Shown piece by piece: positions 1 through 64,000 of a stretch of DNA of 64,000 bases (position 1 is the first letter of the stretch; every line of letters begins with the position of its first letter). The position numbers and the translations under genes were made by a program. Source of the stretch: Leptolyngbya sp. FACHB-60. Lineage in GTDB: Bacteria > Cyanobacteriota > Cyanobacteriia > Phormidesmidales > Phormidesmidaceae. The notes under the pieces are model-generated. The model saw only the letters and a program-made list of their open reading frames with translations. It ran no database searches and had not been told where the DNA came from. The DNA lies in assembly GCF_014695775.1 (NCBI RefSeq), contig NZ_JACJOX010000011.1, forward strand, positions 1 through 64,000, given 5' to 3'.

Positions 1-1
1 T

Positions 2-91
2 GGTGACTGTGGGAAGCTTGCTCATAATTTTGAAGCTTGGCTACAACTCCAGCCTAAAAATGCCACCTCCTATCGACTCCTCAAATTTTAG
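2..91 (+). CDS. Possible C-terminal tail of a gene cut by the window edge
   Basis: The frame starting at base 2 stays open for 29 codons and stops at TAG (89-91). The peptide contains AWLQLQPKNATSYRLLKF, which resembles the end of a helical repeat such as a TPR. It is too short to name. The following 200 bases have no convincing reading frame and hold the promoter region of the next gene. Confidence 0.3.
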   Translation, partial: GDCGKLAHNFEAWLQLQPKNATSYRLLKF

Positions 92-289
92 GTTTTCTTT
101 AGAAATCAGCTCTTAGTTGTAGATCAAGGCTTAGGCAGAGGCTTAAAACTTCAGAAATCGCGATTGCAACCCACAAAAGCTGGCCTATCATTAGCCCCAG
201 GGGCGTGGGTGGGTATGCTGACAAAATAATCTGCTTAAGGGCAGCACCAGCCTACTGAATCTGCAAACACCGTCGGTGGAGGGGAAGCA

Positions 290-1777
290 ATGAAACTGCG
301 TTATGCCATTTTGCTGTTGGGTCTGAGCCTAATGATCGGGGCCACTCCTGGGAGGGGCTATGCCCAAACTCCCGCTGAACCTGAGGGTATGGAGCCGGGG
401 GTTGTTGAACCCGAGGAGTTGGATCTTGAAGGCTTTGAGCCCGCTCCCGCTGAGCCTGAAACACCTGACCCGGAAGCAACTGAGCCCGGTCTATCCGCCA
501 TTGGTGCCTATAACCTGGGAGTCGAACGCTACAACAGCGGTGACTACACCGCCGCCCTCGAAGCCTTTGACCTGGCGATCGAACAGGATTCTAGCCTGGC
601 CAACGCCTACCTCTACCGAGGCCTAATTTACTCTGAGCAGGGCGACTACAATCGCGCCCTCATCGACCTCAATCAGGCCCTCAGCCTTGAGCCGAGCAAC
701 ACCAACGCCCTCTTTGCCCGAGGCAGCGTTTACTACCGCCAGGGTGAGTCTAGCCAGGCCCAGACCGATTTCAACGCTGCCCTTGAGCTCAACCCAGACG
801 CCGTAGGTGCTTACCTCTACCGCGGCCTAATTGACAGCGAGCAGGGCCGTTACGATCTCGCCATTGAAGATTTTTCCACCGCCATTGAGCTTACGCCCGA
901 CAATCCGACAGCCTACGTACTGCGGGGCTTTGCCTTGGAGCAGGTCAACAACTACACCGCAGCCGTGGCTGACTTCAGCCAGGCCATTGAGCTGAATGGC
1001 GATTTGCCGCGAGCCTATATGGGGCGTGGGGTGGCCTATTACCACTTAGGGTTGTTTGATGCGGCCTTGAGCGACCTCAACGAGGCCGTCAACCGTGACC
1101 CTGAGCTGGCCCGGGCCTACCTCAACCGCAGCTACGTTTATTTCCGCCAGGGGCGACCTAATCGGGCTTTACAGGATTTAGATCGTGCCCTTGCACTCAA
1201 CCCCGAACTGTCCGAAGCCTACATGAGCCGGGGCAGCGTTCGAGCCAGACAGGGCGACCTAGGCGGGGCCCAGCAAGACTTTGCCCAGGTGCTACAGCTC
1301 AATCCTGACTCGGCCATGGCCTACAAACAAAAAGGCGATGCGCTGCTGAAAGCGGGGGATGCAACCGCCGCGATCGCAGACTACACCGAAGCGCTATTCC
1401 TCGACCCCGCCTACGCAGAGGCTTTTAAGGCTCGGGGCGACGCCCGCCTGTCTATGGGGGATGTTTTTGGTGCGATCGATGACTACAGTCAGGCCCTCGC
1501 GGCACAACCCAGCTACCTAGAGGCCTACTCGGCTCGCGGCTCGGCTTACCTTCAGGTGAACCAGCCCCAAGATGCCTATCAAGACCTCACCCAGGCCATT
1601 GTGAGCGCTTCCAATAGCGCCGACCCAAGACTGTTTTACAACCGAGGGGTGGTGCGCGCCCGTTTGGGAGATGATGCCGGTGCCCGCCGCGACTTTGAGC
1701 AAGCCGCCCAGCTCTTTTTACAGCAGGGGGAAGCTGCGGGCTATCGACAGACGCTGAATCAGATGAGCCAGTTGTAG
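290..1777 (+). CDS. Exported TPR-repeat protein
   Basis: A 495-residue protein with a signal peptide: positive MKLR, a hydrophobic stretch, and likely cleavage near GYA-Q at residues 24-26. A Pro/Glu-rich linker follows (about 27-67). From about residue 74 to the end I count 12 consecutive 34-residue tetratricopeptide repeats, most opening with an A-Y-x-x-R-G motif. TPR arrays bind proteins, so a periplasmic or thylakoid-lumen scaffold is the natural role; no catalytic domain is visible. The ATG at 290 has a purine-rich GGAGGGG about 5 bases upstream. The stop codon overlaps the first arm of a long purine-rich hairpin that leads to the next gene. The partner is not identifiable. Confidence 0.9.
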   Translation: MKLRYAILLLGLSLMIGATPGRGYAQTPAEPEGMEPGVVEPEELDLEGFEPAPAEPETPDPEATEPGLSAIGAYNLGVERYNSGDYTAALEAFDLAIEQDSSLANAYLYRGLIYSEQGDYNRALIDLNQALSLEPSNTNALFARGSVYYRQGESSQAQTDFNAALELNPDAVGAYLYRGLIDSEQGRYDLAIEDFSTAIELTPDNPTAYVLRGFALEQVNNYTAAVADFSQAIELNGDLPRAYMGRGVAYYHLGLFDAALSDLNEAVNRDPELARAYLNRSYVYFRQGRPNRALQDLDRALALNPELSEAYMSRGSVRARQGDLGGAQQDFAQVLQLNPDSAMAYKQKGDALLKAGDATAAIADYTEALFLDPAYAEAFKARGDARLSMGDVFGAIDDYSQALAAQPSYLEAYSARGSAYLQVNQPQDAYQDLTQAIVSASNSADPRLFYNRGVVRARLGDDAGARRDFEQAAQLFLQQGEAAGYRQTLNQMSQL

Positions 1778-1871
1778 TAGGGAAGATGAGGAGGGTGAGG
1801 ATGATGGGGGAGATAATGGGCGTAGCCGCTAACAATGTGGCCGCCCTTCTCCATCTCCTCATCTTCCCTAC
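1777..1871 (+). repeat. Long purine/pyrimidine inverted repeat between two genes
   Basis: GTAGGGAAGATGAGGAG (1777-1793) pairs perfectly with its complement at 1855-1871, leaving a 61-base loop. The left arm starts at the last base of the upstream stop codon. The right arm is a pure C/T tract that continues to the ATG at 1884. It could fold in mRNA and join or separate expression of the two genes. It resembles the pyrimidine leaders near 5.05, 22.2, 41.9 and 60.8 kb. Confidence 0.7.
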
Positions 1872-1883
1872 CCTCATCCCCCC

Positions 1884-2417
1884 ATGCATCACCTCTGGCG
1901 TGCCCTGCGGCTGACAATTCTGGCCCTCCTGCTGGGCTGTTTGCTGCTGCTGGCGCTGGCCGAGCCAGCCCTGGCATCTATTCACACTTACCACGAGCAG
2001 CCTGGGCAAACGACCTACCGTTCGCGCCAGAGCCTGCGTGACCAGACCAATTTAGCTTGGCAGGCCACGGTGTTTAAGCGTTACACCGAGGGTATTTTTC
2101 AAGGTACCTACCTGCGTTTGGTAGGCTTTCCGGGGCAGGGGGTTACAGATCCCAATCGTGACCTGGCCATTAAAACCGGCACTAGCGCCCAATGGCAAGC
2201 GCCGCACCAGCTTGATCCTCAAACCCAAGCGCTGCCCGATGGGGTTGCTCAATACCAAATAGATGCCGTGCTGGCCGATGTTCAGCGCCCGATTCCGCTG
2301 ACGCTGCGGGTGCCGCTGCGGGGTGGGGGCACGGCCCGACTAGTTACGGCGCCCTACGTGGTAGAAGAATGGCTGCAACTCTACGCCATGTCTGAAGCTG
2401 CCAGCACGACGGAGTAA
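1884..2417 (+). CDS. DUF3122 family exported protein
   Basis: A 177-residue protein with a clear signal peptide (LTILALLLG followed by a Leu-rich stretch, cleavage after ALA at about residue 31). The mature part has the features I associate with the cyanobacterial DUF3122 family: a GIFQGTYLRLVGFPG segment near residues 68-82 and a predicted beta-rich C-terminal half. Function is unknown; it should act outside the cytoplasmic membrane or in the thylakoid lumen. The ATG directly follows a C-rich tract with no Shine-Dalgarno sequence, and the gene lies 106 bases after the TPR gene in the same direction, so co-transcription is plausible. Confidence 0.8.
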   Translation: MHHLWRALRLTILALLLGCLLLLALAEPALASIHTYHEQPGQTTYRSRQSLRDQTNLAWQATVFKRYTEGIFQGTYLRLVGFPGQGVTDPNRDLAIKTGTSAQWQAPHQLDPQTQALPDGVAQYQIDAVLADVQRPIPLTLRVPLRGGGTARLVTAPYVVEEWLQLYAMSEAASTTE

Positions 2418-3126
2418 CCGAACACAGCGAGCTATGAGATTGAAAAGCCTAGCGAAGGGGTTGAGAGAAACCACCGCGATCGCCAAAGTCATCATCAGCT
2501 ATTACCACCCATACCTCTAGGCTTGCGGATGGTAGCCGTCGTCTTTGCGCTCAGGGCTAGGTTGAGGGGAGATTAGCGCCAGCGTCAGCTCGACAGAGGC
2601 AGGATTTAGATATTCAGACTTTAAAGAATAAAAAGCCGGGTAAGGCGCTATCACTGAGGAGCGAACCTCCACAATGTCCTGTGGCCCTACCCGGTCTTAG
2701 CTTTGGAGCACACGCGAGTCTACAGGATGTTTTGATAATCGGCTATAAACCAAGATCCGCCAATACATGAAAGTTCTGAAAAGTTCAGGATCTTGTTCAG
2801 GCGATAGGAAAACAAGGCGATTTTGGGTAAGAACTGCGCCAAAAACCGTTCTCCTTCAAAGTTTAACCATAAATTCATCCAATAATATCTACAGTCGGGA
2901 ACCTTTTAAATGCAAAGTCGTCGTCTCTCGGTTGCAGATATCTGGAGCCTTAGCTGGTGGTGATTCACGCTATTGATTTAGCGCAAGGGGGAGGAGCGGC
3001 CTTGGCCAGCCAATGTTACGAAAAATTAATTAACGCAACGGTACGTACCAATCCCGATCGCCATTGGGCTGGTCTGCCAATTCATCGAGTTAGGATGACC
3101 TTGCTAATCTCCTAAAGAATAGGTTC
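2418..3126. other. 709-base gap without a convincing gene
   Basis: No reading frame here has family features; the longest candidate (2767-2976) lacks a ribosome binding site and recognisable sequence. The notable content is a nested inverted repeat at 2633-2698, listed separately. The last 100 bases should contain the promoter of the DUF6464 gene. Confidence 0.6.
2633..2698 (+). ncRNA. Possible three-way-junction RNA or terminator
   Basis: An outer imperfect stem pairs AAGCCGGGTAAGGC (2633-2646) with GCCCTACCCGGTCTT (about 2684-2698). Inside are two complete hairpins back to back: GAGG-AGCGAA-CCTC (2656-2669) and CCACA-ATGTCC-TGTGG (2669-2684, sharing one base). No run of T follows, so a simple terminator fits less well than a structured RNA. 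I recognise no known RNA family. Confidence 0.35.
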
Positions 3127-3441
3127 ATGCTCGTTATTGTTTTAATTTTCGTTGTCGGTCTTACCCCAGCCCTGGTGTCGGCATACCTGAGCGTGCGGGC
3201 TGACCGAGATGAAAAGTGCAGCAACGCTTCAACGATGCCGACCGCCTTTGGTCAGGGCATGCTTAAGCTGCTTGATGGCAATAGCGATATGCACTACGTC
3301 GATGGCATGGGCTACATGCTCGGCGACATCACCTGTGACTTAAATGCGCGATCGCCCTACCTGCGCTGCGCGATGAATCCTATGGGGCCTTGCGACGGGT
3401 GTAGTGCCTATGCGCCCAAAGTCTTTGACCGCCAGATCTAG
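3127..3441 (+). CDS. DUF6464 family small membrane protein
   Basis: A 104-residue protein with one N-terminal membrane segment (LVIVLIFVVGLTPALV) and a cysteine-containing C-terminal half with the run CDLNARSPYLRCAMNPMGPC and a further C-x-x-Y. This matches my knowledge of DUF6464, a cyanobacterial family of unknown function. Four cysteines in the last 45 residues could bind metal or form disulfides (inference). The ribosome binding site is weak. The gene stands alone, followed by about 275 bases before the peroxiredoxin. Confidence 0.7.
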   Translation: MLVIVLIFVVGLTPALVSAYLSVRADRDEKCSNASTMPTAFGQGMLKLLDGNSDMHYVDGMGYMLGDITCDLNARSPYLRCAMNPMGPCDGCSAYAPKVFDRQI

Positions 3442-3621
3442 GCGCAACCAATGGGAGGTCCCTAACCATTTCCCAACTATGGGGTCGAGCAACGATTTAC
3501 GAAACACCTGGGGCATGTCCCTGGGTGTTTGTTTTGTGGGCGAGGGACATTGGCAAGCAGGGGTAATTAGGCAATCGCACCTAGCCCCAGAGCCTGCGAT
3601 ACAATCCTTAAGATAATCCTC

Positions 3622-3649
3622 TAAACCCCGACCGGAATACCGGGGTTTA
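3622..3649 (+). repeat. Hairpin upstream of the peroxiredoxin gene
   Basis: TAAACCCCG (3622-3630) and CGGGGTTTA (3641-3649) form a 9-bp stem with a 10-base loop. No T run follows. It lies about 70 bases before the ATG at 3719, so it may be an end-of-transcript hairpin for the gene upstream or a leader structure. Confidence 0.5.
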
Positions 3650-3718
3650 TGGGAGAATAGCGAACGTGAACGCTGAGCAACTTTTTTGCACCCTGTCGAG
3701 ATTAAACGGAGATTTGAG

Positions 3719-4354
3719 ATGGCGCTTCAACTTGGCGATCAGGTACCTAACTTCACCCAGCAAACCAGCGAGGGTGAGATTGACTTTTATAGCTGGGCTG
3801 GCGATAGCTGGGTAGTGCTGTTTTCGCACCCCGCTGACTACACCCCCGTGTGCACCACTGAGTTGGGCAGCGTGGCCAGACTCAAGCCCGAGTTTGACAA
3901 GCGCAACGCCAAAGTCATTGCCCTCAGCGTAGATAGCGCTGACTCCCACCAGGGCTGGATTGGCGACATTAACGAGACCCAGGGCGTGACCGTCAACTAC
4001 CCTATCATTGCCGACGACGACAAAAAGGTCGCCGACCTCTACGGCATGATTCACCCCAACGCCAACGCCAAAGTGACCGTGCGCAGCGTGTTCGTCATTG
4101 ACCCCAGCAAAAAGCTGCGGCTGACCATTACTTATCCGCCGAGCACCGGACGCAACTTCGCTGAGATTCTGCGGGTGATTGACTCGCTACAGCTCACCGA
4201 CAACTACAGCGTCGCTACCCCCGTCGACTGGAAAGATGGCGAGGACGTTGTAGTGTCTCCCGCCATCCCCACCGAAGAAGCTAAGCAGCGCTTCCCTAAG
4301 GGCGTAACCGAAATCAAGCCCTACCTGCGCATGACTCCCCAACCCAACAAATAG
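3719..4354 (+). CDS. 1-Cys peroxiredoxin (Prx6 type)
   Basis: A 211-residue thiol peroxidase that reduces hydrogen and organic peroxides. The peroxidatic motif HPADYTPVCTTE puts the catalytic cysteine at residue 45, with the Thr three residues before it. I see no other cysteine, which defines the 1-Cys class, so reduction needs an outside thiol donor. The long C-terminal extension after YPPSTGRNF is typical of Prx6 proteins. I chose ATG 3719 over the upstream TTG at 3686 because family members begin close to this point and a GGAG lies about 7 bases upstream. A strong terminator follows. Confidence 0.93.
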   Translation: MALQLGDQVPNFTQQTSEGEIDFYSWAGDSWVVLFSHPADYTPVCTTELGSVARLKPEFDKRNAKVIALSVDSADSHQGWIGDINETQGVTVNYPIIADDDKKVADLYGMIHPNANAKVTVRSVFVIDPSKKLRLTITYPPSTGRNFAEILRVIDSLQLTDNYSVATPVDWKDGEDVVVSPAIPTEEAKQRFPKGVTEIKPYLRMTPQPNK

Positions 4355-4379
4355 GGTCAGGGCATCACACACCACACTA

Positions 4380-4403
4380 GGCGCACAGCAGTGCGCCTTT
4401 TTT
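4380..4403 (+). terminator. Rho-independent terminator
   Basis: GGCGCAC-AGCA-GTGCGCC (4380-4397) followed by six T. It closes the peroxiredoxin transcript. Confidence 0.85.
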
Positions 4404-4476
4404 ATGACCAATTGGGTAGAGTCGGGGGCAAAAGCTGTATTACACTGCCCCTAAAGCTGCATTCTGTAGGTATCCT

Positions 4477-4959
4477 GTGCTAGACGAGCAAGCTAAGAAA
4501 ACCCTTTTGCGCAAGATTCCCCATGGGCTCTACATCTGTGGTGTTAAAGATGGAGATGACCTCAACGGCTTCACGGCAAGCTGGGTAATGCAGGCCTCCT
4601 TTCAGCCCCCCCTGGTGGTGAACTGCGTCAAAAATGACTCCGCCTCCCACGCCATGGTGAAATCCAGCGGCGTGTTTGCCCTCAGCTTTTTAGAAGCTGG
4701 GCAGAAAGATCTGGCCCAAAACTTCTTTAAACCCTTGCGCCGGGTGGGCAACAAGTTTGAAGACATCGAGTTTTACCCTGGCCCTGAAACCGGCTGCCCC
4801 ATCATTAAAGACACCCTTGGCTATGTGGAATGTCGGGTGGTGGGCGCTGTAGAGCACGGTGACCACACGGTGTTTGTGGGCGAAGTGGTCGGTGCTGCCA
4901 TTCACCGCGAAGGCGACCCCCTCCTGCTCGAAAGCACCGGCTGGAACTATGGCGGGTAG
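4477..4959 (+). CDS. Flavin reductase-like FMN-binding protein
   Basis: A 160-residue single-domain protein of the flavin reductase-like (FMN-binding split barrel) family. The segments NGFTASWVMQASFQPPLVV (30-48) and HTVFVGEVV near residue 130 are the usual flavin-binding strands. Close relatives form the C-terminal domain of cyanobacterial diflavin flavoproteins; here the domain stands alone. Expected activity is NAD(P)H-dependent flavin reduction or flavin-based electron transfer; the substrate is unknown. The start is GTG at 4477; no ATG is available near the conserved N-terminus. The gene ends just before the first hairpin-plus-pyrimidine leader. Confidence 0.85.
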   Translation: MLDEQAKKTLLRKIPHGLYICGVKDGDDLNGFTASWVMQASFQPPLVVNCVKNDSASHAMVKSSGVFALSFLEAGQKDLAQNFFKPLRRVGNKFEDIEFYPGPETGCPIIKDTLGYVECRVVGAVEHGDHTVFVGEVVGAAIHREGDPLLLESTGWNYGG

Positions 4960-4970
4960 ATAGGTTGATG

Positions 4971-5038
4971 AGTTTTAAGTTCTCAGTTTTGAGTGTTGAG
5001 TTGTAGCAGTAAAGCTTAAATTCACACTCAAAACTCTT
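4971..5038 (+). repeat. AGTTTTGAGTT/AACTCAAAACT hairpin repeat, copy 1
   Basis: A direct arm (GAGTTTTAAGTT, CAGTTTTGAGTGTTGAGTT) is followed by the complementary arm (CACTCAAAACTC), making a long imperfect stem-loop. Related copies lie at 22208-22284, 60798-60873 and 62640-62714. Right after it comes a pyrimidine-rich tract (5036-5093) that runs into the ATG at 5094. Confidence 0.75.
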
Positions 5039-5093
5039 CTCACTCCCCATCTCTCCCACCCGCCCCATCTTCCTCACTCCCTACACCACACCC

Positions 5094-5447
5094 ATGCCTC
5101 TGATCAAAGTCCAAACATCTGTCTCCTCTCCCGACAAGGCCGAGGTCGAAGGGCTACTAAAGGAGCTTTCCGCCAGTTTGGCCAGCCACTTGGGCAAGCC
5201 AGAATCCTACGTGATGACGGCTTTTGAAGCCAACATACCCATGACCTTTGGCGGTACTACAGAGCCCGTGTGCTACGTCGAGATCAAAAGCGTGGGCACT
5301 ATGGGTAGTGCCAAAACCCGAGCTATGAGCGAGGAGTTTTGCACCCAGCTTGAGACCGCTCTGGGAGTAGCCAAAAATCGTACCTATATCGAGTTTGCCG
5401 ATGCCCCTGGTGCCATGTGGGGCTGGAACGGCGGCACCTTTGGCTAA
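5094..5447 (+). CDS. MIF-like phenylpyruvate tautomerase
   Basis: A 117-residue protein of the macrophage migration inhibitory factor / tautomerase superfamily. It starts Met-Pro, and the N-terminal proline exposed after Met removal is the catalytic base in this family. Lys35 and the C-terminal MWGWNGGTFG agree with MIF-type members. Expected reaction is keto-enol tautomerisation of phenylpyruvate or similar compounds; its role in cyanobacteria is unknown. The ATG follows a long C/T-rich leader without a Shine-Dalgarno sequence. The dnaX gene converges on it 90 bases downstream. Confidence 0.88.
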   Translation: MPLIKVQTSVSSPDKAEVEGLLKELSASLASHLGKPESYVMTAFEANIPMTFGGTTEPVCYVEIKSVGTMGSAKTRAMSEEFCTQLETALGVAKNRTYIEFADAPGAMWGWNGGTFG

Positions 5448-5536
5448 ACGAAACCATTAGATGCCGAATCCTGCCTGCTTAACGCCAGTGCCTGTTTAAC
5501 GCCAGGTTGAGATTTCGTAGGTAGCGATCGCACTCC

Positions 5537-7507
5537 CTAAAACGGCACATCTTTGTCGGCGTGGGAGGGCTGCTTAGCTGCTGCCTCAGAGGGCTTTAGC
5601 GGCGTTGGGTCGAGCCCGGGACTCAGGTCATCGTTCAAATCGACCACCTGCCCATTAAAGAAATGGGCAAAGTTTTTTACGGCTCGGTCAAAGTCGCTGG
5701 CGATCGCAGGCAGGGATGATGGCGCAGGAGCCGCAGGACTGGTGTCTGCCGGGAGAGGAGGATCAGGAGTTGCGGCCGGTTCTGCTGATGCTTCTGCTGA
5801 GGGCGCTGAAATGACAGGCGAGGGCGGAGGACTGAGAACAACTGGCGGCGGTGGGGTGGTATTTTGCTGCCCCGGCGCCTGGGAAATGTTGGGGGCTGGG
5901 GCCTCAGGCTTTGGGTCGGGCAGCACCTCTAGGGAAACCTGCACTTTGTGGTTGAGCACCTGCCGAAAGGCTGCCTCTACATTCTCGACTCGGCCCTGGG
6001 CCATCTTAAACAGCGGCCTAGAGCTGATGCCCACTCGGGCCACCACCCCGTCAAAAAACAGCAGGCTGCCCTGCTGCTGCATCAGGGCACGGGTGCCTAG
6101 GGGCTCTAGCACGGCTATCACCTGAAGCCACAGCTGCCCCAGGTTAGGGGATGGGGTGGCTTCAGCAGCGGACGGCGCTTCGTGGTCATTGCTGGGGGGA
6201 GAATTTGATGCGGCGGCAGGCACAGGGGCTGGCGTTGGCGCTGCCCCATTGGCAGTTCCCGGCGGCAGTGCCATGTCTGAAGGGGCGGGCGGCGGCACTG
6301 ACAACGGTGGACTGACAACCGATGGTGCTGGCTGGGGTGTAGGGCTCGGTGCAGGTATAGGGGCGATCGCGCCTCCAGACCGCCCAACACCCATGGTTCC
6401 ACCGGCTTGCCCCGCCAGCGTTGAGGGCAGCAACCCCAGCAGCGTTACCTCTAGCCACAGCCGAGGCTGGGTGGTGTTTTTGACCTGTCCCTCAGCGCTG
6501 CGCAGGTGCTGTTGCCCCAGCAGAAACAGGGTTGGATCGAGAGCTTGCACCAGGGTTTGCATGTCGGCCCAGGTGGGCGGGGTGATGGCTACTAGGTCGT
6601 GGCGATCGCCTGCCGTCTTAGCAATCAACAAATCGCGGTAGAACCCGGCCAGGTTTTGCAGCACAATCAGCGGCTCCCGGCCCCGATCCATGAGCTTGCG
6701 GGCACCGTCGAGCACGGCAGTGCCGTCGTCGCTAAGGATGGCCTGCACCAGGGCCAGCAGATCGCGCTCGGGTACGGCCCCCACCAAGTCCCACACCGCA
6801 TCGGCTTCCACAGGAGGCGCTAGCAGACTGAGCTGATCGAGCAGACTCTGGGCATCGCGCAGCCCCCCTTGGGAAACCTGAGCCACCAGACGCAGGGCTT
6901 CGTCGCTAATAGCGATCGCCTCCTGGTCAGCAATTTTTCGTAGGTGAACGATCATTGGCTCTAGAGGAATGCGCCGGTAGTCAAACCGCTGGCAGCGAGA
7001 AATAATCGTCGGCAGCACCCGTTGGGGGTCGGTAGTCGCGAGGATGAACACCACATTGCTGGGCGGTTCCTCCAAGGTCTTGAGCAACGCATTAAACGCC
7101 GCCGTACTGAGCATGTGACACTCGTCAACCACATAAACCTTGTACCGACACTGCACAGGGGCGAACTGGGCGCGCTCGATCAGCTCACGGATGTTATCAA
7201 CGCCGGTGTTGCTAGCGGCGTCAATTTCAATGAAGTCGAGAGCCGAGCCGTTGGTGATCGAGCGACAGGTTTCGCAGATACCGCAGGGGTTTGGGGTGGG
7301 GTGATCTTGGGCGATGCAGTTGAGCGACTTGGCCAAAATGCGGGCGCTGGAGGTTTTGCCCGTGCCCCGGGGGCCGCAAAATAGGTAGGCAGGGGCAATG
7401 CGCTGCTGGTTGAGGGCGCTGGTGAGGGTAGTTGCGATCGCATCTTGCCCCACCAGAGCGCCAAAGGTCTGGGGGCGATACTTGTGGTGCAGCGGTTCGT
7501 AGGCCAT
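5537..7507 (-). CDS. dnaX: DNA polymerase III subunit gamma/tau
   Basis: A 656-residue clamp-loader ATPase. Walker A GPRGTGKT is at 45-52, zinc-module cysteines at 64, 75, 78 and 81, Walker B VYVVDECH at 124-131, and the SRC sensor motif at 170-172. The AAA+ and clamp-loader domains fill roughly the first 370 residues. A Pro/Ala-rich linker and a divergent tau-like C-terminus follow, ending near KDVPF. Some cyanobacterial DnaX proteins carry an intein (Synechocystis is the known case); this reading frame is uninterrupted. The start ATG (7507) agrees with the family N-terminus. I saw no clear slippery heptamer for making a short gamma form. Confidence 0.96.
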   Translation of the reverse strand: MAYEPLHHKYRPQTFGALVGQDAIATTLTSALNQQRIAPAYLFCGPRGTGKTSSARILAKSLNCIAQDHPTPNPCGICETCRSITNGSALDFIEIDAASNTGVDNIRELIERAQFAPVQCRYKVYVVDECHMLSTAAFNALLKTLEEPPSNVVFILATTDPQRVLPTIISRCQRFDYRRIPLEPMIVHLRKIADQEAIAISDEALRLVAQVSQGGLRDAQSLLDQLSLLAPPVEADAVWDLVGAVPERDLLALVQAILSDDGTAVLDGARKLMDRGREPLIVLQNLAGFYRDLLIAKTAGDRHDLVAITPPTWADMQTLVQALDPTLFLLGQQHLRSAEGQVKNTTQPRLWLEVTLLGLLPSTLAGQAGGTMGVGRSGGAIAPIPAPSPTPQPAPSVVSPPLSVPPPAPSDMALPPGTANGAAPTPAPVPAAASNSPPSNDHEAPSAAEATPSPNLGQLWLQVIAVLEPLGTRALMQQQGSLLFFDGVVARVGISSRPLFKMAQGRVENVEAAFRQVLNHKVQVSLEVLPDPKPEAPAPNISQAPGQQNTTPPPPVVLSPPPSPVISAPSAEASAEPAATPDPPLPADTSPAAPAPSSLPAIASDFDRAVKNFAHFFNGQVVDLNDDLSPGLDPTPLKPSEAAAKQPSHADKDVPF

Positions 7508-7588
7508 AGCACTAAGATACCGTGCCCGCTCCTATCTCTGGAGGGTTAACTTAACTCTCTTGATTAGGTTGGAGCAAGGCTGGGGCCG

Positions 7589-8020
7589 TCAGTCTGAAAA
7601 TTCAATAATCAGGGTCTCCATCTCTGAGGCGGCACACTGGACGGCCTGCCCCCGAGAGGTACACATGCGGGACTGAGTCTGCTGGGCCAGAGCTTTGACG
7701 CGTTCGACCGCCGCTGAAATATCTTGCCGCCGCTGGCGATCGCTGTGGGGGCTGGGCTGGGGAATGGGCAGGGGGACTACAGCTGCCTCAGACGGCCCCT
7801 CAGCGGCAGAGTATCCCTGAAAATAGGCCAGCGCCAGCCGCCGAAAAAGCCCCTGCAAATGGCTGGGTAGGTCTTGCTCGACCTGGTTGGGCTTAGCTAG
7901 GCAATCCACTAGCTGACCCATGGCGTGGGCAATCAGCATGTTGTCTTGGCCACTGGTGGGATAAACATCCTTAAGATCTAGCCAGCAAGCCTCAAAAGCT
8001 TTTAGTTCTCGTAGCATCAT
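7589..8020 (-). CDS. Conserved-looking protein of unknown function
   Basis: A 143-residue soluble protein starting at one of two adjacent ATG codons (8020 or 8017), 8 bases after a GGTGAAG. The frame is open further to 8158, but that extension has atypical composition and would overlap the rnhA promoter region. The first 70 residues are predicted helical (LRELKAFEACWLDLKDVYP, then a Leu/Ala-rich stretch). A Pro/Ser-rich linker and a final helix with two cysteines follow. I recognise no domain. It is divergent from rnhA and lies 80 bases upstream of dnaX in the same direction. Confidence 0.6.
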   Translation of the reverse strand: MMLRELKAFEACWLDLKDVYPTSGQDNMLIAHAMGQLVDCLAKPNQVEQDLPSHLQGLFRRLALAYFQGYSAAEGPSEAAVVPLPIPQPSPHSDRQRRQDISAAVERVKALAQQTQSRMCTSRGQAVQCAASEMETLIIEFSD

Positions 8021-8188
8021 GGGGTTAACTTCACCGTTGGGATAACCGTGACGAGAATAGGTGCACCCTGCCCATGACCTGAATATAGGGTGTCCGGGGA
8101 GGACATCCGGTCTTACCTTTAGCATGCCCCCTGGGAACCTAAATGCGTCACGGCTCAACTAACGACTTTTGAGGATTCTATCGAAGCA

Positions 8189-8683
8189 ATGGCCATTATT
8201 CAGCGAATTTATACCGACGGTGCCTGTTCCGGCAACCCTGGCCCCGGCGGCTGGGGTACGGTGCTGTATCTAGTCGATGGCGGGGTTCACGAGATCGGCG
8301 GCGGCGAGTCTCCCACCACCAACAACCGCATGGAAATGCAGGCAGCGATCGCCGGTCTGACCCTGCTGCGCGACAGCGGTCAAACCGAGGCCGTCACCAT
8401 TCACACCGACAGCGAATACGTCCTCAAGGGCATCACCCAGTGGATCGCTGGCTGGAAGCGGCGCGGCTGGGTCAACTCAGCCAAAAAGCCCGTGCTCAAC
8501 CGCGATCTGTGGGAGGCCTTAGACAGCGTCGCCACCGAAGTAAACCAGACCCTCGATCGCCCCTTGCAGTGGATCTACGTGCGCGGCCACTCCGGCGACC
8601 CCGGCAACGAGCGCTGCGACACCATTGCCCGCGCCTATGCCGCCAAACGCGCGATCGCCCTGACGACGGCAGCCCTCTCCTAG
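8189..8683 (+). CDS. rnhA: Ribonuclease HI
   Basis: A 164-residue RNase H that cuts the RNA strand of RNA:DNA hybrids. The catalytic acids are visible: Asp10 in YTDGACSGNPGPGGWG, Glu49 in NNRMEMQAA, Asp74 in HTDSEYV, and an Asp in GNERCDTIAR near residue 140. The basic loop TQWIAGWKRRGWV is the usual substrate-handle region. Length and start fit the bacterial family. A strong hairpin at 8705 ends the transcript. Confidence 0.96.
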   Translation: MAIIQRIYTDGACSGNPGPGGWGTVLYLVDGGVHEIGGGESPTTNNRMEMQAAIAGLTLLRDSGQTEAVTIHTDSEYVLKGITQWIAGWKRRGWVNSAKKPVLNRDLWEALDSVATEVNQTLDRPLQWIYVRGHSGDPGNERCDTIARAYAAKRAIALTTAALS

Positions 8684-8704
8684 CGACCCTTCTTAGGAGT
8701 CTAC

Positions 8705-8741
8705 AACCCGGTCCCCCGCCACCTAAACGGGGGACCGGGTT
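8705..8741 (+). terminator. Terminator-type hairpin after rnhA
   Basis: AACCCGGTCCCCCG (8705-8718) pairs perfectly with 8728-8741 across a 9-base loop, a 14-bp GC-rich stem. Only two T close the second arm, so the T tract is weak, but the stem is among the strongest in the window. Confidence 0.7.
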
Positions 8742-8810
8742 GCCGATAGTATGAGAACAGCGATCAACTGACTAAATATATATAGTGTGCCGTCTTCAGC
8801 GAGGAATGCC

Positions 8811-9962
8811 GTGCTGCTGTCCAAAGGGTTTGAAATTGAGATGTATACCGGCACCCCCACCGGCGATGTGGTCGGGCTCTCCGATCGAATTGTGGCGGAT
8901 CTCAATGGTTTCGTGCGTGAGCCCGACAGCCGCAACGTCGAGTACACTACCCCACCGCTCTGCCAGTACGAGAAACTGCTATGCGAGCTAGTGCGCCCCC
9001 GCCACGAGCTGCGTCAGTACCTCAAGGGGCTAGGCAACTACACCCTGGTACCCGGCAGCACCCTAGCGCTGGGGGATACCGATCGCTTCTACCGCTCTGA
9101 TCCTAGCAATCCCTATCACGCCTACATCGAGCAAACTTACGGCACCACCGTAGTCACCGCCAGCGTTCACATAAACATTGGCATCTCGGATCCAGAAATT
9201 TTGATGCGGGCCTGTCGCCTGGTGCGGGTCGAAGCACCTCTGTACCTGGCCCTCACCGCCTCATCACCGTTTTTGGGCGGAAAAACAACCGGTTCCCACT
9301 CCAGCCGCTGGCAGGTATTTCCCAAAACCCCGGCTCACGTGCCCCTGTTCACCAGCCATGCCCACCACATCCAGTGGATGGAAGCCCAGCTGGCGGCAGG
9401 CACCATGCAAAACGTGCGCCACCTGTGGTCATCGGTGCGGCCCAACGGCGATCGCCGCCCCTACAACCTCAACCGCCTAGAGCTGCGCATTTGCGACTTG
9501 ATCAGTGACCCTGTAGCACTGCTGGCGGTGGCGGCCCTGCTCGAAGCGCGTCTGATCCAGCTAATTCAAAATCCAGAGTTAGACCCGCTGACCCTAAGTG
9601 AGCTGCCGGGCGCTAGCCGCAACGACGACCTCGTTGCCCTCACCGATGCCAACGAAATGGCCGCCGCCAGCCAGAGCCTAGAGGCCGAGCTGCGCCATTG
9701 GCAAGACGGTCGCCCAATTTTAGCCAGCGATTGGATCCAACAGCTCTACGATGAGGTATGGCCAATCGCCAAGGCAAACGGCCTCAGCTGCTTTCTCAGC
9801 CCGGTGAAGAAGATTCTACGGGAAGGCAACGAGGCCCAGCGCTGGCTGCGGCGGCATGAAGCCGGGCAATCAGTGCAGCAGGTGATACAAAATGCGATCG
9901 CTGAGGTAGCCGCTAGCGAGGGTATATTGGCCCGTGATCTGTGCGAACCCTGCGCCGCCTAG
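8811..9962 (+). CDS. gshA: Glutamate-cysteine ligase, cyanobacterial type
   Basis: A 383-residue enzyme for the first step of glutathione synthesis, joining glutamate and cysteine with ATP. It belongs to the cyanobacterial GshA family, which begins with LLSKGFEIEMYTGTPTG; the EIEMYTG segment and the later SSPFLGGKTTGSHSSRW match. I chose GTG 8811 rather than the in-frame GTG at 8787 because a GAGGA lies 5 bases upstream and the conserved N-terminus begins there. An AT-rich tatatata at about 8776 may be the promoter -10 region. About 240 bases of non-coding DNA follow. Confidence 0.92.
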   Translation: MLLSKGFEIEMYTGTPTGDVVGLSDRIVADLNGFVREPDSRNVEYTTPPLCQYEKLLCELVRPRHELRQYLKGLGNYTLVPGSTLALGDTDRFYRSDPSNPYHAYIEQTYGTTVVTASVHINIGISDPEILMRACRLVRVEAPLYLALTASSPFLGGKTTGSHSSRWQVFPKTPAHVPLFTSHAHHIQWMEAQLAAGTMQNVRHLWSSVRPNGDRRPYNLNRLELRICDLISDPVALLAVAALLEARLIQLIQNPELDPLTLSELPGASRNDDLVALTDANEMAAASQSLEAELRHWQDGRPILASDWIQQLYDEVWPIAKANGLSCFLSPVKKILREGNEAQRWLRRHEAGQSVQQVIQNAIAEVAASEGILARDLCEPCAA

Positions 9963-10202
9963 GGGAAGTTTCGTAGGGTTAACGGCACGATCGCGGGCTT
10001 CTAAGTAAAAATTTACTTATAGGTGGAATAAGGAAAGCTTTCTTCAGTAGAACCCGATCCCCGCTTTTTCGCTCAGTTTTCGAACAGAGTAAAACTACTG
10101 AGGGAAGTATTAATAAAATCTATATCCCCTAGACATTTCCACCGCCGTCCTAAAGTCATCCCTCACCCGCTGATCTAGCCTGCTATTTTGGTTCTCTTGT
10201 CT

Positions 10203-10706
10203 ATGCCTACCATTGTTTTAGTCACGCCCCAGATCCCGCCCAATACGGGGAATATCGCCCGCACCTGTGCCGCCACGACCACTCCCCTACACCTCGTTGG
10301 CCCCCTGGGGTTTGACCTCAGCGATCGCGCCCTCAAGCGAGCTGGTCTCGACTACTGGCCCCAGGTCAACCTCACCCTGCACACCGACTGGGATACTTTC
10401 TCTGCTCAGCAGCGCCAGCAGGGAGGTCGAACCATTGGCTTTAGTACCTCTGGGCGATGTAGCTATACAGAATTGACCTATCGACCTGATGACTGGCTCC
10501 TGTTTGGCAGCGAAACCGCAGGACTCCCCAAGACAGTCCTGGCCACCTGTGACGAAACCGCCTACATTCCTATGGATCGAACCGCTGTGCGCAGTCTCAA
10601 CCTTTCCGTGAGCGCCGCCATAGCGCTTTACGAGACCCTGCGCCAGCTTCATCTCTTCCATCCACACTTCACCCCAGATAGTGCCGAAAACCGAGACCTA
10701 GCCTAG
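10203..10706 (+). CDS. trmL: tRNA (cytidine(34)-2'-O)-methyltransferase
   Basis: A 167-residue SPOUT-class methyltransferase. The family motifs are present: N-terminal PQIPPNTGNIARTCAAT, central FGSETAGLP, and the C-terminal knot segment SLNLSVSAAIALYE. TrmL methylates the wobble ribose of tRNA-Leu isoacceptors with S-adenosylmethionine. I chose ATG 10203 because the family begins PTIVLVTPQIP; the in-frame upstream codon at 10188 would add five unlikely residues. It is a single gene followed by a long intergenic region. Confidence 0.9.
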   Translation: MPTIVLVTPQIPPNTGNIARTCAATTTPLHLVGPLGFDLSDRALKRAGLDYWPQVNLTLHTDWDTFSAQQRQQGGRTIGFSTSGRCSYTELTYRPDDWLLFGSETAGLPKTVLATCDETAYIPMDRTAVRSLNLSVSAAIALYETLRQLHLFHPHFTPDSAENRDLA

Positions 10707-11496
10707 CCTTGAGCATCAGATCTAGCTGAGCTAACCAGAATTTGAGAGAGGCATATGGGAACCTATGTCAGCCATGGCAATAGTTGATAGCTATCGAGTA
10801 ATGTCATCTCTTTAGATCATTGGGCTGAGCTATATAGTCTATGGCGCGAGCTACTCCGTGACCTTAAAGGGCAAAACCCGCAACCCAAGGCTTCTTCAGA
10901 GTGAAATCACCTTAAAAAGCCGCTAATACAAATAAGTGGTTTCCGACGATACAAAACGGGTACAGTCGAGATAAGAAATTTATATAGATTATCTAGGTAG
11001 CCTCGATCTCGACATCTGCCATTGGTTATAGAGGCTCAATCACCCGATCTAGAAGGGGTGCGATCGGCCTTATGAGCCAAGGGTTTTCGGCCTTAGCCGT
11101 AATAGCTTTATGGCCCTCAAAACCAAGCGTGCATTACAGTTAGTCGGCCCAGTCAAGCCCCAAACAATACGCTTGCCAAATACTTTTTTTTGCGGTTAAA
11201 CGTTTATGTTGTGCTCATCAAGTTCCCGACCACGAGCCTAGTGTTTAGGGAAATGACAGAGGACATCTGGGTATTGATTTTCGTGTTAAGTCATGTAAAC
11301 TTGCCTAGGTTGCCGAAAGCAGGGTATTGTTGCCTAGCTAAGGCGTTAATCTGTCGATCCGTTGTTGTTCTTCTGCTAACACCTTGCCTTGTCACTCCTC
11401 AACCGATAGAGTTTCTGCCAACTGGCGGTGCCTCCATCCGATGAGTTGTGGGGCTTTCATTAGGTTGTTAAGCGCTGGTTTACAGGAGGTCGTTCC
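10707..11496. other. 790-base gap upstream of the M23 peptidase gene
   Basis: No convincing gene; an open frame at 11190-11444 has no family features or ribosome binding site. The region contains inverted repeats near 11033-11115 (listed separately). The length suggests a long regulated leader. I checked for a ydaO-type c-di-AMP riboswitch, expected before cell-wall peptidase genes, and could not match its conserved core. Confidence 0.55.
11033..11116 (+). promoter_or_regulatory. Possible structured leader upstream of M23 peptidase
   Basis: GGCTCA (11033-11038) pairs with TGAGCC (11073-11078), enclosing an ACCC/GGGT hairpin. Immediately downstream CGGCCTTAGCCG (11088-11099) and GGCC segments can form a second structure. 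It lies about 380 bases before the start codon. No known riboswitch family is recognised. Confidence 0.25.
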
Positions 11497-13695
11497 TTGA
11501 AACGCGTAGTTCCCCAAGAGTCTGAAGCTGATTGCCTGCCCTCTAGTTTGAGCAGCGCTCAATCTGAGACTTCAGGAGGTTATCGTCGAGTGCAAACCTC
11601 GGCAGCCATGCTGGGCCTAGCCCTATCTTTCGGAGCGTCTGCTCCGTTTCTCACAGAGCCAGAATTAGCCCTAGCTGCCGATGGCCCTAACCTAACGGTG
11701 TTACCTGCGGCGAAGCGAGATCAATCTCCGACGCCCAAGTTGGTGTCCGCTGAGACAACCTCATCCTCGGCTTATCACACCGTTGAATCAGGTGAAAGCC
11801 TCTGGAAAATTGCTGCCCAGCACGAGGCCGATGTTCAAGCCATTAAGGTGGCTAACGGCATTGCTGGAGACGATGTATTACGGGTTGGGCAGGTTATTCG
11901 GGTTCCTGCCGTAGGCATGGCCAGTTTGACTGTTAGCGCTGACGTCTCTCGTTTGGCTCTCAAAGCCGGTGTCGCTGGAGGCGTTGGTGGTGATTTAGCA
12001 ACGGCTAGCAGCCTGTTACCCTCCCACGACATACCTTCAGCGGATGAGCTAGAAAAAACTTGGCAGTTAGAAGAGACTCTGGCTCTCACGAGTGAAGATG
12101 AGCTATCTGAAGCAGATCTCGCTGCGGCTAACCTAGACAAATTTTCCTCAGAAGAGCTTGAGAGTAGCGCTAGCGGCAGCATCTCCTCACTCCCCCTGGC
12201 TGCCCTCCCTACCCTTGAACAAGAGGCTATCCAGGAGCCTGCAGCAGCTCCGGTCGCCGACGATCAGCCAGCCGCCGCCAGCCAGCAAATAGCCAGGGTT
12301 GACGAGGTAGCTAGTGCAACGGCCGAACCAGTTGAGTCCTTTGCTAGTTTGCCGCTCTACGAGGCAAGCGAACAGCCGGTTGCTACCGCTCAGACGCCAC
12401 GACCCGTTGCTGCTGCCAGCACTCTAGCTCCGGAAACTGCCAGCACCTTAGTTAGCACTCTAGCTCCAGAAACTGCCAGCACCTCAGTTGCAGAGAGCAA
12501 GAAAGATTTCACCGTAGCGGCGCTGCCTCCACTAACGTCTGCGGCGACTTCAACCGCTGAAGTTGGTACTGTACGGTCCTACCAGGTAAAGCCGGGCGAC
12601 ACCCTATGGTCAATTACCTCTCGCAACGGCCTCACCCTAGATGAGCTTCTCAGCCATAACAACGCTGTCAACCAGCCTGAAGCTCTATCTGTCGGCGACA
12701 GCCTGAGCATTCCCTTAGCCTCAGCGACGGAAGAAGCGGTTGGCCTATCCTCCAGCGGTTTGGCAGCGGCTCCTAGGACCCGTGAGCAGGCCATTCGCGA
12801 CCACTTGTCCCGCATTCGTGAGTCAAATAGCAGCCAGGTTAACCGCGACGCACTCAATGCGCGAATTCGTGAAGCTCGTCAAGAGCTTGAGCGCAGCCGT
12901 GTCACCAATGCAGCTCCAGCAACTGTCGCTCTGGAGTACCATAGCCCTGAGCCAGTAGCTGTAGCTTCCAGCGCAGTGGGTGGCTCTGAACCTGCTAGCG
13001 CAACAGCTCTAGCCTCTAGGGAGGGTGCCCAAACCCTTGTGTCGTCTGCTGCTGATGCCGAGTGGACAGTGACCGATGCTGCCAAAGACCAGGTGCAGCC
13101 GATCGCTACTGCCCTGAATCCAGCAGTTGAGGCCGTGGTTGATGAGCCTGTGCAGGTAGATGCCGCAGCTCCTCTTAGTCAGCTGCTGGCAGCTGCTCCC
13201 CTGGGTGCTGATGCTTATCGGGTTGCGCCGAGCATGCATGTTGGGCAGACCGTATCTCCCAACATGCCGATGATGCCGGGTGCCAACGAGTTTTTACCCG
13301 AAGCACCTCGTCTTTCCAACGGCTATGTTTGGCCTGCCCGTGGCACCCTGACGTCTGGCTACGGCTGGCGTTGGGGCCGCATGCACCGCGGTGTTGACAT
13401 CGCCGGGCCAGTCGGGACTCCGATTGTGGCGGCAGCGCCGGGTGTTGTCGCGCGATCGGGTTGGAATTCCGGTGGCTACGGCAACCTGGTAGATATTCGT
13501 CACGCCGACGGTAGCCTGACCCGCTATGCCCACAACAGCCGTTTACTGGTGCGTGAGGGTGAACAGGTGCGCCAGGGACAGCAGATCGCTGAGATGGGCA
13601 GCACAGGCTACAGTACCGGGCCTCACCTTCACTTTGAGGTGCATTTGCCTAGCAGCGGTACCGTCAATCCCATGGCCTTTCTGCCCGATCGCTAG
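11497..13695 (+). CDS. LysM / M23 murein endopeptidase
   Basis: A 732-residue exported cell-wall hydrolase. Order: a hydrophobic export segment (about 36-60), LysM 1 (93-137, YHTVESGESLWKIAAQHEAD), a long Ala/Ser/Glu-rich linker holding a short internal duplication (TLAPETAST twice), LysM 2 (about 363-407, YQVKPGDTLWSITSRNG), a second linker, and a C-terminal M23 domain with HRGVDIAGP and HLHFEVH as zinc ligands. LysM modules bind peptidoglycan; M23 enzymes cut its cross-bridges. The start is a TTG at 11497, fixed by a perfect AGGAGGT six bases upstream. The very long leader suggests post-transcriptional control. Confidence 0.92.
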   Translation: MKRVVPQESEADCLPSSLSSAQSETSGGYRRVQTSAAMLGLALSFGASAPFLTEPELALAADGPNLTVLPAAKRDQSPTPKLVSAETTSSSAYHTVESGESLWKIAAQHEADVQAIKVANGIAGDDVLRVGQVIRVPAVGMASLTVSADVSRLALKAGVAGGVGGDLATASSLLPSHDIPSADELEKTWQLEETLALTSEDELSEADLAAANLDKFSSEELESSASGSISSLPLAALPTLEQEAIQEPAAAPVADDQPAAASQQIARVDEVASATAEPVESFASLPLYEASEQPVATAQTPRPVAAASTLAPETASTLVSTLAPETASTSVAESKKDFTVAALPPLTSAATSTAEVGTVRSYQVKPGDTLWSITSRNGLTLDELLSHNNAVNQPEALSVGDSLSIPLASATEEAVGLSSSGLAAAPRTREQAIRDHLSRIRESNSSQVNRDALNARIREARQELERSRVTNAAPATVALEYHSPEPVAVASSAVGGSEPASATALASREGAQTLVSSAADAEWTVTDAAKDQVQPIATALNPAVEAVVDEPVQVDAAAPLSQLLAAAPLGADAYRVAPSMHVGQTVSPNMPMMPGANEFLPEAPRLSNGYVWPARGTLTSGYGWRWGRMHRGVDIAGPVGTPIVAAAPGVVARSGWNSGGYGNLVDIRHADGSLTRYAHNSRLLVREGEQVRQGQQIAEMGSTGYSTGPHLHFEVHLPSSGTVNPMAFLPDR

Positions 13696-13719
13696 ATATT
13701 TGGCCATAGTTTAGTGAAG

Positions 13720-13748
13720 CGGGCTGACATTGCTGTCAGCCCGTTTTT
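13720..13748 (+). terminator. Rho-independent terminator
   Basis: CGGGCTGACA-TTGC-TGTCAGCCCG (13720-13743) followed by TTTTT. It ends the M23 peptidase transcript. Confidence 0.92.
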
Positions 13749-13874
13749 CGTAGGATCTTGTCTATCAAAAAAATGCTGGATACAGCTTGGTATAGTGGCT
13801 AATTTTGTGATAGATTCATTAACTGTTGGTTGACTGATAGGGCTATGCCCTAGCCGGAAAAAAATCGATGCTAC

Positions 13875-13946
13875 GGCTCAGTAGCTCAGTGGTAGAGCAG
13901 GGGACTCATAAGCCCTTGGTCGCAGGTTCAAATCCCGCCTGAGCCA
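13875..13946 (+). tRNA. tRNA-Met (anticodon CAU)
   Basis: A 72-base cloverleaf: acceptor GGCTCAG/CTGAGCC (7 bp), D arm GCTC-AGTGGTA-GAGC, anticodon loop CTCATAA with CAT, T loop TTCAAAT, discriminator A. The 3' CCA is not encoded (TTTT follows). The paired G1-C72 argues against the initiator tRNA. A CAU anticodon could also mark a lysidine-modified tRNA-Ile, but I favour elongator Met. Two imperfect pairs are present: A-G closing the anticodon stem (31-39) and A-C in the T stem (51-63). Confidence 0.9.
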
Positions 13947-14145
13947 TTTTCAATTACTTGTCCAGCGCAGCTTTTTCGCTCCTTTCCCAGATTAAGGTTC
14001 GGCTGTGGTGGAGCGTCGAAGGGTTTTGGGTATATATCAATATGGCACCGCTAGGCCAAGTACGGACGCTAGAGGCGGTTTTCTCTGGCCTAAGTACTAT
14101 GATGATACTGCGCACCCGGTGGTACGACCTTGAGGGGATTAACCC

Positions 14146-14751
14146 ATGCCTGATCTGAGAGATGACTGTTTACGGGTAGGTCAGATGGCCCCCGACTTTA
14201 GCGCCACCGCCGTAGTCGATCAAAATTTCAAAATCGTTAAGCTATCCGACTACCGGGGCCGCTATGTGGTTCTGTTCTTTTACCCCCTCGACTTCACCTT
14301 CGTTTGCCCTACGGAAATTGCAGCCTTTAGCGATCGCTATGATGAGTTTGAGGCTCTCAACACCGAGATCTTAGGCATCTCTGTAGACAGCGAATTTGCG
14401 CACCTAGCCTGGATCCAAACTGAGCGTAAACTAGGAGGGGTAGGCGACTTGAACTATCCCCTGGTATCTGACATTAAGAAAGACATCAGCGCTGACTACA
14501 ACGTGCTTGACCCCGACAGCGGAGTAGCGCTACGGGGGCTGTTTATCATCGACCGAGATGGGGTGCTTCAGCATGCCACTATCAACAACCTGGCTTTTGG
14601 CCGCAAGGTCGATGAAACCCTGCGGGTTTTGCAGGCCATCCAGCATGTGCAGGCCAACCCCGATGAAGTCTGCCCGGTTGATTGGCAACCGGGAGATAAA
14701 ACCATGAACCCCGATCCGGTCAAGGCACGGGAATTCTTTGCTGGGGTTTAG
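14146..14751 (+). CDS. Typical 2-Cys peroxiredoxin
   Basis: A 201-residue AhpC/TSA peroxidase. The peroxidatic cysteine is Cys54 in [11 protein letters not shown] and the resolving cysteine Cys176 in EVCPVDW, so it forms the intersubunit disulfide of the typical class and is normally reduced by thioredoxin. GGVG is at 97-100, close to the GGLG motif of oxidation-sensitive enzymes, but the C-terminal YF motif is absent (it ends FFAGV), pointing to a more robust form. The start ATG is at 14146. It lies 200 bases after tRNA-Met and 57 bases before a degenerate relative. Confidence 0.95.
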
Positions 14752-14808
14752 CGATACTGTGGCGATTGCCCCTGCTATGCCGCTGTTGTATTGTCATTTT
14801 TTGGCCTG

Positions 14809-15345
14809 ATGACCCCGATCGCGCCGCTCCCAAACCAGGCTACTCCCTGGCGCTATTGGCTGCCGTTGCCCCCTCGATTAGGCCTGCCCCTCGGCCAGAT
14901 ATGCCCCGACTTTGCCCTGTGGGATGTCACCTACCAGCGCACCGTGCGCCTGGCTAACTGGCGAGGGAAGCAGCCGGTAGTCTTGCTCTTTTGTCGCCTC
15001 CCAACAGAGATGGCCTACAGCCCTCAGCGGTACGCTTCGCTGGTAGCGTTCAATCAGGCCTACGACCAGTTTCGCAACGCTGGGGCCGAAGTGTTGGCGA
15101 TCGGCAATCAGCCCCAGCGTCAAGCTCAGGCGGCAGTAGACGATCTGAGCTTAAGATTGCCGCTGCTGTGCGACCCCACAGGAGCAAGCTTTCGCACTTA
15201 CCACACTGGGCAAGCGCTGGGGGCACCCCTGCCAGCGCAATTTGTGCTAGACGCTCAGGGGCGACTACGCTACTGCCACCTGTTTTCGCTGTTGCACCCA
15301 ACTACATCGCCGGAAACGCTGCTAGCCACTCTAAGTAGGCTTTAG
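14809..15345 (+). CDS. Peroxiredoxin-like protein lacking the catalytic cysteine
   Basis: A 178-residue protein with a thioredoxin-like redoxin fold: GQICPDFALWDVTYQ near residues 28-42, WRGKQPVVLLFCRLP, and a C-terminal QFVLDAQGRLRYCH strand. Where an active enzyme has T-x-x-C or C-P-x-C, this one reads LPTEMAYSP, with no cysteine at the peroxidatic position. The nearest cysteine is two residues after the LLF strand, too early. It may be a non-catalytic partner or chaperone-like relative of the 2-Cys enzyme just upstream, with which it probably shares a transcript. I used ATG 14809; an in-frame TTG at 14791 is an alternative. Confidence 0.7.
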   Translation: MTPIAPLPNQATPWRYWLPLPPRLGLPLGQICPDFALWDVTYQRTVRLANWRGKQPVVLLFCRLPTEMAYSPQRYASLVAFNQAYDQFRNAGAEVLAIGNQPQRQAQAAVDDLSLRLPLLCDPTGASFRTYHTGQALGAPLPAQFVLDAQGRLRYCHLFSLLHPTTSPETLLATLSRL

Positions 15346-16542
15346 CTAGCTCTGGATGGCGGTAGAGGCGGCTAGGGGCTGCTCCACGGCGATGCGGGGC
15401 AGACGGTGCTTAAAGCCACAGAGAATTTCCCAGCTGATGGTGTTGGCCATGGCAGCCCAATCGTCGGGGCCAATGGTGTGGTGCCCGTCGCGGCCGAGTA
15501 GGGTGACGACATCGCCCTCTTGCAAGTTGGGGATATCGCTGACATCTAGCATGAGCTGATCCATCGTGATAGCGCCGATTTGCTGGGCTAGGCGGCCTTT
15601 GACCATAACCTGTAGCCGGTTAGAGAGCACCCGCGGCACCCCGTCGGCGTAGCCAATGCCGACCACTGCTAGGCGGAGGGGGCGATCGCACACGTATTGA
15701 TGGCCGTAGCTAACGCCGGTGCCTGCGGGCACATCCTTGAGATGGGTGATGCGGGCTTTGACCTGCATCACCGGCTGTAGATCGAGCCGCGATTGCAGAT
15801 GGGGGGCTGGGTAGAGGCCATAGAGCCCCAGACCGACTCGCACCAGGTCGTAGTGCAGCGTGGGGTCAGCCAGGGTGGCGGCGGTGTTGGCCAAGTGCAG
15901 CCGGGGAGGAAGCAACTGCTGCTGTTGAAGGTGCCCTAGCGCCGCCCTAAACCGCTGCTGCTGCTGCTGCATAATGGTGGGGTCGGGGCTGTCAGCGGTG
16001 GCCAGGTGAGAGTAGAGGCTGTCGATTTTGAGGTGGGGCAACTGCCGCACAAACTGGACAAAGTCTACGGCCTCAGCCCAGGGAAACCCCAGGCGGGTCA
16101 TACCAGTGTCGATCTTGAGATGCACTCCCACCGGACAGGAAGCAGCTAGTCCAGAGAGCGTGTCGGAAAAAACTAGGGCCTGCTTGGGGTTGACCAGGGT
16201 GGGCTGGAGTCGCCAATGGGCGATCGCCTGCATTTCTTCAGGGCTGTTGACCGCCCCCATCACCAAAACTGGTGCCTGAACGCCTGCGGCCCTCAGCTCA
16301 ATTCCCTCAGGGACGGTGGCCACGCCAAGCCAGGTGGCCCCAGCTTGCAGCGCCGTTTGGGCAACGACAACAGCACCGTGACCGTAGGCATCGGCCTTCA
16401 CTACCGCCATGAGTTGGGTGGTAGCGGGCAACAGTCCCCTAAACTGGCGCACATTGTGGCGCAGCGCCGCCAGATTGATCTCGACCCAGGCACGACAGCA
16501 GCGCATGGGTTCCAGGCTTGGAGTGTGATCCCAACTCAGCAT
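15346..16542 (-). CDS. alr: Alanine racemase
   Basis: A 398-residue PLP enzyme that interconverts L- and D-alanine for peptidoglycan. The PLP lysine is Lys49 in VVKADAYGHG, the N-terminal barrel carries HLKIDTGMTRLGF, and the catalytic-tyrosine region GVSYGHQYV and C-terminal TMDQLMLDVSD are present. ATG 16542 has an AGGAGGA upstream. The stop lies directly beside the convergent peroxiredoxin-like gene, with no spacer and no visible terminator. Confidence 0.95.
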   Translation of the reverse strand: MLSWDHTPSLEPMRCCRAWVEINLAALRHNVRQFRGLLPATTQLMAVVKADAYGHGAVVVAQTALQAGATWLGVATVPEGIELRAAGVQAPVLVMGAVNSPEEMQAIAHWRLQPTLVNPKQALVFSDTLSGLAASCPVGVHLKIDTGMTRLGFPWAEAVDFVQFVRQLPHLKIDSLYSHLATADSPDPTIMQQQQQRFRAALGHLQQQQLLPPRLHLANTAATLADPTLHYDLVRVGLGLYGLYPAPHLQSRLDLQPVMQVKARITHLKDVPAGTGVSYGHQYVCDRPLRLAVVGIGYADGVPRVLSNRLQVMVKGRLAQQIGAITMDQLMLDVSDIPNLQEGDVVTLLGRDGHHTIGPDDWAAMANTISWEILCGFKHRLPRIAVEQPLAASTAIQS

Positions 16543-16723
16543 CGTGTTCCTCCTTCACCACCGGGGCTAGCGCCTCATCATAGCGCCAGAACTGGCCAGC
16601 AGATGGGCTGACGCTAACCAAGGTACTGACTCCAGGACAGTCTACCAGAGGTCAAAAACCTCAACTTAGCTTCTGTGCTAACATCAATCCAAATATTCTT
16701 TAGCCAATTATCCGCGCATTTGA

Positions 16724-17224
16724 ATGGGTAAGGTTCTGGTGCTCAACGCCTCCTATGAACCGCTCAACATTACGAGCTGGCGTCGGGCTGTCGTCCTTAT
16801 TATTAAGGGCAAGGCGGAGCGGGTTGAGCATAATGGCAAGTTTGTCTACGCTGACTTTCCGCTGCCGACGGTAATACGCCTGCGCCACTACGTACGGGTG
16901 CCCTACAAAGATATACCACTCACTCGGCGCAACTTGCTCCAGCGCGACAACCACACCTGTCAGTACTGCGCCTACAGCGGCGACGGCCTCACCCTCGACC
17001 ACGTGATACCCCGATCGCGCGGCGGCGGCGACACCTGGGAAAATATGGTCGCTGCCTGCGTACGCTGCAACGTGAAAAAGGGCAATCGCACCCCAAGGGA
17101 AGCCAATATGCCACTGTTTAGCCAACCCCGCAAGCCCCATAGCAGCCTCTACTTTGAGGTGACGCGGCAAATCCACAGCGGCGTACACCAGGAGTGGAAG
17201 AAGTACGTCATTGGCATCTCATGA
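16724..17224 (+). CDS. HNH endonuclease family protein
   Basis: A 166-residue protein common in cyanobacteria. The HNH domain is in the second half: CQYC zinc pair (79, 82), LDHVIPRSRGG (Asp92-His93), Asn107, and ACVRC (112, 115). The first 70 residues (VLNASYEPLNITSWRRAV) are the standard N-terminal part of this subfamily. Its biological substrate is not established. The start ATG agrees with the conserved MGKVLVLNASYEP. It stands alone, divergent from alr. Confidence 0.9.
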   Translation: MGKVLVLNASYEPLNITSWRRAVVLIIKGKAERVEHNGKFVYADFPLPTVIRLRHYVRVPYKDIPLTRRNLLQRDNHTCQYCAYSGDGLTLDHVIPRSRGGGDTWENMVAACVRCNVKKGNRTPREANMPLFSQPRKPHSSLYFEVTRQIHSGVHQEWKKYVIGIS

Positions 17225-26080: not shown

Positions 26081-27097
26081 ATGGAACGCAATCAGTTTCG
26101 CATCGGCACGTTTAATCTCAACAACCTGATGCTGCCTGATCGCGAGTTTTACCCCGGCGAAGTCCATTCTCAGGTCAACTACCTCAAAAAGCTCACCTGG
26201 ATTGGGGCTCAGCTCGATCGCATGAAGGTCGATATCTGCGGCTTTCAGGAGGTGTTTCATCGGGGGGCGCTGAAAGAAGCGTTGCACCGCAGTGAATATC
26301 ACCAGCAGCACGAGATTGTCATGGCCGAGGGGTTTGGGCGGGGGCCTGGGGTGGCTCTGGCCACTCGGTTTCAGGTTTTGCGGCAGCGGGTCTACGACGA
26401 GTTTCCGCCCGAGAGCGTGCTGGATTTGGAGGGGGCTGAGATCCCCATCCGGCGGTTTTCGCACCCGGTACTAGCGGTCGACCTGGCCCTGACAGAGACG
26501 ATTCACTGCACCGTGTTTGTGGTGCACCTGAAGTCAAAGCGGCCCATGATGACCAACGGTGTCGATCGCAGCGACCCGGTCGAGATTGCTAAGGGCCATG
26601 CCCGCTCGCTGATTCGCCGCACCGCCGAGGCCACTGCCCTGCGGTTTTTGCTGATGGAGGGGCTGCGCGATCGCCGCTATCCGGTAATTGTCATGGGCGA
26701 TGTCAACGACAACCACATCGCCGTTACCACCCAGATCGTAACTGGGCAGCCCCCGTGGGAATCCTGGCCCTACCGCAAAAAAGCCCCCGTGTGGGACGTG
26801 CTGCTCTATCAGGTCAAAGACATTCAGGCCCGACTGGGCTACGGCGACCACTACTACACCCACATTCACAACGGCCACTACGACAGCCTTGACCACATTA
26901 TGGTGAGCGAAGAATTTTCGGTCCAAAACCGCGATCGCATTGGCCAGGTCACCTATGTGTCAGTGTTTAACGACCACCTGTTTGACCAAACCCTGCTAGA
27001 TGAAACGATTGAACCTTGGCAGTCCGATCATGGTCAGGTGGTGGCCACCATTGAGCTCAACCCGCCCCAGTCGGCTCGCCCCCAGCTAGTGGTTTAG
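26081..27097 (+). CDS. Endonuclease/exonuclease/phosphatase family protein
   Basis: A 338-residue EEP-superfamily hydrolase. Metal-site motifs in order: IGTFNLNNL (8-16), CGFQEVF (Glu), FVVHLKSK, VMGDVNDNH (Asp/Asn), SLDHIMVS and the final SDHGQVVA His. Family members cut phosphodiester bonds in nucleic acids or act on phospholipids and inositol phosphates; the substrate cannot be told here. No signal peptide is visible, so it is probably cytoplasmic. It may be co-transcribed with the MscS gene. Confidence 0.88.
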   Translation: MERNQFRIGTFNLNNLMLPDREFYPGEVHSQVNYLKKLTWIGAQLDRMKVDICGFQEVFHRGALKEALHRSEYHQQHEIVMAEGFGRGPGVALATRFQVLRQRVYDEFPPESVLDLEGAEIPIRRFSHPVLAVDLALTETIHCTVFVVHLKSKRPMMTNGVDRSDPVEIAKGHARSLIRRTAEATALRFLLMEGLRDRRYPVIVMGDVNDNHIAVTTQIVTGQPPWESWPYRKKAPVWDVLLYQVKDIQARLGYGDHYYTHIHNGHYDSLDHIMVSEEFSVQNRDRIGQVTYVSVFNDHLFDQTLLDETIEPWQSDHGQVVATIELNPPQSARPQLVV

Positions 27098-27515
27098 CGC
27101 AGTCGTCAAGCGAATCGCCAACGTGTCAGTTTCAGGCATCAGTTCCAGTTAGATAGTGCATTAAGGCTATAAAGCCCTACCCGCTGCAAAGTGTTCAGAG
27201 GCTTCAAAGTTTTTAATAGTTGGGCGGGCGGGCTTGATTGCGCTGGTGTTGCAAGGTGCACTGAGTCGTCATAGAGGCGACTCCGGGACGGAGACTCGTT
27301 CCGAGGCAGCCCCCGTTTCTGAGATGCCGTAGACTTTACGCTTCGCGAATCGCCAAAGTCACCAAAAGCCTGATCTGCTTTGGCCCGCCTACTTTGGCCC
27401 ACTCTAACCACGAAATGTAAATCGCCCTAGTATAAGTGCTCCGCCCGGTGTCACACTAAATAGTGACCATAGGTTTATCCACCGCTGCTGGGTAAATCGT
27501 TTCTACGAGGTGTCT
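27098..27515. other. 418-base gap with a split palindromic repeat
   Basis: It holds GGCGACTCCGGGACGGA (27276-27292) and CGCTTCGCGAATCGCC (27339-27354), the two halves of the palindrome found inside the RmlD-like gene, separated by 46 unrelated bases. The end of the gap should contain the promoter of the GH57 gene. No gene is seen. Confidence 0.6.
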
Positions 27516-29009
27516 ATGACCGGTGCTGTGCTCTCCCCAATAGACTGGCCCGCCCTTGAAGACGGGCTGCCCCCGCTGTCGGGTCGAGAGGCCGATATCG
27601 CCGGTATTATGGCTAACCCAGAGCCGGTGTTTTTGCCCCGCACCAACCTAAATCTGGCCGATATTTCGGCGGGCTTTGCGATCGCCCTGCACATGCACCA
27701 GCCCACCATTCCTGCCGGGGCTACGGGTGAGCTCATCAACCACCTCCAGTACATGTTTGAGCACCCTTACGACGGGGATAACCACAACGCCGGCACCTTC
27801 GCCTACTGCTACGCCCGCCTGGGCGACTTTATTCCAGAACTGGTGAATAACGGCTGCAACCCCCGCGTCATGCTCGACTACTCGGGCACGCTGCTGTGGG
27901 GCCTACAGCAGATGGACCGGCAAGATATTTTGGCTAAGCTGCGCCGTCTGGCCTGTGACCCCACCTACCAACCCTACGTCGAATGGCTGGGCACCTGCTG
28001 GGGCCACGCGGTGGTGCCCTCGACCCCCGTACCCGACCTCAAGCTGCACATTCGCGCCTGGCAGCACCACTTTGCCGCTCTGTTTGGGGCCGAAGCCCTG
28101 GCCCGCGTGCGGGGTTTCTCACCACCAGAGATGCACCTGCCCAACCATCCCGACGTGCTCTACGCCTTTGTTAAAACCCTCAAAGACTGCGGCTACCGCT
28201 GGATGCTGGTGCAAGAGCACACGGTGGAATCGGTAGAGGGGCATGGCCTGTCGCAGCCCCACCTGCCCCACCGCCTGGTCGCCCGCAACGCCCAGGGCGA
28301 AGTTGAAGAAATTGTGGTGCTGATCAAAACCCAAGGGTCTGACACCAAGCTGGTGGGTCAGATGCAGCCCTACTGGGAGGCCAAGACCTTGAGCCAAGCT
28401 GCCCTCGGCAATGCCACAGTGCCGCAGCTAGTCAGCCAAATCAGCGATGGCGAAAACGGTGGCGTGATGATGAATGAGTTCCCCAGCGCCTTTATGCGAT
28501 CGTGGTACGAAATGCGCGACCAGGGGGGCGGTCATCGGGGCGTGGTGGGCTTCAACGGCACCGAATATCTGGAACTGTTGGCAGCGGCGGGGGCTGGACC
28601 AGAGACCTTCCCGATCTGTCAGGCAGTTGGGCAATCCCGTCTATGGCAGGCTATGGGTGATGCCAGCGGCCCTGAGGCAGTGGCGGGGGCGATCGCATCC
28701 CTCCGCGCCGAAGACAGCAATTTTTCAATGGAAGGCGGGTCTTGGACGGGCGATCGCAGCTGGGTGCAGGGCTACGACAACGTGCTCGACCCCATGCAGC
28801 GCCTGTCGGCCCAGTTTCACCAAACCATGGCTCGTCAACCCGAGCGGGGCGATGCCCTAGAGCGCCAGCACCGCTACCGCAATGCCCTAATTCACAATCT
28901 GCTGCTGCAAACCAGCTGCTTTCGCTACTGGGGTCAGGGCACCTGGACGGGCTACGCCGAGGAACTCTACCGTCGCGGTCAGGCCATATTGGCCCACGAC
29001 TTTGCTTAA
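27516..29009 (+). CDS. Glycoside hydrolase family 57 protein
   Basis: A 497-residue GH57 enzyme. LHMHQP (about residue 55) is the hallmark first conserved region. GFSPPEMHLPN carries the probable nucleophile Glu, and SDGENGGVMMNEF the probable acid/base region. GH57 members hydrolyse or transfer alpha-glucans and other alpha-glycosides. I chose ATG 27516 because GAGG sits 5 bases upstream; the GTG at 27510 overlaps that site. A GT81-like glycosyltransferase gene follows 113 bases later on the same strand, suggesting the two make and trim the same glucoside. Confidence 0.85.
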   Translation: MTGAVLSPIDWPALEDGLPPLSGREADIAGIMANPEPVFLPRTNLNLADISAGFAIALHMHQPTIPAGATGELINHLQYMFEHPYDGDNHNAGTFAYCYARLGDFIPELVNNGCNPRVMLDYSGTLLWGLQQMDRQDILAKLRRLACDPTYQPYVEWLGTCWGHAVVPSTPVPDLKLHIRAWQHHFAALFGAEALARVRGFSPPEMHLPNHPDVLYAFVKTLKDCGYRWMLVQEHTVESVEGHGLSQPHLPHRLVARNAQGEVEEIVVLIKTQGSDTKLVGQMQPYWEAKTLSQAALGNATVPQLVSQISDGENGGVMMNEFPSAFMRSWYEMRDQGGGHRGVVGFNGTEYLELLAAAGAGPETFPICQAVGQSRLWQAMGDASGPEAVAGAIASLRAEDSNFSMEGGSWTGDRSWVQGYDNVLDPMQRLSAQFHQTMARQPERGDALERQHRYRNALIHNLLLQTSCFRYWGQGTWTGYAEELYRRGQAILAHDFA

Positions 29010-29122
29010 GGTGCGATCTTCTATAGACGCCTGGCGATGTTCGAGCATCGGGTAGTGATTCAGACATCTTGCGATCGCCACTTATCCCTATGATGAGACC
29101 TAGCATTTAGGGATATCAGGGT

Positions 29123-30382
29123 ATGGACTATAAGCAAGAGCTAATCACCACAATCCACGACCTGGGATACGATTTCGAGCGTTTAGAGCAGCGTCTCACC
29201 GAACTTAGCCAAACCAACCCTACTGCCGTGCTGATTCCATCGCTCTATGAAGAGCTAGAGCGCCCGGCCCTGGCCACCATTCGCGACCACCTCAGCCACT
29301 CCCCGTTTGTCAACAACGTCATTGTCTGCCTCTATGCCGATACCTTTGAGCAGTACCGCCATGCGGTGCAGTTCTTCGAGCCGCTGCCCCAGCCCACCTT
29401 TGTCCTGTGGGAAAATGGCCCGCGCATTACCGACATTCTGCAAACCCTCAAAGACAAAGGGCTAGACCTGCTGCGGTTTAAGGGCAAAGGCCGCGCTGTG
29501 TGGCTCGGGTTAGGGGTGGCTTCTCTGCATGCAGCGGCGATCGCGCTCCACGATGCCGACATCGTCACCTACGATCGCGCCTACCCCCTCAAGCTGCTCT
29601 ATCCCCTGCTAGAGCAAGACTTTGGCATTGCTTTCAGCAAAGCGTATTACGCTCGCGTAGGCGGCGATCCCCGCAGCATGCACGGTCGGGTGACCCGGCT
29701 TTTTGTTACCCCGCTGATCACCTCACTGATGGAGCTGTTTGGCTACCGCGACTACCTGCGTTATCTCGACGCCTATCGCTACCCCCTCTCGGGTGAGTTT
29801 GCCCTCTCCGCCGACCTAGCGCTGACAACCCGCATTCCCGGCAACTGGGGGTTAGAAGTAGGTCTGCTGGCCGAGGTCTATCGCAACGTGGCCCTCAAGC
29901 GCATTGCCCAAATTGACCTGGGCGTTTTTGAGCACAAACACCAGACCCTAGGCAGCTCAACCAACTCAGGGCTGCAAAAAATGTGTCGCGACATTTTGCA
30001 GTCGGTGTTTAGAACTCTGACCGAAACTGAGCAAGTGGTGATTGGCCAAGACCACATTCGCGCCCTGCGGATTAAGTACCGCCGCGAGGCCCAAAACCTC
30101 GCCCGTCAGTATTTCGTCGATGCTCGCTTCAACGGTCTAGAGTACGATCGCCACCAAGAAGAGATCACCATCGAAACCTTTGAACAGGTCATCCTTGAAG
30201 CCGGCAACCAGTACCTCGACGACCCCACCGGTACTCAAATTCCCGACTGGACTCGTGCCCTAGCTGTCATCCCCGACCTGCGTGAGCAGCTACTCGATGC
30301 CATTCTCTCAGATATGGCCCAGGCGCGATCGGCCCCAGCACCAGTGGCGGATGCCACTGCCATGGCATCCGCCGTCTATTAA
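29123..30382 (+). CDS. GT81-like glycosyltransferase (GpgS-like)
   Basis: A 419-residue GT-A type glycosyltransferase resembling glucosyl-3-phosphoglycerate synthases. Features: ALIPSLYEELERPAL-type N-terminal strand (about 36-50), KGRAVWLGLGVASLHAAAI, the metal-binding ALHDADIVTYDRAYP (DAD near residue 150), and LSGEFALSADLA. GpgS transfers glucose from a nucleotide sugar to 3-phosphoglycerate, the first step to the osmolyte glucosylglycerate. The assignment to GpgS rather than a neighbouring GT81 activity is inference. No matching phosphatase gene (gpgP) is adjacent. Confidence 0.8.
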   Translation: MDYKQELITTIHDLGYDFERLEQRLTELSQTNPTAVLIPSLYEELERPALATIRDHLSHSPFVNNVIVCLYADTFEQYRHAVQFFEPLPQPTFVLWENGPRITDILQTLKDKGLDLLRFKGKGRAVWLGLGVASLHAAAIALHDADIVTYDRAYPLKLLYPLLEQDFGIAFSKAYYARVGGDPRSMHGRVTRLFVTPLITSLMELFGYRDYLRYLDAYRYPLSGEFALSADLALTTRIPGNWGLEVGLLAEVYRNVALKRIAQIDLGVFEHKHQTLGSSTNSGLQKMCRDILQSVFRTLTETEQVVIGQDHIRALRIKYRREAQNLARQYFVDARFNGLEYDRHQEEITIETFEQVILEAGNQYLDDPTGTQIPDWTRALAVIPDLREQLLDAILSDMAQARSAPAPVADATAMASAVY

Positions 30383-30429
30383 TCAATTGCCCATGATCAC
30401 CTGTCGGTAATCAACGGGGCATGGCGTGC

Positions 30430-31221
30430 CTAGGCCGGTTTCTTTTTGGGCACGTTGCTAGTGCTGCTCATGCTGGCCGGTAGCTCATTGCGGCTGCGCA
30501 ATGTTACGTTGGCCCCTTCGCTCGATTGTTCAATCACTAGCAGAGGGGTGGGCTTGGCTTTTTGATCCCAATGCATGTTGGCAATGCGGCCTTGGATAGT
30601 GGGCTGCCAGTGGGTTTCTTCGGCATCAGGGCTCATAAAGTTTTCAATGCATTCGACCAGCTGACCGATGGTCGAAGAAGTGGCCTGGGTCGGTAGCTTG
30701 GCCAGTCTAATTTGAATGCGAAACAGCACCCGTTTTTTTGCGATCGGGTTGTCTTGGGGAGCATACTCAACGTCAAAGATCTCATCCACCACGCGGGGCT
30801 TGCTGGCAACACCAATCAGCCCTTCTTCAGCCTGGCGGGGACGCAGAGCGACGCTAATTTTTTGCTTAACCTTGACCTTGAGCTGGTTCACAATCGACGT
30901 ATGGAAATGCTCTTCGTCCATGCGCATGCGCAGGTAGTCGAGGTTAAATTCGCGAGAGTGAATTAGGTCAGGGTTTTGCTCCATCTTGCTGATGGTTTTG
31001 AGAGCTAGCTTGACCTTTTTTTGCAGCTCTTGATTTTTGTAGGATTCAAATTTGAGCTGCTTTAGCAGATGGCGCGTTTGCAGGTAAGAATAGACACCCA
31101 ACCCTAGCAATAGCATTAGCAACCCCCCAGACGAGAGCATCCAAAGGTTATCAAGCTGGGGCCGACTGGCGGCGGGCGCTTGGGCAAGGGTTGAATGCAC
31201 CAGAACTGTGGAAGTTTTCAT
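30430..31221 (-). CDS. Membrane-anchored protein of unknown function
   Basis: A 263-residue protein with one N-terminal membrane helix (LLMLLLGLGVYSYLQ, about 32-46), a coiled-coil stretch (LLKQLKFESYKNQELQKK), and a roughly 160-residue soluble domain. That domain has repeated basic/hydrophobic strands (VNQLKVKVKQKISVALRP, RVLFRIQIRLAKLP) and a Ser/Lys-rich tail. I believe it is conserved in cyanobacteria but do not know a domain name. ATG 31221 is preferred over the GTG at 31233. It converges with the glycosyltransferase gene. Confidence 0.75.
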   Translation of the reverse strand: MKTSTVLVHSTLAQAPAASRPQLDNLWMLSSGGLLMLLLGLGVYSYLQTRHLLKQLKFESYKNQELQKKVKLALKTISKMEQNPDLIHSREFNLDYLRMRMDEEHFHTSIVNQLKVKVKQKISVALRPRQAEEGLIGVASKPRVVDEIFDVEYAPQDNPIAKKRVLFRIQIRLAKLPTQATSSTIGQLVECIENFMSPDAEETHWQPTIQGRIANMHWDQKAKPTPLLVIEQSSEGANVTLRSRNELPASMSSTSNVPKKKPA

Positions 31222-31399
31222 GGCTATTTGCACTAGGCGATTACGGTTATACCTATAGTTCCCCCAACATAACCCGGTTTAATCTGCGTCTGTAAAGAAT
31301 CGCCAAGATTTCTAATAAGCTTGAAACAAGCCTACGTGATTTTACAGCTCTCTTTCATGTTTAAAGAAAAGCAACTATGGCCATAGAAATGGGCGGGGG

Positions 31400-31588
31400 C
31401 TAGCTCTTTTTGGGGCGAGCTTTCCAGGTACCGCCATAGCGATAGCTGGCGTTTTGCTCGCGTTGAGTTTTTTGGCAGTGGGGGCAGGCCAATACCCAGG
31501 TTGCTCCAGGGGCGCACTGAATGCGGTACCGCACTGTTGCCGGAGCCTGACACAGATCGCAGGGCTTGGCCTGCAGATGAGATGCCAC
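31400..31588 (-). CDS. Small zinc-ribbon-like protein
   Basis: A 62-residue protein with two CxxC pairs (CDLC at 10-13 and CPHC at 35-38), an extra Cys at 25, and a basic tail ending KARPKKS. The spacing fits a small zinc ribbon. It starts at GTG 31588, four bases after the stop of the TIGR03643 gene, so the two are very likely one operon. Function unknown. Confidence 0.6.
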   Translation of the reverse strand: MASHLQAKPCDLCQAPATVRYRIQCAPGATWVLACPHCQKTQREQNASYRYGGTWKARPKKS

Positions 31589-31592
31589 GCCT

Positions 31593-31844
31593 CTATTTTT
31601 GGTTAGCCGACTTAAACCGACCTAGGGCAAAGTCTCGCTTGTGCTGATGCTTGGTATTGCGCCCCGTCACCCGCTTGCGCCACAGGCGAAAACTTGAGGG
31701 CTGCATGTAGCAACGCATGATAGCAATCACCTGTTTCTCTGCTAGCCCGAACTGAATCTCAATGGCCTCAAAGGATGTGCGATCTTCCCAGGCCATTTCG
31801 ATGACGCGGTCAATGATGTGTAGGTCGAACTTAGGGCGGGCCAT
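31593..31844 (-). CDS. TIGR03643 family protein
   Basis: An 83-residue helical protein. The first half (IIDRVIEMAWEDRTSFEAI, FGLAEKQVIAIMR) looks like a helix-turn-helix, and the second half (SSFRLWRKRVTGRNTKHQHK) is strongly basic. This pattern is the TIGR03643 (DUF2805) family, whose function is unknown but whose shape suggests nucleic acid binding. ATG 31844. The zinc-ribbon gene follows directly. Confidence 0.8.
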   Translation of the reverse strand: MARPKFDLHIIDRVIEMAWEDRTSFEAIEIQFGLAEKQVIAIMRCYMQPSSFRLWRKRVTGRNTKHQHKRDFALGRFKSANQK

Positions 31845-32138
31845 AGGCGATCGGGAGGGGATATCGAGCAGAGTCAGCTTTGCTACCGCAACGAATCTAT
31901 GGAGGCCAGCGCAACAGAGGGAAGGCTTGGCGCAGGGGCATCAGCTAGCAGCAACGATGGACCGTCAATAGCGATCGCACTTCCCCCTAAAGACAGCTGT
32001 GCTAAGGAATGCGGTGAACTGTTCAGCTCAGTAATTCTCACTGTCTTGCTAACTTTGCGGTCATTAAGTCAAATTTTTGCGTCATTATAGAGAGTCATAC
32101 GGTTTACCGCTGAGATTGAGTCGCGATCGCGCCTACCT

Positions 32139-32642
32139 ATGAAACCCGGCAGCAAATATTATCCTTTATTCAATCACCTGAAGACCTCTGGCAAAGCCGA
32201 AGTTTTGCTGACCTTTGCCGACATTGAGGCCTTGCTCGGGAACCCGCTACCTCACTCAGCTGTTGAGCGCAAAAACTGGTGGAGTAACCGCGACACCCCC
32301 GCCGCTCTCCAGGCTGGAGCCTGGGTCGGAGCGGGCTACCACGTTCACGAGATTGATGTAGAGACCAAAACCGTTACCTTTCGCAAGTTTGAGGCTCAGT
32401 ACAAAATCGAGCAAAAAGACGGCAAAATCATTTGGCAGCAAGATGCCATCCGCGCCCTGCGCAAGCATATGGGCCTTACCCAAATGGAGTTTGCTGAGCA
32501 GATGGGCGTGCGCCGCCAAACCGTCAGCGAATGGGAAAACGGTGTCTATGACCCTGATCGCAGCACCGCTAAATTTCTAGAGCTGATAGCTAAACACGCC
32601 AACTTCACCGCGCCTCTACCCGAAGATCCTCAAAGCCTCTGA
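32139..32642 (+). CDS. XRE-family transcription regulator with DUF7662-like N-terminus
   Basis: A 167-residue protein in two parts. Residues 1-85 (YYPLFNHLKTSGKAEVLLTF, then EALLGNPLP and NWWSN) look like the DUF7662-type domain, possibly for DNA or ligand binding. Residues 100-155 are a Cro/C1-type helix-turn-helix (RKHMGLTQMEFAEQMGVRRQ, TVSEWENG). It is probably a DNA-binding regulator; the target is unknown. It may regulate its own gene, since no operon partner exists. Confidence 0.8.
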   Translation: MKPGSKYYPLFNHLKTSGKAEVLLTFADIEALLGNPLPHSAVERKNWWSNRDTPAALQAGAWVGAGYHVHEIDVETKTVTFRKFEAQYKIEQKDGKIIWQQDAIRALRKHMGLTQMEFAEQMGVRRQTVSEWENGVYDPDRSTAKFLELIAKHANFTAPLPEDPQSL

Positions 32643-32726
32643 CCGCTGTCTGCCCAGCGATCGCGACAAGCAACGGATCGCAGTTAAAGCTAGTGATTTG
32701 TTCTATTTGCTCAATGCACCTTCTGG

Positions 32727-34946
32727 CTAGGGCTGAGTTTTCTCCCCATGCTCTAGCAACTGTTCGATCGTCGTTAACCGATGCTGCCACGATCGCAGCC
32801 TATAGCCACTATTCGCCGTATCCACCGACATCCTTTGATTCACCGAGGTGCGTACCCTAGCCAGTCCAGCTTTCACATTTTCCAGATTGCGATGGGATGG
32901 CTCTTGGGCCAGGGCGTCAAACTTGCTGCCCAGGTCATTGACCTCGCCAATCCAAGGTTCTAAGGCATTGCGATCCATCCAGAGGCGCTGGTGGGTCAGC
33001 AGCCAGCTCCACTCGCGCTGGAGGGCAGCATAGCGGCTAGCGGCCATGGCGTAGGGGGCAGTGGGGCCAGGTGGGCTGCCACTCTGGGTTTGGGCCAGCA
33101 CGGTGTTTAGTTCAGTATTTAGATCGGCGGCGGCAAACAGGGCATAGCCGGGGGTGGGCAGGTCGCGGCTGGCCTGCATCTGGTCGAGGGTAGCGGCATT
33201 CGACAGGTTCAGCAGCCGAATCGCCGGGATTACCAGGGTTGAGCCAAAGGATTCATTCACCAGCCAGGGGGAAACAATGCGCTCAAAGCGGCTGGTGTCA
33301 CCCGCGTAACTCATCAGCACAATCCAGTCGAGGTAGTCGGCTCTGGCCCAGGCTCCCCAGTCTTGCTGAATGCGCTGTAGTCGCTCGTGCTCAGGATTGG
33401 CAAACACCGCCGCCGACATCACCAGGCCGGGGTGCTGCCGCCGTAACGTGCTGGAGATGGTTTGCACAAACGAGGTGACTTGCTGCACGCGAAACTCGTT
33501 CCAGCGCTCCCAGAGCACCTGCTGCTGAATTTGCTGATTGCGCCCCATGGCATTGTCGGGCCGGGGATTAATAGTGGCGGGATCGACGCCGGTGATGCTC
33601 TGAAAGCGCCAGCGAGCAACTTCGCCATAGCCGTAGGTGCGGTTGGCTCCAGGGTCTTGAAAGGGGTAGCGAATGTAGTCGAGGTGCAGACCATCAACCT
33701 CATAATTGGTGACGATTTCGGTCATCAGCCGGGTGAGGTAGCTGCGCACTTCGGGGTTGGCGGGGTCTAAGAAAGGCTTGTCTTGTCCCCGGGGAATCAG
33801 GCTGCCGCTGTTGTCGTAGGCGGCCCAGCTGGGGTGCCGGGAAATTAGCGGGCCGGGGTAGTTGGCAGGCTGGTTGAGCAAGCGATTGTGGCGCTGGTTG
33901 CCCGCCGCAAACACCCACACCCAGGCGTGCAGGGTCATGCCCCGCTGGTGAGCCAAATCTACAGCGGCGGCGAGGGGATCCCAGCCTTGGGTAAGGGGAT
34001 TTTGCTCGGGGGCCACCTGGCTGGGGTAGATGGTATAGCCCGCGTTCACAGTTTCAAAGAAAACGGTGTTGATGCCGGCGGCAGCTAGTTTGTCGAAAAT
34101 TTCGCTCAGCCCCTGGGGCGACTTGGCCCGCACAATGGTGCCGCGATCGAGCCACATGGCGCGAATCTCCCCCTGGTTAATGGGGCGCTCGGTGGGGAAG
34201 TTCTCCCATAGGGCGGTGCGGGCGGCTAGCCAGCGATCGCGTACCTCTCTGTGCTTACCGGCCGCCAGCAGCCCATCCCAATCGTTTAAAAGCCGCTGGG
34301 CCTCGCCTAGGGTAGGGTGCAGATAAGCTCCCCGGCCCCCGGCCACATTCACCTGATCGGCGGCAGCGGTGAGCACGGGTGAGCGATCGGGCAGGGCCAG
34401 CGCCGTGGGTGCATCCAGCGAGTTGGCCATGATCAGGGCGCTCTCGAAGCGGCCAATCAGGTTGTTGAGTTCCTGCTGCATGGCCAGAAACACGACTGGG
34501 CTGGGGGGCCGCCCCGTGGGCGATAGCTCAATCACCGCCGGAGCGATCTGCTCAGCAGGGTCACCCGAGGTGGGGCTGGGCGCTTCTACTGTGCCATTGT
34601 CTGAATTGATGGGCTGAACTACCCGGGGCCGCTGGGAGGGAGGCAGTGGCGGCGACAGTGGCACCTCGGTGGGCCGCCGTCCGGGACGGGGAGCAGGCGA
34701 TGGCTCAGCGGTGGGAACCAGGGGAAAGCTCTCTACCTCAGAATCGTCAGTGAGTTCGAGGAAGAGCCCTAGGTTGTCGGGGAGGGCGGCGGCGCTGGCA
34801 GGCTGGTTTTGCCCAGATGGGGTCTCGGCCTGGGCAAAAACCCGCAGCATGGGGAGACCCACCCCGACTAACCCAGCAATGGCTAAAGATCGCCCCCAAA
34901 GGGCCATCGCGACCAGTAAAAGGCCCTTGCCCGACTGCTGTGTCAC
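32727..34946 (-). CDS. GHL10-type glycoside hydrolase-like exported protein
   Basis: A 739-residue protein with a signal peptide (LVAMALWGRSLAIAGLVGVG, processing near FAQA), a Pro-rich linker, a helical region (about 155-250), and a glycosyl hydrolase-like 10 (DUF187, FenI-like) barrel from about residue 263. The barrel opens with IRAMWLDRG and contains GINTVFFETVNAGYTIYPS, HAWVWVFAAG, VDGLHLDYIRYPF and WIVLMSYAGD. Such proteins are thought to act on envelope or exopolysaccharide glycans. The C-terminal 120 residues are helical. The start is GTG 34946, chosen because GGAGGG lies 8 bases upstream. Confidence 0.87.
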   Translation of the reverse strand: MTQQSGKGLLLVAMALWGRSLAIAGLVGVGLPMLRVFAQAETPSGQNQPASAAALPDNLGLFLELTDDSEVESFPLVPTAEPSPAPRPGRRPTEVPLSPPLPPSQRPRVVQPINSDNGTVEAPSPTSGDPAEQIAPAVIELSPTGRPPSPVVFLAMQQELNNLIGRFESALIMANSLDAPTALALPDRSPVLTAAADQVNVAGGRGAYLHPTLGEAQRLLNDWDGLLAAGKHREVRDRWLAARTALWENFPTERPINQGEIRAMWLDRGTIVRAKSPQGLSEIFDKLAAAGINTVFFETVNAGYTIYPSQVAPEQNPLTQGWDPLAAAVDLAHQRGMTLHAWVWVFAAGNQRHNRLLNQPANYPGPLISRHPSWAAYDNSGSLIPRGQDKPFLDPANPEVRSYLTRLMTEIVTNYEVDGLHLDYIRYPFQDPGANRTYGYGEVARWRFQSITGVDPATINPRPDNAMGRNQQIQQQVLWERWNEFRVQQVTSFVQTISSTLRRQHPGLVMSAAVFANPEHERLQRIQQDWGAWARADYLDWIVLMSYAGDTSRFERIVSPWLVNESFGSTLVIPAIRLLNLSNAATLDQMQASRDLPTPGYALFAAADLNTELNTVLAQTQSGSPPGPTAPYAMAASRYAALQREWSWLLTHQRLWMDRNALEPWIGEVNDLGSKFDALAQEPSHRNLENVKAGLARVRTSVNQRMSVDTANSGYRLRSWQHRLTTIEQLLEHGEKTQP

Positions 34947-35097
34947 AATGTCATCCCTCCATCACACGGCGATAATTGTGGCACAGGCTAGCCCATTCGG
35001 TACTGAACCAAAGGCGATCGCCCCAAAGCCGATACAGAGCGGATCCAGATGCGATTCGATCAGCTCCAGGCTCTCTGCCACCTCTTCAGTAAGCCCA

Positions 35098-36333
35098 TTA
35101 CGCTGGCAGGCTAACCGTGAAGGTAGTCCCCACTCCCACCCGACTGGTGACCTTGATGGTGCCCTGCTGGAGCTGCACAAACTGTTTCACAATGCTCAGC
35201 CCCAAACCCGTTCCTGGAATGTTGCTAACGTTTTGACCCCGGTGAAAGGGCTCAAACAGCTGCCTGCGATCGCCCGCAGGAATGCCAATGCCCTCATCCT
35301 GCACCTTGATGATGACCTGGCCTCGCTGTTTGGCCAGCTTTAGCCAAATGGGGCGATCGCCTGGGGTGTAGCGAATTGCGTTCGACAGCAGGTTGCTGAG
35401 GATCGATCGCAGCAGCCGCTCGTCTAAACAGGCCAACATCTGACGACTGCGGCAGCCAAACTGAATCGGGCACTGGGGTCGCCGGTAGCCGCCTTCGGTC
35501 AGCAGCTCCTGGCAAAAAGCCACCAGATCTAACGGTCTGGGGTTGACCTCCAGCACCTTGGCCTCGATCTTGCCAATCACCAAAATGTCGTCGATCATCT
35601 GGGTCATGCGCTCGACGTTGGCGTTGATGGTGAGCAGGTAGTCGGCTTTTTCGTCAGGGCGCAGCTGGGTGTCGTAGCGGTTGAGCGACGACACCGTCAG
35701 CGCAATGTTGTTGAGCGGGTTGCGAAACTCGTGGCAGACCATGGAGACAAAGCGCGATCGCATGTCGCTCAGCTGCCGCAGCTGTTGGTTGGCGTTTTGC
35801 AACTCGGCGGTGCGCTCCTGCACCTTTTGCTCTAGCTCCTCGTTAGCCCGTTGCAAGATCTCCTCGGCCCAGCGCCGCTGGGTAATATCGCGAAAGGTCA
35901 CCACCGTGCCAATCAGACGCCCCTCTTCATCACGCATGGGGGTGCTGATATATTCCACCGGAAAGCTGGTGCCGTCTTTGCGCCAAAACACCTCGTTGGT
36001 CACCCGCCGCACACTGCCGTCTTGAAATGCGGCGTAGATCGGGCAGGCCTCCCGCTGGTAGGGGCGACCATCGGCCAGGGAATGGTGCATCACTGCGTGC
36101 ATCGACTGGCCGATCAGCTCGTCGGTTGACCAGCCAATCATGGCGGCAGCAGCGGGATTGACAAAGGTGACGTTGCCCGCCATATCCAGCCCGTAGATGC
36201 CCTCGCCCACGGCATTGAGAATCAGCTGGTGCTGGTGGCGCAGGTGCTCTAGCGGCCCCAGGGGTGCAGTGGGAGAAGCAGCCTCTCTAGGGGGTAACCA
36301 ATAGGTTTGGGTCATCTTGGGAGCGATCGCCAT
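35098..36333 (-). CDS. PAS-domain sensor histidine kinase
   Basis: A 411-residue cytoplasmic kinase. PAS domain at about 30-155 (EGIYGLDMAGNVTFVNPAAA, plus the PAC part VTFRDITQRRWAEE), coiled coil (about 158-190), HisKA with phospho-acceptor in CHEFRNPLNNIAL, and HATPase with NLLSNAIRYTP, DEGIGIP and GTGLGLSIVKQF. No membrane segment, so it senses an internal signal, perhaps redox or a ligand. It is divergent, across 307 bases, from an AraC-type response regulator gene that may be its partner. Confidence 0.92.
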   Translation of the reverse strand: MAIAPKMTQTYWLPPREAASPTAPLGPLEHLRHQHQLILNAVGEGIYGLDMAGNVTFVNPAAAAMIGWSTDELIGQSMHAVMHHSLADGRPYQREACPIYAAFQDGSVRRVTNEVFWRKDGTSFPVEYISTPMRDEEGRLIGTVVTFRDITQRRWAEEILQRANEELEQKVQERTAELQNANQQLRQLSDMRSRFVSMVCHEFRNPLNNIALTVSSLNRYDTQLRPDEKADYLLTINANVERMTQMIDDILVIGKIEAKVLEVNPRPLDLVAFCQELLTEGGYRRPQCPIQFGCRSRQMLACLDERLLRSILSNLLSNAIRYTPGDRPIWLKLAKQRGQVIIKVQDEGIGIPAGDRRQLFEPFHRGQNVSNIPGTGLGLSIVKQFVQLQQGTIKVTSRVGVGTTFTVSLPA

Positions 36334-36640
36334 AAAACATCTTGCTAGCTCCAGGGAAAGTCAACCCTCAATCCAGCCCGTCGGCCAAGGAGAACGTATC
36401 ACCCTATACAACGGGCAGTTCCCCTAAGGTTTACTACAGAACTGTAGAGCAATTAACTGCCCTCAATAGTAGCGGCAAGCGTCTGTGATTTAAATTGAAA
36501 ATTTTTGAATTTCAGCTCGAATTTGATACCTATATGAGCTGTATTAATCTTGCTTATCACAGCAGATTTTGACAATCAATTTGACCTAATAAATCTAGCG
36601 CCTAAACACCACAGCAAGCACCATCAATCTGACAACGAGA
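36334..36640. other. Divergent intergenic region of the kinase and regulator genes
   Basis: A 307-base AT-richer region that must carry promoters for both divergent genes. I saw no clear operator repeat; the AraC-type regulator could bind here. Confidence 0.45.
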
Positions 36641-37432
36641 ATGACTGTGAAGACTATTCTCATCATCGAAGACGAGACGCAAACTCGCCATCTTTTTCTC
36701 AAATGCTTAGAGTTTGAGGGGTTTCGTGCCGTGGGTGCCAGTGACGGCACCACCGGGGTAGCCATGGCCCAACAGCACACCCCAGACTTAGTGGTGTGCG
36801 ACATCATGATGCCGGATATGGATGGCTATTCGGTGCTCTCTGCTCTACGCAAAACCAGGCAAACGGCGCTGATTCCCCTCATCTTTCTCACCGCCAAGGT
36901 CACCATGGCCGACCTGCGCCGGGGCATGGTGCAAGGGGCTGACGACTACTTGACCAAACCCTGTACCGTCGAGCAATTTTTGGCTGCTATCAACAGCCGC
37001 TTGCATCGCCAGAAGCAGCTCTCAGAGCTTTACACCGACGGGGAAAATCTCCCTCAAGAACTTCCTCCTCCTCTCTCATCGACTAACATCTTCCCCACCG
37101 ACCCCAGGCTGGCCAGCGTCTTTTGCTTTATCGAAGCCCGCTACCGACAGCCGATTACCCTCAACGATGTGGCTCAGGATGCGGGCTACTCCCCGGCCTA
37201 CCTGACTAATTTGGTACAGTCACACACCGGGCGTACGATCAAGCAGTGGATTATTGAGCGCCGCATGGCCGAGGCCAAAACGCTGCTGGCCACTACTGCC
37301 AACAGCGTTCGCCAAATTGCCGAAGCTTCAGGCTATAACGATGCGGGCTATTTCACTCGCCAATTTCGTCAGTTTCACGGCGTTTCTCCCCAAGCATGGA
37401 GACGAAGTTCTGTATCAGAATTAACAGATTAG
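36641..37432 (+). CDS. Response regulator with AraC-type DNA-binding domain
   Basis: A 263-residue two-component regulator. Receiver domain 1-125: IIEDETQ acidic pair, phospho-acceptor Asp in DLVVCDIMMPDMDGYS, and the conserved Lys in YLTKPC. A linker of about 35 residues follows. The AraC HTH pair is at about 160-258 (ITLNDVAQDAGYSPAYLTNL, IAEASGYNDAGYFTRQFRQF). It probably activates transcription when phosphorylated. The kinase gene is divergent and the cyanate operon starts about 220 bases downstream, so control of cyn genes is possible but unproven. Confidence 0.92.
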   Translation: MTVKTILIIEDETQTRHLFLKCLEFEGFRAVGASDGTTGVAMAQQHTPDLVVCDIMMPDMDGYSVLSALRKTRQTALIPLIFLTAKVTMADLRRGMVQGADDYLTKPCTVEQFLAAINSRLHRQKQLSELYTDGENLPQELPPPLSSTNIFPTDPRLASVFCFIEARYRQPITLNDVAQDAGYSPAYLTNLVQSHTGRTIKQWIIERRMAEAKTLLATTANSVRQIAEASGYNDAGYFTRQFRQFHGVSPQAWRRSSVSELTD

Positions 37433-37547
37433 CGCTTATTTTTGGGCTTAAAACTAAGTCCAAAAGAAAGTCCTACCATATGCAAAATTTGCTCCAGTGC
37501 GCTTTTTATTTGGTCTTGGTAATCTGCTTAGCAACTTGATCTGATCC

Positions 37548-37586
37548 GTAGATAAGAGTAGAGCAAAGAAGGCAGTCAAATATTCT
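37548..37586 (+). promoter_or_regulatory. Candidate NtcA-type promoter of the cyanate operon
   Basis: GTA-N8-TAG at 37548-37561 differs at one base from the NtcA consensus GTA-N8-TAC, and TATTCT at 37581-37586 fits TAN3T. The spacing of 19 bases is shorter than the usual 22-23. NtcA activates nitrogen-source genes, including cyn genes in Synechococcus, when ammonium is scarce. Confidence 0.35.
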
Positions 37587-37656
37587 TTGCCTAGATTGCT
37601 CAACTGTGTTTTTAAGTTGTCGGGGAAAGGTTTTTGTCGCGTTCAACTATCTGTTT

Positions 37657-39297
37657 ATGGTCATTTCAGCAGTAGCAAAGTCGCTCAACGACTGGGGCAG
37701 TTTGAGCTGCACATCACCCTCCCTGATGTTGCCCGATCGCCCCTGTCGGGATTGCGGCACAGTGCACTTTACGGGCGATCACTCGCGGTTTATGGAAACC
37801 ATGCCCCAGGACCCGGTCGATATGGTCGACGACCTGGTGAAAATGGGGGTCTACAAGCAAAACCAGCTGCGCGCCGCCGACACCGTCAACACCTACGAAC
37901 TGCGCAAGGCACTGTTTCTCAAGCGGGTGGGCCGCAACGATCCCAAGCGCGAAAAGCTGATTCTGGCGCTGTGTGAGCAGGCAGGCGGGTTAGAAAATGC
38001 TTTCGCAGCGGCCTTTGGCCCCCAGGCCGGACTGTTCTTTGCCGACTCGGTGCGCAACAGCGGGGCTACCCGTCGCGAGTTTCTCAAAAATATGGCGCTG
38101 GGGGCGGCTCTGGTCACCCTGGCAAGCTGTGCAGGCGGCAGTGAGGAGCCAGTGGCCGAAGACACCGCTGCCCCTATCGACACTAGCAACCTAGAGAAGA
38201 CCGACATTCAGGTGGGCTTTATCCCCATTACCTGCGCCACGCCGATCATTATGTCGGAGCCACTGGGTTTCTACGAGAAGTATGGCTTTAACGCCTCGGT
38301 GGTGAAGATGCCGAGCTGGGGCGCGGTCAGAGATTCGGCGATCGCAGGCGAACTCGACGCTTATCATATGCTGGCCCCTATGCCCATCGCCATGACCCTG
38401 GGCCTCGGCTCCGCCGCTTTTGGCGTCAAGCTGGCCAGCATCGAAAACATCAACGGCCAAGCCATTACCGTCGCTCAGCGCCACCTGGGCAACGTCGAAG
38501 GCCCCGCCGACTTCAAGGGCTTTGTGATTGGGGTGCCCTTCCCCTACTCGATGCACAATCTGCTGCTGCGCTACTACCTGGCCTCGGGCGGCCTCGACCC
38601 CGATGTGGATGTGCAGATTCGCCCTGTGCCCCCGCCGGACAGCATTGCCCAGCTGATTGCAGGCGACATCGACGCCATGCTGATGCCCGACCCGTTCAAC
38701 CAGCGGGCGGTGTATGAAGAGGCCGGGTTCATTCACATGCTCACCAAAGACCTGTGGGATGGCCATCCCTGCTGCGCCTTTGCCGCCAGCGACGACTGGA
38801 TTAACAACCACCCCAACTCCTTCCGGTCTTTGAATAAGGCCATCATCGAAGCGGCGGCCTACGCCCAAGACCCCGCCAATCGATCCGAAATCGCCGCCGC
38901 CATCTCCGATCGCGCCTTTTTGAACCAGCCCGTTGAAGTGGTCGAGGCGGTGCTCACCGGCAACTTTGACGATGGCCAGGGCAACACCCTCTCGGTGCCC
39001 GATCGCATTGGCTTTGACCCCTACCCCTGGCAGAGCTTCGCTAAGTGGATCTCGTCGCAGCTAGTGCGCTGGGAGCTGATGGGTGAAGGCAACACCGCCG
39101 CCACCGTGAGCGATAGCGACATCGATCAGGTGGGTGAAGAGGTCTTTTTAACCGACCTGGCGCGCGAGCTGGCCCTTGAGCTGGGCCAAGAGCCCCCCGT
39201 CGAAACCGATCGCACCGAAACCCTGGCTTTTGACAACTTTGACCCGGCGGCTTCGGCAGACTACGTCAAAGGCCAAGTTGACCAGTTTGGGAAGTAA
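37657..39297 (+). CDS. cynA: Cyanate ABC transporter substrate-binding protein
   Basis: A NrtA/CmpA-family solute-binding protein heading the cyanate operon. The binding domain (DIQVGFIPITCATPIIMSEP onward) fills the C-terminal 370 residues. Unusually, about 140 residues precede the export signal: a CRDCG...H...H segment, then a helical region, and only then a Tat-type lipoprotein signal (TRREFLKNMALG...LASC). The start is uncertain: ATG 37657 is used, with GTG 37606, ATG 37726 and an in-frame GTG at 38050 directly before the Tat motif as alternatives; none has a clear ribosome binding site. Cyanate is inferred from the linked cynS; nitrate or nitrite transport is also known in this family. 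Confidence 0.82.
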   Translation: MVISAVAKSLNDWGSLSCTSPSLMLPDRPCRDCGTVHFTGDHSRFMETMPQDPVDMVDDLVKMGVYKQNQLRAADTVNTYELRKALFLKRVGRNDPKREKLILALCEQAGGLENAFAAAFGPQAGLFFADSVRNSGATRREFLKNMALGAALVTLASCAGGSEEPVAEDTAAPIDTSNLEKTDIQVGFIPITCATPIIMSEPLGFYEKYGFNASVVKMPSWGAVRDSAIAGELDAYHMLAPMPIAMTLGLGSAAFGVKLASIENINGQAITVAQRHLGNVEGPADFKGFVIGVPFPYSMHNLLLRYYLASGGLDPDVDVQIRPVPPPDSIAQLIAGDIDAMLMPDPFNQRAVYEEAGFIHMLTKDLWDGHPCCAFAASDDWINNHPNSFRSLNKAIIEAAAYAQDPANRSEIAAAISDRAFLNQPVEVVEAVLTGNFDDGQGNTLSVPDRIGFDPYPWQSFAKWISSQLVRWELMGEGNTAATVSDSDIDQVGEEVFLTDLARELALELGQEPPVETDRTETLAFDNFDPAASADYVKGQVDQFGK

Positions 39298-39393
39298 GAC
39301 CCTTGCGCCCACACTAGCTCCGCCCTTTTCTGAAGGGTGATCTGGGTGGCTAGAACATTCGCGATCGGCGCAGTTTTTAGGAGGTATTGAATC

Positions 39394-40233
39394 ATGGCAG
39401 CGAGTCACAGCACGCCCGGACTGGTCATAGCGGAGCGGCAGGCCCCGCTTTGGCAAAACGAAAACGTGAGAGCATTCGCGCTGTTTATGCTCTCCCTCGG
39501 CATTTTTCTGCTGTTTTGGGAAATTGGGGCTAAATCTGGCTGGTTTGTGAAGGGTGTGCCCACCGCCACCGAGACGATCAAAGAGTTTTGGTGGTGGGTC
39601 ACCAACCCCTTCTACCGTAATGGCCCCAACGACCTGGGCATTGGCTGGAATTTGCTGATTAGCCTGCGGCGAGTGGCGATCGGCTACATTGCGGCGTCGC
39701 TGGTAGCGGTGCCCCTGGGCATTTTGATCGGCATTTCGCCGGTGGCGTTTAAGGCGTTTAACCCCTACGTGCAGCTGCTCAAGCCAATTTCGCCCCTAGC
39801 CTGGCTGCCCCTGGGTCTCTACCTGCTGCGCGACTCTGAGAAAACCGGCATTTTCATCATTTTTATTTCCAGCATTTGGCCGACGCTGATCAACACCACC
39901 TTTGGGGTAGCCAACGTCAACCAAGAATACCTGGATGTCTCCAAAACGCTGGGGGCTTCTCGCCTGCGCACCATTCTTAAGGTGATTATTCCAGCGGCGC
40001 TGCCCAATATTGTGTCGGGTCTGCGGATCAGCATGGGCATTGCCTGGCTAGTGATTGTAGCGGCAGAGATGCTGCTGGGCACAGGCTTGGGCTACTTCAT
40101 CTGGAACGAGTGGAACAACCTGTCGATTCCCAATATTTTGGTGGCCATTTTCATCATTGGGTTGACGGGGCTAGTGCTCGATAGTTTATTTGCTGCTCTT
40201 GAAAAATTTGTTGCCTTTGGTCGAAACTCATGA
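39394..40233 (+). CDS. cynB: Cyanate ABC transporter permease
   Basis: A 279-residue inner-membrane protein of the NrtB/CmpB/SsuC permease group, with about six membrane helices. The cytoplasmic loop that docks to the ATPase is EYLDVSKTLGASRLRTILKV, the EAA motif. ATG 39394 has AGGAGGT upstream. Its stop overlaps the ATPase start (ATGA), showing translational coupling. Confidence 0.92.
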   Translation: MAASHSTPGLVIAERQAPLWQNENVRAFALFMLSLGIFLLFWEIGAKSGWFVKGVPTATETIKEFWWWVTNPFYRNGPNDLGIGWNLLISLRRVAIGYIAASLVAVPLGILIGISPVAFKAFNPYVQLLKPISPLAWLPLGLYLLRDSEKTGIFIIFISSIWPTLINTTFGVANVNQEYLDVSKTLGASRLRTILKVIIPAALPNIVSGLRISMGIAWLVIVAAEMLLGTGLGYFIWNEWNNLSIPNILVAIFIIGLTGLVLDSLFAALEKFVAFGRNS

Positions 40234-41138
40234 GTATTGCCCCTGTAAACAATCCCGTTAATGCGCCCGTAAATACGATAGATCCGGCAGAAACGCGATC
40301 GCAGACTGCACAGCTGTCGATTCGCAACGTGGCGAAGGTCTTTGCCGGCAAAAAAGACCTGTTCAGCAAGCTCACCGGCAAAGCCCGCCGCGATTTCGTC
40401 GCCATTCAAGATATTAACCTCGACATTGAGCCGAATACCTTTGTGTCGATCATTGGCCCCTCCGGCTGCGGCAAATCGACCCTGCTGAATATGATTGCGG
40501 GCCTCAGCCCGATCACTAGCGGCGAGATTTTGCTCAATGGTGCCCCGATCGCCGGGCCGGGGTCAGACCGGGGCATGGTCTTTCAAAACTACGCCCTGAT
40601 GCCCTGGATGACGGTGGAAGAAAATCTGCGGTTTGCCGTGGAAACCGTAGACCCTAAGATTTCAGCGAAAAAGCGCGATCGCATCATCAAAGAGCACATT
40701 CAGTTGGTAGGTCTCACCGGGGCCGAGCGCAAGCACCCCCACGAGCTTTCCGGTGGCATGCGCCAGCGGGTCGGCATTGCCCGTGCTCTGGCCATTAACC
40801 CCCAAATGCTGCTGATGGATGAGCCCTTTGGTGCCCTCGACGCCCTCACCCGAGGCTTCTTGCAAGAGGAAGTCGAGCGCATCTGGGAACAGCAGCGCAA
40901 GACCGTGATCATGATTACCCACAGCATCGAAGAGGCCTTGCTGCTGAGCGATCGCATTGTGATGATGACCCGTGGCCCCGCCGCCCGCATCGACGAGATC
41001 CTAGAGGTGCCCTTTCCCCGGCCTCGCAACCGCGAAACCATTCAGCAGCACCCCGCCTACCAGGGCCTCAAAGCCGAGATGGAGAGCCATCTGTTTCGTG
41101 AAACCCGCGCAGTAGAGTCGGAGCGAGTGGGTGGATGA
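40230..41138 (+). CDS. cynD: Cyanate ABC transporter ATP-binding protein
   Basis: A 302-residue ATPase of the NrtD/CmpD/SsuB group. Walker A GPSGCGKST, Q-loop FQNYALMPW, signature LSGGMRQRVGIARAL, Walker B LLMDEPFGALD, and switch His in MITHSIEEAL. An extra N-terminal stretch of about 40 residues precedes the fold, and there is no fused sensor domain like NrtC. It overlaps cynB by 4 bases. A MITE-like element and 237 bases separate it from cynS. Confidence 0.92.
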   Translation: MSIAPVNNPVNAPVNTIDPAETRSQTAQLSIRNVAKVFAGKKDLFSKLTGKARRDFVAIQDINLDIEPNTFVSIIGPSGCGKSTLLNMIAGLSPITSGEILLNGAPIAGPGSDRGMVFQNYALMPWMTVEENLRFAVETVDPKISAKKRDRIIKEHIQLVGLTGAERKHPHELSGGMRQRVGIARALAINPQMLLMDEPFGALDALTRGFLQEEVERIWEQQRKTVIMITHSIEEALLLSDRIVMMTRGPAARIDEILEVPFPRPRNRETIQQHPAYQGLKAEMESHLFRETRAVESERVGG

Positions 41139-41188
41139 GTGGCGGGGTGGATGGGTGATGGGGTGGATAGATGAACCCAAAGCAACCC

Positions 41189-41330
41189 GTAGGGTGGGCA
41201 ATGCCCACCATTTCACCGCGCCTTCGCACAGGCTAACTCTGCCCCCGACCTTAGCTACTTGCCCATTCATTGAAGCGCGAAGGGATATCAGCTAACCGCT
41301 AAGGACATAGGTGGGCATTGCCCACCCTAC
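41189..41330. mobile_element. MITE-like element between cynD and cynS
   Basis: The left end GTAGGGTGGGCA...TGCCCACC (41189-41209) and the right end (41310-41330) are perfect inverted copies of 21 bases, and each end is itself nearly palindromic. The total is 142 bases with no reading frame. A further single end copy lies at 63215-63235. I see no clear target duplication. Confidence 0.55.
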
Positions 41331-41375
41331 CGGCATCACTGTTTGACTAAACGACGTAATTAAGAGGATCCAAAC

Positions 41376-41819
41376 ATGACTATTTCTCCCATCACCGAAA
41401 AACTCTTGGCGGCCAAAAAAGCTGCTGGCCTCAGCTTTGCCGACCTCGAAGCCAAAACCGGCTGCGATGAAGTGTGGCTCGCCTCCGTTTTCTACCGCCA
41501 GGCCAGCGCCTCAACCGAAGAGGCCACCAAAATCATCGAAGCGCTTGGTGCCGACGCCTCCCTCGTTGATGCTTTGACTGATTTCCCTGTCAAAGGCGGC
41601 CTCGACCCGGTCATCCCCACCGACCCGCTGATTTACCGCTTCTACGAGATTATGCAGGTCTACGGCATGCCCATGAAGGCCGTGATCCACGAGAAGTTTG
41701 GCGACGGCATCATGAGCGCCATTGACTTCACCCTCGATGTCGAAAAGGTCGAGGACCCGAAGGGCGATCGTGTCAAAGTGATCATGAACGGCAAATTCCT
41801 GCCCTACAAAAAGTGGTAG
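41376..41819 (+). CDS. cynS: Cyanase (cyanate hydratase)
   Basis: A 147-residue enzyme that converts cyanate and bicarbonate into ammonia and CO2 via carbamate. The N-terminal helical half ([20 protein letters not shown]) resembles a DNA-binding fold. The C-terminal half carries the catalytic region: [20 protein letters not shown], with Arg and Glu of the shared active site, and a Ser in [11 protein letters not shown]. Full family length. With the ABC transporter it gives use of cyanate as nitrogen source or detoxification. Confidence 0.96.
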
Positions 41820-41852
41820 ACCCCGGCTACGTGTCCTGACTCACAATCTCTG

Positions 41853-41876
41853 GGCTGTTGGCGATCGCCGACAGCC
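41853..41876. terminator. Palindrome after cynS built around a HIP1 site
   Basis: GGCTGT-TGGCGATCGCCG-ACAGCC is an almost perfect 24-base palindrome centred on GCGATCGC, followed by TTTC. It may act as a weak terminator between cynS and the DUF1348 gene. Confidence 0.45.
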
Positions 41877-41967
41877 TTTCCTGTACCCTCCCTTTTCGTT
41901 TTTCGTTCTCCCTACCTCCCCCACCGACATCTCCCCACTCCCTATCCACCCCTCACCCCTCACCCCT

Positions 41968-42435
41968 ATGCCCACGCCCGTCGTCCCCCCCTTTACGCTA
42001 GAGACCGCGATCGCCAAGGCCCGCATGGCCGAAGACGCCTGGAATAGCCGCGACCCCGATCGCGTTGCCCTCGCCTACACCGAAGACAGCCACTGGCGCA
42101 ACCGGGCCGAAATCTTCCAGGGCCGCGACGCCATCCGCGCTTTTTTGCGCCGCAAGTGGGATAAAGAACTCGACTACCGCCTGATCAAAGAAGTGTGGGC
42201 CTTTGGCGACAACCGCATTTCGGTACGCTTTCAGTATGAGTGGCACGATGACGGCGGCCAGTGGTATCGCGCCTACGGCAACGAAAACTGGGAGTTCGAC
42301 GAAAACGGCCTCATGCGCCGCCGCGAAGCCAGCATCAACGATCGCCCCATCACCCCTGAAGAACGCCGCTTCTTCTGGGATGCCTCTGGTCCTCGCCCGC
42401 AGGATCATCCAGGGCTAACCGATTCGCCGGTTTAG
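41968..42435 (+). CDS. DUF1348 / NTF2-like small protein
   Basis: A 155-residue protein of the SnoaL/NTF2-like superfamily, DUF1348 type: [34 protein letters not shown], and the Trp/Arg-rich [26 protein letters not shown]-type centre. Such cone-shaped folds bind small molecules or act as enzymes; no activity is known for this one. It follows cynS by 148 bases on the same strand, preceded by a long pyrimidine-rich tract without a Shine-Dalgarno sequence. A link to cyanate use is inferred only from position. Confidence 0.85.
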
Positions 42436-42568
42436 CCAATGCTCGATTAGCCATACTCTAGGGCGGAGGTATCCGCTAAGCAAATGTCTTTCCCTAGGGA
42501 GACTTCAGCGGCGCACATCTTTGGGATGCTGTAAAACACACACCATGGCCTTGAGGAGCGATCTATCT

Positions 42569-43474
42569 ATGGTCGGCATGAATCTGTTCAGAACCTTCGC
42601 GCTATTAGCGTTGCTCAGCGGGCTGATTGTGCTGGCGGGCTACCTGCTGGTCGGCAATGAGACGGGCTTGCTCTACGGGTTAGGCTTTGCGGCGGTGAGC
42701 AGCTTTGGCTCATGGTACTACTCTGATAAGGCGGCGCTGGCAGCATTTAAGGCCCAGCCCACGCCCCGCGAAGAGGCTCCTGAGCTGTACGCGCGGCTAG
42801 AAAAACTGAGCGATCGCGCCAACATTCCCACGCCTACTCTTTACCTGGTGCCCTCGGAGTCGTCTAATGCTTTCGCCACCGGACGCGACCCCAATCACGC
42901 AGCGATCGCCCTTACCAAAGGCATTGTCGAGCTATTGCCCGACGACGAGCTCGATGCCGTGATTGCCCACGAGCTTACCCACGTGCGCAATCGCGACACC
43001 CTCACCCAGGCGGTGGCGGGCACCCTGGCCGGGTCGCTGACCTTTTTGGGCCGCATTCTCACCCTGGGGGCGCTGTACTTTCCCGTGGCGCGGGCCGGCG
43101 GGCGGCGCGGCAACAGCCCCATCGCCATCCTGTTTTTGCTAGTCATTGCGCCCTTCGCTGCCGGGCTACTGCGCATGGCGATTTCGAGAACGCGAGAGTT
43201 TGCCGCCGATGCCGGGGCCGCCGAAATCACCGGCAACCCTCTAGCTTTGGTGCGAGCGCTAGAAACCCTGGAAGCCACAGGGCAAAAGGTACCTATCCAC
43301 GGTAACCCGGCCTTTTCGGCAATGTTCATTATCAACCCCCTATCTAAGGAAGGGATGATGACGCTGTTTATGACCCACCCTTCCACTGACGATCGCATTC
43401 AGCGATTAAAGGCCATGGCCCAGCAAGCGATCGCCGGTAAGACCGATGAGAAAGCCCTCAGCCCTAGCGCCTAG
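42569..43474 (+). CDS. htpX: M48 family metalloprotease, HtpX-like
   Basis: A roughly 300-residue membrane zinc protease for damaged membrane proteins. Two N-terminal membrane helices (FALLALLSGLIVLAGYLLVG and LLYGLGFAAVSSF), the zinc motif HELTH in AVIAHELTHVRNRD, a further membrane segment (IAILFLLVIAPFAAGLL), and the third ligand region TREFAADAGAAEI. ATG 42569 is chosen, with GAGGAG about 11 bases upstream; ATG 42578 and the TTG at 42521 are alternatives. Single gene. Confidence 0.9.
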   Translation: MVGMNLFRTFALLALLSGLIVLAGYLLVGNETGLLYGLGFAAVSSFGSWYYSDKAALAAFKAQPTPREEAPELYARLEKLSDRANIPTPTLYLVPSESSNAFATGRDPNHAAIALTKGIVELLPDDELDAVIAHELTHVRNRDTLTQAVAGTLAGSLTFLGRILTLGALYFPVARAGGRRGNSPIAILFLLVIAPFAAGLLRMAISRTREFAADAGAAEITGNPLALVRALETLEATGQKVPIHGNPAFSAMFIINPLSKEGMMTLFMTHPSTDDRIQRLKAMAQQAIAGKTDEKALSPSA

Positions 43475-43533
43475 ATAAGAATTCAGCGGGAATTGGCATA
43501 AGTGGCTATAGCGAGATTTGAGCGTGACTCAGC

Positions 43534-44016
43534 TCAGTAAGGCGCACCATCTTTGTGGTTGAATTGCCATTGGCCGCCTGGAGTGAGCACCGATTGAATG
43601 TCGTCATCGGGGTACGAAACCCTATCGTTGGAACTGCGATCGCCCATCTCCAGGTAAACAACATCCTCGCTAGTTTGATTAACTAGGCAATGGGCGTCGC
43701 CATCGCCTGCTTTAAAACCGGCACACATGCCAGGTTGCAGCAATGTTTCGCCAGCGTTAGTCACTAGGGTAGGTTGGCCTGAAATAATGTAAACAAACTC
43801 ATCCTGAGTGGCATGGGCATGGCGCAATGCTGAAACCCCACCGGGCGCTAATGTCACATGGTTAATGCCAAAGTTTGAGAGCCCAAAAATACTGCCCAAC
43901 GATCGCTTTTCACGACCCGCCATTTTAGAGACAAAGGGCTCTGGGTAAAGTGACGGTCTCGTTCGCAGCGGAGCTTCAGCAGCGGAGATGGCGATCGGTT
44001 TTTGAGGTTCGCTCAT
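43534..44016 (-). CDS. Cupin domain protein
   Basis: A 160-residue protein with one cupin barrel. Motif 1 GVSALRHAHATQDEFVYIISG (metal His residues and Glu) and motif 2 GDGDAHCLVNQTSEDVVYLE are clear. A short N-terminal extension (AAEAPLRTRPSLYPEPF) is common in the subgroup. Ligand and reaction unknown; sugar or aromatic-acid binding is typical. ATG 44016 with AGAGGA upstream. It converges on the protease gene. Confidence 0.85.
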   Translation of the reverse strand: MSEPQKPIAISAAEAPLRTRPSLYPEPFVSKMAGREKRSLGSIFGLSNFGINHVTLAPGGVSALRHAHATQDEFVYIISGQPTLVTNAGETLLQPGMCAGFKAGDGDAHCLVNQTSEDVVYLEMGDRSSNDRVSYPDDDIQSVLTPGGQWQFNHKDGAPY

Positions 44017-44163
44017 ACAAATGTCCTCTATTAGGGCAGTGATCTAGCGATCGCCACTGGGATTGATTGGGTGGCTGTGCGTCAACTCACTGTTCCATTT
44101 TCGCGGTGGATTGGCTCAATTAGGTCTCCAGTTGGCTGGCTAGGTCTAGGGGGTGCGATCGAA

Positions 44164-46068
44164 TTAACCCTCACGCTCTAGCAGCGGCAACCTCACGGTA
44201 AACGTTGCCCCCTGGCCTTCCCCAGGGCTTTCTGCTTGCACAGTACCGCCGTGTAGCTCCACCAGATTTCGCACGATCGCCAGCCCTAATCCCAAGCCAC
44301 CAAATTTGCGGGTGGTTGTGCCATCCTCCTGACGAAAATATTCAAATACATGGGCGATAAAATTGGGATGAATGCCTTTGCCGCTATCGCTAACTTGAAC
44401 TTGAGCCTGGGAGCCAATCCTCGACAGCCGGACGATCACTTCACCGCCTTCATTGGTAAATTTAATCGCGTTGCTGAGCAAATTCCAAAATACCTGCTGA
44501 AGACGAGTGGGGTCGCCTAAAACTTGCCCCACAGTCAGATCTAAAGCAGTCTGAATAGTGATGGACTTGGCTTCTGCGGTTAATCGCACCGTTTCGATGG
44601 CGGCTTCAACAATCGCCCCTACATTAACCGCCATCATATTGAAATTCAGTTTCCCCTGCATAATGCGGGTAACGTCTAAAAGATCTTCAATCAGCTGGGT
44701 TTGCAGTTTAGCATTGCGCTCGATCGCCTCTAAGGCAAACGCTGTCTTTTTAGGGTCTAACCGGCCAGTGCGCAACAGACTAGACCAACCAACAATAGGG
44801 TTTAGGGGCGTGCGCAACTCGTGAGATAGCACCGCCAAAAATTCATCTTTAATACGGTTGGCCGCCTCCGCTTCTTCTCTAGCAGATTCTGCACGCATCA
44901 GGTTTTCAGTGCGCTCTTGCTCTCGCTGTGATAGCAAGTTGGCCGCAAATTCTAGCGATTGCCCTAGCAAAACAATTTCTCGAATGGAAAGCGTGCTCAC
45001 TTGGGGAGGGTCGCCGTTGGCCAGCGCCTCTGCCGCCATAGCAGCCTTAGTAATGCTGCGAGAAATCTGGCGCGACAGCAAGAAAGCCCCCACACCGCTC
45101 ACCAAAAGCAGCGCCAAACCCGGCCCAACCACCAACCACATCGCCCGTTGCACAGGCTTTTGAATGACATCGACTGGCACCGTGACCGCGGCCGTCCAAG
45201 AGGTATTGTGAACCCTACTGAAGGCGACATACACTTGCTCACCCTCTAGGCTAGTATCGCGATAGACACCCTCGTTGGCCGACCCAACGCGCTGCAAGAA
45301 GGAGGGTGTTCCAGACTTTCCCACAAAGCGTTCAGGATTGCGGGTGCGAGCAACGACAATACCTTCCCCATCGACAATGACACGCGTCCACTCGCCCTCG
45401 ACCGGGATACGAGCAACCACAACTTCAGACAAAGTCTCAGGTGTAATTACAGCCGTCAGAATGTACTGTAAACTGCCTTGCTGGATAACGGGCACAAGCA
45501 CCGGAAAGGTAAAATCGTGCCCTGATTGCCCCTGCCCCAAATCACCTACTGTAGGCTGACGGGTCTCGATCAGCCGCTCTAGGCTCTTCGGCTCATGGGT
45601 GTAAGACAAGGGCCTGCTCAAGGAATGCCTGCTGTTTAGCATCTCTTGTCCGTCGGGCGACAGCAGCATTGTTGTCAACCAGGTAGGCTGCGTCGCCGTT
45701 AGGCGCTTGGCCTCGTTGTGAAAGCTGTCGAGATCGCCTTGATAAAGCTGTTCAGAGGTTGCTAAGACCTGGAGAGTTCGAGTTGTGCTTGAAAATTCGC
45801 TCTCTACAGTCGAGGCCAGGTTGCGAGCTTCTCGCAGCATCAGCCGCTCAGAAGCCGACTGCTCCTGGCTTGACAGCTTTAACACAACTGCGGCGGCAAA
45901 CAGCACCACCGGCAGCAACGTCCCCGCGACCAATAAAACGAGATACCACTTCAGCGAAAGCGCCTGACCACCAGACGAGATCGGAGCAGGTTGCGGGGCT
46001 GCCAAGGGCATGCGCCTAGCAAGCGAGTTAAAGATAATGCCAATTCGTTTAGGCGTTTTGTCTACCAT
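44164..46068 (-). CDS. Membrane sensor histidine kinase with Cache-type sensor
   Basis: A 634-residue kinase. Membrane helix 1 at about 38-62 (WYLVLLVAGTLLPVVLFAAA), an extracytoplasmic double-Cache-like domain (about 65-315), helix 2 (AMWLVVGPGLALLLVSGVGA), a HAMP-like linker, HisKA with LSHELRTPLNPIVGW, and HATPase with NLLSNAIKFTNEGG, DSGKGI and GLGLGLAIVRNL. Cache domains sense small extracellular ligands such as amino or carboxylic acids. No response regulator lies beside it; the next gene is another kinase, divergent across 579 bases. Confidence 0.9.
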   Translation of the reverse strand: MVDKTPKRIGIIFNSLARRMPLAAPQPAPISSGGQALSLKWYLVLLVAGTLLPVVLFAAAVVLKLSSQEQSASERLMLREARNLASTVESEFSSTTRTLQVLATSEQLYQGDLDSFHNEAKRLTATQPTWLTTMLLSPDGQEMLNSRHSLSRPLSYTHEPKSLERLIETRQPTVGDLGQGQSGHDFTFPVLVPVIQQGSLQYILTAVITPETLSEVVVARIPVEGEWTRVIVDGEGIVVARTRNPERFVGKSGTPSFLQRVGSANEGVYRDTSLEGEQVYVAFSRVHNTSWTAAVTVPVDVIQKPVQRAMWLVVGPGLALLLVSGVGAFLLSRQISRSITKAAMAAEALANGDPPQVSTLSIREIVLLGQSLEFAANLLSQREQERTENLMRAESAREEAEAANRIKDEFLAVLSHELRTPLNPIVGWSSLLRTGRLDPKKTAFALEAIERNAKLQTQLIEDLLDVTRIMQGKLNFNMMAVNVGAIVEAAIETVRLTAEAKSITIQTALDLTVGQVLGDPTRLQQVFWNLLSNAIKFTNEGGEVIVRLSRIGSQAQVQVSDSGKGIHPNFIAHVFEYFRQEDGTTTRKFGGLGLGLAIVRNLVELHGGTVQAESPGEGQGATFTVRLPLLEREG

Positions 46069-46647
46069 TTATTTGTATGGCATACGCTGTGGAGTTTATC
46101 GTAGGAGACGACGATCGCCCTGCGACCCAAACGCTACACCCGCTTCTCACCGTTGCTAGTCAGATTATTATGCTACAAAGCATCCCACAATGCTTCCTAC
46201 TCCTGAGGGCGAAAGCAGCAATCATCAGTCTTAAGACAGATTTTTACGAAACAAGTGACAAGGCCGAGATCTAACCAAGATAAAGCAGCGATCGCCTCTC
46301 GTGCATTCCCAAGCATCACTGGTTCAAAATAATGCGGGTACTTAAGTATTAACCCTAACAAATCCTCAGCTAGTTTTGCCAACCTGCCGTATAACAGCAG
46401 TACCATAAATTGCGCAACTGCTGGATTTTCCTGCTATTTCTTTTAAGCTTTAAACTGTAAAAGGAAATACATTCAAAGCGATCGTGTTGGTACCAGATCG
46501 CTCGTTGTATCCATCCATATTCTGCATCAGGGTTTGCATACAGCCCATGAACTTGCTAACGACGCCTTCTATCAAATGGGTGATGAGTTATTGCAAAGCT
46601 ACCTGATAGAGTTGTTAAGATATGTCATGACCTAGACTGTTGCCGGA
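46069..46647. other. 579-base divergent intergenic region
   Basis: It separates two divergent histidine kinase genes. I see no gene, tRNA or strong hairpin; a short palindrome TACTTAAGTA lies near 46340. Promoters of both kinases must lie here. Confidence 0.5.
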
Positions 46648-47775
46648 ATGCCTGCTTCTCAATCCTCAGGGCAAACGATGTCGAACTTAGTTGCTGAACG
46701 TCTCAAGCAGAATTCTAAAAAAATTCTGGAGATATGGGAAGTACGCACCCGCGACGAACTAAGCGCATCGGCGCACCAAAATTCCCTAGCTCTACGCAAC
46801 TCTTTGCCCCTTTACCTAAATCATCTAGCTGATGCAATCTCAGATCAATCTGACAAAACCTCTGAACAAATTGAAACTACTAAGTTAAGCAGCACCCACG
46901 TTGGCAAGCAGCATGGCCATGAACGCGCCGGTTATGCCGACTACACCGTAAGCCAGCTCATTTTGGAATACCATATTCTTCGCCAGGTTATATTTCAGGT
47001 TTTAGAAGAAGAAGGAGTTCTCTTAGAAGCAAGAGAGCGAGACATTATTATTGACTCTATTGAGCAAGCTGTTAACGATGCCGCGACACAGTTTTCCAGT
47101 ACGCTAAGGGATATTCAAGAAATGTTTATGGTGACATTAACCCACGACCTTAGAGGTCCGGTTAATATTGTCAAAATGGGCACACAACTAATTTTGCGCC
47201 GGTTTGAACGCGGCGATGCCCATCTTGATATCACCGTAAGAATGATCAGCGCCATCGATCGCATGGATGCCATGATCCAAAATCTGCTCGATGCTAGCCG
47301 ACTGCGGGCAGGCCAAGGCTTAAATCTAGAGTTTGAGGAATGTAACCTTCATCAATTGCTTAAAGATGTGGTCGAAGATTTGAACTTCACCTACGGAGAT
47401 CGGTTTGTCGTCGTCTCAGACTCAAGCATCACAAGCCGATGCAGCCGCAAACAAATTCGGCGAGTAGTCGAAAACTTGGCCAGCAACGCCGTGAAATATG
47501 GCGATTCAGACTCGCCTGTTACGGTCAAGCTTTGCAAGACTGACGAACACATTTATCTTGCTATTCACAATCAAGGCCCTCCCATTCCCCCAGAGACTCA
47601 GTCCATCCTCTTTCAACAATTTCGTCGGACTCCCTCTGCTGAAGAAAAGACCGGCTGGGGATTAGGTCTATTCCTAGTTAAGAATATTGTCGAAGCCCAC
47701 GAAGGGACGATTGAAATTGAAAGCGCAGCAGGCAAAGGAACTAGCTTCATCGTTAAACTGCCAGCCCAAATTTAG
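46648..47775 (+). CDS. Cytoplasmic sensor histidine kinase with RsbRD-like N-terminus
   Basis: A 375-residue soluble kinase. Residues 10-155 look like an RsbRD-type N-terminal sensor (ILEIWEVRTRDELSAS, then YADYTVSQLILEYHILRQVI). HisKA follows with LTHDLRGPVNIVKMG, then HATPase with NLASNAVKYGDSD and GWGLGLFLVKNI. No membrane segment. Signal and partner regulator are unknown. A second ATG in frame at 46678 is an alternative start. A perfect hairpin ends the gene. Confidence 0.88.
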   Translation: MPASQSSGQTMSNLVAERLKQNSKKILEIWEVRTRDELSASAHQNSLALRNSLPLYLNHLADAISDQSDKTSEQIETTKLSSTHVGKQHGHERAGYADYTVSQLILEYHILRQVIFQVLEEEGVLLEARERDIIIDSIEQAVNDAATQFSSTLRDIQEMFMVTLTHDLRGPVNIVKMGTQLILRRFERGDAHLDITVRMISAIDRMDAMIQNLLDASRLRAGQGLNLEFEECNLHQLLKDVVEDLNFTYGDRFVVVSDSSITSRCSRKQIRRVVENLASNAVKYGDSDSPVTVKLCKTDEHIYLAIHNQGPPIPPETQSILFQQFRRTPSAEEKTGWGLGLFLVKNIVEAHEGTIEIESAAGKGTSFIVKLPAQI

Positions 47776-47844
47776 CTGGGCACAGCATAAAAATTGTGTC
47801 GTTCTGTGGTTGTTGCCATACCTGATTTACTGACAATCAAAACG

Positions 47845-47882
47845 AATTGCGGAGTCCAAAGCAATCTTTGGACTCCGCAATT
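47845..47882. terminator. Perfect bidirectional terminator hairpin
   Basis: AATTGCGGAGTCCAAAG (47845-47861) pairs with its exact complement (47866-47882) around a CAAT loop. It sits between the convergent kinase and glycine-zipper genes. The T runs are short, so it relies on stem strength. Confidence 0.8.
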
Positions 47883-47909
47883 GTGTTGTGTAACGATCGT
47901 AGCTAACGC

Positions 47910-48482
47910 CTACTTGAAGCTAGTATCATTGTTGGAAACGTTCTGCTCACGCCGATGCCATGCATCTTGGCTAGCGTGCCTTGCTTTGTCCCAGCCTAGG
48001 CGATGGGTACCATGCTGCTCATAGCTTTGTCTCATGTGGGGTTCAGCGTCTTGGTAAGACAATCCCTGTTTTGAGTAAGTTGAGTAGCCTTCGTAGCCAA
48101 TGCGATAGGCAGGGCTATAGTCTTCATAGCTATGACCAGCCTCTACGTAGGGGCGGGTGGCATAGTTGTGACGCCAATACTCGTCTTCAACCGTGGGGTC
48201 TAGGGTCTCAGCCACTCCCTTACCCAGCAGACCACCGGCTACCGAGCCGATTACTGCACCCACAGCGCCCCCAATTGGGCCACCAACAATGACCCCGACG
48301 GCAGTTCCCACTGTGCCTGCACCTGCTGCACCAACCCCTGTACCCACCGGGCGAGCCCCGTGCTCTCCAGTAATAGGATCCGGATTGCTATCAGGATTTG
48401 GCTCATGCTCAGATTCAGACCTGTAATTTGGATCCGAATTTTGGTCAGAAACGGATTTGTAATTTTTTTCGTTAACGTTCAT
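47910..48482 (-). CDS. Glycine-zipper protein
   Basis: A 190-residue protein. The N-terminus is polar and Asn/Asp/Pro-rich. A central 45-residue Gly/Ala/Val stretch with GxxxG spacing (GTAVGVIVGGPIGGAVGAVI) forms a glycine zipper that could insert in a membrane as a hairpin. The C-terminal half is Tyr/His-rich with repeated SY/AY motifs (YVEAGHSYEDYSPAYRIGYE). Glycine-zipper proteins are often membrane-associated stress proteins; no function can be assigned. No signal peptide. ATG 48482. Confidence 0.75.
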   Translation of the reverse strand: MNVNEKNYKSVSDQNSDPNYRSESEHEPNPDSNPDPITGEHGARPVGTGVGAAGAGTVGTAVGVIVGGPIGGAVGAVIGSVAGGLLGKGVAETLDPTVEDEYWRHNYATRPYVEAGHSYEDYSPAYRIGYEGYSTYSKQGLSYQDAEPHMRQSYEQHGTHRLGWDKARHASQDAWHRREQNVSNNDTSFK

Positions 48483-48842
48483 ATTGATAAGTCTTCCATC
48501 TAAAAGCTGTTATTCAATAGAAGCTAACGTGCAACAAGTTAATTTCTATTGAACCTTATTCAAAATGATAGGCATTTTTTGTTTGAATGAAATCAACTGT
48601 TAGATGGAGATTGCCTAGCCAATAGGGAAGATTGGAGCCGTCTACTGCTCACACCCAATTCCCGCCGATATTGCTTTGGCAGACTAAAATCTGCATAAAA
48701 AATGATTTTGGCTGTTTTTTTTATTAACTTAATTGGCTGCATCCTAATTAGTGGCTAGAGAAAAACTGCTGCTTATATTAATATCTTAAATTCAGGCTTA
48801 CTGACCTCGCCGATATTTAGGCGATCGCCAGGTTTTCTCAAG
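48483..48842. other. 360-base AT-rich intergenic region
   Basis: It contains poly-T/poly-A stretches (for example 48714-48722) and no reading frame of note. It should contain the promoter of the glycine-zipper gene. Confidence 0.5.
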
Positions 48843-49079
48843 CTAGCTATAGCGTAGGGTCTTCAACAACTGTCTTAGTCTTGCAAAGACGATATCCCCG
48901 TAGCGGTCTGGGTATTGGGTAAATACATAGTGCTCATACTCATACCAATGCCGTTCGGCCTTTTCCTGATTGCACTGGTAGCAAATCACCCACAGATTTC
49001 TAAAATCGAGCGACAGCCAGGGGTATTGGGCACGGGGCAGTTCTCCGATGTTTTGTAGTTCTAGACACGATTCTTTCAA
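48843..49079 (-). CDS. Possible small HNH-like protein
   Basis: A 78-residue reading frame starting at TTG 49079. FRNLWVICYQCNQEKAERHW resembles the second half of an HNH motif (Asn, C-x-x-C, Asn, Lys), and a Cys near the start could be the other zinc ligand. The usual C-x-x-C...DH first half is not present, so it may be a truncated or divergent member. It is divergent from the PerR gene, and its start lies 43 bases from PerR's ATG. Confidence 0.45.
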   Translation of the reverse strand: MKESCLELQNIGELPRAQYPWLSLDFRNLWVICYQCNQEKAERHWYEYEHYVFTQYPDRYGDIVFARLRQLLKTLRYS

Positions 49080-49121
49080 ACAAGTTAAAGTGGTACTGAG
49101 TATGAATTAACCTCCCCCACC

Positions 49122-49565
49122 ATGGATGAGTCAGCTGTCCTGAAAAAGCCCATCACCTGTCTGGATGATGCCATTGAGCGCTGCCAGGCCCTTGGCATGC
49201 GGCTAAGCCGGCAGCGGCGCTACATTTTAGAACTCCTGTGGCAGCACCAGGGCCACCTCTCTGCCCGCGAAATCTACGATCGCCTCAATCAGCAGGGCCG
49301 CGAGATTGGCCACACCTCTGTCTACCAAAACCTCGACGCCCTATCCGAGCAGGGCATTATCGAATGTGTTGAGCGCGCCGATGGTCGGCTCTACGGGCAC
49401 CTGAGCGACTCCCACAGCCACGTCAACTGCCTCGACACCAACGAAATCATCGACATTGACGTCACCCTGCCCGCCGACCTAATTCAGCAGATTGAAGCCC
49501 GCACTGGGATTACGATCACTGACTACCGCATCGATTTCTTTGGTACCAGCGCCCCTACTAAGTAG
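49122..49565 (+). CDS. perR: FurC/PerR-type peroxide-responsive regulator
   Basis: A 147-residue Fur-family repressor. Residues 11-50 (CLDDAIERCQALGMRLSRQR) and the recognition helix region HTSVYQNLDALSEQG match Anabaena FurC as I remember it. The sensor half reads HLSDSHSHVNCLDTNEIIDI: His93, His98 and His100 are likely metal ligands, with a single Cys103 where other Fur proteins have C-x-x-C. It therefore lacks the structural zinc pair of the classic family. PerR-type proteins use Fe-catalysed His oxidation to sense peroxide and control peroxiredoxin genes. Confidence 0.88.
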   Translation: MDESAVLKKPITCLDDAIERCQALGMRLSRQRRYILELLWQHQGHLSAREIYDRLNQQGREIGHTSVYQNLDALSEQGIIECVERADGRLYGHLSDSHSHVNCLDTNEIIDIDVTLPADLIQQIEARTGITITDYRIDFFGTSAPTK

Positions 49566-49646
49566 CCTCGTTTGTCCTGAGGCAAACCTTGGGGGTTGCC
49601 AGGTGAGCGAATTGGCAAGTTCCAACCTGCTAACCTTGTAACCCAG

Positions 49647-50453
49647 CTAAGTAGAACGAATGGGGCGCTGTTGACGTTGCACCGGTTTGGCGGGGGCTAA
49701 GATTTGCACCATAGAATCGACTAGCCAGGGCACCACCCGCTGCGCCCACACCACGGCATGGCTTTGCCAGCCCACCAAAATTTCAGACTGGCCTTGCTTC
49801 AGCCCCTGCACCAAGGCCTCAGCCACTTGCTCTGGGGTCGAGGGCTGCACGCCGCGAAACCGCTCAAACCCTTTCACCATGTCGGTGTCGGTCAGCGAGG
49901 GCAGCAGGGCTACTACGCGGACCCGGTGAGGAGCCAGTTCACCCCGCAGCGCCTGGGTAAAGCCCACGATCGCAAACTTGGTCGCTGAATAGGTAGCCAT
50001 GGTTGGGGCCGCCACCTTACCCATCAGGCTCGACACGTTGACAATACAGCCCTCCTGACGAGTCGCCATCCGGCGAGCGATCAGGCGGGTAACCGTATAT
50101 AACCCAATCAAATTGGTCGAAATCTCAGACTGTACCTGGGGCAGTTTAGCTTGCAAAAAGGGGGCTTGGTGGGCCACCCCAGCACAGTTCACCAACAGAT
50201 GCACTGGGCCGTGGTGCTGCCAGGCGCGGGCAATCACCACATTGGCTGCGATCGGATCAGTCAAATCTACGGGCAAAATGACAGCCTCTGCCCCAAGTTG
50301 CCGCACCTCTGCGGCAACCTCCTCTAGGCGTTGGGCACTGCGAGCAACGAGCAAAATGCGCTGCATGCCCTGACGAGCCAGGGAGTGGGCGATAGCGCGG
50401 CCAATGCCGCGAGAAGCGCCAGTAATCAAAGCGGTTTTACCGTGAAAAAGCAT
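49647..50453 (-). CDS. Short-chain dehydrogenase/reductase
   Basis: A 268-residue classical SDR. Cofactor motif TGASRGIGRAIA (16-27), NCAGVAH for the NNAG region, catalytic Ser in IVNVSSLMG, and YSATK (Tyr-x-x-x-Lys). The C-terminal 40 residues (WAQRVVPWLVDSMVQIL) form an amphipathic or membrane-associated helix, seen in SDRs acting on lipids. Substrate unknown. ATG 50453 has AGGAGGT upstream, a strong site. Confidence 0.9.
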   Translation of the reverse strand: MLFHGKTALITGASRGIGRAIAHSLARQGMQRILLVARSAQRLEEVAAEVRQLGAEAVILPVDLTDPIAANVVIARAWQHHGPVHLLVNCAGVAHQAPFLQAKLPQVQSEISTNLIGLYTVTRLIARRMATRQEGCIVNVSSLMGKVAAPTMATYSATKFAIVGFTQALRGELAPHRVRVVALLPSLTDTDMVKGFERFRGVQPSTPEQVAEALVQGLKQGQSEILVGWQSHAVVWAQRVVPWLVDSMVQILAPAKPVQRQQRPIRST

Positions 50454-51282
50454 AGAAACCTCCTGCTGAGTCTGAAATATTTCAGCCAGCGTAATTAGAG
50501 TTAGGTGCGAGCAAAGTCAGCCGTTTAGAGAAGCGCTGAATTCTGTAGCACTAGAGCCGTGAGTGAAGTCAGGTCAAAAAATGTTGAATGAGTCAGAACT
50601 ACCCGTGGTGTGTGCTGAGTTCAGATGATGAGGGCAGGTGGCGTAGCTATGCACTGAATCTGAACCAAGTGACAGGGCGCTGGCCTAACGCGCCAAGAGA
50701 AATGATCTGTCGGGTTGGGTCATGGTTTTAACTCTCTTTGCTGGAAGGTTATCCGAACCATGACTCAGACGTTAGCACCGGGATCAGGCACCGACAATGA
50801 TCCTGAAGGAAGTCGCCGGATTGTAACAGTGCTTATCAGCATTTTCATAAATGTAGTATTTGGGAACCCAGCATTCCCTAGAGCCACTTTTTATAGCCCA
50901 TGGAGAATTCCTGCCCCAAAAGAGTTTCCGGGCTCCAACCGCTTCCATGAGAATGGTAAAAGCGGGGAACCTGAAACTGAGAAAGCAAGCGTGTAGTCTA
51001 AGTTACGTATTGTTGTGTTGCGAAAAACAAACTGCTGGGCGGTTGCGTCGGTCTAAGGCCCTACCGCTTGAGGCAGGGCCTCCATTAGTGGCGGTAGTGA
51101 ATCAATAATCTAGGGGGAGAAAGATTGGGCTTTGCTCGGCCGGTTTGTAGCGATCGCCCTACAACCAATAAACTGTCGGCCCACAGCCGTCGAAGCACTA
51201 GATTGCTGGCACCCCAGCCCGGCGTAAACATGAGTCCGTATCATGGTGATTTGATAGTACCGGAACAAGGTATTTCCCAGCG
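50454..51282. other. 829-base divergent intergenic region
   Basis: It holds a doubtful small reading frame (50760-50996, listed separately) and an inverted repeat AGGCCCT (51056-51062) / AGGGCCT (51075-51081). The overlapping TACCGC (51062-51067) can also pair with GCGGTA (51091-51096), so two alternative hairpins are possible. Nothing else is recognised. Confidence 0.5.
50760..50996 (+). CDS. Doubtful small protein
   Basis: A 78-residue frame starting ATG, with GGAAGG 9 bases upstream. It has a hydrophobic patch (VTVLISIFINVVFG) followed by a Pro-rich tail. No family recognised; it could be a gene remnant or chance. Confidence 0.2.
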   Translation: MTQTLAPGSGTDNDPEGSRRIVTVLISIFINVVFGNPAFPRATFYSPWRIPAPKEFPGSNRFHENGKSGEPETEKASV

Positions 51283-52614
51283 ATGAGCGTTGCCCCCATG
51301 ACCACCCCAGCTGCCACCCCCAACGATATTTTGATTCTCTCCAACGGGCCGGGGGAAATTTCGACCTGGGTGCGCCCGGTGGTGCGATCGCTGCGATCGC
51401 ACCTGCCCGACAACAGTCAAGTCCGGATTTCTGTGGTGCTGTCGCCCTGTGCCAACGCTTCCGGACGCGAGGCCGAGATGGCGCATGGCCTGCCGGGGGT
51501 CGATCGCGTCCAGGGGCCAGAGCATTTCTTCTCCTTTTTACTGTCTGGCAAAACAGCAGAGAACTGGGACTGGCACCCCCACGGCGTAGTGCTGTTTTTG
51601 GGTGGCGACCAAATCTATCCGGTCGTGTTTGGCAAGCGCCTGGGCTATCGCACCGTCATCTACGCCGAGTGGGACGCCCGCTGGCACCGCTGGATCGATC
51701 GCTTTGGCTGCATGACGGCCAACATTGTAGAAGCGGCCCCAGATGATTTTCGCAACAAGTGTGAGGTAATTGGCGACCTGATGGCCGATGTGCAGGGCGA
51801 TGCCGACGGGCAGCCGGTGCGCGATCGTCTTAACCTCAAACCCGACTACGACCTAATTGGCCTCATGCCCGGCTCAAAAAAGAACAAGCTCAGCGTGGGG
51901 TTGCCCTTCGCTCTGGCCACCGCCGAGGCCATCCATCGCCTGCGGCCCCAAACCCAGTTCGTCATTCCAGTAGCGCCGATGCTGTCGCTAGAGGCGCTGG
52001 CCCAGTTTGCCGATGCGGCCCACAACCCAGACATTCGCCTGGTTGAGGGGGCCGCATCGGCCGAACTGGTAGAACCCGATGCCGCCCTGCCCCGCTTGCG
52101 AACTCCCAGTGGGCTAGAGGTGCTGCTGTGGCAGGGCACCCCTGCCTACGATGTGATGGGCCAGATGCAGTTTTGCCTCACCACCGTAGGGGCCAACACC
52201 GCAGAATTGGGATCCTTAGGTATTCCAATGATGGTGCTGCTAGCCACCCAAAAGCTAGAGGCGATGAAAGCCTGGGACGGCATTCCGGGCCTGCTGGCCA
52301 ACCTGCCTCTAGTGGGGGATGGCTTCGCCAAATTAATCAACGGGCTAGTTTTACGACAAATATATAAGGAGGGGCGGCTGTTTGCCTGGCCCAACATCTG
52401 GGCAAAACGCGAGGTGGTACCCGAGCGCATTGGCCCAATCATCCCCCAAACTGTAGCCGCAGAGGTGGTGGGGTATTTGGCAGATCCAGACGCACTGAGG
52501 GCGATGCGTGAGGATCTGCGATCGGTGCGGGGCGCAGCGGGGGCCTCGGCCAAGCTAGCGGCGATCGTCCTTGAAGAGCTAAGGTCGGATTCCTCAATCG
52601 ATGCGAGCGATTAG
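51283..52614 (+). CDS. Lipid-A-disaccharide synthase-related protein
   Basis: A 443-residue GT-B-type protein related to LpxB but of a separate cyanobacterial group. Features: ILILSNGPGEISTWVRPVV (about 16-34), the Gly-rich HPHGVVLFLGGDQIYPVV, IGLMPGSKKNKLSVGLP, and TTVGANTAELGSLGIPMM, the C-terminal nucleotide-sugar pocket. LpxB joins two acylated glucosamines in lipid A; whether this homolog does is not established. Start ATG 51283 with an alternative at 51298. Confidence 0.85.
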   Translation: MSVAPMTTPAATPNDILILSNGPGEISTWVRPVVRSLRSHLPDNSQVRISVVLSPCANASGREAEMAHGLPGVDRVQGPEHFFSFLLSGKTAENWDWHPHGVVLFLGGDQIYPVVFGKRLGYRTVIYAEWDARWHRWIDRFGCMTANIVEAAPDDFRNKCEVIGDLMADVQGDADGQPVRDRLNLKPDYDLIGLMPGSKKNKLSVGLPFALATAEAIHRLRPQTQFVIPVAPMLSLEALAQFADAAHNPDIRLVEGAASAELVEPDAALPRLRTPSGLEVLLWQGTPAYDVMGQMQFCLTTVGANTAELGSLGIPMMVLLATQKLEAMKAWDGIPGLLANLPLVGDGFAKLINGLVLRQIYKEGRLFAWPNIWAKREVVPERIGPIIPQTVAAEVVGYLADPDALRAMREDLRSVRGAAGASAKLAAIVLEELRSDSSIDASD

Positions 52615-52693
52615 CGATCTGTGGAAAAACCTGTGGATAAAGTGACTCTGGCACAGCGGGTACCCAATGACAACACCTTAATGGGCAGGTGAT

Positions 52694-52793
52694 TGGGGTA
52701 TTAGGTATTAGGTATTAGGTCTAGGAGGTATTAGATCTAGGGTTCACGATCCGAGACAAACCTTATACCCAATACCTTGAACCCTATACCCCC
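52694..52793. repeat. TATTAGG tandem repeat with inverted partner
   Basis: GGTATTA occurs in tandem at 52697-52717 and once more near 52727. The complementary CCCTATACC, CCAATACC, CTTATACCC arms follow, forming a long hairpin between convergent genes. The right arm runs into the end of the ABC ATPase gene and provides its last codons and stop (TAG, 52784-52786). Confidence 0.6.
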
Positions 52794-53695
52794 AGCGGTT
52801 TCTCAGGCTGCCGAGTCACTTCCAAATAAACATGCTCTAGCTTGACCGGGCTACGGGCGATCGAGTCGAGGGGAATGCCGTCGAAGCGATCGAGCAGATC
52901 CTTAAGTTCGAGCTGGTCGGGCACCCAAAAGGCCAGATCACCGCCGTAGGTGCGGTGGGGGTAGCCAAGCTGCTGAGCACGGGCGATCGCCCCCTGCACA
53001 TCCTTCGTCTCCACCGTGACAATCTCCTGGGCGGGAATGCGCGATCGCAGTTCCTCTAGGGTGCCCTCCGCCAGCAGCTGCCCCTGGCGCAAAATGCCGA
53101 TCCGCTGGCACAGGCGCTCGACCTCATCCAGCAGGTGGGAGGTGAGCAGCACCGTCACCCCCATCGACTTAAACTGGCGAATTAGCTGCCATAGCTCTTG
53201 GCGAGCCTCAATATCGAGCCCGGTGGTGGGTTCGTCGAGAATCACGAGCTTGGGGCGGTGCAAAATCGCCGCCGCCATGCTCAGCCGCCGCTGCATGCCG
53301 CCGCTGAGGCGCTCGACGGGGACGTGTTTTTTATCTAAAAGTTGCACCGACTCCAGGCACACATTCACCCGTCGCTGACAGTCTTGGCGGGAGAGGCCAT
53401 AGAGGCGGCCAAAGAAAAACAGGTTGTCGCTACAGGTGAGGCTGCCGTAGAGCAGGTTGCTCTGGGGCATTACTCCCACCCAGGCTTTGGTGGCCTCTCC
53501 GGCGGGACGATCGCCGATGGTGACGGTGCCCCTGTCGGCCTTGAGCAAGCCGCAGATGATGTTGATGGTAGTAGTTTTTCCAGCACCGTTGGGGCCGAGC
53601 AGACCGTAGATTTCCCCCGGCTGTAGGTTCAGGCTGAGATTTTGCAAAACCGGCTTAGAACCGTAGCGCTTACAGAGATTGGCGAGTTTTAGCAT
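52784..53695 (-). CDS. ABC transporter ATP-binding protein (ABC-2 type)
   Basis: A 303-residue ATPase of the export (CcmA/DrrA) group. Walker A GPNGAGKTT, signature LSGGMQRRLSMAAAIL, Walker B VILDEPTTGLD, switch His in LLTSHLLDEVERL, and a C-terminal domain of about 90 residues ending with LEHVYLEVT, the usual end of this group. No permease gene is adjacent on either side, so the partner is encoded elsewhere. ATG 53695 is used; ATG 53710 adds five residues. The final residues derive from a repeat arm. Confidence 0.9.
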   Translation of the reverse strand: MLKLANLCKRYGSKPVLQNLSLNLQPGEIYGLLGPNGAGKTTTINIICGLLKADRGTVTIGDRPAGEATKAWVGVMPQSNLLYGSLTCSDNLFFFGRLYGLSRQDCQRRVNVCLESVQLLDKKHVPVERLSGGMQRRLSMAAAILHRPKLVILDEPTTGLDIEARQELWQLIRQFKSMGVTVLLTSHLLDEVERLCQRIGILRQGQLLAEGTLEELRSRIPAQEIVTVETKDVQGAIARAQQLGYPHRTYGGDLAFWVPDQLELKDLLDRFDGIPLDSIARSPVKLEHVYLEVTRQPEKPLGV

Positions 53696-53799
53696 CAGGG
53701 TGCGCAACATTGCTGCCGGAGGTGGTTGCCTCCCCCTACCGTTGTTATGCTCAAGACGGGAAGCAGGGAAAGCCCCTGTATCTTATCAGTGAGGACCCT

Positions 53800-54216
53800 A
53801 TGGCTGGCGATCGCGAACTGGTCTTGGCCGCAAACCAGGCTTTCTACCGCTCCTTTGAGAAGAAGGATATAGAAGCCATGGAGGCGGTCTGGTCAAAAGG
53901 TATGGGCTGCCTCTGCATTCACCCTGGCCGCGATGCCCTCAAGGGCTGGGTCGAGATCCGCGAGGCCTGGGCGCGCATCTTTGAGAACACCAGCTACCTC
54001 GAAATCGACACCGACATTCTCACCGTTGAGGTCAGCGGCGACCTGGCCTACGTGGTGCTGATTGAGAACGTGCTGCAAATTAGCGGCAGCGAAACCGGCA
54101 CCGATCGCTTTGGGAACCGCCGCCTAGAAGCGCGATCGATGGCCACTAACGGCTTTGAACGCATGGCCGGACAGTGGTATATGATTCACCACCACGGCAG
54201 CCCAGTGGTCGATTGA
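53800..54216 (+). CDS. NTF2-like (SnoaL-type) small protein
   Basis: A 138-residue single-domain protein of the nuclear-transport-factor-2-like superfamily: ANQAFYRSFEKKDIEAMEAV (helix 1), WVEIREAWARIFENT, and a C-terminal strand GQWYMIHHHGSPV. Family members bind or modify small ligands; no specific activity is evident. I chose ATG 53800 with GAGGA 5 bases before. The frame is open further upstream to 53710, but that overlaps the divergent ATPase start and looks non-coding. Confidence 0.85.
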   Translation: MAGDRELVLAANQAFYRSFEKKDIEAMEAVWSKGMGCLCIHPGRDALKGWVEIREAWARIFENTSYLEIDTDILTVEVSGDLAYVVLIENVLQISGSETGTDRFGNRRLEARSMATNGFERMAGQWYMIHHHGSPVVD

Positions 54217-54387
54217 GGGTGATCTCCCCAGCGATGTCCAACAAAACCGCCTCTCATTGGCATTAGAACCAGTTACAAATCAACCTTAAGATAGATGATT
54301 TCAGGTTAATTTTTGGCGCAATTTCAACCCCACTTAACGTGAAACCGATATCCTACTAAGTAAAATCTTTGGGGATTGCGGAGAACA

Positions 54388-55095
54388 ATGAGTAGTTTTA
54401 GTTCTGATTTGACCGGTCGAGACTACGAGGTCAGAATCGGTGATTACTTTAGCCGAGGGTGGGAGATCTTTAAAGCCAAAGCACTGCTGTTTGTTTTGTT
54501 TACGCTGCTGCTGCTACTGATCCAAGTTGTGATCTCTATTCTGCCCCCTCCTATCGGCACCAGAGCCGAGGGCAGTTCTGAGATCACTATTTTGTTCTCT
54601 CCTATCGGCGACAACGGCGGCATTCTCAGCCTCGCCTTCAACATAATTTCCCCGGCGCTCACCGCAGGCTATTACTTTGTGGCCTTCCAGATTGCGCGCA
54701 ATCGTGATGCGGTATTTAACGACTTCTTTCGAGGGTTTAACAAGTTTTTGCCGATCTTTCTGGTCACGCTCGTCTCGACTGTTTTGATCGTTATTGGGTC
54801 TGTGCTGCTGATTCTACCGGGCGTTTATCTGGCCGTGGCTTATCTATTTGCCCAACCGCTGGTGATCGACAAAAATGCTGACTTCTGGCAAGCCATGGAA
54901 ACTAGCCGCAAGCTGATCACCAAAAAGTGGTTTTCATTCTTTGGGCTGCTGCTGCTGATTTTCTTGCTCAACATTGGCGGTGTCATTCTGCTGGGCTTTG
55001 GCTTGCTTGTCACCATTCCGCTGTCGATTTGCATCATCGCAGCCGCCTACGAAGACATTGTGGGCCTCAATTCAGTGTCCGACGTCGCCGTTTGA
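54388..55095 (+). CDS. Multi-helix membrane protein of unknown function
   Basis: A 235-residue protein with about five membrane helices (ALLFVLFTLLLLLIQVVISI, a helix around ISPALTAGYYFVAF, FLVTLVSTVLIVIGSVLLI, a loop with YLFAQPLVIDKN, and FFGLLLLIFLLNIGGVILLG). The layout resembles DUF975 / glycerophosphodiester-phosphodiesterase membrane domains, but I am not certain. ATG 54388 follows GGAG. The next membrane protein gene starts about 170 bases downstream on the same strand. Confidence 0.75.
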   Translation: MSSFSSDLTGRDYEVRIGDYFSRGWEIFKAKALLFVLFTLLLLLIQVVISILPPPIGTRAEGSSEITILFSPIGDNGGILSLAFNIISPALTAGYYFVAFQIARNRDAVFNDFFRGFNKFLPIFLVTLVSTVLIVIGSVLLILPGVYLAVAYLFAQPLVIDKNADFWQAMETSRKLITKKWFSFFGLLLLIFLLNIGGVILLGFGLLVTIPLSICIIAAAYEDIVGLNSVSDVAV

Positions 55096-55262
55096 GCGAT
55101 CGCCTATCTAGAGTTTTGAGGGCTTCAGCCTTGGCTGAGGCCCTTATTTTTCTGGCCTCTAGCTTTTTCAAGGGGCGCGATCGCCAGGGTTTATCTTGGG
55201 CAAACTGCCTCCGCGCGGTGGCTGGAGAGTATCATCAGCTTTGGGAGTTTTCGGGCGGTGTT

Positions 55263-57047
55263 ATGCGGTTATTCAAAACATGGCAGCTGCCACCCACAGC
55301 CTGCTGGATGCTGCTGTGGTTTGGGTTCGCCCTGGCGATTCGTTTCTTAGGATTGGTGAGCAAGCCCCTCTGGATGGACGAAGCGGCCACGATGATCTTC
55401 GCCCTGGGCAACAGCAGCTATTCGGCTCCCCTCGATCAGGTGGTTTCGTTAGACCAGCTGCTAACGCCCCTTCAGCCCCGGCCAGAAGCGAGCGTAGGCT
55501 CAGCCATTCACTACCTCATGCAGGAAGATAACCATCCACCGGCCTACTTTGCGATCGCCCACCTGTGGATGAACCTTTTTCCCGACGCGCAGGGGGTTGC
55601 CTTGCCCTGGGCCGCGCGTGCCCTGCCCGCTTTGTTTGGTGCCTTGAGCGCGCCAGCAGTGTATCTGGCCGGGTGGTTGGGGTTTCGCTCAGTGCTGGCG
55701 GGGCAAATCGGTGCTGCCTTTATGGCCGTGTCGCCCTTTGGAGTGGCTATGTCTCAAGAGGCGCGGCACTACAGCATGGCCACCCTGATGGTGTCATTGG
55801 GGCTAGTCTGCTTTGCCGTAGGGGGCTGGAGCCTGCGTCGCCCCCGCCCCGGAGCAGCCGCGCCCCGACCAATTTCCCTACCTTTGGCGCTGCTGTGGGT
55901 GGGCATCAACGCCTTGGCCTTTGCCACCCACTACTTTACGGTGCTGGCGCTGCTGGCCCAGGCCCTGGTGTTGGTGGCCCTGGCCCTTTACCAGGGGCGG
56001 GCCCAGCCTAGACTCCTCTGGCAGCGCCCCTGGCGACGGCTTTACGGGGTCATGCTGGGAACGCTAGCCGCTTGCCTGGTGTGGCTGCCAGTGCTGCTCA
56101 ATTTCTATGGCAGCAGCCAGTCCTCCAACTTGGCCATTGACCTCAGCCAGCCGAGGGTGTGGCTCGACCCGATCGCCCAGACCCTCGTCGGGCTGATCTT
56201 TATGGTGATTACGCCCATCACCAATGCTCAGGGCGTTGTGGGCATTACCGCCGTAGTGCTGTCGGTGCTGGTGCTGCTGCCCGTGCTGCTGGGGATGGTG
56301 GCGCGGCTGCTGAAAGCCAGACACCTGGTGAGCCAGTCTGACAATGGCCGGTTTGGCCTGTTTTTGATGGGCGGGTTTGTGCTGGCGGCGATCGCCCTCT
56401 TTCTTGCGGTCACCTATGGCTTAGGGATGGATATCACCCGAGGGCATCGGTATAACTTTGTGTTCCATCCCGGTGTGATGGTGTTGGTAGGGGGGCTATT
56501 GGCCGTCTACTGGCCAGAGACCACCGCACAGCCGCGATCGCTCCGCATTCCCTTCACCCAGCAAAAAATCTCTGGGCGACGCACTGTTCAAGTGTTTTGG
56601 ATGGCTGGCGTGGTCAGCGCCCTATTTGTTGTGAGCAATCTGGCCTTTGCCAAATACTTTGCACCAGCCGAACTTGTACGCACCATTCAGACAGAATCCA
56701 CCTATCCAGCACTGATAGGCTTTCCTGCTCAGATCGAAGCAGAAAAGCCTACGGTAATTGGTCATGAACTGTTGAGCATCGGTTGGGAAATTCACCGCCA
56801 TTTCAACCCCAGCAACCCAAACAGCGGGTGGGCTGTGCCGCCCCAATTTTTTCTTTGGACCTTGCCCAATAATCCAACCGCGCCCCCCGAAGAAAAGCTG
56901 GCCGAGATTCTCTCAACCATGCCCCGCCCCTTCGACCTCTGGTTTATTCACATTGGCTCAGATTTGAGCGCCAACGGATGTCAGCAGCTGAGCCAAACGG
57001 GCAGCGGCGGCCATCCCTACAGCCACTACGAATGCACACCTTTATAG
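55263..57047 (+). CDS. GT39-like membrane glycosyltransferase
   Basis: A 594-residue membrane protein with about eleven helices. The first loop has PLWMDEAATMIFALG, the acidic motif placed as in the ArnT/PMT (GT39/GT83) superfamily, followed by EDNHPPAYFAIAHLWM. The C-terminus is a soluble domain of about 150 residues. Such enzymes move sugars from lipid-linked donors to lipids or proteins on the outer face of the membrane. I chose ATG 55263 because translation upstream of it is out of character. Confidence 0.82.
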   Translation: MRLFKTWQLPPTACWMLLWFGFALAIRFLGLVSKPLWMDEAATMIFALGNSSYSAPLDQVVSLDQLLTPLQPRPEASVGSAIHYLMQEDNHPPAYFAIAHLWMNLFPDAQGVALPWAARALPALFGALSAPAVYLAGWLGFRSVLAGQIGAAFMAVSPFGVAMSQEARHYSMATLMVSLGLVCFAVGGWSLRRPRPGAAAPRPISLPLALLWVGINALAFATHYFTVLALLAQALVLVALALYQGRAQPRLLWQRPWRRLYGVMLGTLAACLVWLPVLLNFYGSSQSSNLAIDLSQPRVWLDPIAQTLVGLIFMVITPITNAQGVVGITAVVLSVLVLLPVLLGMVARLLKARHLVSQSDNGRFGLFLMGGFVLAAIALFLAVTYGLGMDITRGHRYNFVFHPGVMVLVGGLLAVYWPETTAQPRSLRIPFTQQKISGRRTVQVFWMAGVVSALFVVSNLAFAKYFAPAELVRTIQTESTYPALIGFPAQIEAEKPTVIGHELLSIGWEIHRHFNPSNPNSGWAVPPQFFLWTLPNNPTAPPEEKLAEILSTMPRPFDLWFIHIGSDLSANGCQQLSQTGSGGHPYSHYECTPL

Positions 57048-57452
57048 GCGACTTGAGGCGACAAAAGCCTGCATTTCCTCAGCCTTGGGAACTTGCAGGG
57101 ATGAAAACCCGTCTTCGTGGGACGAATTAGATGACCCTTAGAACGCCCTTAAACAATGTAAATCTATGGGGAAGATGGTGTTGCCAACTCCCACGCAGCA
57201 CTCGGTTAACGCTTTAATCCAAAAGCTTTTAAGCCTGATGTCAGACCCGTAGGTACTGAAGGATTCTTTGCGCAAGAACTTACAAAGCCTTCTTGTAAGC
57301 TATATACACTCATACTTTATAAATCTATGTCTTTAGGCATATGTTACGAATGTGTCTGAGTCGTCGCATTTTTTAACGCTTATCCTTAGATGGGAAAAGG
57401 CTTCTTGGCCATGGTTCGATTACGTAACGCGTGGGTGTTGGGTTAAACCACC
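57048..57452. other. 405-base intergenic region
   Basis: No gene seen. The sequence becomes AT-rich from 57290 (tatatacactcatac) and probably contains the promoter of the SpoIID-like gene. Confidence 0.5.
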
Positions 57453-58709
57453 ATGAGAGATCTTTGGAAGGCTCAGGGACCAAAGCTGCGGCCGGTACGA
57501 CTCAAGTCTGCTCGGGTCAAACCGCTGCGTTCCAAGCCACTGTCATGGTCTTGGGCATTGGGTAATAAGAGCCGCCGAATTAAAGTTTTTGGTGGGTTAG
57601 TTTTTGCCAGCCTGCTGCTGGTGCAGGTGTCGGCGGCTCCCTTTGGAGGCCGGGATACTAAGGCCGGTAACCTGAGCCCGGTTCTGTGGGAAACCACGGG
57701 CATGGTGCGGCAGTCCATTGTCGATCTTTATCGGGCGCGGCGATTGCTGGTGCAGGCCACGCTTCCTACCGACGGCGAGGCGGTCAGTACTGCGGCCAAG
57801 GCTCCGACGGCGGCCCCCGCAGCCGCAGCCGCCGCAGCCCCGGCCCCCGCTAGCCCAGCTGCTAAGGCCCCCGCTGCGTCCGCTAACCAAGCCACTAACT
57901 CTGGCGCAACGCGATCGCTGCCCCAGCCCTCGGCACCGCCTGCTCCTAACAGCGCTGGGACCAGTTTTGACCCTGGCAAAACCATTGACACCAACTTAGA
58001 AATGCGGGTGGCAGTGGCTAAAAACGCCTCCAGCCTAGAGGTGGCCACCTCCGTAGACGGCTACCTAATGGATCTCAACGGTCAAAACCACTGCAACCTG
58101 CCCGCCCAGAGCAGCCTAGTTCTCAAACCACAGGGGTCTGGCATGGCGGTCGGTAGCTGTGCTCTCAGCAACACCGCCTGGCTAGAGCCTGGCGAAGGCG
58201 GCTATGTCTTTGTGGGCGACAGCTGGTACAAAGGCCGCGTGCTAATGATCACCGATGGCTCTGGTCTAATGGCCGTCAACTTTGTGCTGATGCACGATTA
58301 CCTCAGCAGCGTTGTCGGCAGCGAAATGTATGTGGACTGGCCAGACGAAGCGCTCAAGGCCCAGGCAGTAGCCGCTCGCTCCTACGCGCTAGTGCACCAT
58401 GTGCGCCACGCCCAACGCGCCTACGACCTCGACAATACCCAGCGTTACCAGGCTTACAAAGGCATTGCCAAAGAGACCAATACGACCCAGGCGGCGGTAG
58501 CTAACACTACAGGCGAGTTCATTAGCTACAACGGTGGCATTGTCGAATCGCTCTATGCGGCATCGGATGCGATCGTGCAGGCTGCTCACGGCGGCAACGG
58601 CATGAGCCAAACCGGCGCTATGGAACTGGCCTCTAAGGGCTACAACTACACCCAAATTTTGGGCAACTACTATCCCGGCACCAGCCTCTCCCGCCTCGTT
58701 GTGGAGTAG
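57453..58709 (+). CDS. SpoIID/LytB domain protein
   Basis: A 418-residue exported protein. It has a basic N-terminus (about 48 residues with many Lys/Arg), a membrane or signal segment (FGGLVFASLLLVQVSAAP), an Ala/Pro-rich linker (about 108-170), then the SpoIID domain: YLSSVVGSEM, ALKAQAVAARSYAL, HGGNGMSQTGAMELA and the final ILGNYYPGT. SpoIID cleaves or remodels denuded peptidoglycan glycan strands. The segment between the AAVANTTGE strand and HGGNGMSQTG is much shorter than in Bacillus SpoIID, as in other cyanobacterial homologs. A strong terminator follows. Confidence 0.9.
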   Translation: MRDLWKAQGPKLRPVRLKSARVKPLRSKPLSWSWALGNKSRRIKVFGGLVFASLLLVQVSAAPFGGRDTKAGNLSPVLWETTGMVRQSIVDLYRARRLLVQATLPTDGEAVSTAAKAPTAAPAAAAAAAPAPASPAAKAPAASANQATNSGATRSLPQPSAPPAPNSAGTSFDPGKTIDTNLEMRVAVAKNASSLEVATSVDGYLMDLNGQNHCNLPAQSSLVLKPQGSGMAVGSCALSNTAWLEPGEGGYVFVGDSWYKGRVLMITDGSGLMAVNFVLMHDYLSSVVGSEMYVDWPDEALKAQAVAARSYALVHHVRHAQRAYDLDNTQRYQAYKGIAKETNTTQAAVANTTGEFISYNGGIVESLYAASDAIVQAAHGGNGMSQTGAMELASKGYNYTQILGNYYPGTSLSRLVVE

Positions 58710-58798
58710 GAATATCGACCACCAACCGAAGTAGCAGCGGGTTAGACTCTGCCCTTCGCCAGTAGTTAGCTGACGCCAAAATTTATGCTGATGCCTTA

Positions 58799-58827
58799 AA
58801 GCTCATCCTCGTAGGGTGAGCTTTTTT
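58799..58827 (+). terminator. Rho-independent terminator
   Basis: AAGCTCATCC-TCGTA-GGGTGAGCTT (58799-58823) with one G-T pair, followed by a T run. It ends the SpoIID-like gene. Confidence 0.9.
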
Positions 58828-58908
58828 GTTACATAACGTACTACATGTGTCACACCTTGCTCTCTACCTTCACTGATAAGCGAGGGGAGAAAAGGAGGCA
58901 CATTTGCC

Positions 58909-59133
58909 ATGACTGACTTGAATACACCAGCCAGAGCCATGCTTGAGGGTAAATTTTACCCCGGCGTTGGGATGATTCACTCTGTGGAACAGCCAGGTTT
59001 GAAGTGGGTCGTGCGCGTCAACGGTGTGTATTGGACGGCTCGCGCTGCTCTGACGAGCTACAGCTTTCAGGCTGGCGATGCCATTCGCCCGATCGCTCGC
59101 CAGGGCAATACCCTGCTCATCGAACCCGCCTAA
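58909..59133 (+). CDS. NfeD-like OB-fold small protein
   Basis: A 74-residue protein resembling the C-terminal OB-fold domain of NfeD proteins: GMIHSVEQPGLKWVVRVNGV, the Trp-containing strand YWTARAAL, and the closing GNTLLIEP. Full NfeD proteins have membrane helices and partner membrane proteases or stomatins; here only the soluble domain exists. AGGAGG lies 10 bases upstream. It is a single gene converging with the exosortase partner gene (59130), which overlaps its stop codon. Confidence 0.65.
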   Translation: MTDLNTPARAMLEGKFYPGVGMIHSVEQPGLKWVVRVNGVYWTARAALTSYSFQAGDAIRPIARQGNTLLIEPA

Positions 59134-59867
59134 GTGTTGAAGACAGCGGCGGTCAGCTGTTGCTGAATTAACCCTGTTAAGTTTTCAGCCAGGGATTGAT
59201 AGGCATCCATCGTGCCCAAGGGTTCCATGGGCAGCAGCAGACTCACCGCCACCCAGGGGGTGAGTCTGCGCTGAGTGAGCTGAGACCACTGGTTGGCCCA
59301 AAACCAGTGGCTGGGTGACGGATGACCGCCGCTGGGCATGGCATACCACTGCACGATCGCAAAGCTCTGGCGATCGCCCCAGGCCCGAAAGAACCTGGCC
59401 TCCACCGACCCAGCCTGGGGAGAGGTAACCTTGAGTCTGCGCCGCGACTCAATGCGCCACTTTTGCGCCCCGGCTAGGTCAATCCACTCTAGCTGAGGCT
59501 GGTTGCTGTGCCAGGGCTGGGGGTGCAGCAACACCGCAAACTGCTGCACCGGGGCTGATTGAGTCTCAGAAGAGTCTGCCCGATACTCTGCCAAGGTCCA
59601 GGTTTGGCGGTTGATGGGGACGGGTTCAACGGTGGTTTGCTGCCAGCCGGGCAGGGCCAGTCCCTCTGTTTGCAGGGCGCGCAGCTGATCGAGTTGGGAG
59701 ACCTGGGGGCTGTTGGCCCAGGGCCACTGCCCGCTCAGGTAGGCGGGCAAAGTCGCCATCCCCGCCAGAGCGGTAAGCACAACCACCAAAACTAAGTTGA
59801 CCCAGCGGCTGGGGAGCAGGTTAGCAGACGAAGGCTGAGGGGTCATAGGAGCGATCGCATTCCACAA
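59130..59867 (-). CDS. Cyanoexosortase B system-associated protein
   Basis: A 245-residue protein with one N-terminal membrane helix (LVLVVVLTALAGMATLP) and a soluble domain of about 180 residues (VPINRQTWTLAEYRA, WFWANQWSQLTQRRLTPW). It is the EpsI-like partner that accompanies the exosortase in this system. It starts 9 bases after the exosortase stop, so they are one operon. Partner proteins of this kind are needed for exopolysaccharide or protein sorting; the exact role is unknown. Confidence 0.82.
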   Translation of the reverse strand: MWNAIAPMTPQPSSANLLPSRWVNLVLVVVLTALAGMATLPAYLSGQWPWANSPQVSQLDQLRALQTEGLALPGWQQTTVEPVPINRQTWTLAEYRADSSETQSAPVQQFAVLLHPQPWHSNQPQLEWIDLAGAQKWRIESRRRLKVTSPQAGSVEARFFRAWGDRQSFAIVQWYAMPSGGHPSPSHWFWANQWSQLTQRRLTPWVAVSLLLPMEPLGTMDAYQSLAENLTGLIQQQLTAAVFNT

Positions 59868-59876
59868 ATAACAGAC

Positions 59877-60761
59877 CTACACCGACGATGACGGCGACTG
59901 CACCGCCAGATTGAGGCGATCGGGCACCCGCTCTTGAATCAGCCGCAGCAGCAGAATGATGGTGAGCAGCATTAGGGCCGAGTAAAGGTCGCCGCCCCAG
60001 CTCTCGTGTAGCCAATCAAAAGCGCCATCGCGTCCCGTGCCGTGGAAGTAGCTCAGAAACGTATTGCGGAGAATGTTGCCCACTACGCTAATGGCCACCG
60101 TGCCGCTAAAGAAGAGCACTGTTCTCAGCCGCGACCTGTGGACCCCAGTCCAGTAGGCCAACATCAGGGCGACGTAGAGGCTGGTAAACAGCATCTTGAG
60201 CCCAGCGCAGTGGGGGGCAACCTCCACCGTTTGATCATTCACGAACAAGTAAATATTCTCGACCGTCACTGGAATGCCAAGCTGCACCAGCAAGAACCCC
60301 GCCACCGACGCAATCAATCGCTGCAAGGGCAAAATGTAGGGCTCAATCAGGTAGGGCAGCTGAGTTGGCGTTGCCAGCGCCACCAAAATGAGAGAAATCG
60401 CCTGAAGCCGCAGCCCCGCGACGGATTTTAGACCCAGACACAGCCCCACTAGCATCACCGGCAGCGAGAGATTCATCCAGTCGGGCAAGCGGGTGAGGTA
60501 CATCAGCCCCGCTAGCCCTACCAGACCCAGACCTAGGGGATGGCAACGATTGGGCAGTTCGCCCCAGACCTGACGCTTACCCCAGGCAATGTAGGCAGCA
60601 AAGGGCAGCCCCAACAGCCCGTGGCTAAAGTACTCGTGCTGAATGCTGATGGACTTGTTCAGCCAGCCATCGACCCAGTGCAGCAGCAGCGGCCCGTAGA
60701 GGATCGCTAGGAGTGCGGCGATCGCCCAGGGGGGGGTGAGGTGGCGGCGGAGGGAGGGCAT
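59877..60761 (-). CDS. crtB: Cyanoexosortase B
   Basis: A 294-residue membrane transpeptidase-like enzyme with about eight helices. Exosortase catalytic residues are visible: Cys in VAPHCAGLKMLF, Arg in GNILRNTFLSYFHG, and His in FDWLHESWGGDLY. The N-terminal ISIQHEYFSHGLLGLPFAAY is characteristic of the cyanobacterial B group. It should cut and transfer PEP-CTERM-type proteins at the membrane. No PEP-CTERM protein is encoded in this window. Note that crtB also names phytoene synthase, which this is not. Its ATG follows a pyrimidine-rich leader and repeat copy 3. Confidence 0.88.
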   Translation of the reverse strand: MPSLRRHLTPPWAIAALLAILYGPLLLHWVDGWLNKSISIQHEYFSHGLLGLPFAAYIAWGKRQVWGELPNRCHPLGLGLVGLAGLMYLTRLPDWMNLSLPVMLVGLCLGLKSVAGLRLQAISLILVALATPTQLPYLIEPYILPLQRLIASVAGFLLVQLGIPVTVENIYLFVNDQTVEVAPHCAGLKMLFTSLYVALMLAYWTGVHRSRLRTVLFFSGTVAISVVGNILRNTFLSYFHGTGRDGAFDWLHESWGGDLYSALMLLTIILLLRLIQERVPDRLNLAVQSPSSSV

Positions 60762-60797
60762 GGGGAGCGGGGATGTGGGAAAGATGAGGGAGATGGG

Positions 60798-60873
60798 GAG
60801 TTTGAGTGTTTAGTTTTGAGTTCTGGACTCTAGCTTTAATTCAAAACTCAAAATTCAAAACTGAAAACTTTTC
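60798..60873 (-). repeat. AGTTTTGAGTT/AACTCAAAACT hairpin repeat, copy 3
   Basis: AGTTTGAGTGTTTAGTTTTG... faces AATTCAAAACTCAAAATTC. On the minus strand it precedes a C/T-rich leader (60762-60797) and the exosortase ATG at 60761, the same order as copies 1 and 2. Confidence 0.75.
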
Positions 60874-60874
60874 T

Positions 60875-62071
60875 TCACCCATTCACGGCTTGCAAAACAC
60901 CGACAGCTCTAGCGGCGGTGACTGCTTCAACCATAGCGTCTACGACGTAATCGACCTGCTCTAGAGTCATACCGGGGTACATCGGCAAGGAGAGAATCTC
61001 TTGGCTGAGGGCTTCGGCCTGGGGAAAGCTGCCGGGGCCATAGCCGAGGGCACTAAAGGCGGGTTGCAGATGGCAGGGGATGGGATAGTGGATGCCGGTT
61101 TGCACGCCAGCGGCGGCAAGCTGCGCCTGGAGGTTAGCACGATGGAGGGGGCAAGTAGCCGTAATGCGCACGACGTATAGGTGGTAGATATGGCCAGGGC
61201 CAGCGTCGTTGTGCATGGGGAGAATGCCGTGCTCAACTAGAGGGGCGAGACGGCGATCGTAGTGCTGGGCGATCGCATAGCGAGCCTGATTCCACCCCGG
61301 CAAATGGGGCAGTTTGACGTTGAGCACAGCGGCTTGCAGGGTGTCTAACCGGCTGTTGGTGCCCTGGGGTTCGGTGTGATAGTACTTGCTGGTGGCACCG
61401 TAATTGCGCAGCGATCGCGCCGTCTCCGCAATCAGCTTGTCTCCTGTGACAAACATGCCCCCATCGCCTAACGCACCAAGATTCTTGCTAGGGTAAAAGC
61501 TAAAGGCCGCCCCTAAACCGATGGTGCCGGCGGTGTAGCCCTCGTGCTGGGCCAGGTGGGCCTGGGCCGCATCTTCAAAAATTATCAGCCGGTGGCGGTT
61601 GGCCAAATTCAGCAGTCCGTGGGGCGAAACCATTTGGCCGTAGAGGTGTACAGGCACAATGGCGCGAGTGCGAGGGGTGATGGCGCGCTCGACAGCATCG
61701 AGATCCATGAGAGCGGTGGCGCGATCGCAGTCCACAAACACAGGCGTTGCCCCCGACCGCAGCACCCCCATCAGCGTCGCTACAAAGGTATTGGCGGGCA
61801 AAATCACCTCATCGCCGGGGGCAACGCCGCAGGCAATCAGACCCAGGGCGATCGCATCGGTGCCGCAACCTACCCCTACCCCAAACTGGGTGCCGCAGAC
61901 CAAGGCAAAGTTCGACTCAAAGTCGGCCAATGCCGGGCCCAGCACAAAGTCTCCCTGGGCGATGACGGCATTAATTACCCCCTGAATAGTTTCCTGCAAC
62001 GGCCCATGCTGCCAGGTCAAATCGACAAACGGAACCGCCAAAGGAGCTGCCAGTGGAGAAGGGATGGTCAT
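60875..62071 (-). CDS. DegT/DnrJ/EryC1/StrS family aminotransferase
   Basis: A 398-residue PLP enzyme that aminates keto-sugar nucleotides. VPFVDLTWQ N-terminus, VGVGCGTDAIALGLIA, DCDRATALMD, VHLYGQMV, DAAQAHLAQHEG, and the PLP lysine in SFYPSKNLGALGDGG. These are all standard. ATG 62071 has AGGTGA upstream; GTG 62077 is an alternative. It is followed, after about 110 bases and repeat copy 3, by the exosortase on the same strand, which suggests a shared role in exopolysaccharide or glycoprotein assembly. Confidence 0.92.
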   Translation of the reverse strand: MTIPSPLAAPLAVPFVDLTWQHGPLQETIQGVINAVIAQGDFVLGPALADFESNFALVCGTQFGVGVGCGTDAIALGLIACGVAPGDEVILPANTFVATLMGVLRSGATPVFVDCDRATALMDLDAVERAITPRTRAIVPVHLYGQMVSPHGLLNLANRHRLIIFEDAAQAHLAQHEGYTAGTIGLGAAFSFYPSKNLGALGDGGMFVTGDKLIAETARSLRNYGATSKYYHTEPQGTNSRLDTLQAAVLNVKLPHLPGWNQARYAIAQHYDRRLAPLVEHGILPMHNDAGPGHIYHLYVVRITATCPLHRANLQAQLAAAGVQTGIHYPIPCHLQPAFSALGYGPGSFPQAEALSQEILSLPMYPGMTLEQVDYVVDAMVEAVTAARAVGVLQAVNG

Positions 62072-62289
62072 ACTCACCTGCGTAGGTTTGGGTGAACAAC
62101 GGGCGATCGCCAGTTACGCTCAGCTTGCCCGCATACTGCAATGCCTTATCAACTTAAGCGAGGCACCGTTTATAGTTCAATGCTGCTGAAATCCGCCCAG
62201 GCGGTAAACTGGGTCAAACTTAGCGTCGACTCAATAGCAACCACCAGCACACGCGGGGCTAAATCACCCTATTCAGCTACCGTACCCCT

Positions 62290-62634
62290 ATGGATTTTGA
62301 AACCTCTCGCGAATTTGTCGTCCGCCAAACCCTCGGCACCAGAGAAGACCTGCCCGATACCTTTATCGCCTGCCTGCGCCAGGGCAAACCGCCCGTACCG
62401 GGGCAGGTCACCTCTCTGCTGCTCGCCCTCAAAGCCCTGTTTGAAGGCCTAAAGAACGAGCCCACCCTCGATCGCACCCTCACGCAAGCCCTCTTCATTC
62501 TCTCTTACGAAAGCCGCCAGCTCTACGCCCAGGGGCAGAAGGCTGGCGTTGTGTGGCCACCGCTGCTTGATGAAGACCTAGGGCGAATTGGCAAGGCGGC
62601 GCAGTCGATTGTGTTTGGCGAGTGGCAAGGGTGA
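62290..62634 (+). CDS. Conserved-type small protein of unknown function
   Basis: A 114-residue, mostly helical soluble protein. FETSREFVVRQTLGTRED, PVPGQVTSLLLALKALFEGL, ALFILSYESRQLYAQGQKA and WPPLLDEDLGRI look like the signature of a small cyanobacterial family, but I cannot name a function. It stands divergent from the aminotransferase gene and ends just before repeat copy 4. No ribosome binding site is evident at the ATG. Confidence 0.7.
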   Translation: MDFETSREFVVRQTLGTREDLPDTFIACLRQGKPPVPGQVTSLLLALKALFEGLKNEPTLDRTLTQALFILSYESRQLYAQGQKAGVVWPPLLDEDLGRIGKAAQSIVFGEWQG

Positions 62635-62639
62635 AAGAA

Positions 62640-62714
62640 AGTTTTGAGTTTTGAATGTTGAGTTTTTAATTAGGGCTGGGGCCTAGAACTCAAAACTAAG
62701 AACTCAAAACTTTT
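62640..62714 (+). repeat. AGTTTTGAGTT/AACTCAAAACT hairpin repeat, copy 4
   Basis: AGTTTTGAGTTTTGAATG faces AACTCAAAACTAAGAACTC. A short TTTTCCCTCTCTTG follows, then the K-box of the groES promoter. Here no long pyrimidine leader is present. Confidence 0.75.
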
Positions 62715-62746
62715 CCCTCTCTTGTAGGGCAAGCCTCCTAGGGTAG

Positions 62747-62762
62747 GTTCGGCAAACCACAC
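62747..62762 (+). promoter_or_regulatory. K-box upstream of groES
   Basis: GTTCGG-CAAA-CCACAC fits the K-box consensus GTTCGG-NNAN-CCNNAC, described for the groESL1 promoter of Synechocystis as a positive element for light and heat induction. It lies 12 bases before the putative -35 box. Confidence 0.65.
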
Positions 62763-62773
62763 CTCCCAGAGAA

Positions 62774-62802
62774 TTGCCGAGGTAACTTTTGGGCAGCTAA
62801 AT
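62774..62802 (+). promoter_or_regulatory. Putative sigma70-type promoter of groESL
   Basis: TTGCCG (62774-62779) and CTAAAT (62797-62802) are separated by 17 bases. The -10 box touches the first base of the CIRCE operator, so a bound HrcA would block transcription start. Confidence 0.6.
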
Positions 62803-62828
62803 TAGCACTCAGGATGCGGGAGTGCTAA
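62802..62828 (+). promoter_or_regulatory. CIRCE operator (HrcA binding site)
   Basis: TTAGCACTC-N9-GAGTGCTAA is a perfect copy of the CIRCE inverted repeat. HrcA binds it and represses chaperonin genes until heat shock. It lies 47 bases before the groES ATG. Confidence 0.97.
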
Positions 62829-62875
62829 CGCGTCTCGATTCAAACATTCACTAAGCAAACCTTTGGAGGTACATT

Positions 62876-63187
62876 ATGGCCGCAGTCACCCTGAGTGTAT
62901 CTACTGTGAAGCCTCTGGGCGATCGCATTTTGGTCAAAGTCAGCGAAGCCGAAGAAAAAACTGCTGGCGGCATTTTGCTACCCGACACCGCTAAGGAAAA
63001 GCCCCAGGTGGGTGAAGTGGTGCAGGTTGGCCCCGGCAAGCGCGATGACAACGGCTCGTTCCAGCCGGTGGAAGTCAAAGTCGGCGACAAGGTGCTCTAC
63101 TCCAAGTACGCCGGTACCGACATCAAGCTTGGCACTGACGACTACGTGCTGCTGCGCGAGTCCGACATTCTGGCTGCCCTCGGCTAG
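62876..63187 (+). CDS. groES: Co-chaperonin GroES
   Basis: A 103-residue Hsp10. [20 protein letters not shown] (18-37), GILLPDTA mobile-loop region and KYAGTDIKL near residue 85 are standard. It caps the GroEL ring with ATP. ATG 62876 has GGAGGT 5 bases upstream. Transcription should be controlled by the CIRCE operator and K-box upstream. Confidence 0.98.

Positions 63188-64000
<813 letters not shown>

Follow-up and report, generated by a model that had tools for sequence, protein, structure and literature searches.

Stop-anchored heptamer palindromes with pyrimidine-rich flanks probably form a family of dispersed spacer repeats in Leptolyngbya sp. FACHB-60

The hairpin and C/T-rich tract that precede three unrelated genes in Leptolyngbya sp. 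FACHB-60 are probably members of one family of dispersed spacer repeats and not a leader device, a reading to which we assign a probability of roughly two in three. A full copy is built of imperfect 7-nt units arranged as (AGTTTTG)n, a variable loop and (CAAAACT)n, with a purine-rich flank on the 5' side and a pyrimidine-rich flank on the 3' side. The palindromes are anchored to the upstream stop codon and are nearly absent from the gaps between divergent genes.

We analysed a window of 64,000 nucleotides, which is the whole stretch examined here, within a genome of 5.9 Mb in 84 contigs (estimated contamination 5.5%). A first-pass annotation had reported a hairpin followed by a C/T tract at three places in this window, and all three are present where it had put them:

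4957-4959, plus strand: stop codon TAG of the flavin-reductase gene, the anchor of the MIF-site hairpin; gene and stop are conserved in congeners.
4971-5035, plus strand: heptamer palindrome of the MIF site, with a 5' arm of the AGTTTTG type and a 3' arm of the CAAAACT type; MFE -29.8 kcal/mol with flanks, z -4.5.
5036-5093, plus strand: pyrimidine-rich 3' flank of the MIF site, reaching the MIF-like ATG at 5094; its last 40 nt are 80% C/T, with 1 G.
22208-22279, minus strand: heptamer palindrome of the RND site, separating the gene of the HlyD-type adaptor, whose stop is at 22284-22286 (minus), from that of the RND permease.
22165-22207, minus strand: pyrimidine-rich 3' flank of the RND site, reaching the RND permease ATG (22164).
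60805-60869, minus strand: heptamer palindrome of the exosortase site, separating the gene of the DegT-type aminotransferase, whose stop is at 60875-60877 (minus), from that of the exosortase.
60762-60804, minus strand: pyrimidine-rich 3' flank of the exosortase site, reaching the exosortase ATG (60761).

The order is the same at each site: a stop codon, 4-11 nt, a palindrome of 65-72 nt, a pyrimidine-rich stretch of 43-58 nt and the ATG. The hairpins are of the AGTTTTGAGTT/AACTCAAAACT type, made of imperfect heptamers. The genes that follow encode a MIF-like protein, an RND permease of the AcrB type and an exosortase; the best relatives of the exosortase come from Nodosilinea and Phormidium tenue genomes, so the window probably derives from Nodosilinea or a very close neighbour. 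The preceding genes, in the same orientation, encode a flavin reductase, a HlyD-type adaptor and a DegT-type aminotransferase. As had been claimed, no Shine-Dalgarno (SD)-like sequence was found before the starts of the MIF-like, RND permease and exosortase genes (3/3 sites). The tract had also been described as almost purely C/T; it is indeed pyrimidine-rich, but at the MIF and RND sites C/T reaches only about 80% over the final 40 nt, the breaks being mainly A with 1-2 G. All four palindromes of the window, including the further copy described below, fold better than dinucleotide shuffles, and for the RNAs of the MIF, RND and exosortase sites the z values are -4.5, -2.6 and -3.0. First-order Markov simulations of the window gave no such hairpin in 60 runs, against the four observed, which speaks against chance low complexity, the simpler alternative that had been offered.

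Hairpin and tract also occur apart in the window. One palindrome, absent from the first-pass list, lacks the tract, and two tracts lack the hairpin:

62640-62711, plus strand: fourth copy of the palindrome, 5 nt past the stop of ORF 62290-62634 and lacking a pyrimidine tract that reaches the next start; z -5.1.
1778-1883, plus strand: inverted purine/pyrimidine spacer without AGTTTTG heptamers; its purine tract follows the stop at 1775-1777 and its pyrimidine tract (1844-1883) runs into the ATG at 1884.
41875-41967, plus strand: pyrimidine-rich leader without a heptamer hairpin, preceding the ATG at 41968.

Thus, the two parts dissociate even within one window. The gene next after the fourth palindrome, at 62876, has an SD sequence (GGAGGT at 62865-62870), and the palindrome at this site is also found in the congener G024 (L168). 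The window holds further repeats. A GC-rich spacer palindrome of another kind, composed of inverted repeats of CCCGTAGGGTGGGCAATGCCCACC, lies at 41186-41333 and 63211-63235, and related strings occur in the congener spacers L150 and L151. At 18880-18921, directly downstream of the end of the RND permease gene (18940, minus), a TTTT run accompanies a perfect inverted repeat of 20 bp whose loop is 2 nt long; this is possibly a terminator, unlike the heptamer palindrome. Finally, a 36-nt tandem duplication (12418-12489, 94% identical) lies within ORF 11497-13695.

For the position of the palindromes in the genome as a whole, we used 43 regions around pattern matches, with genes called by a simple codon-usage caller of our own; the resulting census of 42 complete copies is a sample from those matches and not a complete count. 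Twenty-eight copies lay between co-directional genes, 13 (31%) between convergent genes and one between divergent genes, and this convergent to divergent ratio of 13:1 compares with 26:44 in control spacers of the same regions (p=0.0002). The co-directional copies began a median of 5.5 nt past the upstream stop and ended a median of 44.5 nt before the next start. They were nearer to the stop than to the start in 26/28 cases and no more than 15 nt from the stop in 23/28 (82%), and their end came within 20 nt of the start in only 2/28. The stop codon fell inside the element in 6 of 41 copies. Thirty-one regions from four congeners gave medians of 4 nt from the stop and 56 nt from the start, with 20/21 co-directional copies nearer to the stop and 17/21 within 15 nt of it, although this check is not fully independent, as several of the sites are orthologous and the two samples overlap in part. 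The short distance to the stop and the rarity of palindromes close to a start indicate that the element has its anchor where the upstream gene ends.

Running into a start codon, the 3' flank contained C at.47, T at.25, A at.19 and G at.10; running into the stop of a converging gene, it contained C at.49, T at.27, A at.17 and G at.07. The 5' flank was the complement of the 3' flank (G.34-.41, C.08-.13). Over the first 25 nt of the 3' flank, C/T amounted to 77% toward starts and 73% toward converging stops (p=0.40). Since the composition is alike in both settings, the C/T tract belongs to the element. Moreover, a palindrome with purines on its 5' side and pyrimidines on its 3' side reads alike on both strands, so that a constant orientation is automatic; the same orientation relative to the gene, to which the first-pass annotation had drawn attention, is therefore true of the three sites but uninformative. 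It had further looked to other copies for a bias in orientation or in relation to start codons, and here the outcome is split: there is no real orientation bias, yet the distance to starts does have an effect. The 3' flank was 44.5 nt long before starts and 16 nt before converging stops (p=2e-7), and long C/T tracts stood before starts in 14/28 hairpin spacers compared to 5/79 control spacers (p=2e-6), a concentration that would be compatible with positive selection on the leader. The longer flank before starts results in low structure around the start codon, with a median folding energy of -1.7 kcal/mol in hairpin spacers and -9.0 kcal/mol in control spacers (p=2e-5). Weak structure is known to compensate for a missing SD in cyanobacteria (PMC6847405, PMC5397173), and the weak start structure observed here fits this compensation, with no need for a tract-specific factor.

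Among 65 genomes of the family, 18 contain the strict palindrome pattern, with the matches clustered in one part of the genus. Within a Nodosilinea subclade, copies are inherited at fixed positions and change by gain and loss of units: the palindrome occupies the same place at the MIF site (7-8 genomes), the RND site (8 genomes) and the exosortase site, and the orthologues differ in heptamer number and have quite different C/T letters. Many of the sampled congener copies likewise lie at sites orthologous to those of the FACHB-60 genome (G000). In genomes outside the subclade, different repeats occupy these spacers, for example GGATGGGTAGATGGG behind the stop and CCCATCCACCCATCC ahead of the start codon. 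At the RND site a C/T-rich leader persists in most congeners despite the missing hairpin, and at the MIF site several have neither tract nor hairpin. Among the orthologous spacers no clean empty site was seen; where the palindrome is missing, the sequence is unrelated or repeated in a different way. Two side observations concern these spacers. At the RND site, L143, L145, L146 and L140, which have no AGTTTTG palindrome, open with purine arrays (GTAGGCGAGTAGGC, GATGGGTGGATGGG) immediately behind the stop and end in complementary-looking pyrimidine arrays before the start. In the spacer before the MIF gene of G026 (L052, ~1200-1500), a MITE-like insertion of ~150 bp with inverted ends of the TTCAGCAACGCC type breaks the 3' part of the heptamer palindrome.

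Three of the pattern matches fell inside genes. In proteins that we take to be GcvP, CobA-HemD and CobN, by recognition of their sequences, interdomain linkers across the genus contain in-frame heptamer strings followed by pyrimidine tracts. In the subclade these heptamers are read on the stop-free CAAAACT strand with only one arm present, and the CobN linker has the full order of purine tract, heptamers and pyrimidine tract. As no translation initiation is expected within protein linkers, the composite order is no adaptation to a role as leader. Heptamer strings also have a second short repeat, TCTCCnnnGGAGACGCTACGCGAACA, repeatedly nested inside or beside them, including in frame in coding linkers (L026:2507-2600, L020:2520-2600, the L041 loop at 2491-2594, and the GcvP linkers of L237, L240, L241 and L244).

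We compared word use across 26 genomes at five sites unrelated to one another: the MIF and RND sites, chosen by the first-pass annotation, and the three linkers, ascertained through heptamers of the FACHB-60 genome. Different sites shared 9-mers at.066 when they belonged to one genome and at.026 when they came from different genomes (permutation p<=0.0005). Because the sites were ascertained through the repeat in FACHB-60, we repeated the test without this genome (.062 vs.025), and the values were.039 vs.014 without any strict-palindrome genome. Sharing of words within a genome at unrelated sites indicates that the repeat words move or get corrected between sites, and purely local slippage does not by itself explain a heptamer identity common across them. 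The idea that the sequence is copied is thereby borne out, with dozens of copies in the genome. It is possible, and we put it forward tentatively, that trans-acting copying or conversion keeps refilling gene spacers and unstructured protein linkers with the current 7-8 nt word of the genome. Under such a process, orthologous sites would swap their word in concert across the genus (ACTCAAA, ATTCAAA, ATCCAAA, CCCATCCA, CCCGACT) and would retain the reading frame, the strand polarity and, in CobN, the purine-heptamer-pyrimidine order.

Tandem heptanucleotides known as STRR occur in heterocystous cyanobacteria (Calothrix, Anabaena), where the 7-nt units are dispersed, mainly in spacers. Their unit differs from ours and they form direct arrays, whereas here the arrays come as inverted pairs; STRR are mentioned for Calothrix in PMC4692102. 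The same paper describes heptameric repeats, GGGNATC or GGGGA(C/T)T, in spacers of Xanthomonas and Nostoc. The present family resembles the GGGNATC repeats in its 7-nt unit, its bias to spacers, its scarcity between divergent genes, a coding strand that is G-rich after stops and C-rich before starts, its occurrence at the same loci in relatives with varying length, and its presence between operon genes (pecE-pecF in that case) (PMC4692102). Tandem 7-nt units and indels in unit steps were found here both in the unit census and at orthologous sites. In contrast to GGGNATC, the inner unit is A/T-rich (AGTTTTG), the copies are regular palindromes with a loop whose hairpin is tightly anchored to the stop, and the repeat word is common to spacers and protein linkers of one genome. 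We rejected membership of the GGGNATC subtype itself, as the G3-4 unit and G runs that form its quadruplex are missing. The present family is a variant of these Nostoc and Xanthomonas spacer heptamers, palindromic and with an A/T unit.

TAACTGA direct repeats of Beggiatoaceae and cyanobacteria also have a 7-nt unit, located upstream of starts without SD, and a role of ribosomal protein S1 has been suggested for them; they show indels in 7-nt steps between close strains and, in cyanobacteria, are also found in ORFs and between stops (PMC4679880). These repeats are direct, start-proximal in Beggiatoaceae and not palindromic (PMC4679880), whereas the anchor here is the stop. REP/BIME elements of E. 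coli are, as here, extragenic palindromes soon after stops and between converging genes that would fold in mRNA, and REPs within 15 nt of a stop are reported to stall ribosomes (PMC12306157). The present family differs in being built from heptamers and in having arms that do not co-evolve, and inspection of the listed copies revealed no GTAG/CGTC-type REP tag at the stem foot. Mobilisation by a RAYT was rejected: the genome has a single Y1_Tnp gene (PF01797), with no heptamer arm or palindrome near it. The small dispersed repeats of cyanobacteria (Elhai et al. 2008, cited in PMC4390886) are short as well; for our family no defined insertion target was seen, and the short repeat TCTCCnnnGGAGACGCTACGCGAACA is nested beside it. 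Rfam found only a tRNA in the window, and the literal repeat string had no match in the literature searched.

Could the tract nevertheless serve as a functional non-SD leader that recruits the 30S subunit, e.g. via S1, with the hairpin spacing or protecting it? We consider this unlikely. The missing SD, the weakly structured starts, the longer tract before starts than before converging stops, and the C/T-rich leader kept by most congeners at the RND site even without a hairpin would agree with it, as would the S1-dependent, SD-independent initiation reported for rbcS of cyanobacteria (Mutsuda and Sugiura 2006, cited in PMC6847405) and the S1 role suggested for TAACTGA. However, the copies between two stops have the same C-rich flank, which argues that the element is not tied to starts, the same heptamer and tract string lies inside coding linkers, and several congeners have neither part at the MIF site. 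S1 sites are moreover described as U-rich, and the action of S1 in cyanobacterial initiation has been questioned (PMC5397173). The cassette in the 5' UTR proposed by the first-pass annotation is not supported, given the anchoring to stops, the convergent copies with the same flank, the C/T leaders without a hairpin at orthologous RND sites and the heptamer and tract strings in protein linkers. No transposition signature was found, be it a transposase, a duplication scar or a clean empty site.

Selection on a REP-like mRNA element, in which the hairpin after the stop would stabilise the upstream mRNA or stall terminating ribosomes and so lower upstream expression, appears rather improbable. The fraction of co-directional copies within 15 nt of the stop corresponds to the stalling zone reported for E. 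coli, the RNA can fold, and one copy lies inside the adaptor-permease gene pair, probably one operon. Against it, the own arms of the 42 copies pair no better than arms swapped among them (-20.9 vs -21.9 kcal/mol), among orthologues own arms lose to swapped arms at the MIF site and have no more than a slight advantage at the RND site, the G-U asymmetry expected from RNA-level selection was not found (G-U-tolerated changes are not enriched in the 3' arm), and heptamers persist in protein linkers with one arm only. Compensatory change under RNA-hairpin selection was therefore rejected, given that neither arm swaps nor orthologues show co-evolution. These arm tests make a REP-like role at the upstream stop less likely. 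For an intrinsic terminator, or a bidirectional one between converging genes, the odds are poor: the element is anchored to stops, symmetric and frequent between converging genes, and some copies end in ...AACTTTTC, but the stem is A/U-rich and not G+C-rich, the tail is C-rich rather than U-rich, and one copy separates the adaptor and permease genes. A terminator scan gave no match at any copy of the window. Lastly, the tracts are simple in composition and turn over fast between species, as a chance low-complexity tract might, but the simulations and the strong association of tract with hairpin make this scarcely credible.

For the preferred reading, dispersed spacer repeats, we propose that the repeats would grow by polymerase slippage and be spread between sites by rare copying or conversion, while selection would clear coding domains, promoters and the zone of ribosome binding of them. 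The copies that remain would sit close behind stop codons, and their unstructured pyrimidine flank would be longer where a start follows. In the mRNA, the hairpin would form an intercistronic structure after the upstream stop, where REPs act in E. coli, and the pyrimidine flank may passively keep the downstream non-SD start open.

The look of a leader cassette can thus arise from palindromic symmetry together with stop-anchored repeats, and a ribosome-binding function should not be read into such tracts. In this group, the linkers of conserved enzymes such as GcvP, CobN and CobA-HemD are written by repeat DNA. How heptamer repeats spread and homogenise in cyanobacteria is a puzzle long noticed, and the turnover of words across spacers and in-frame linkers makes this spread and homogenisation testable.
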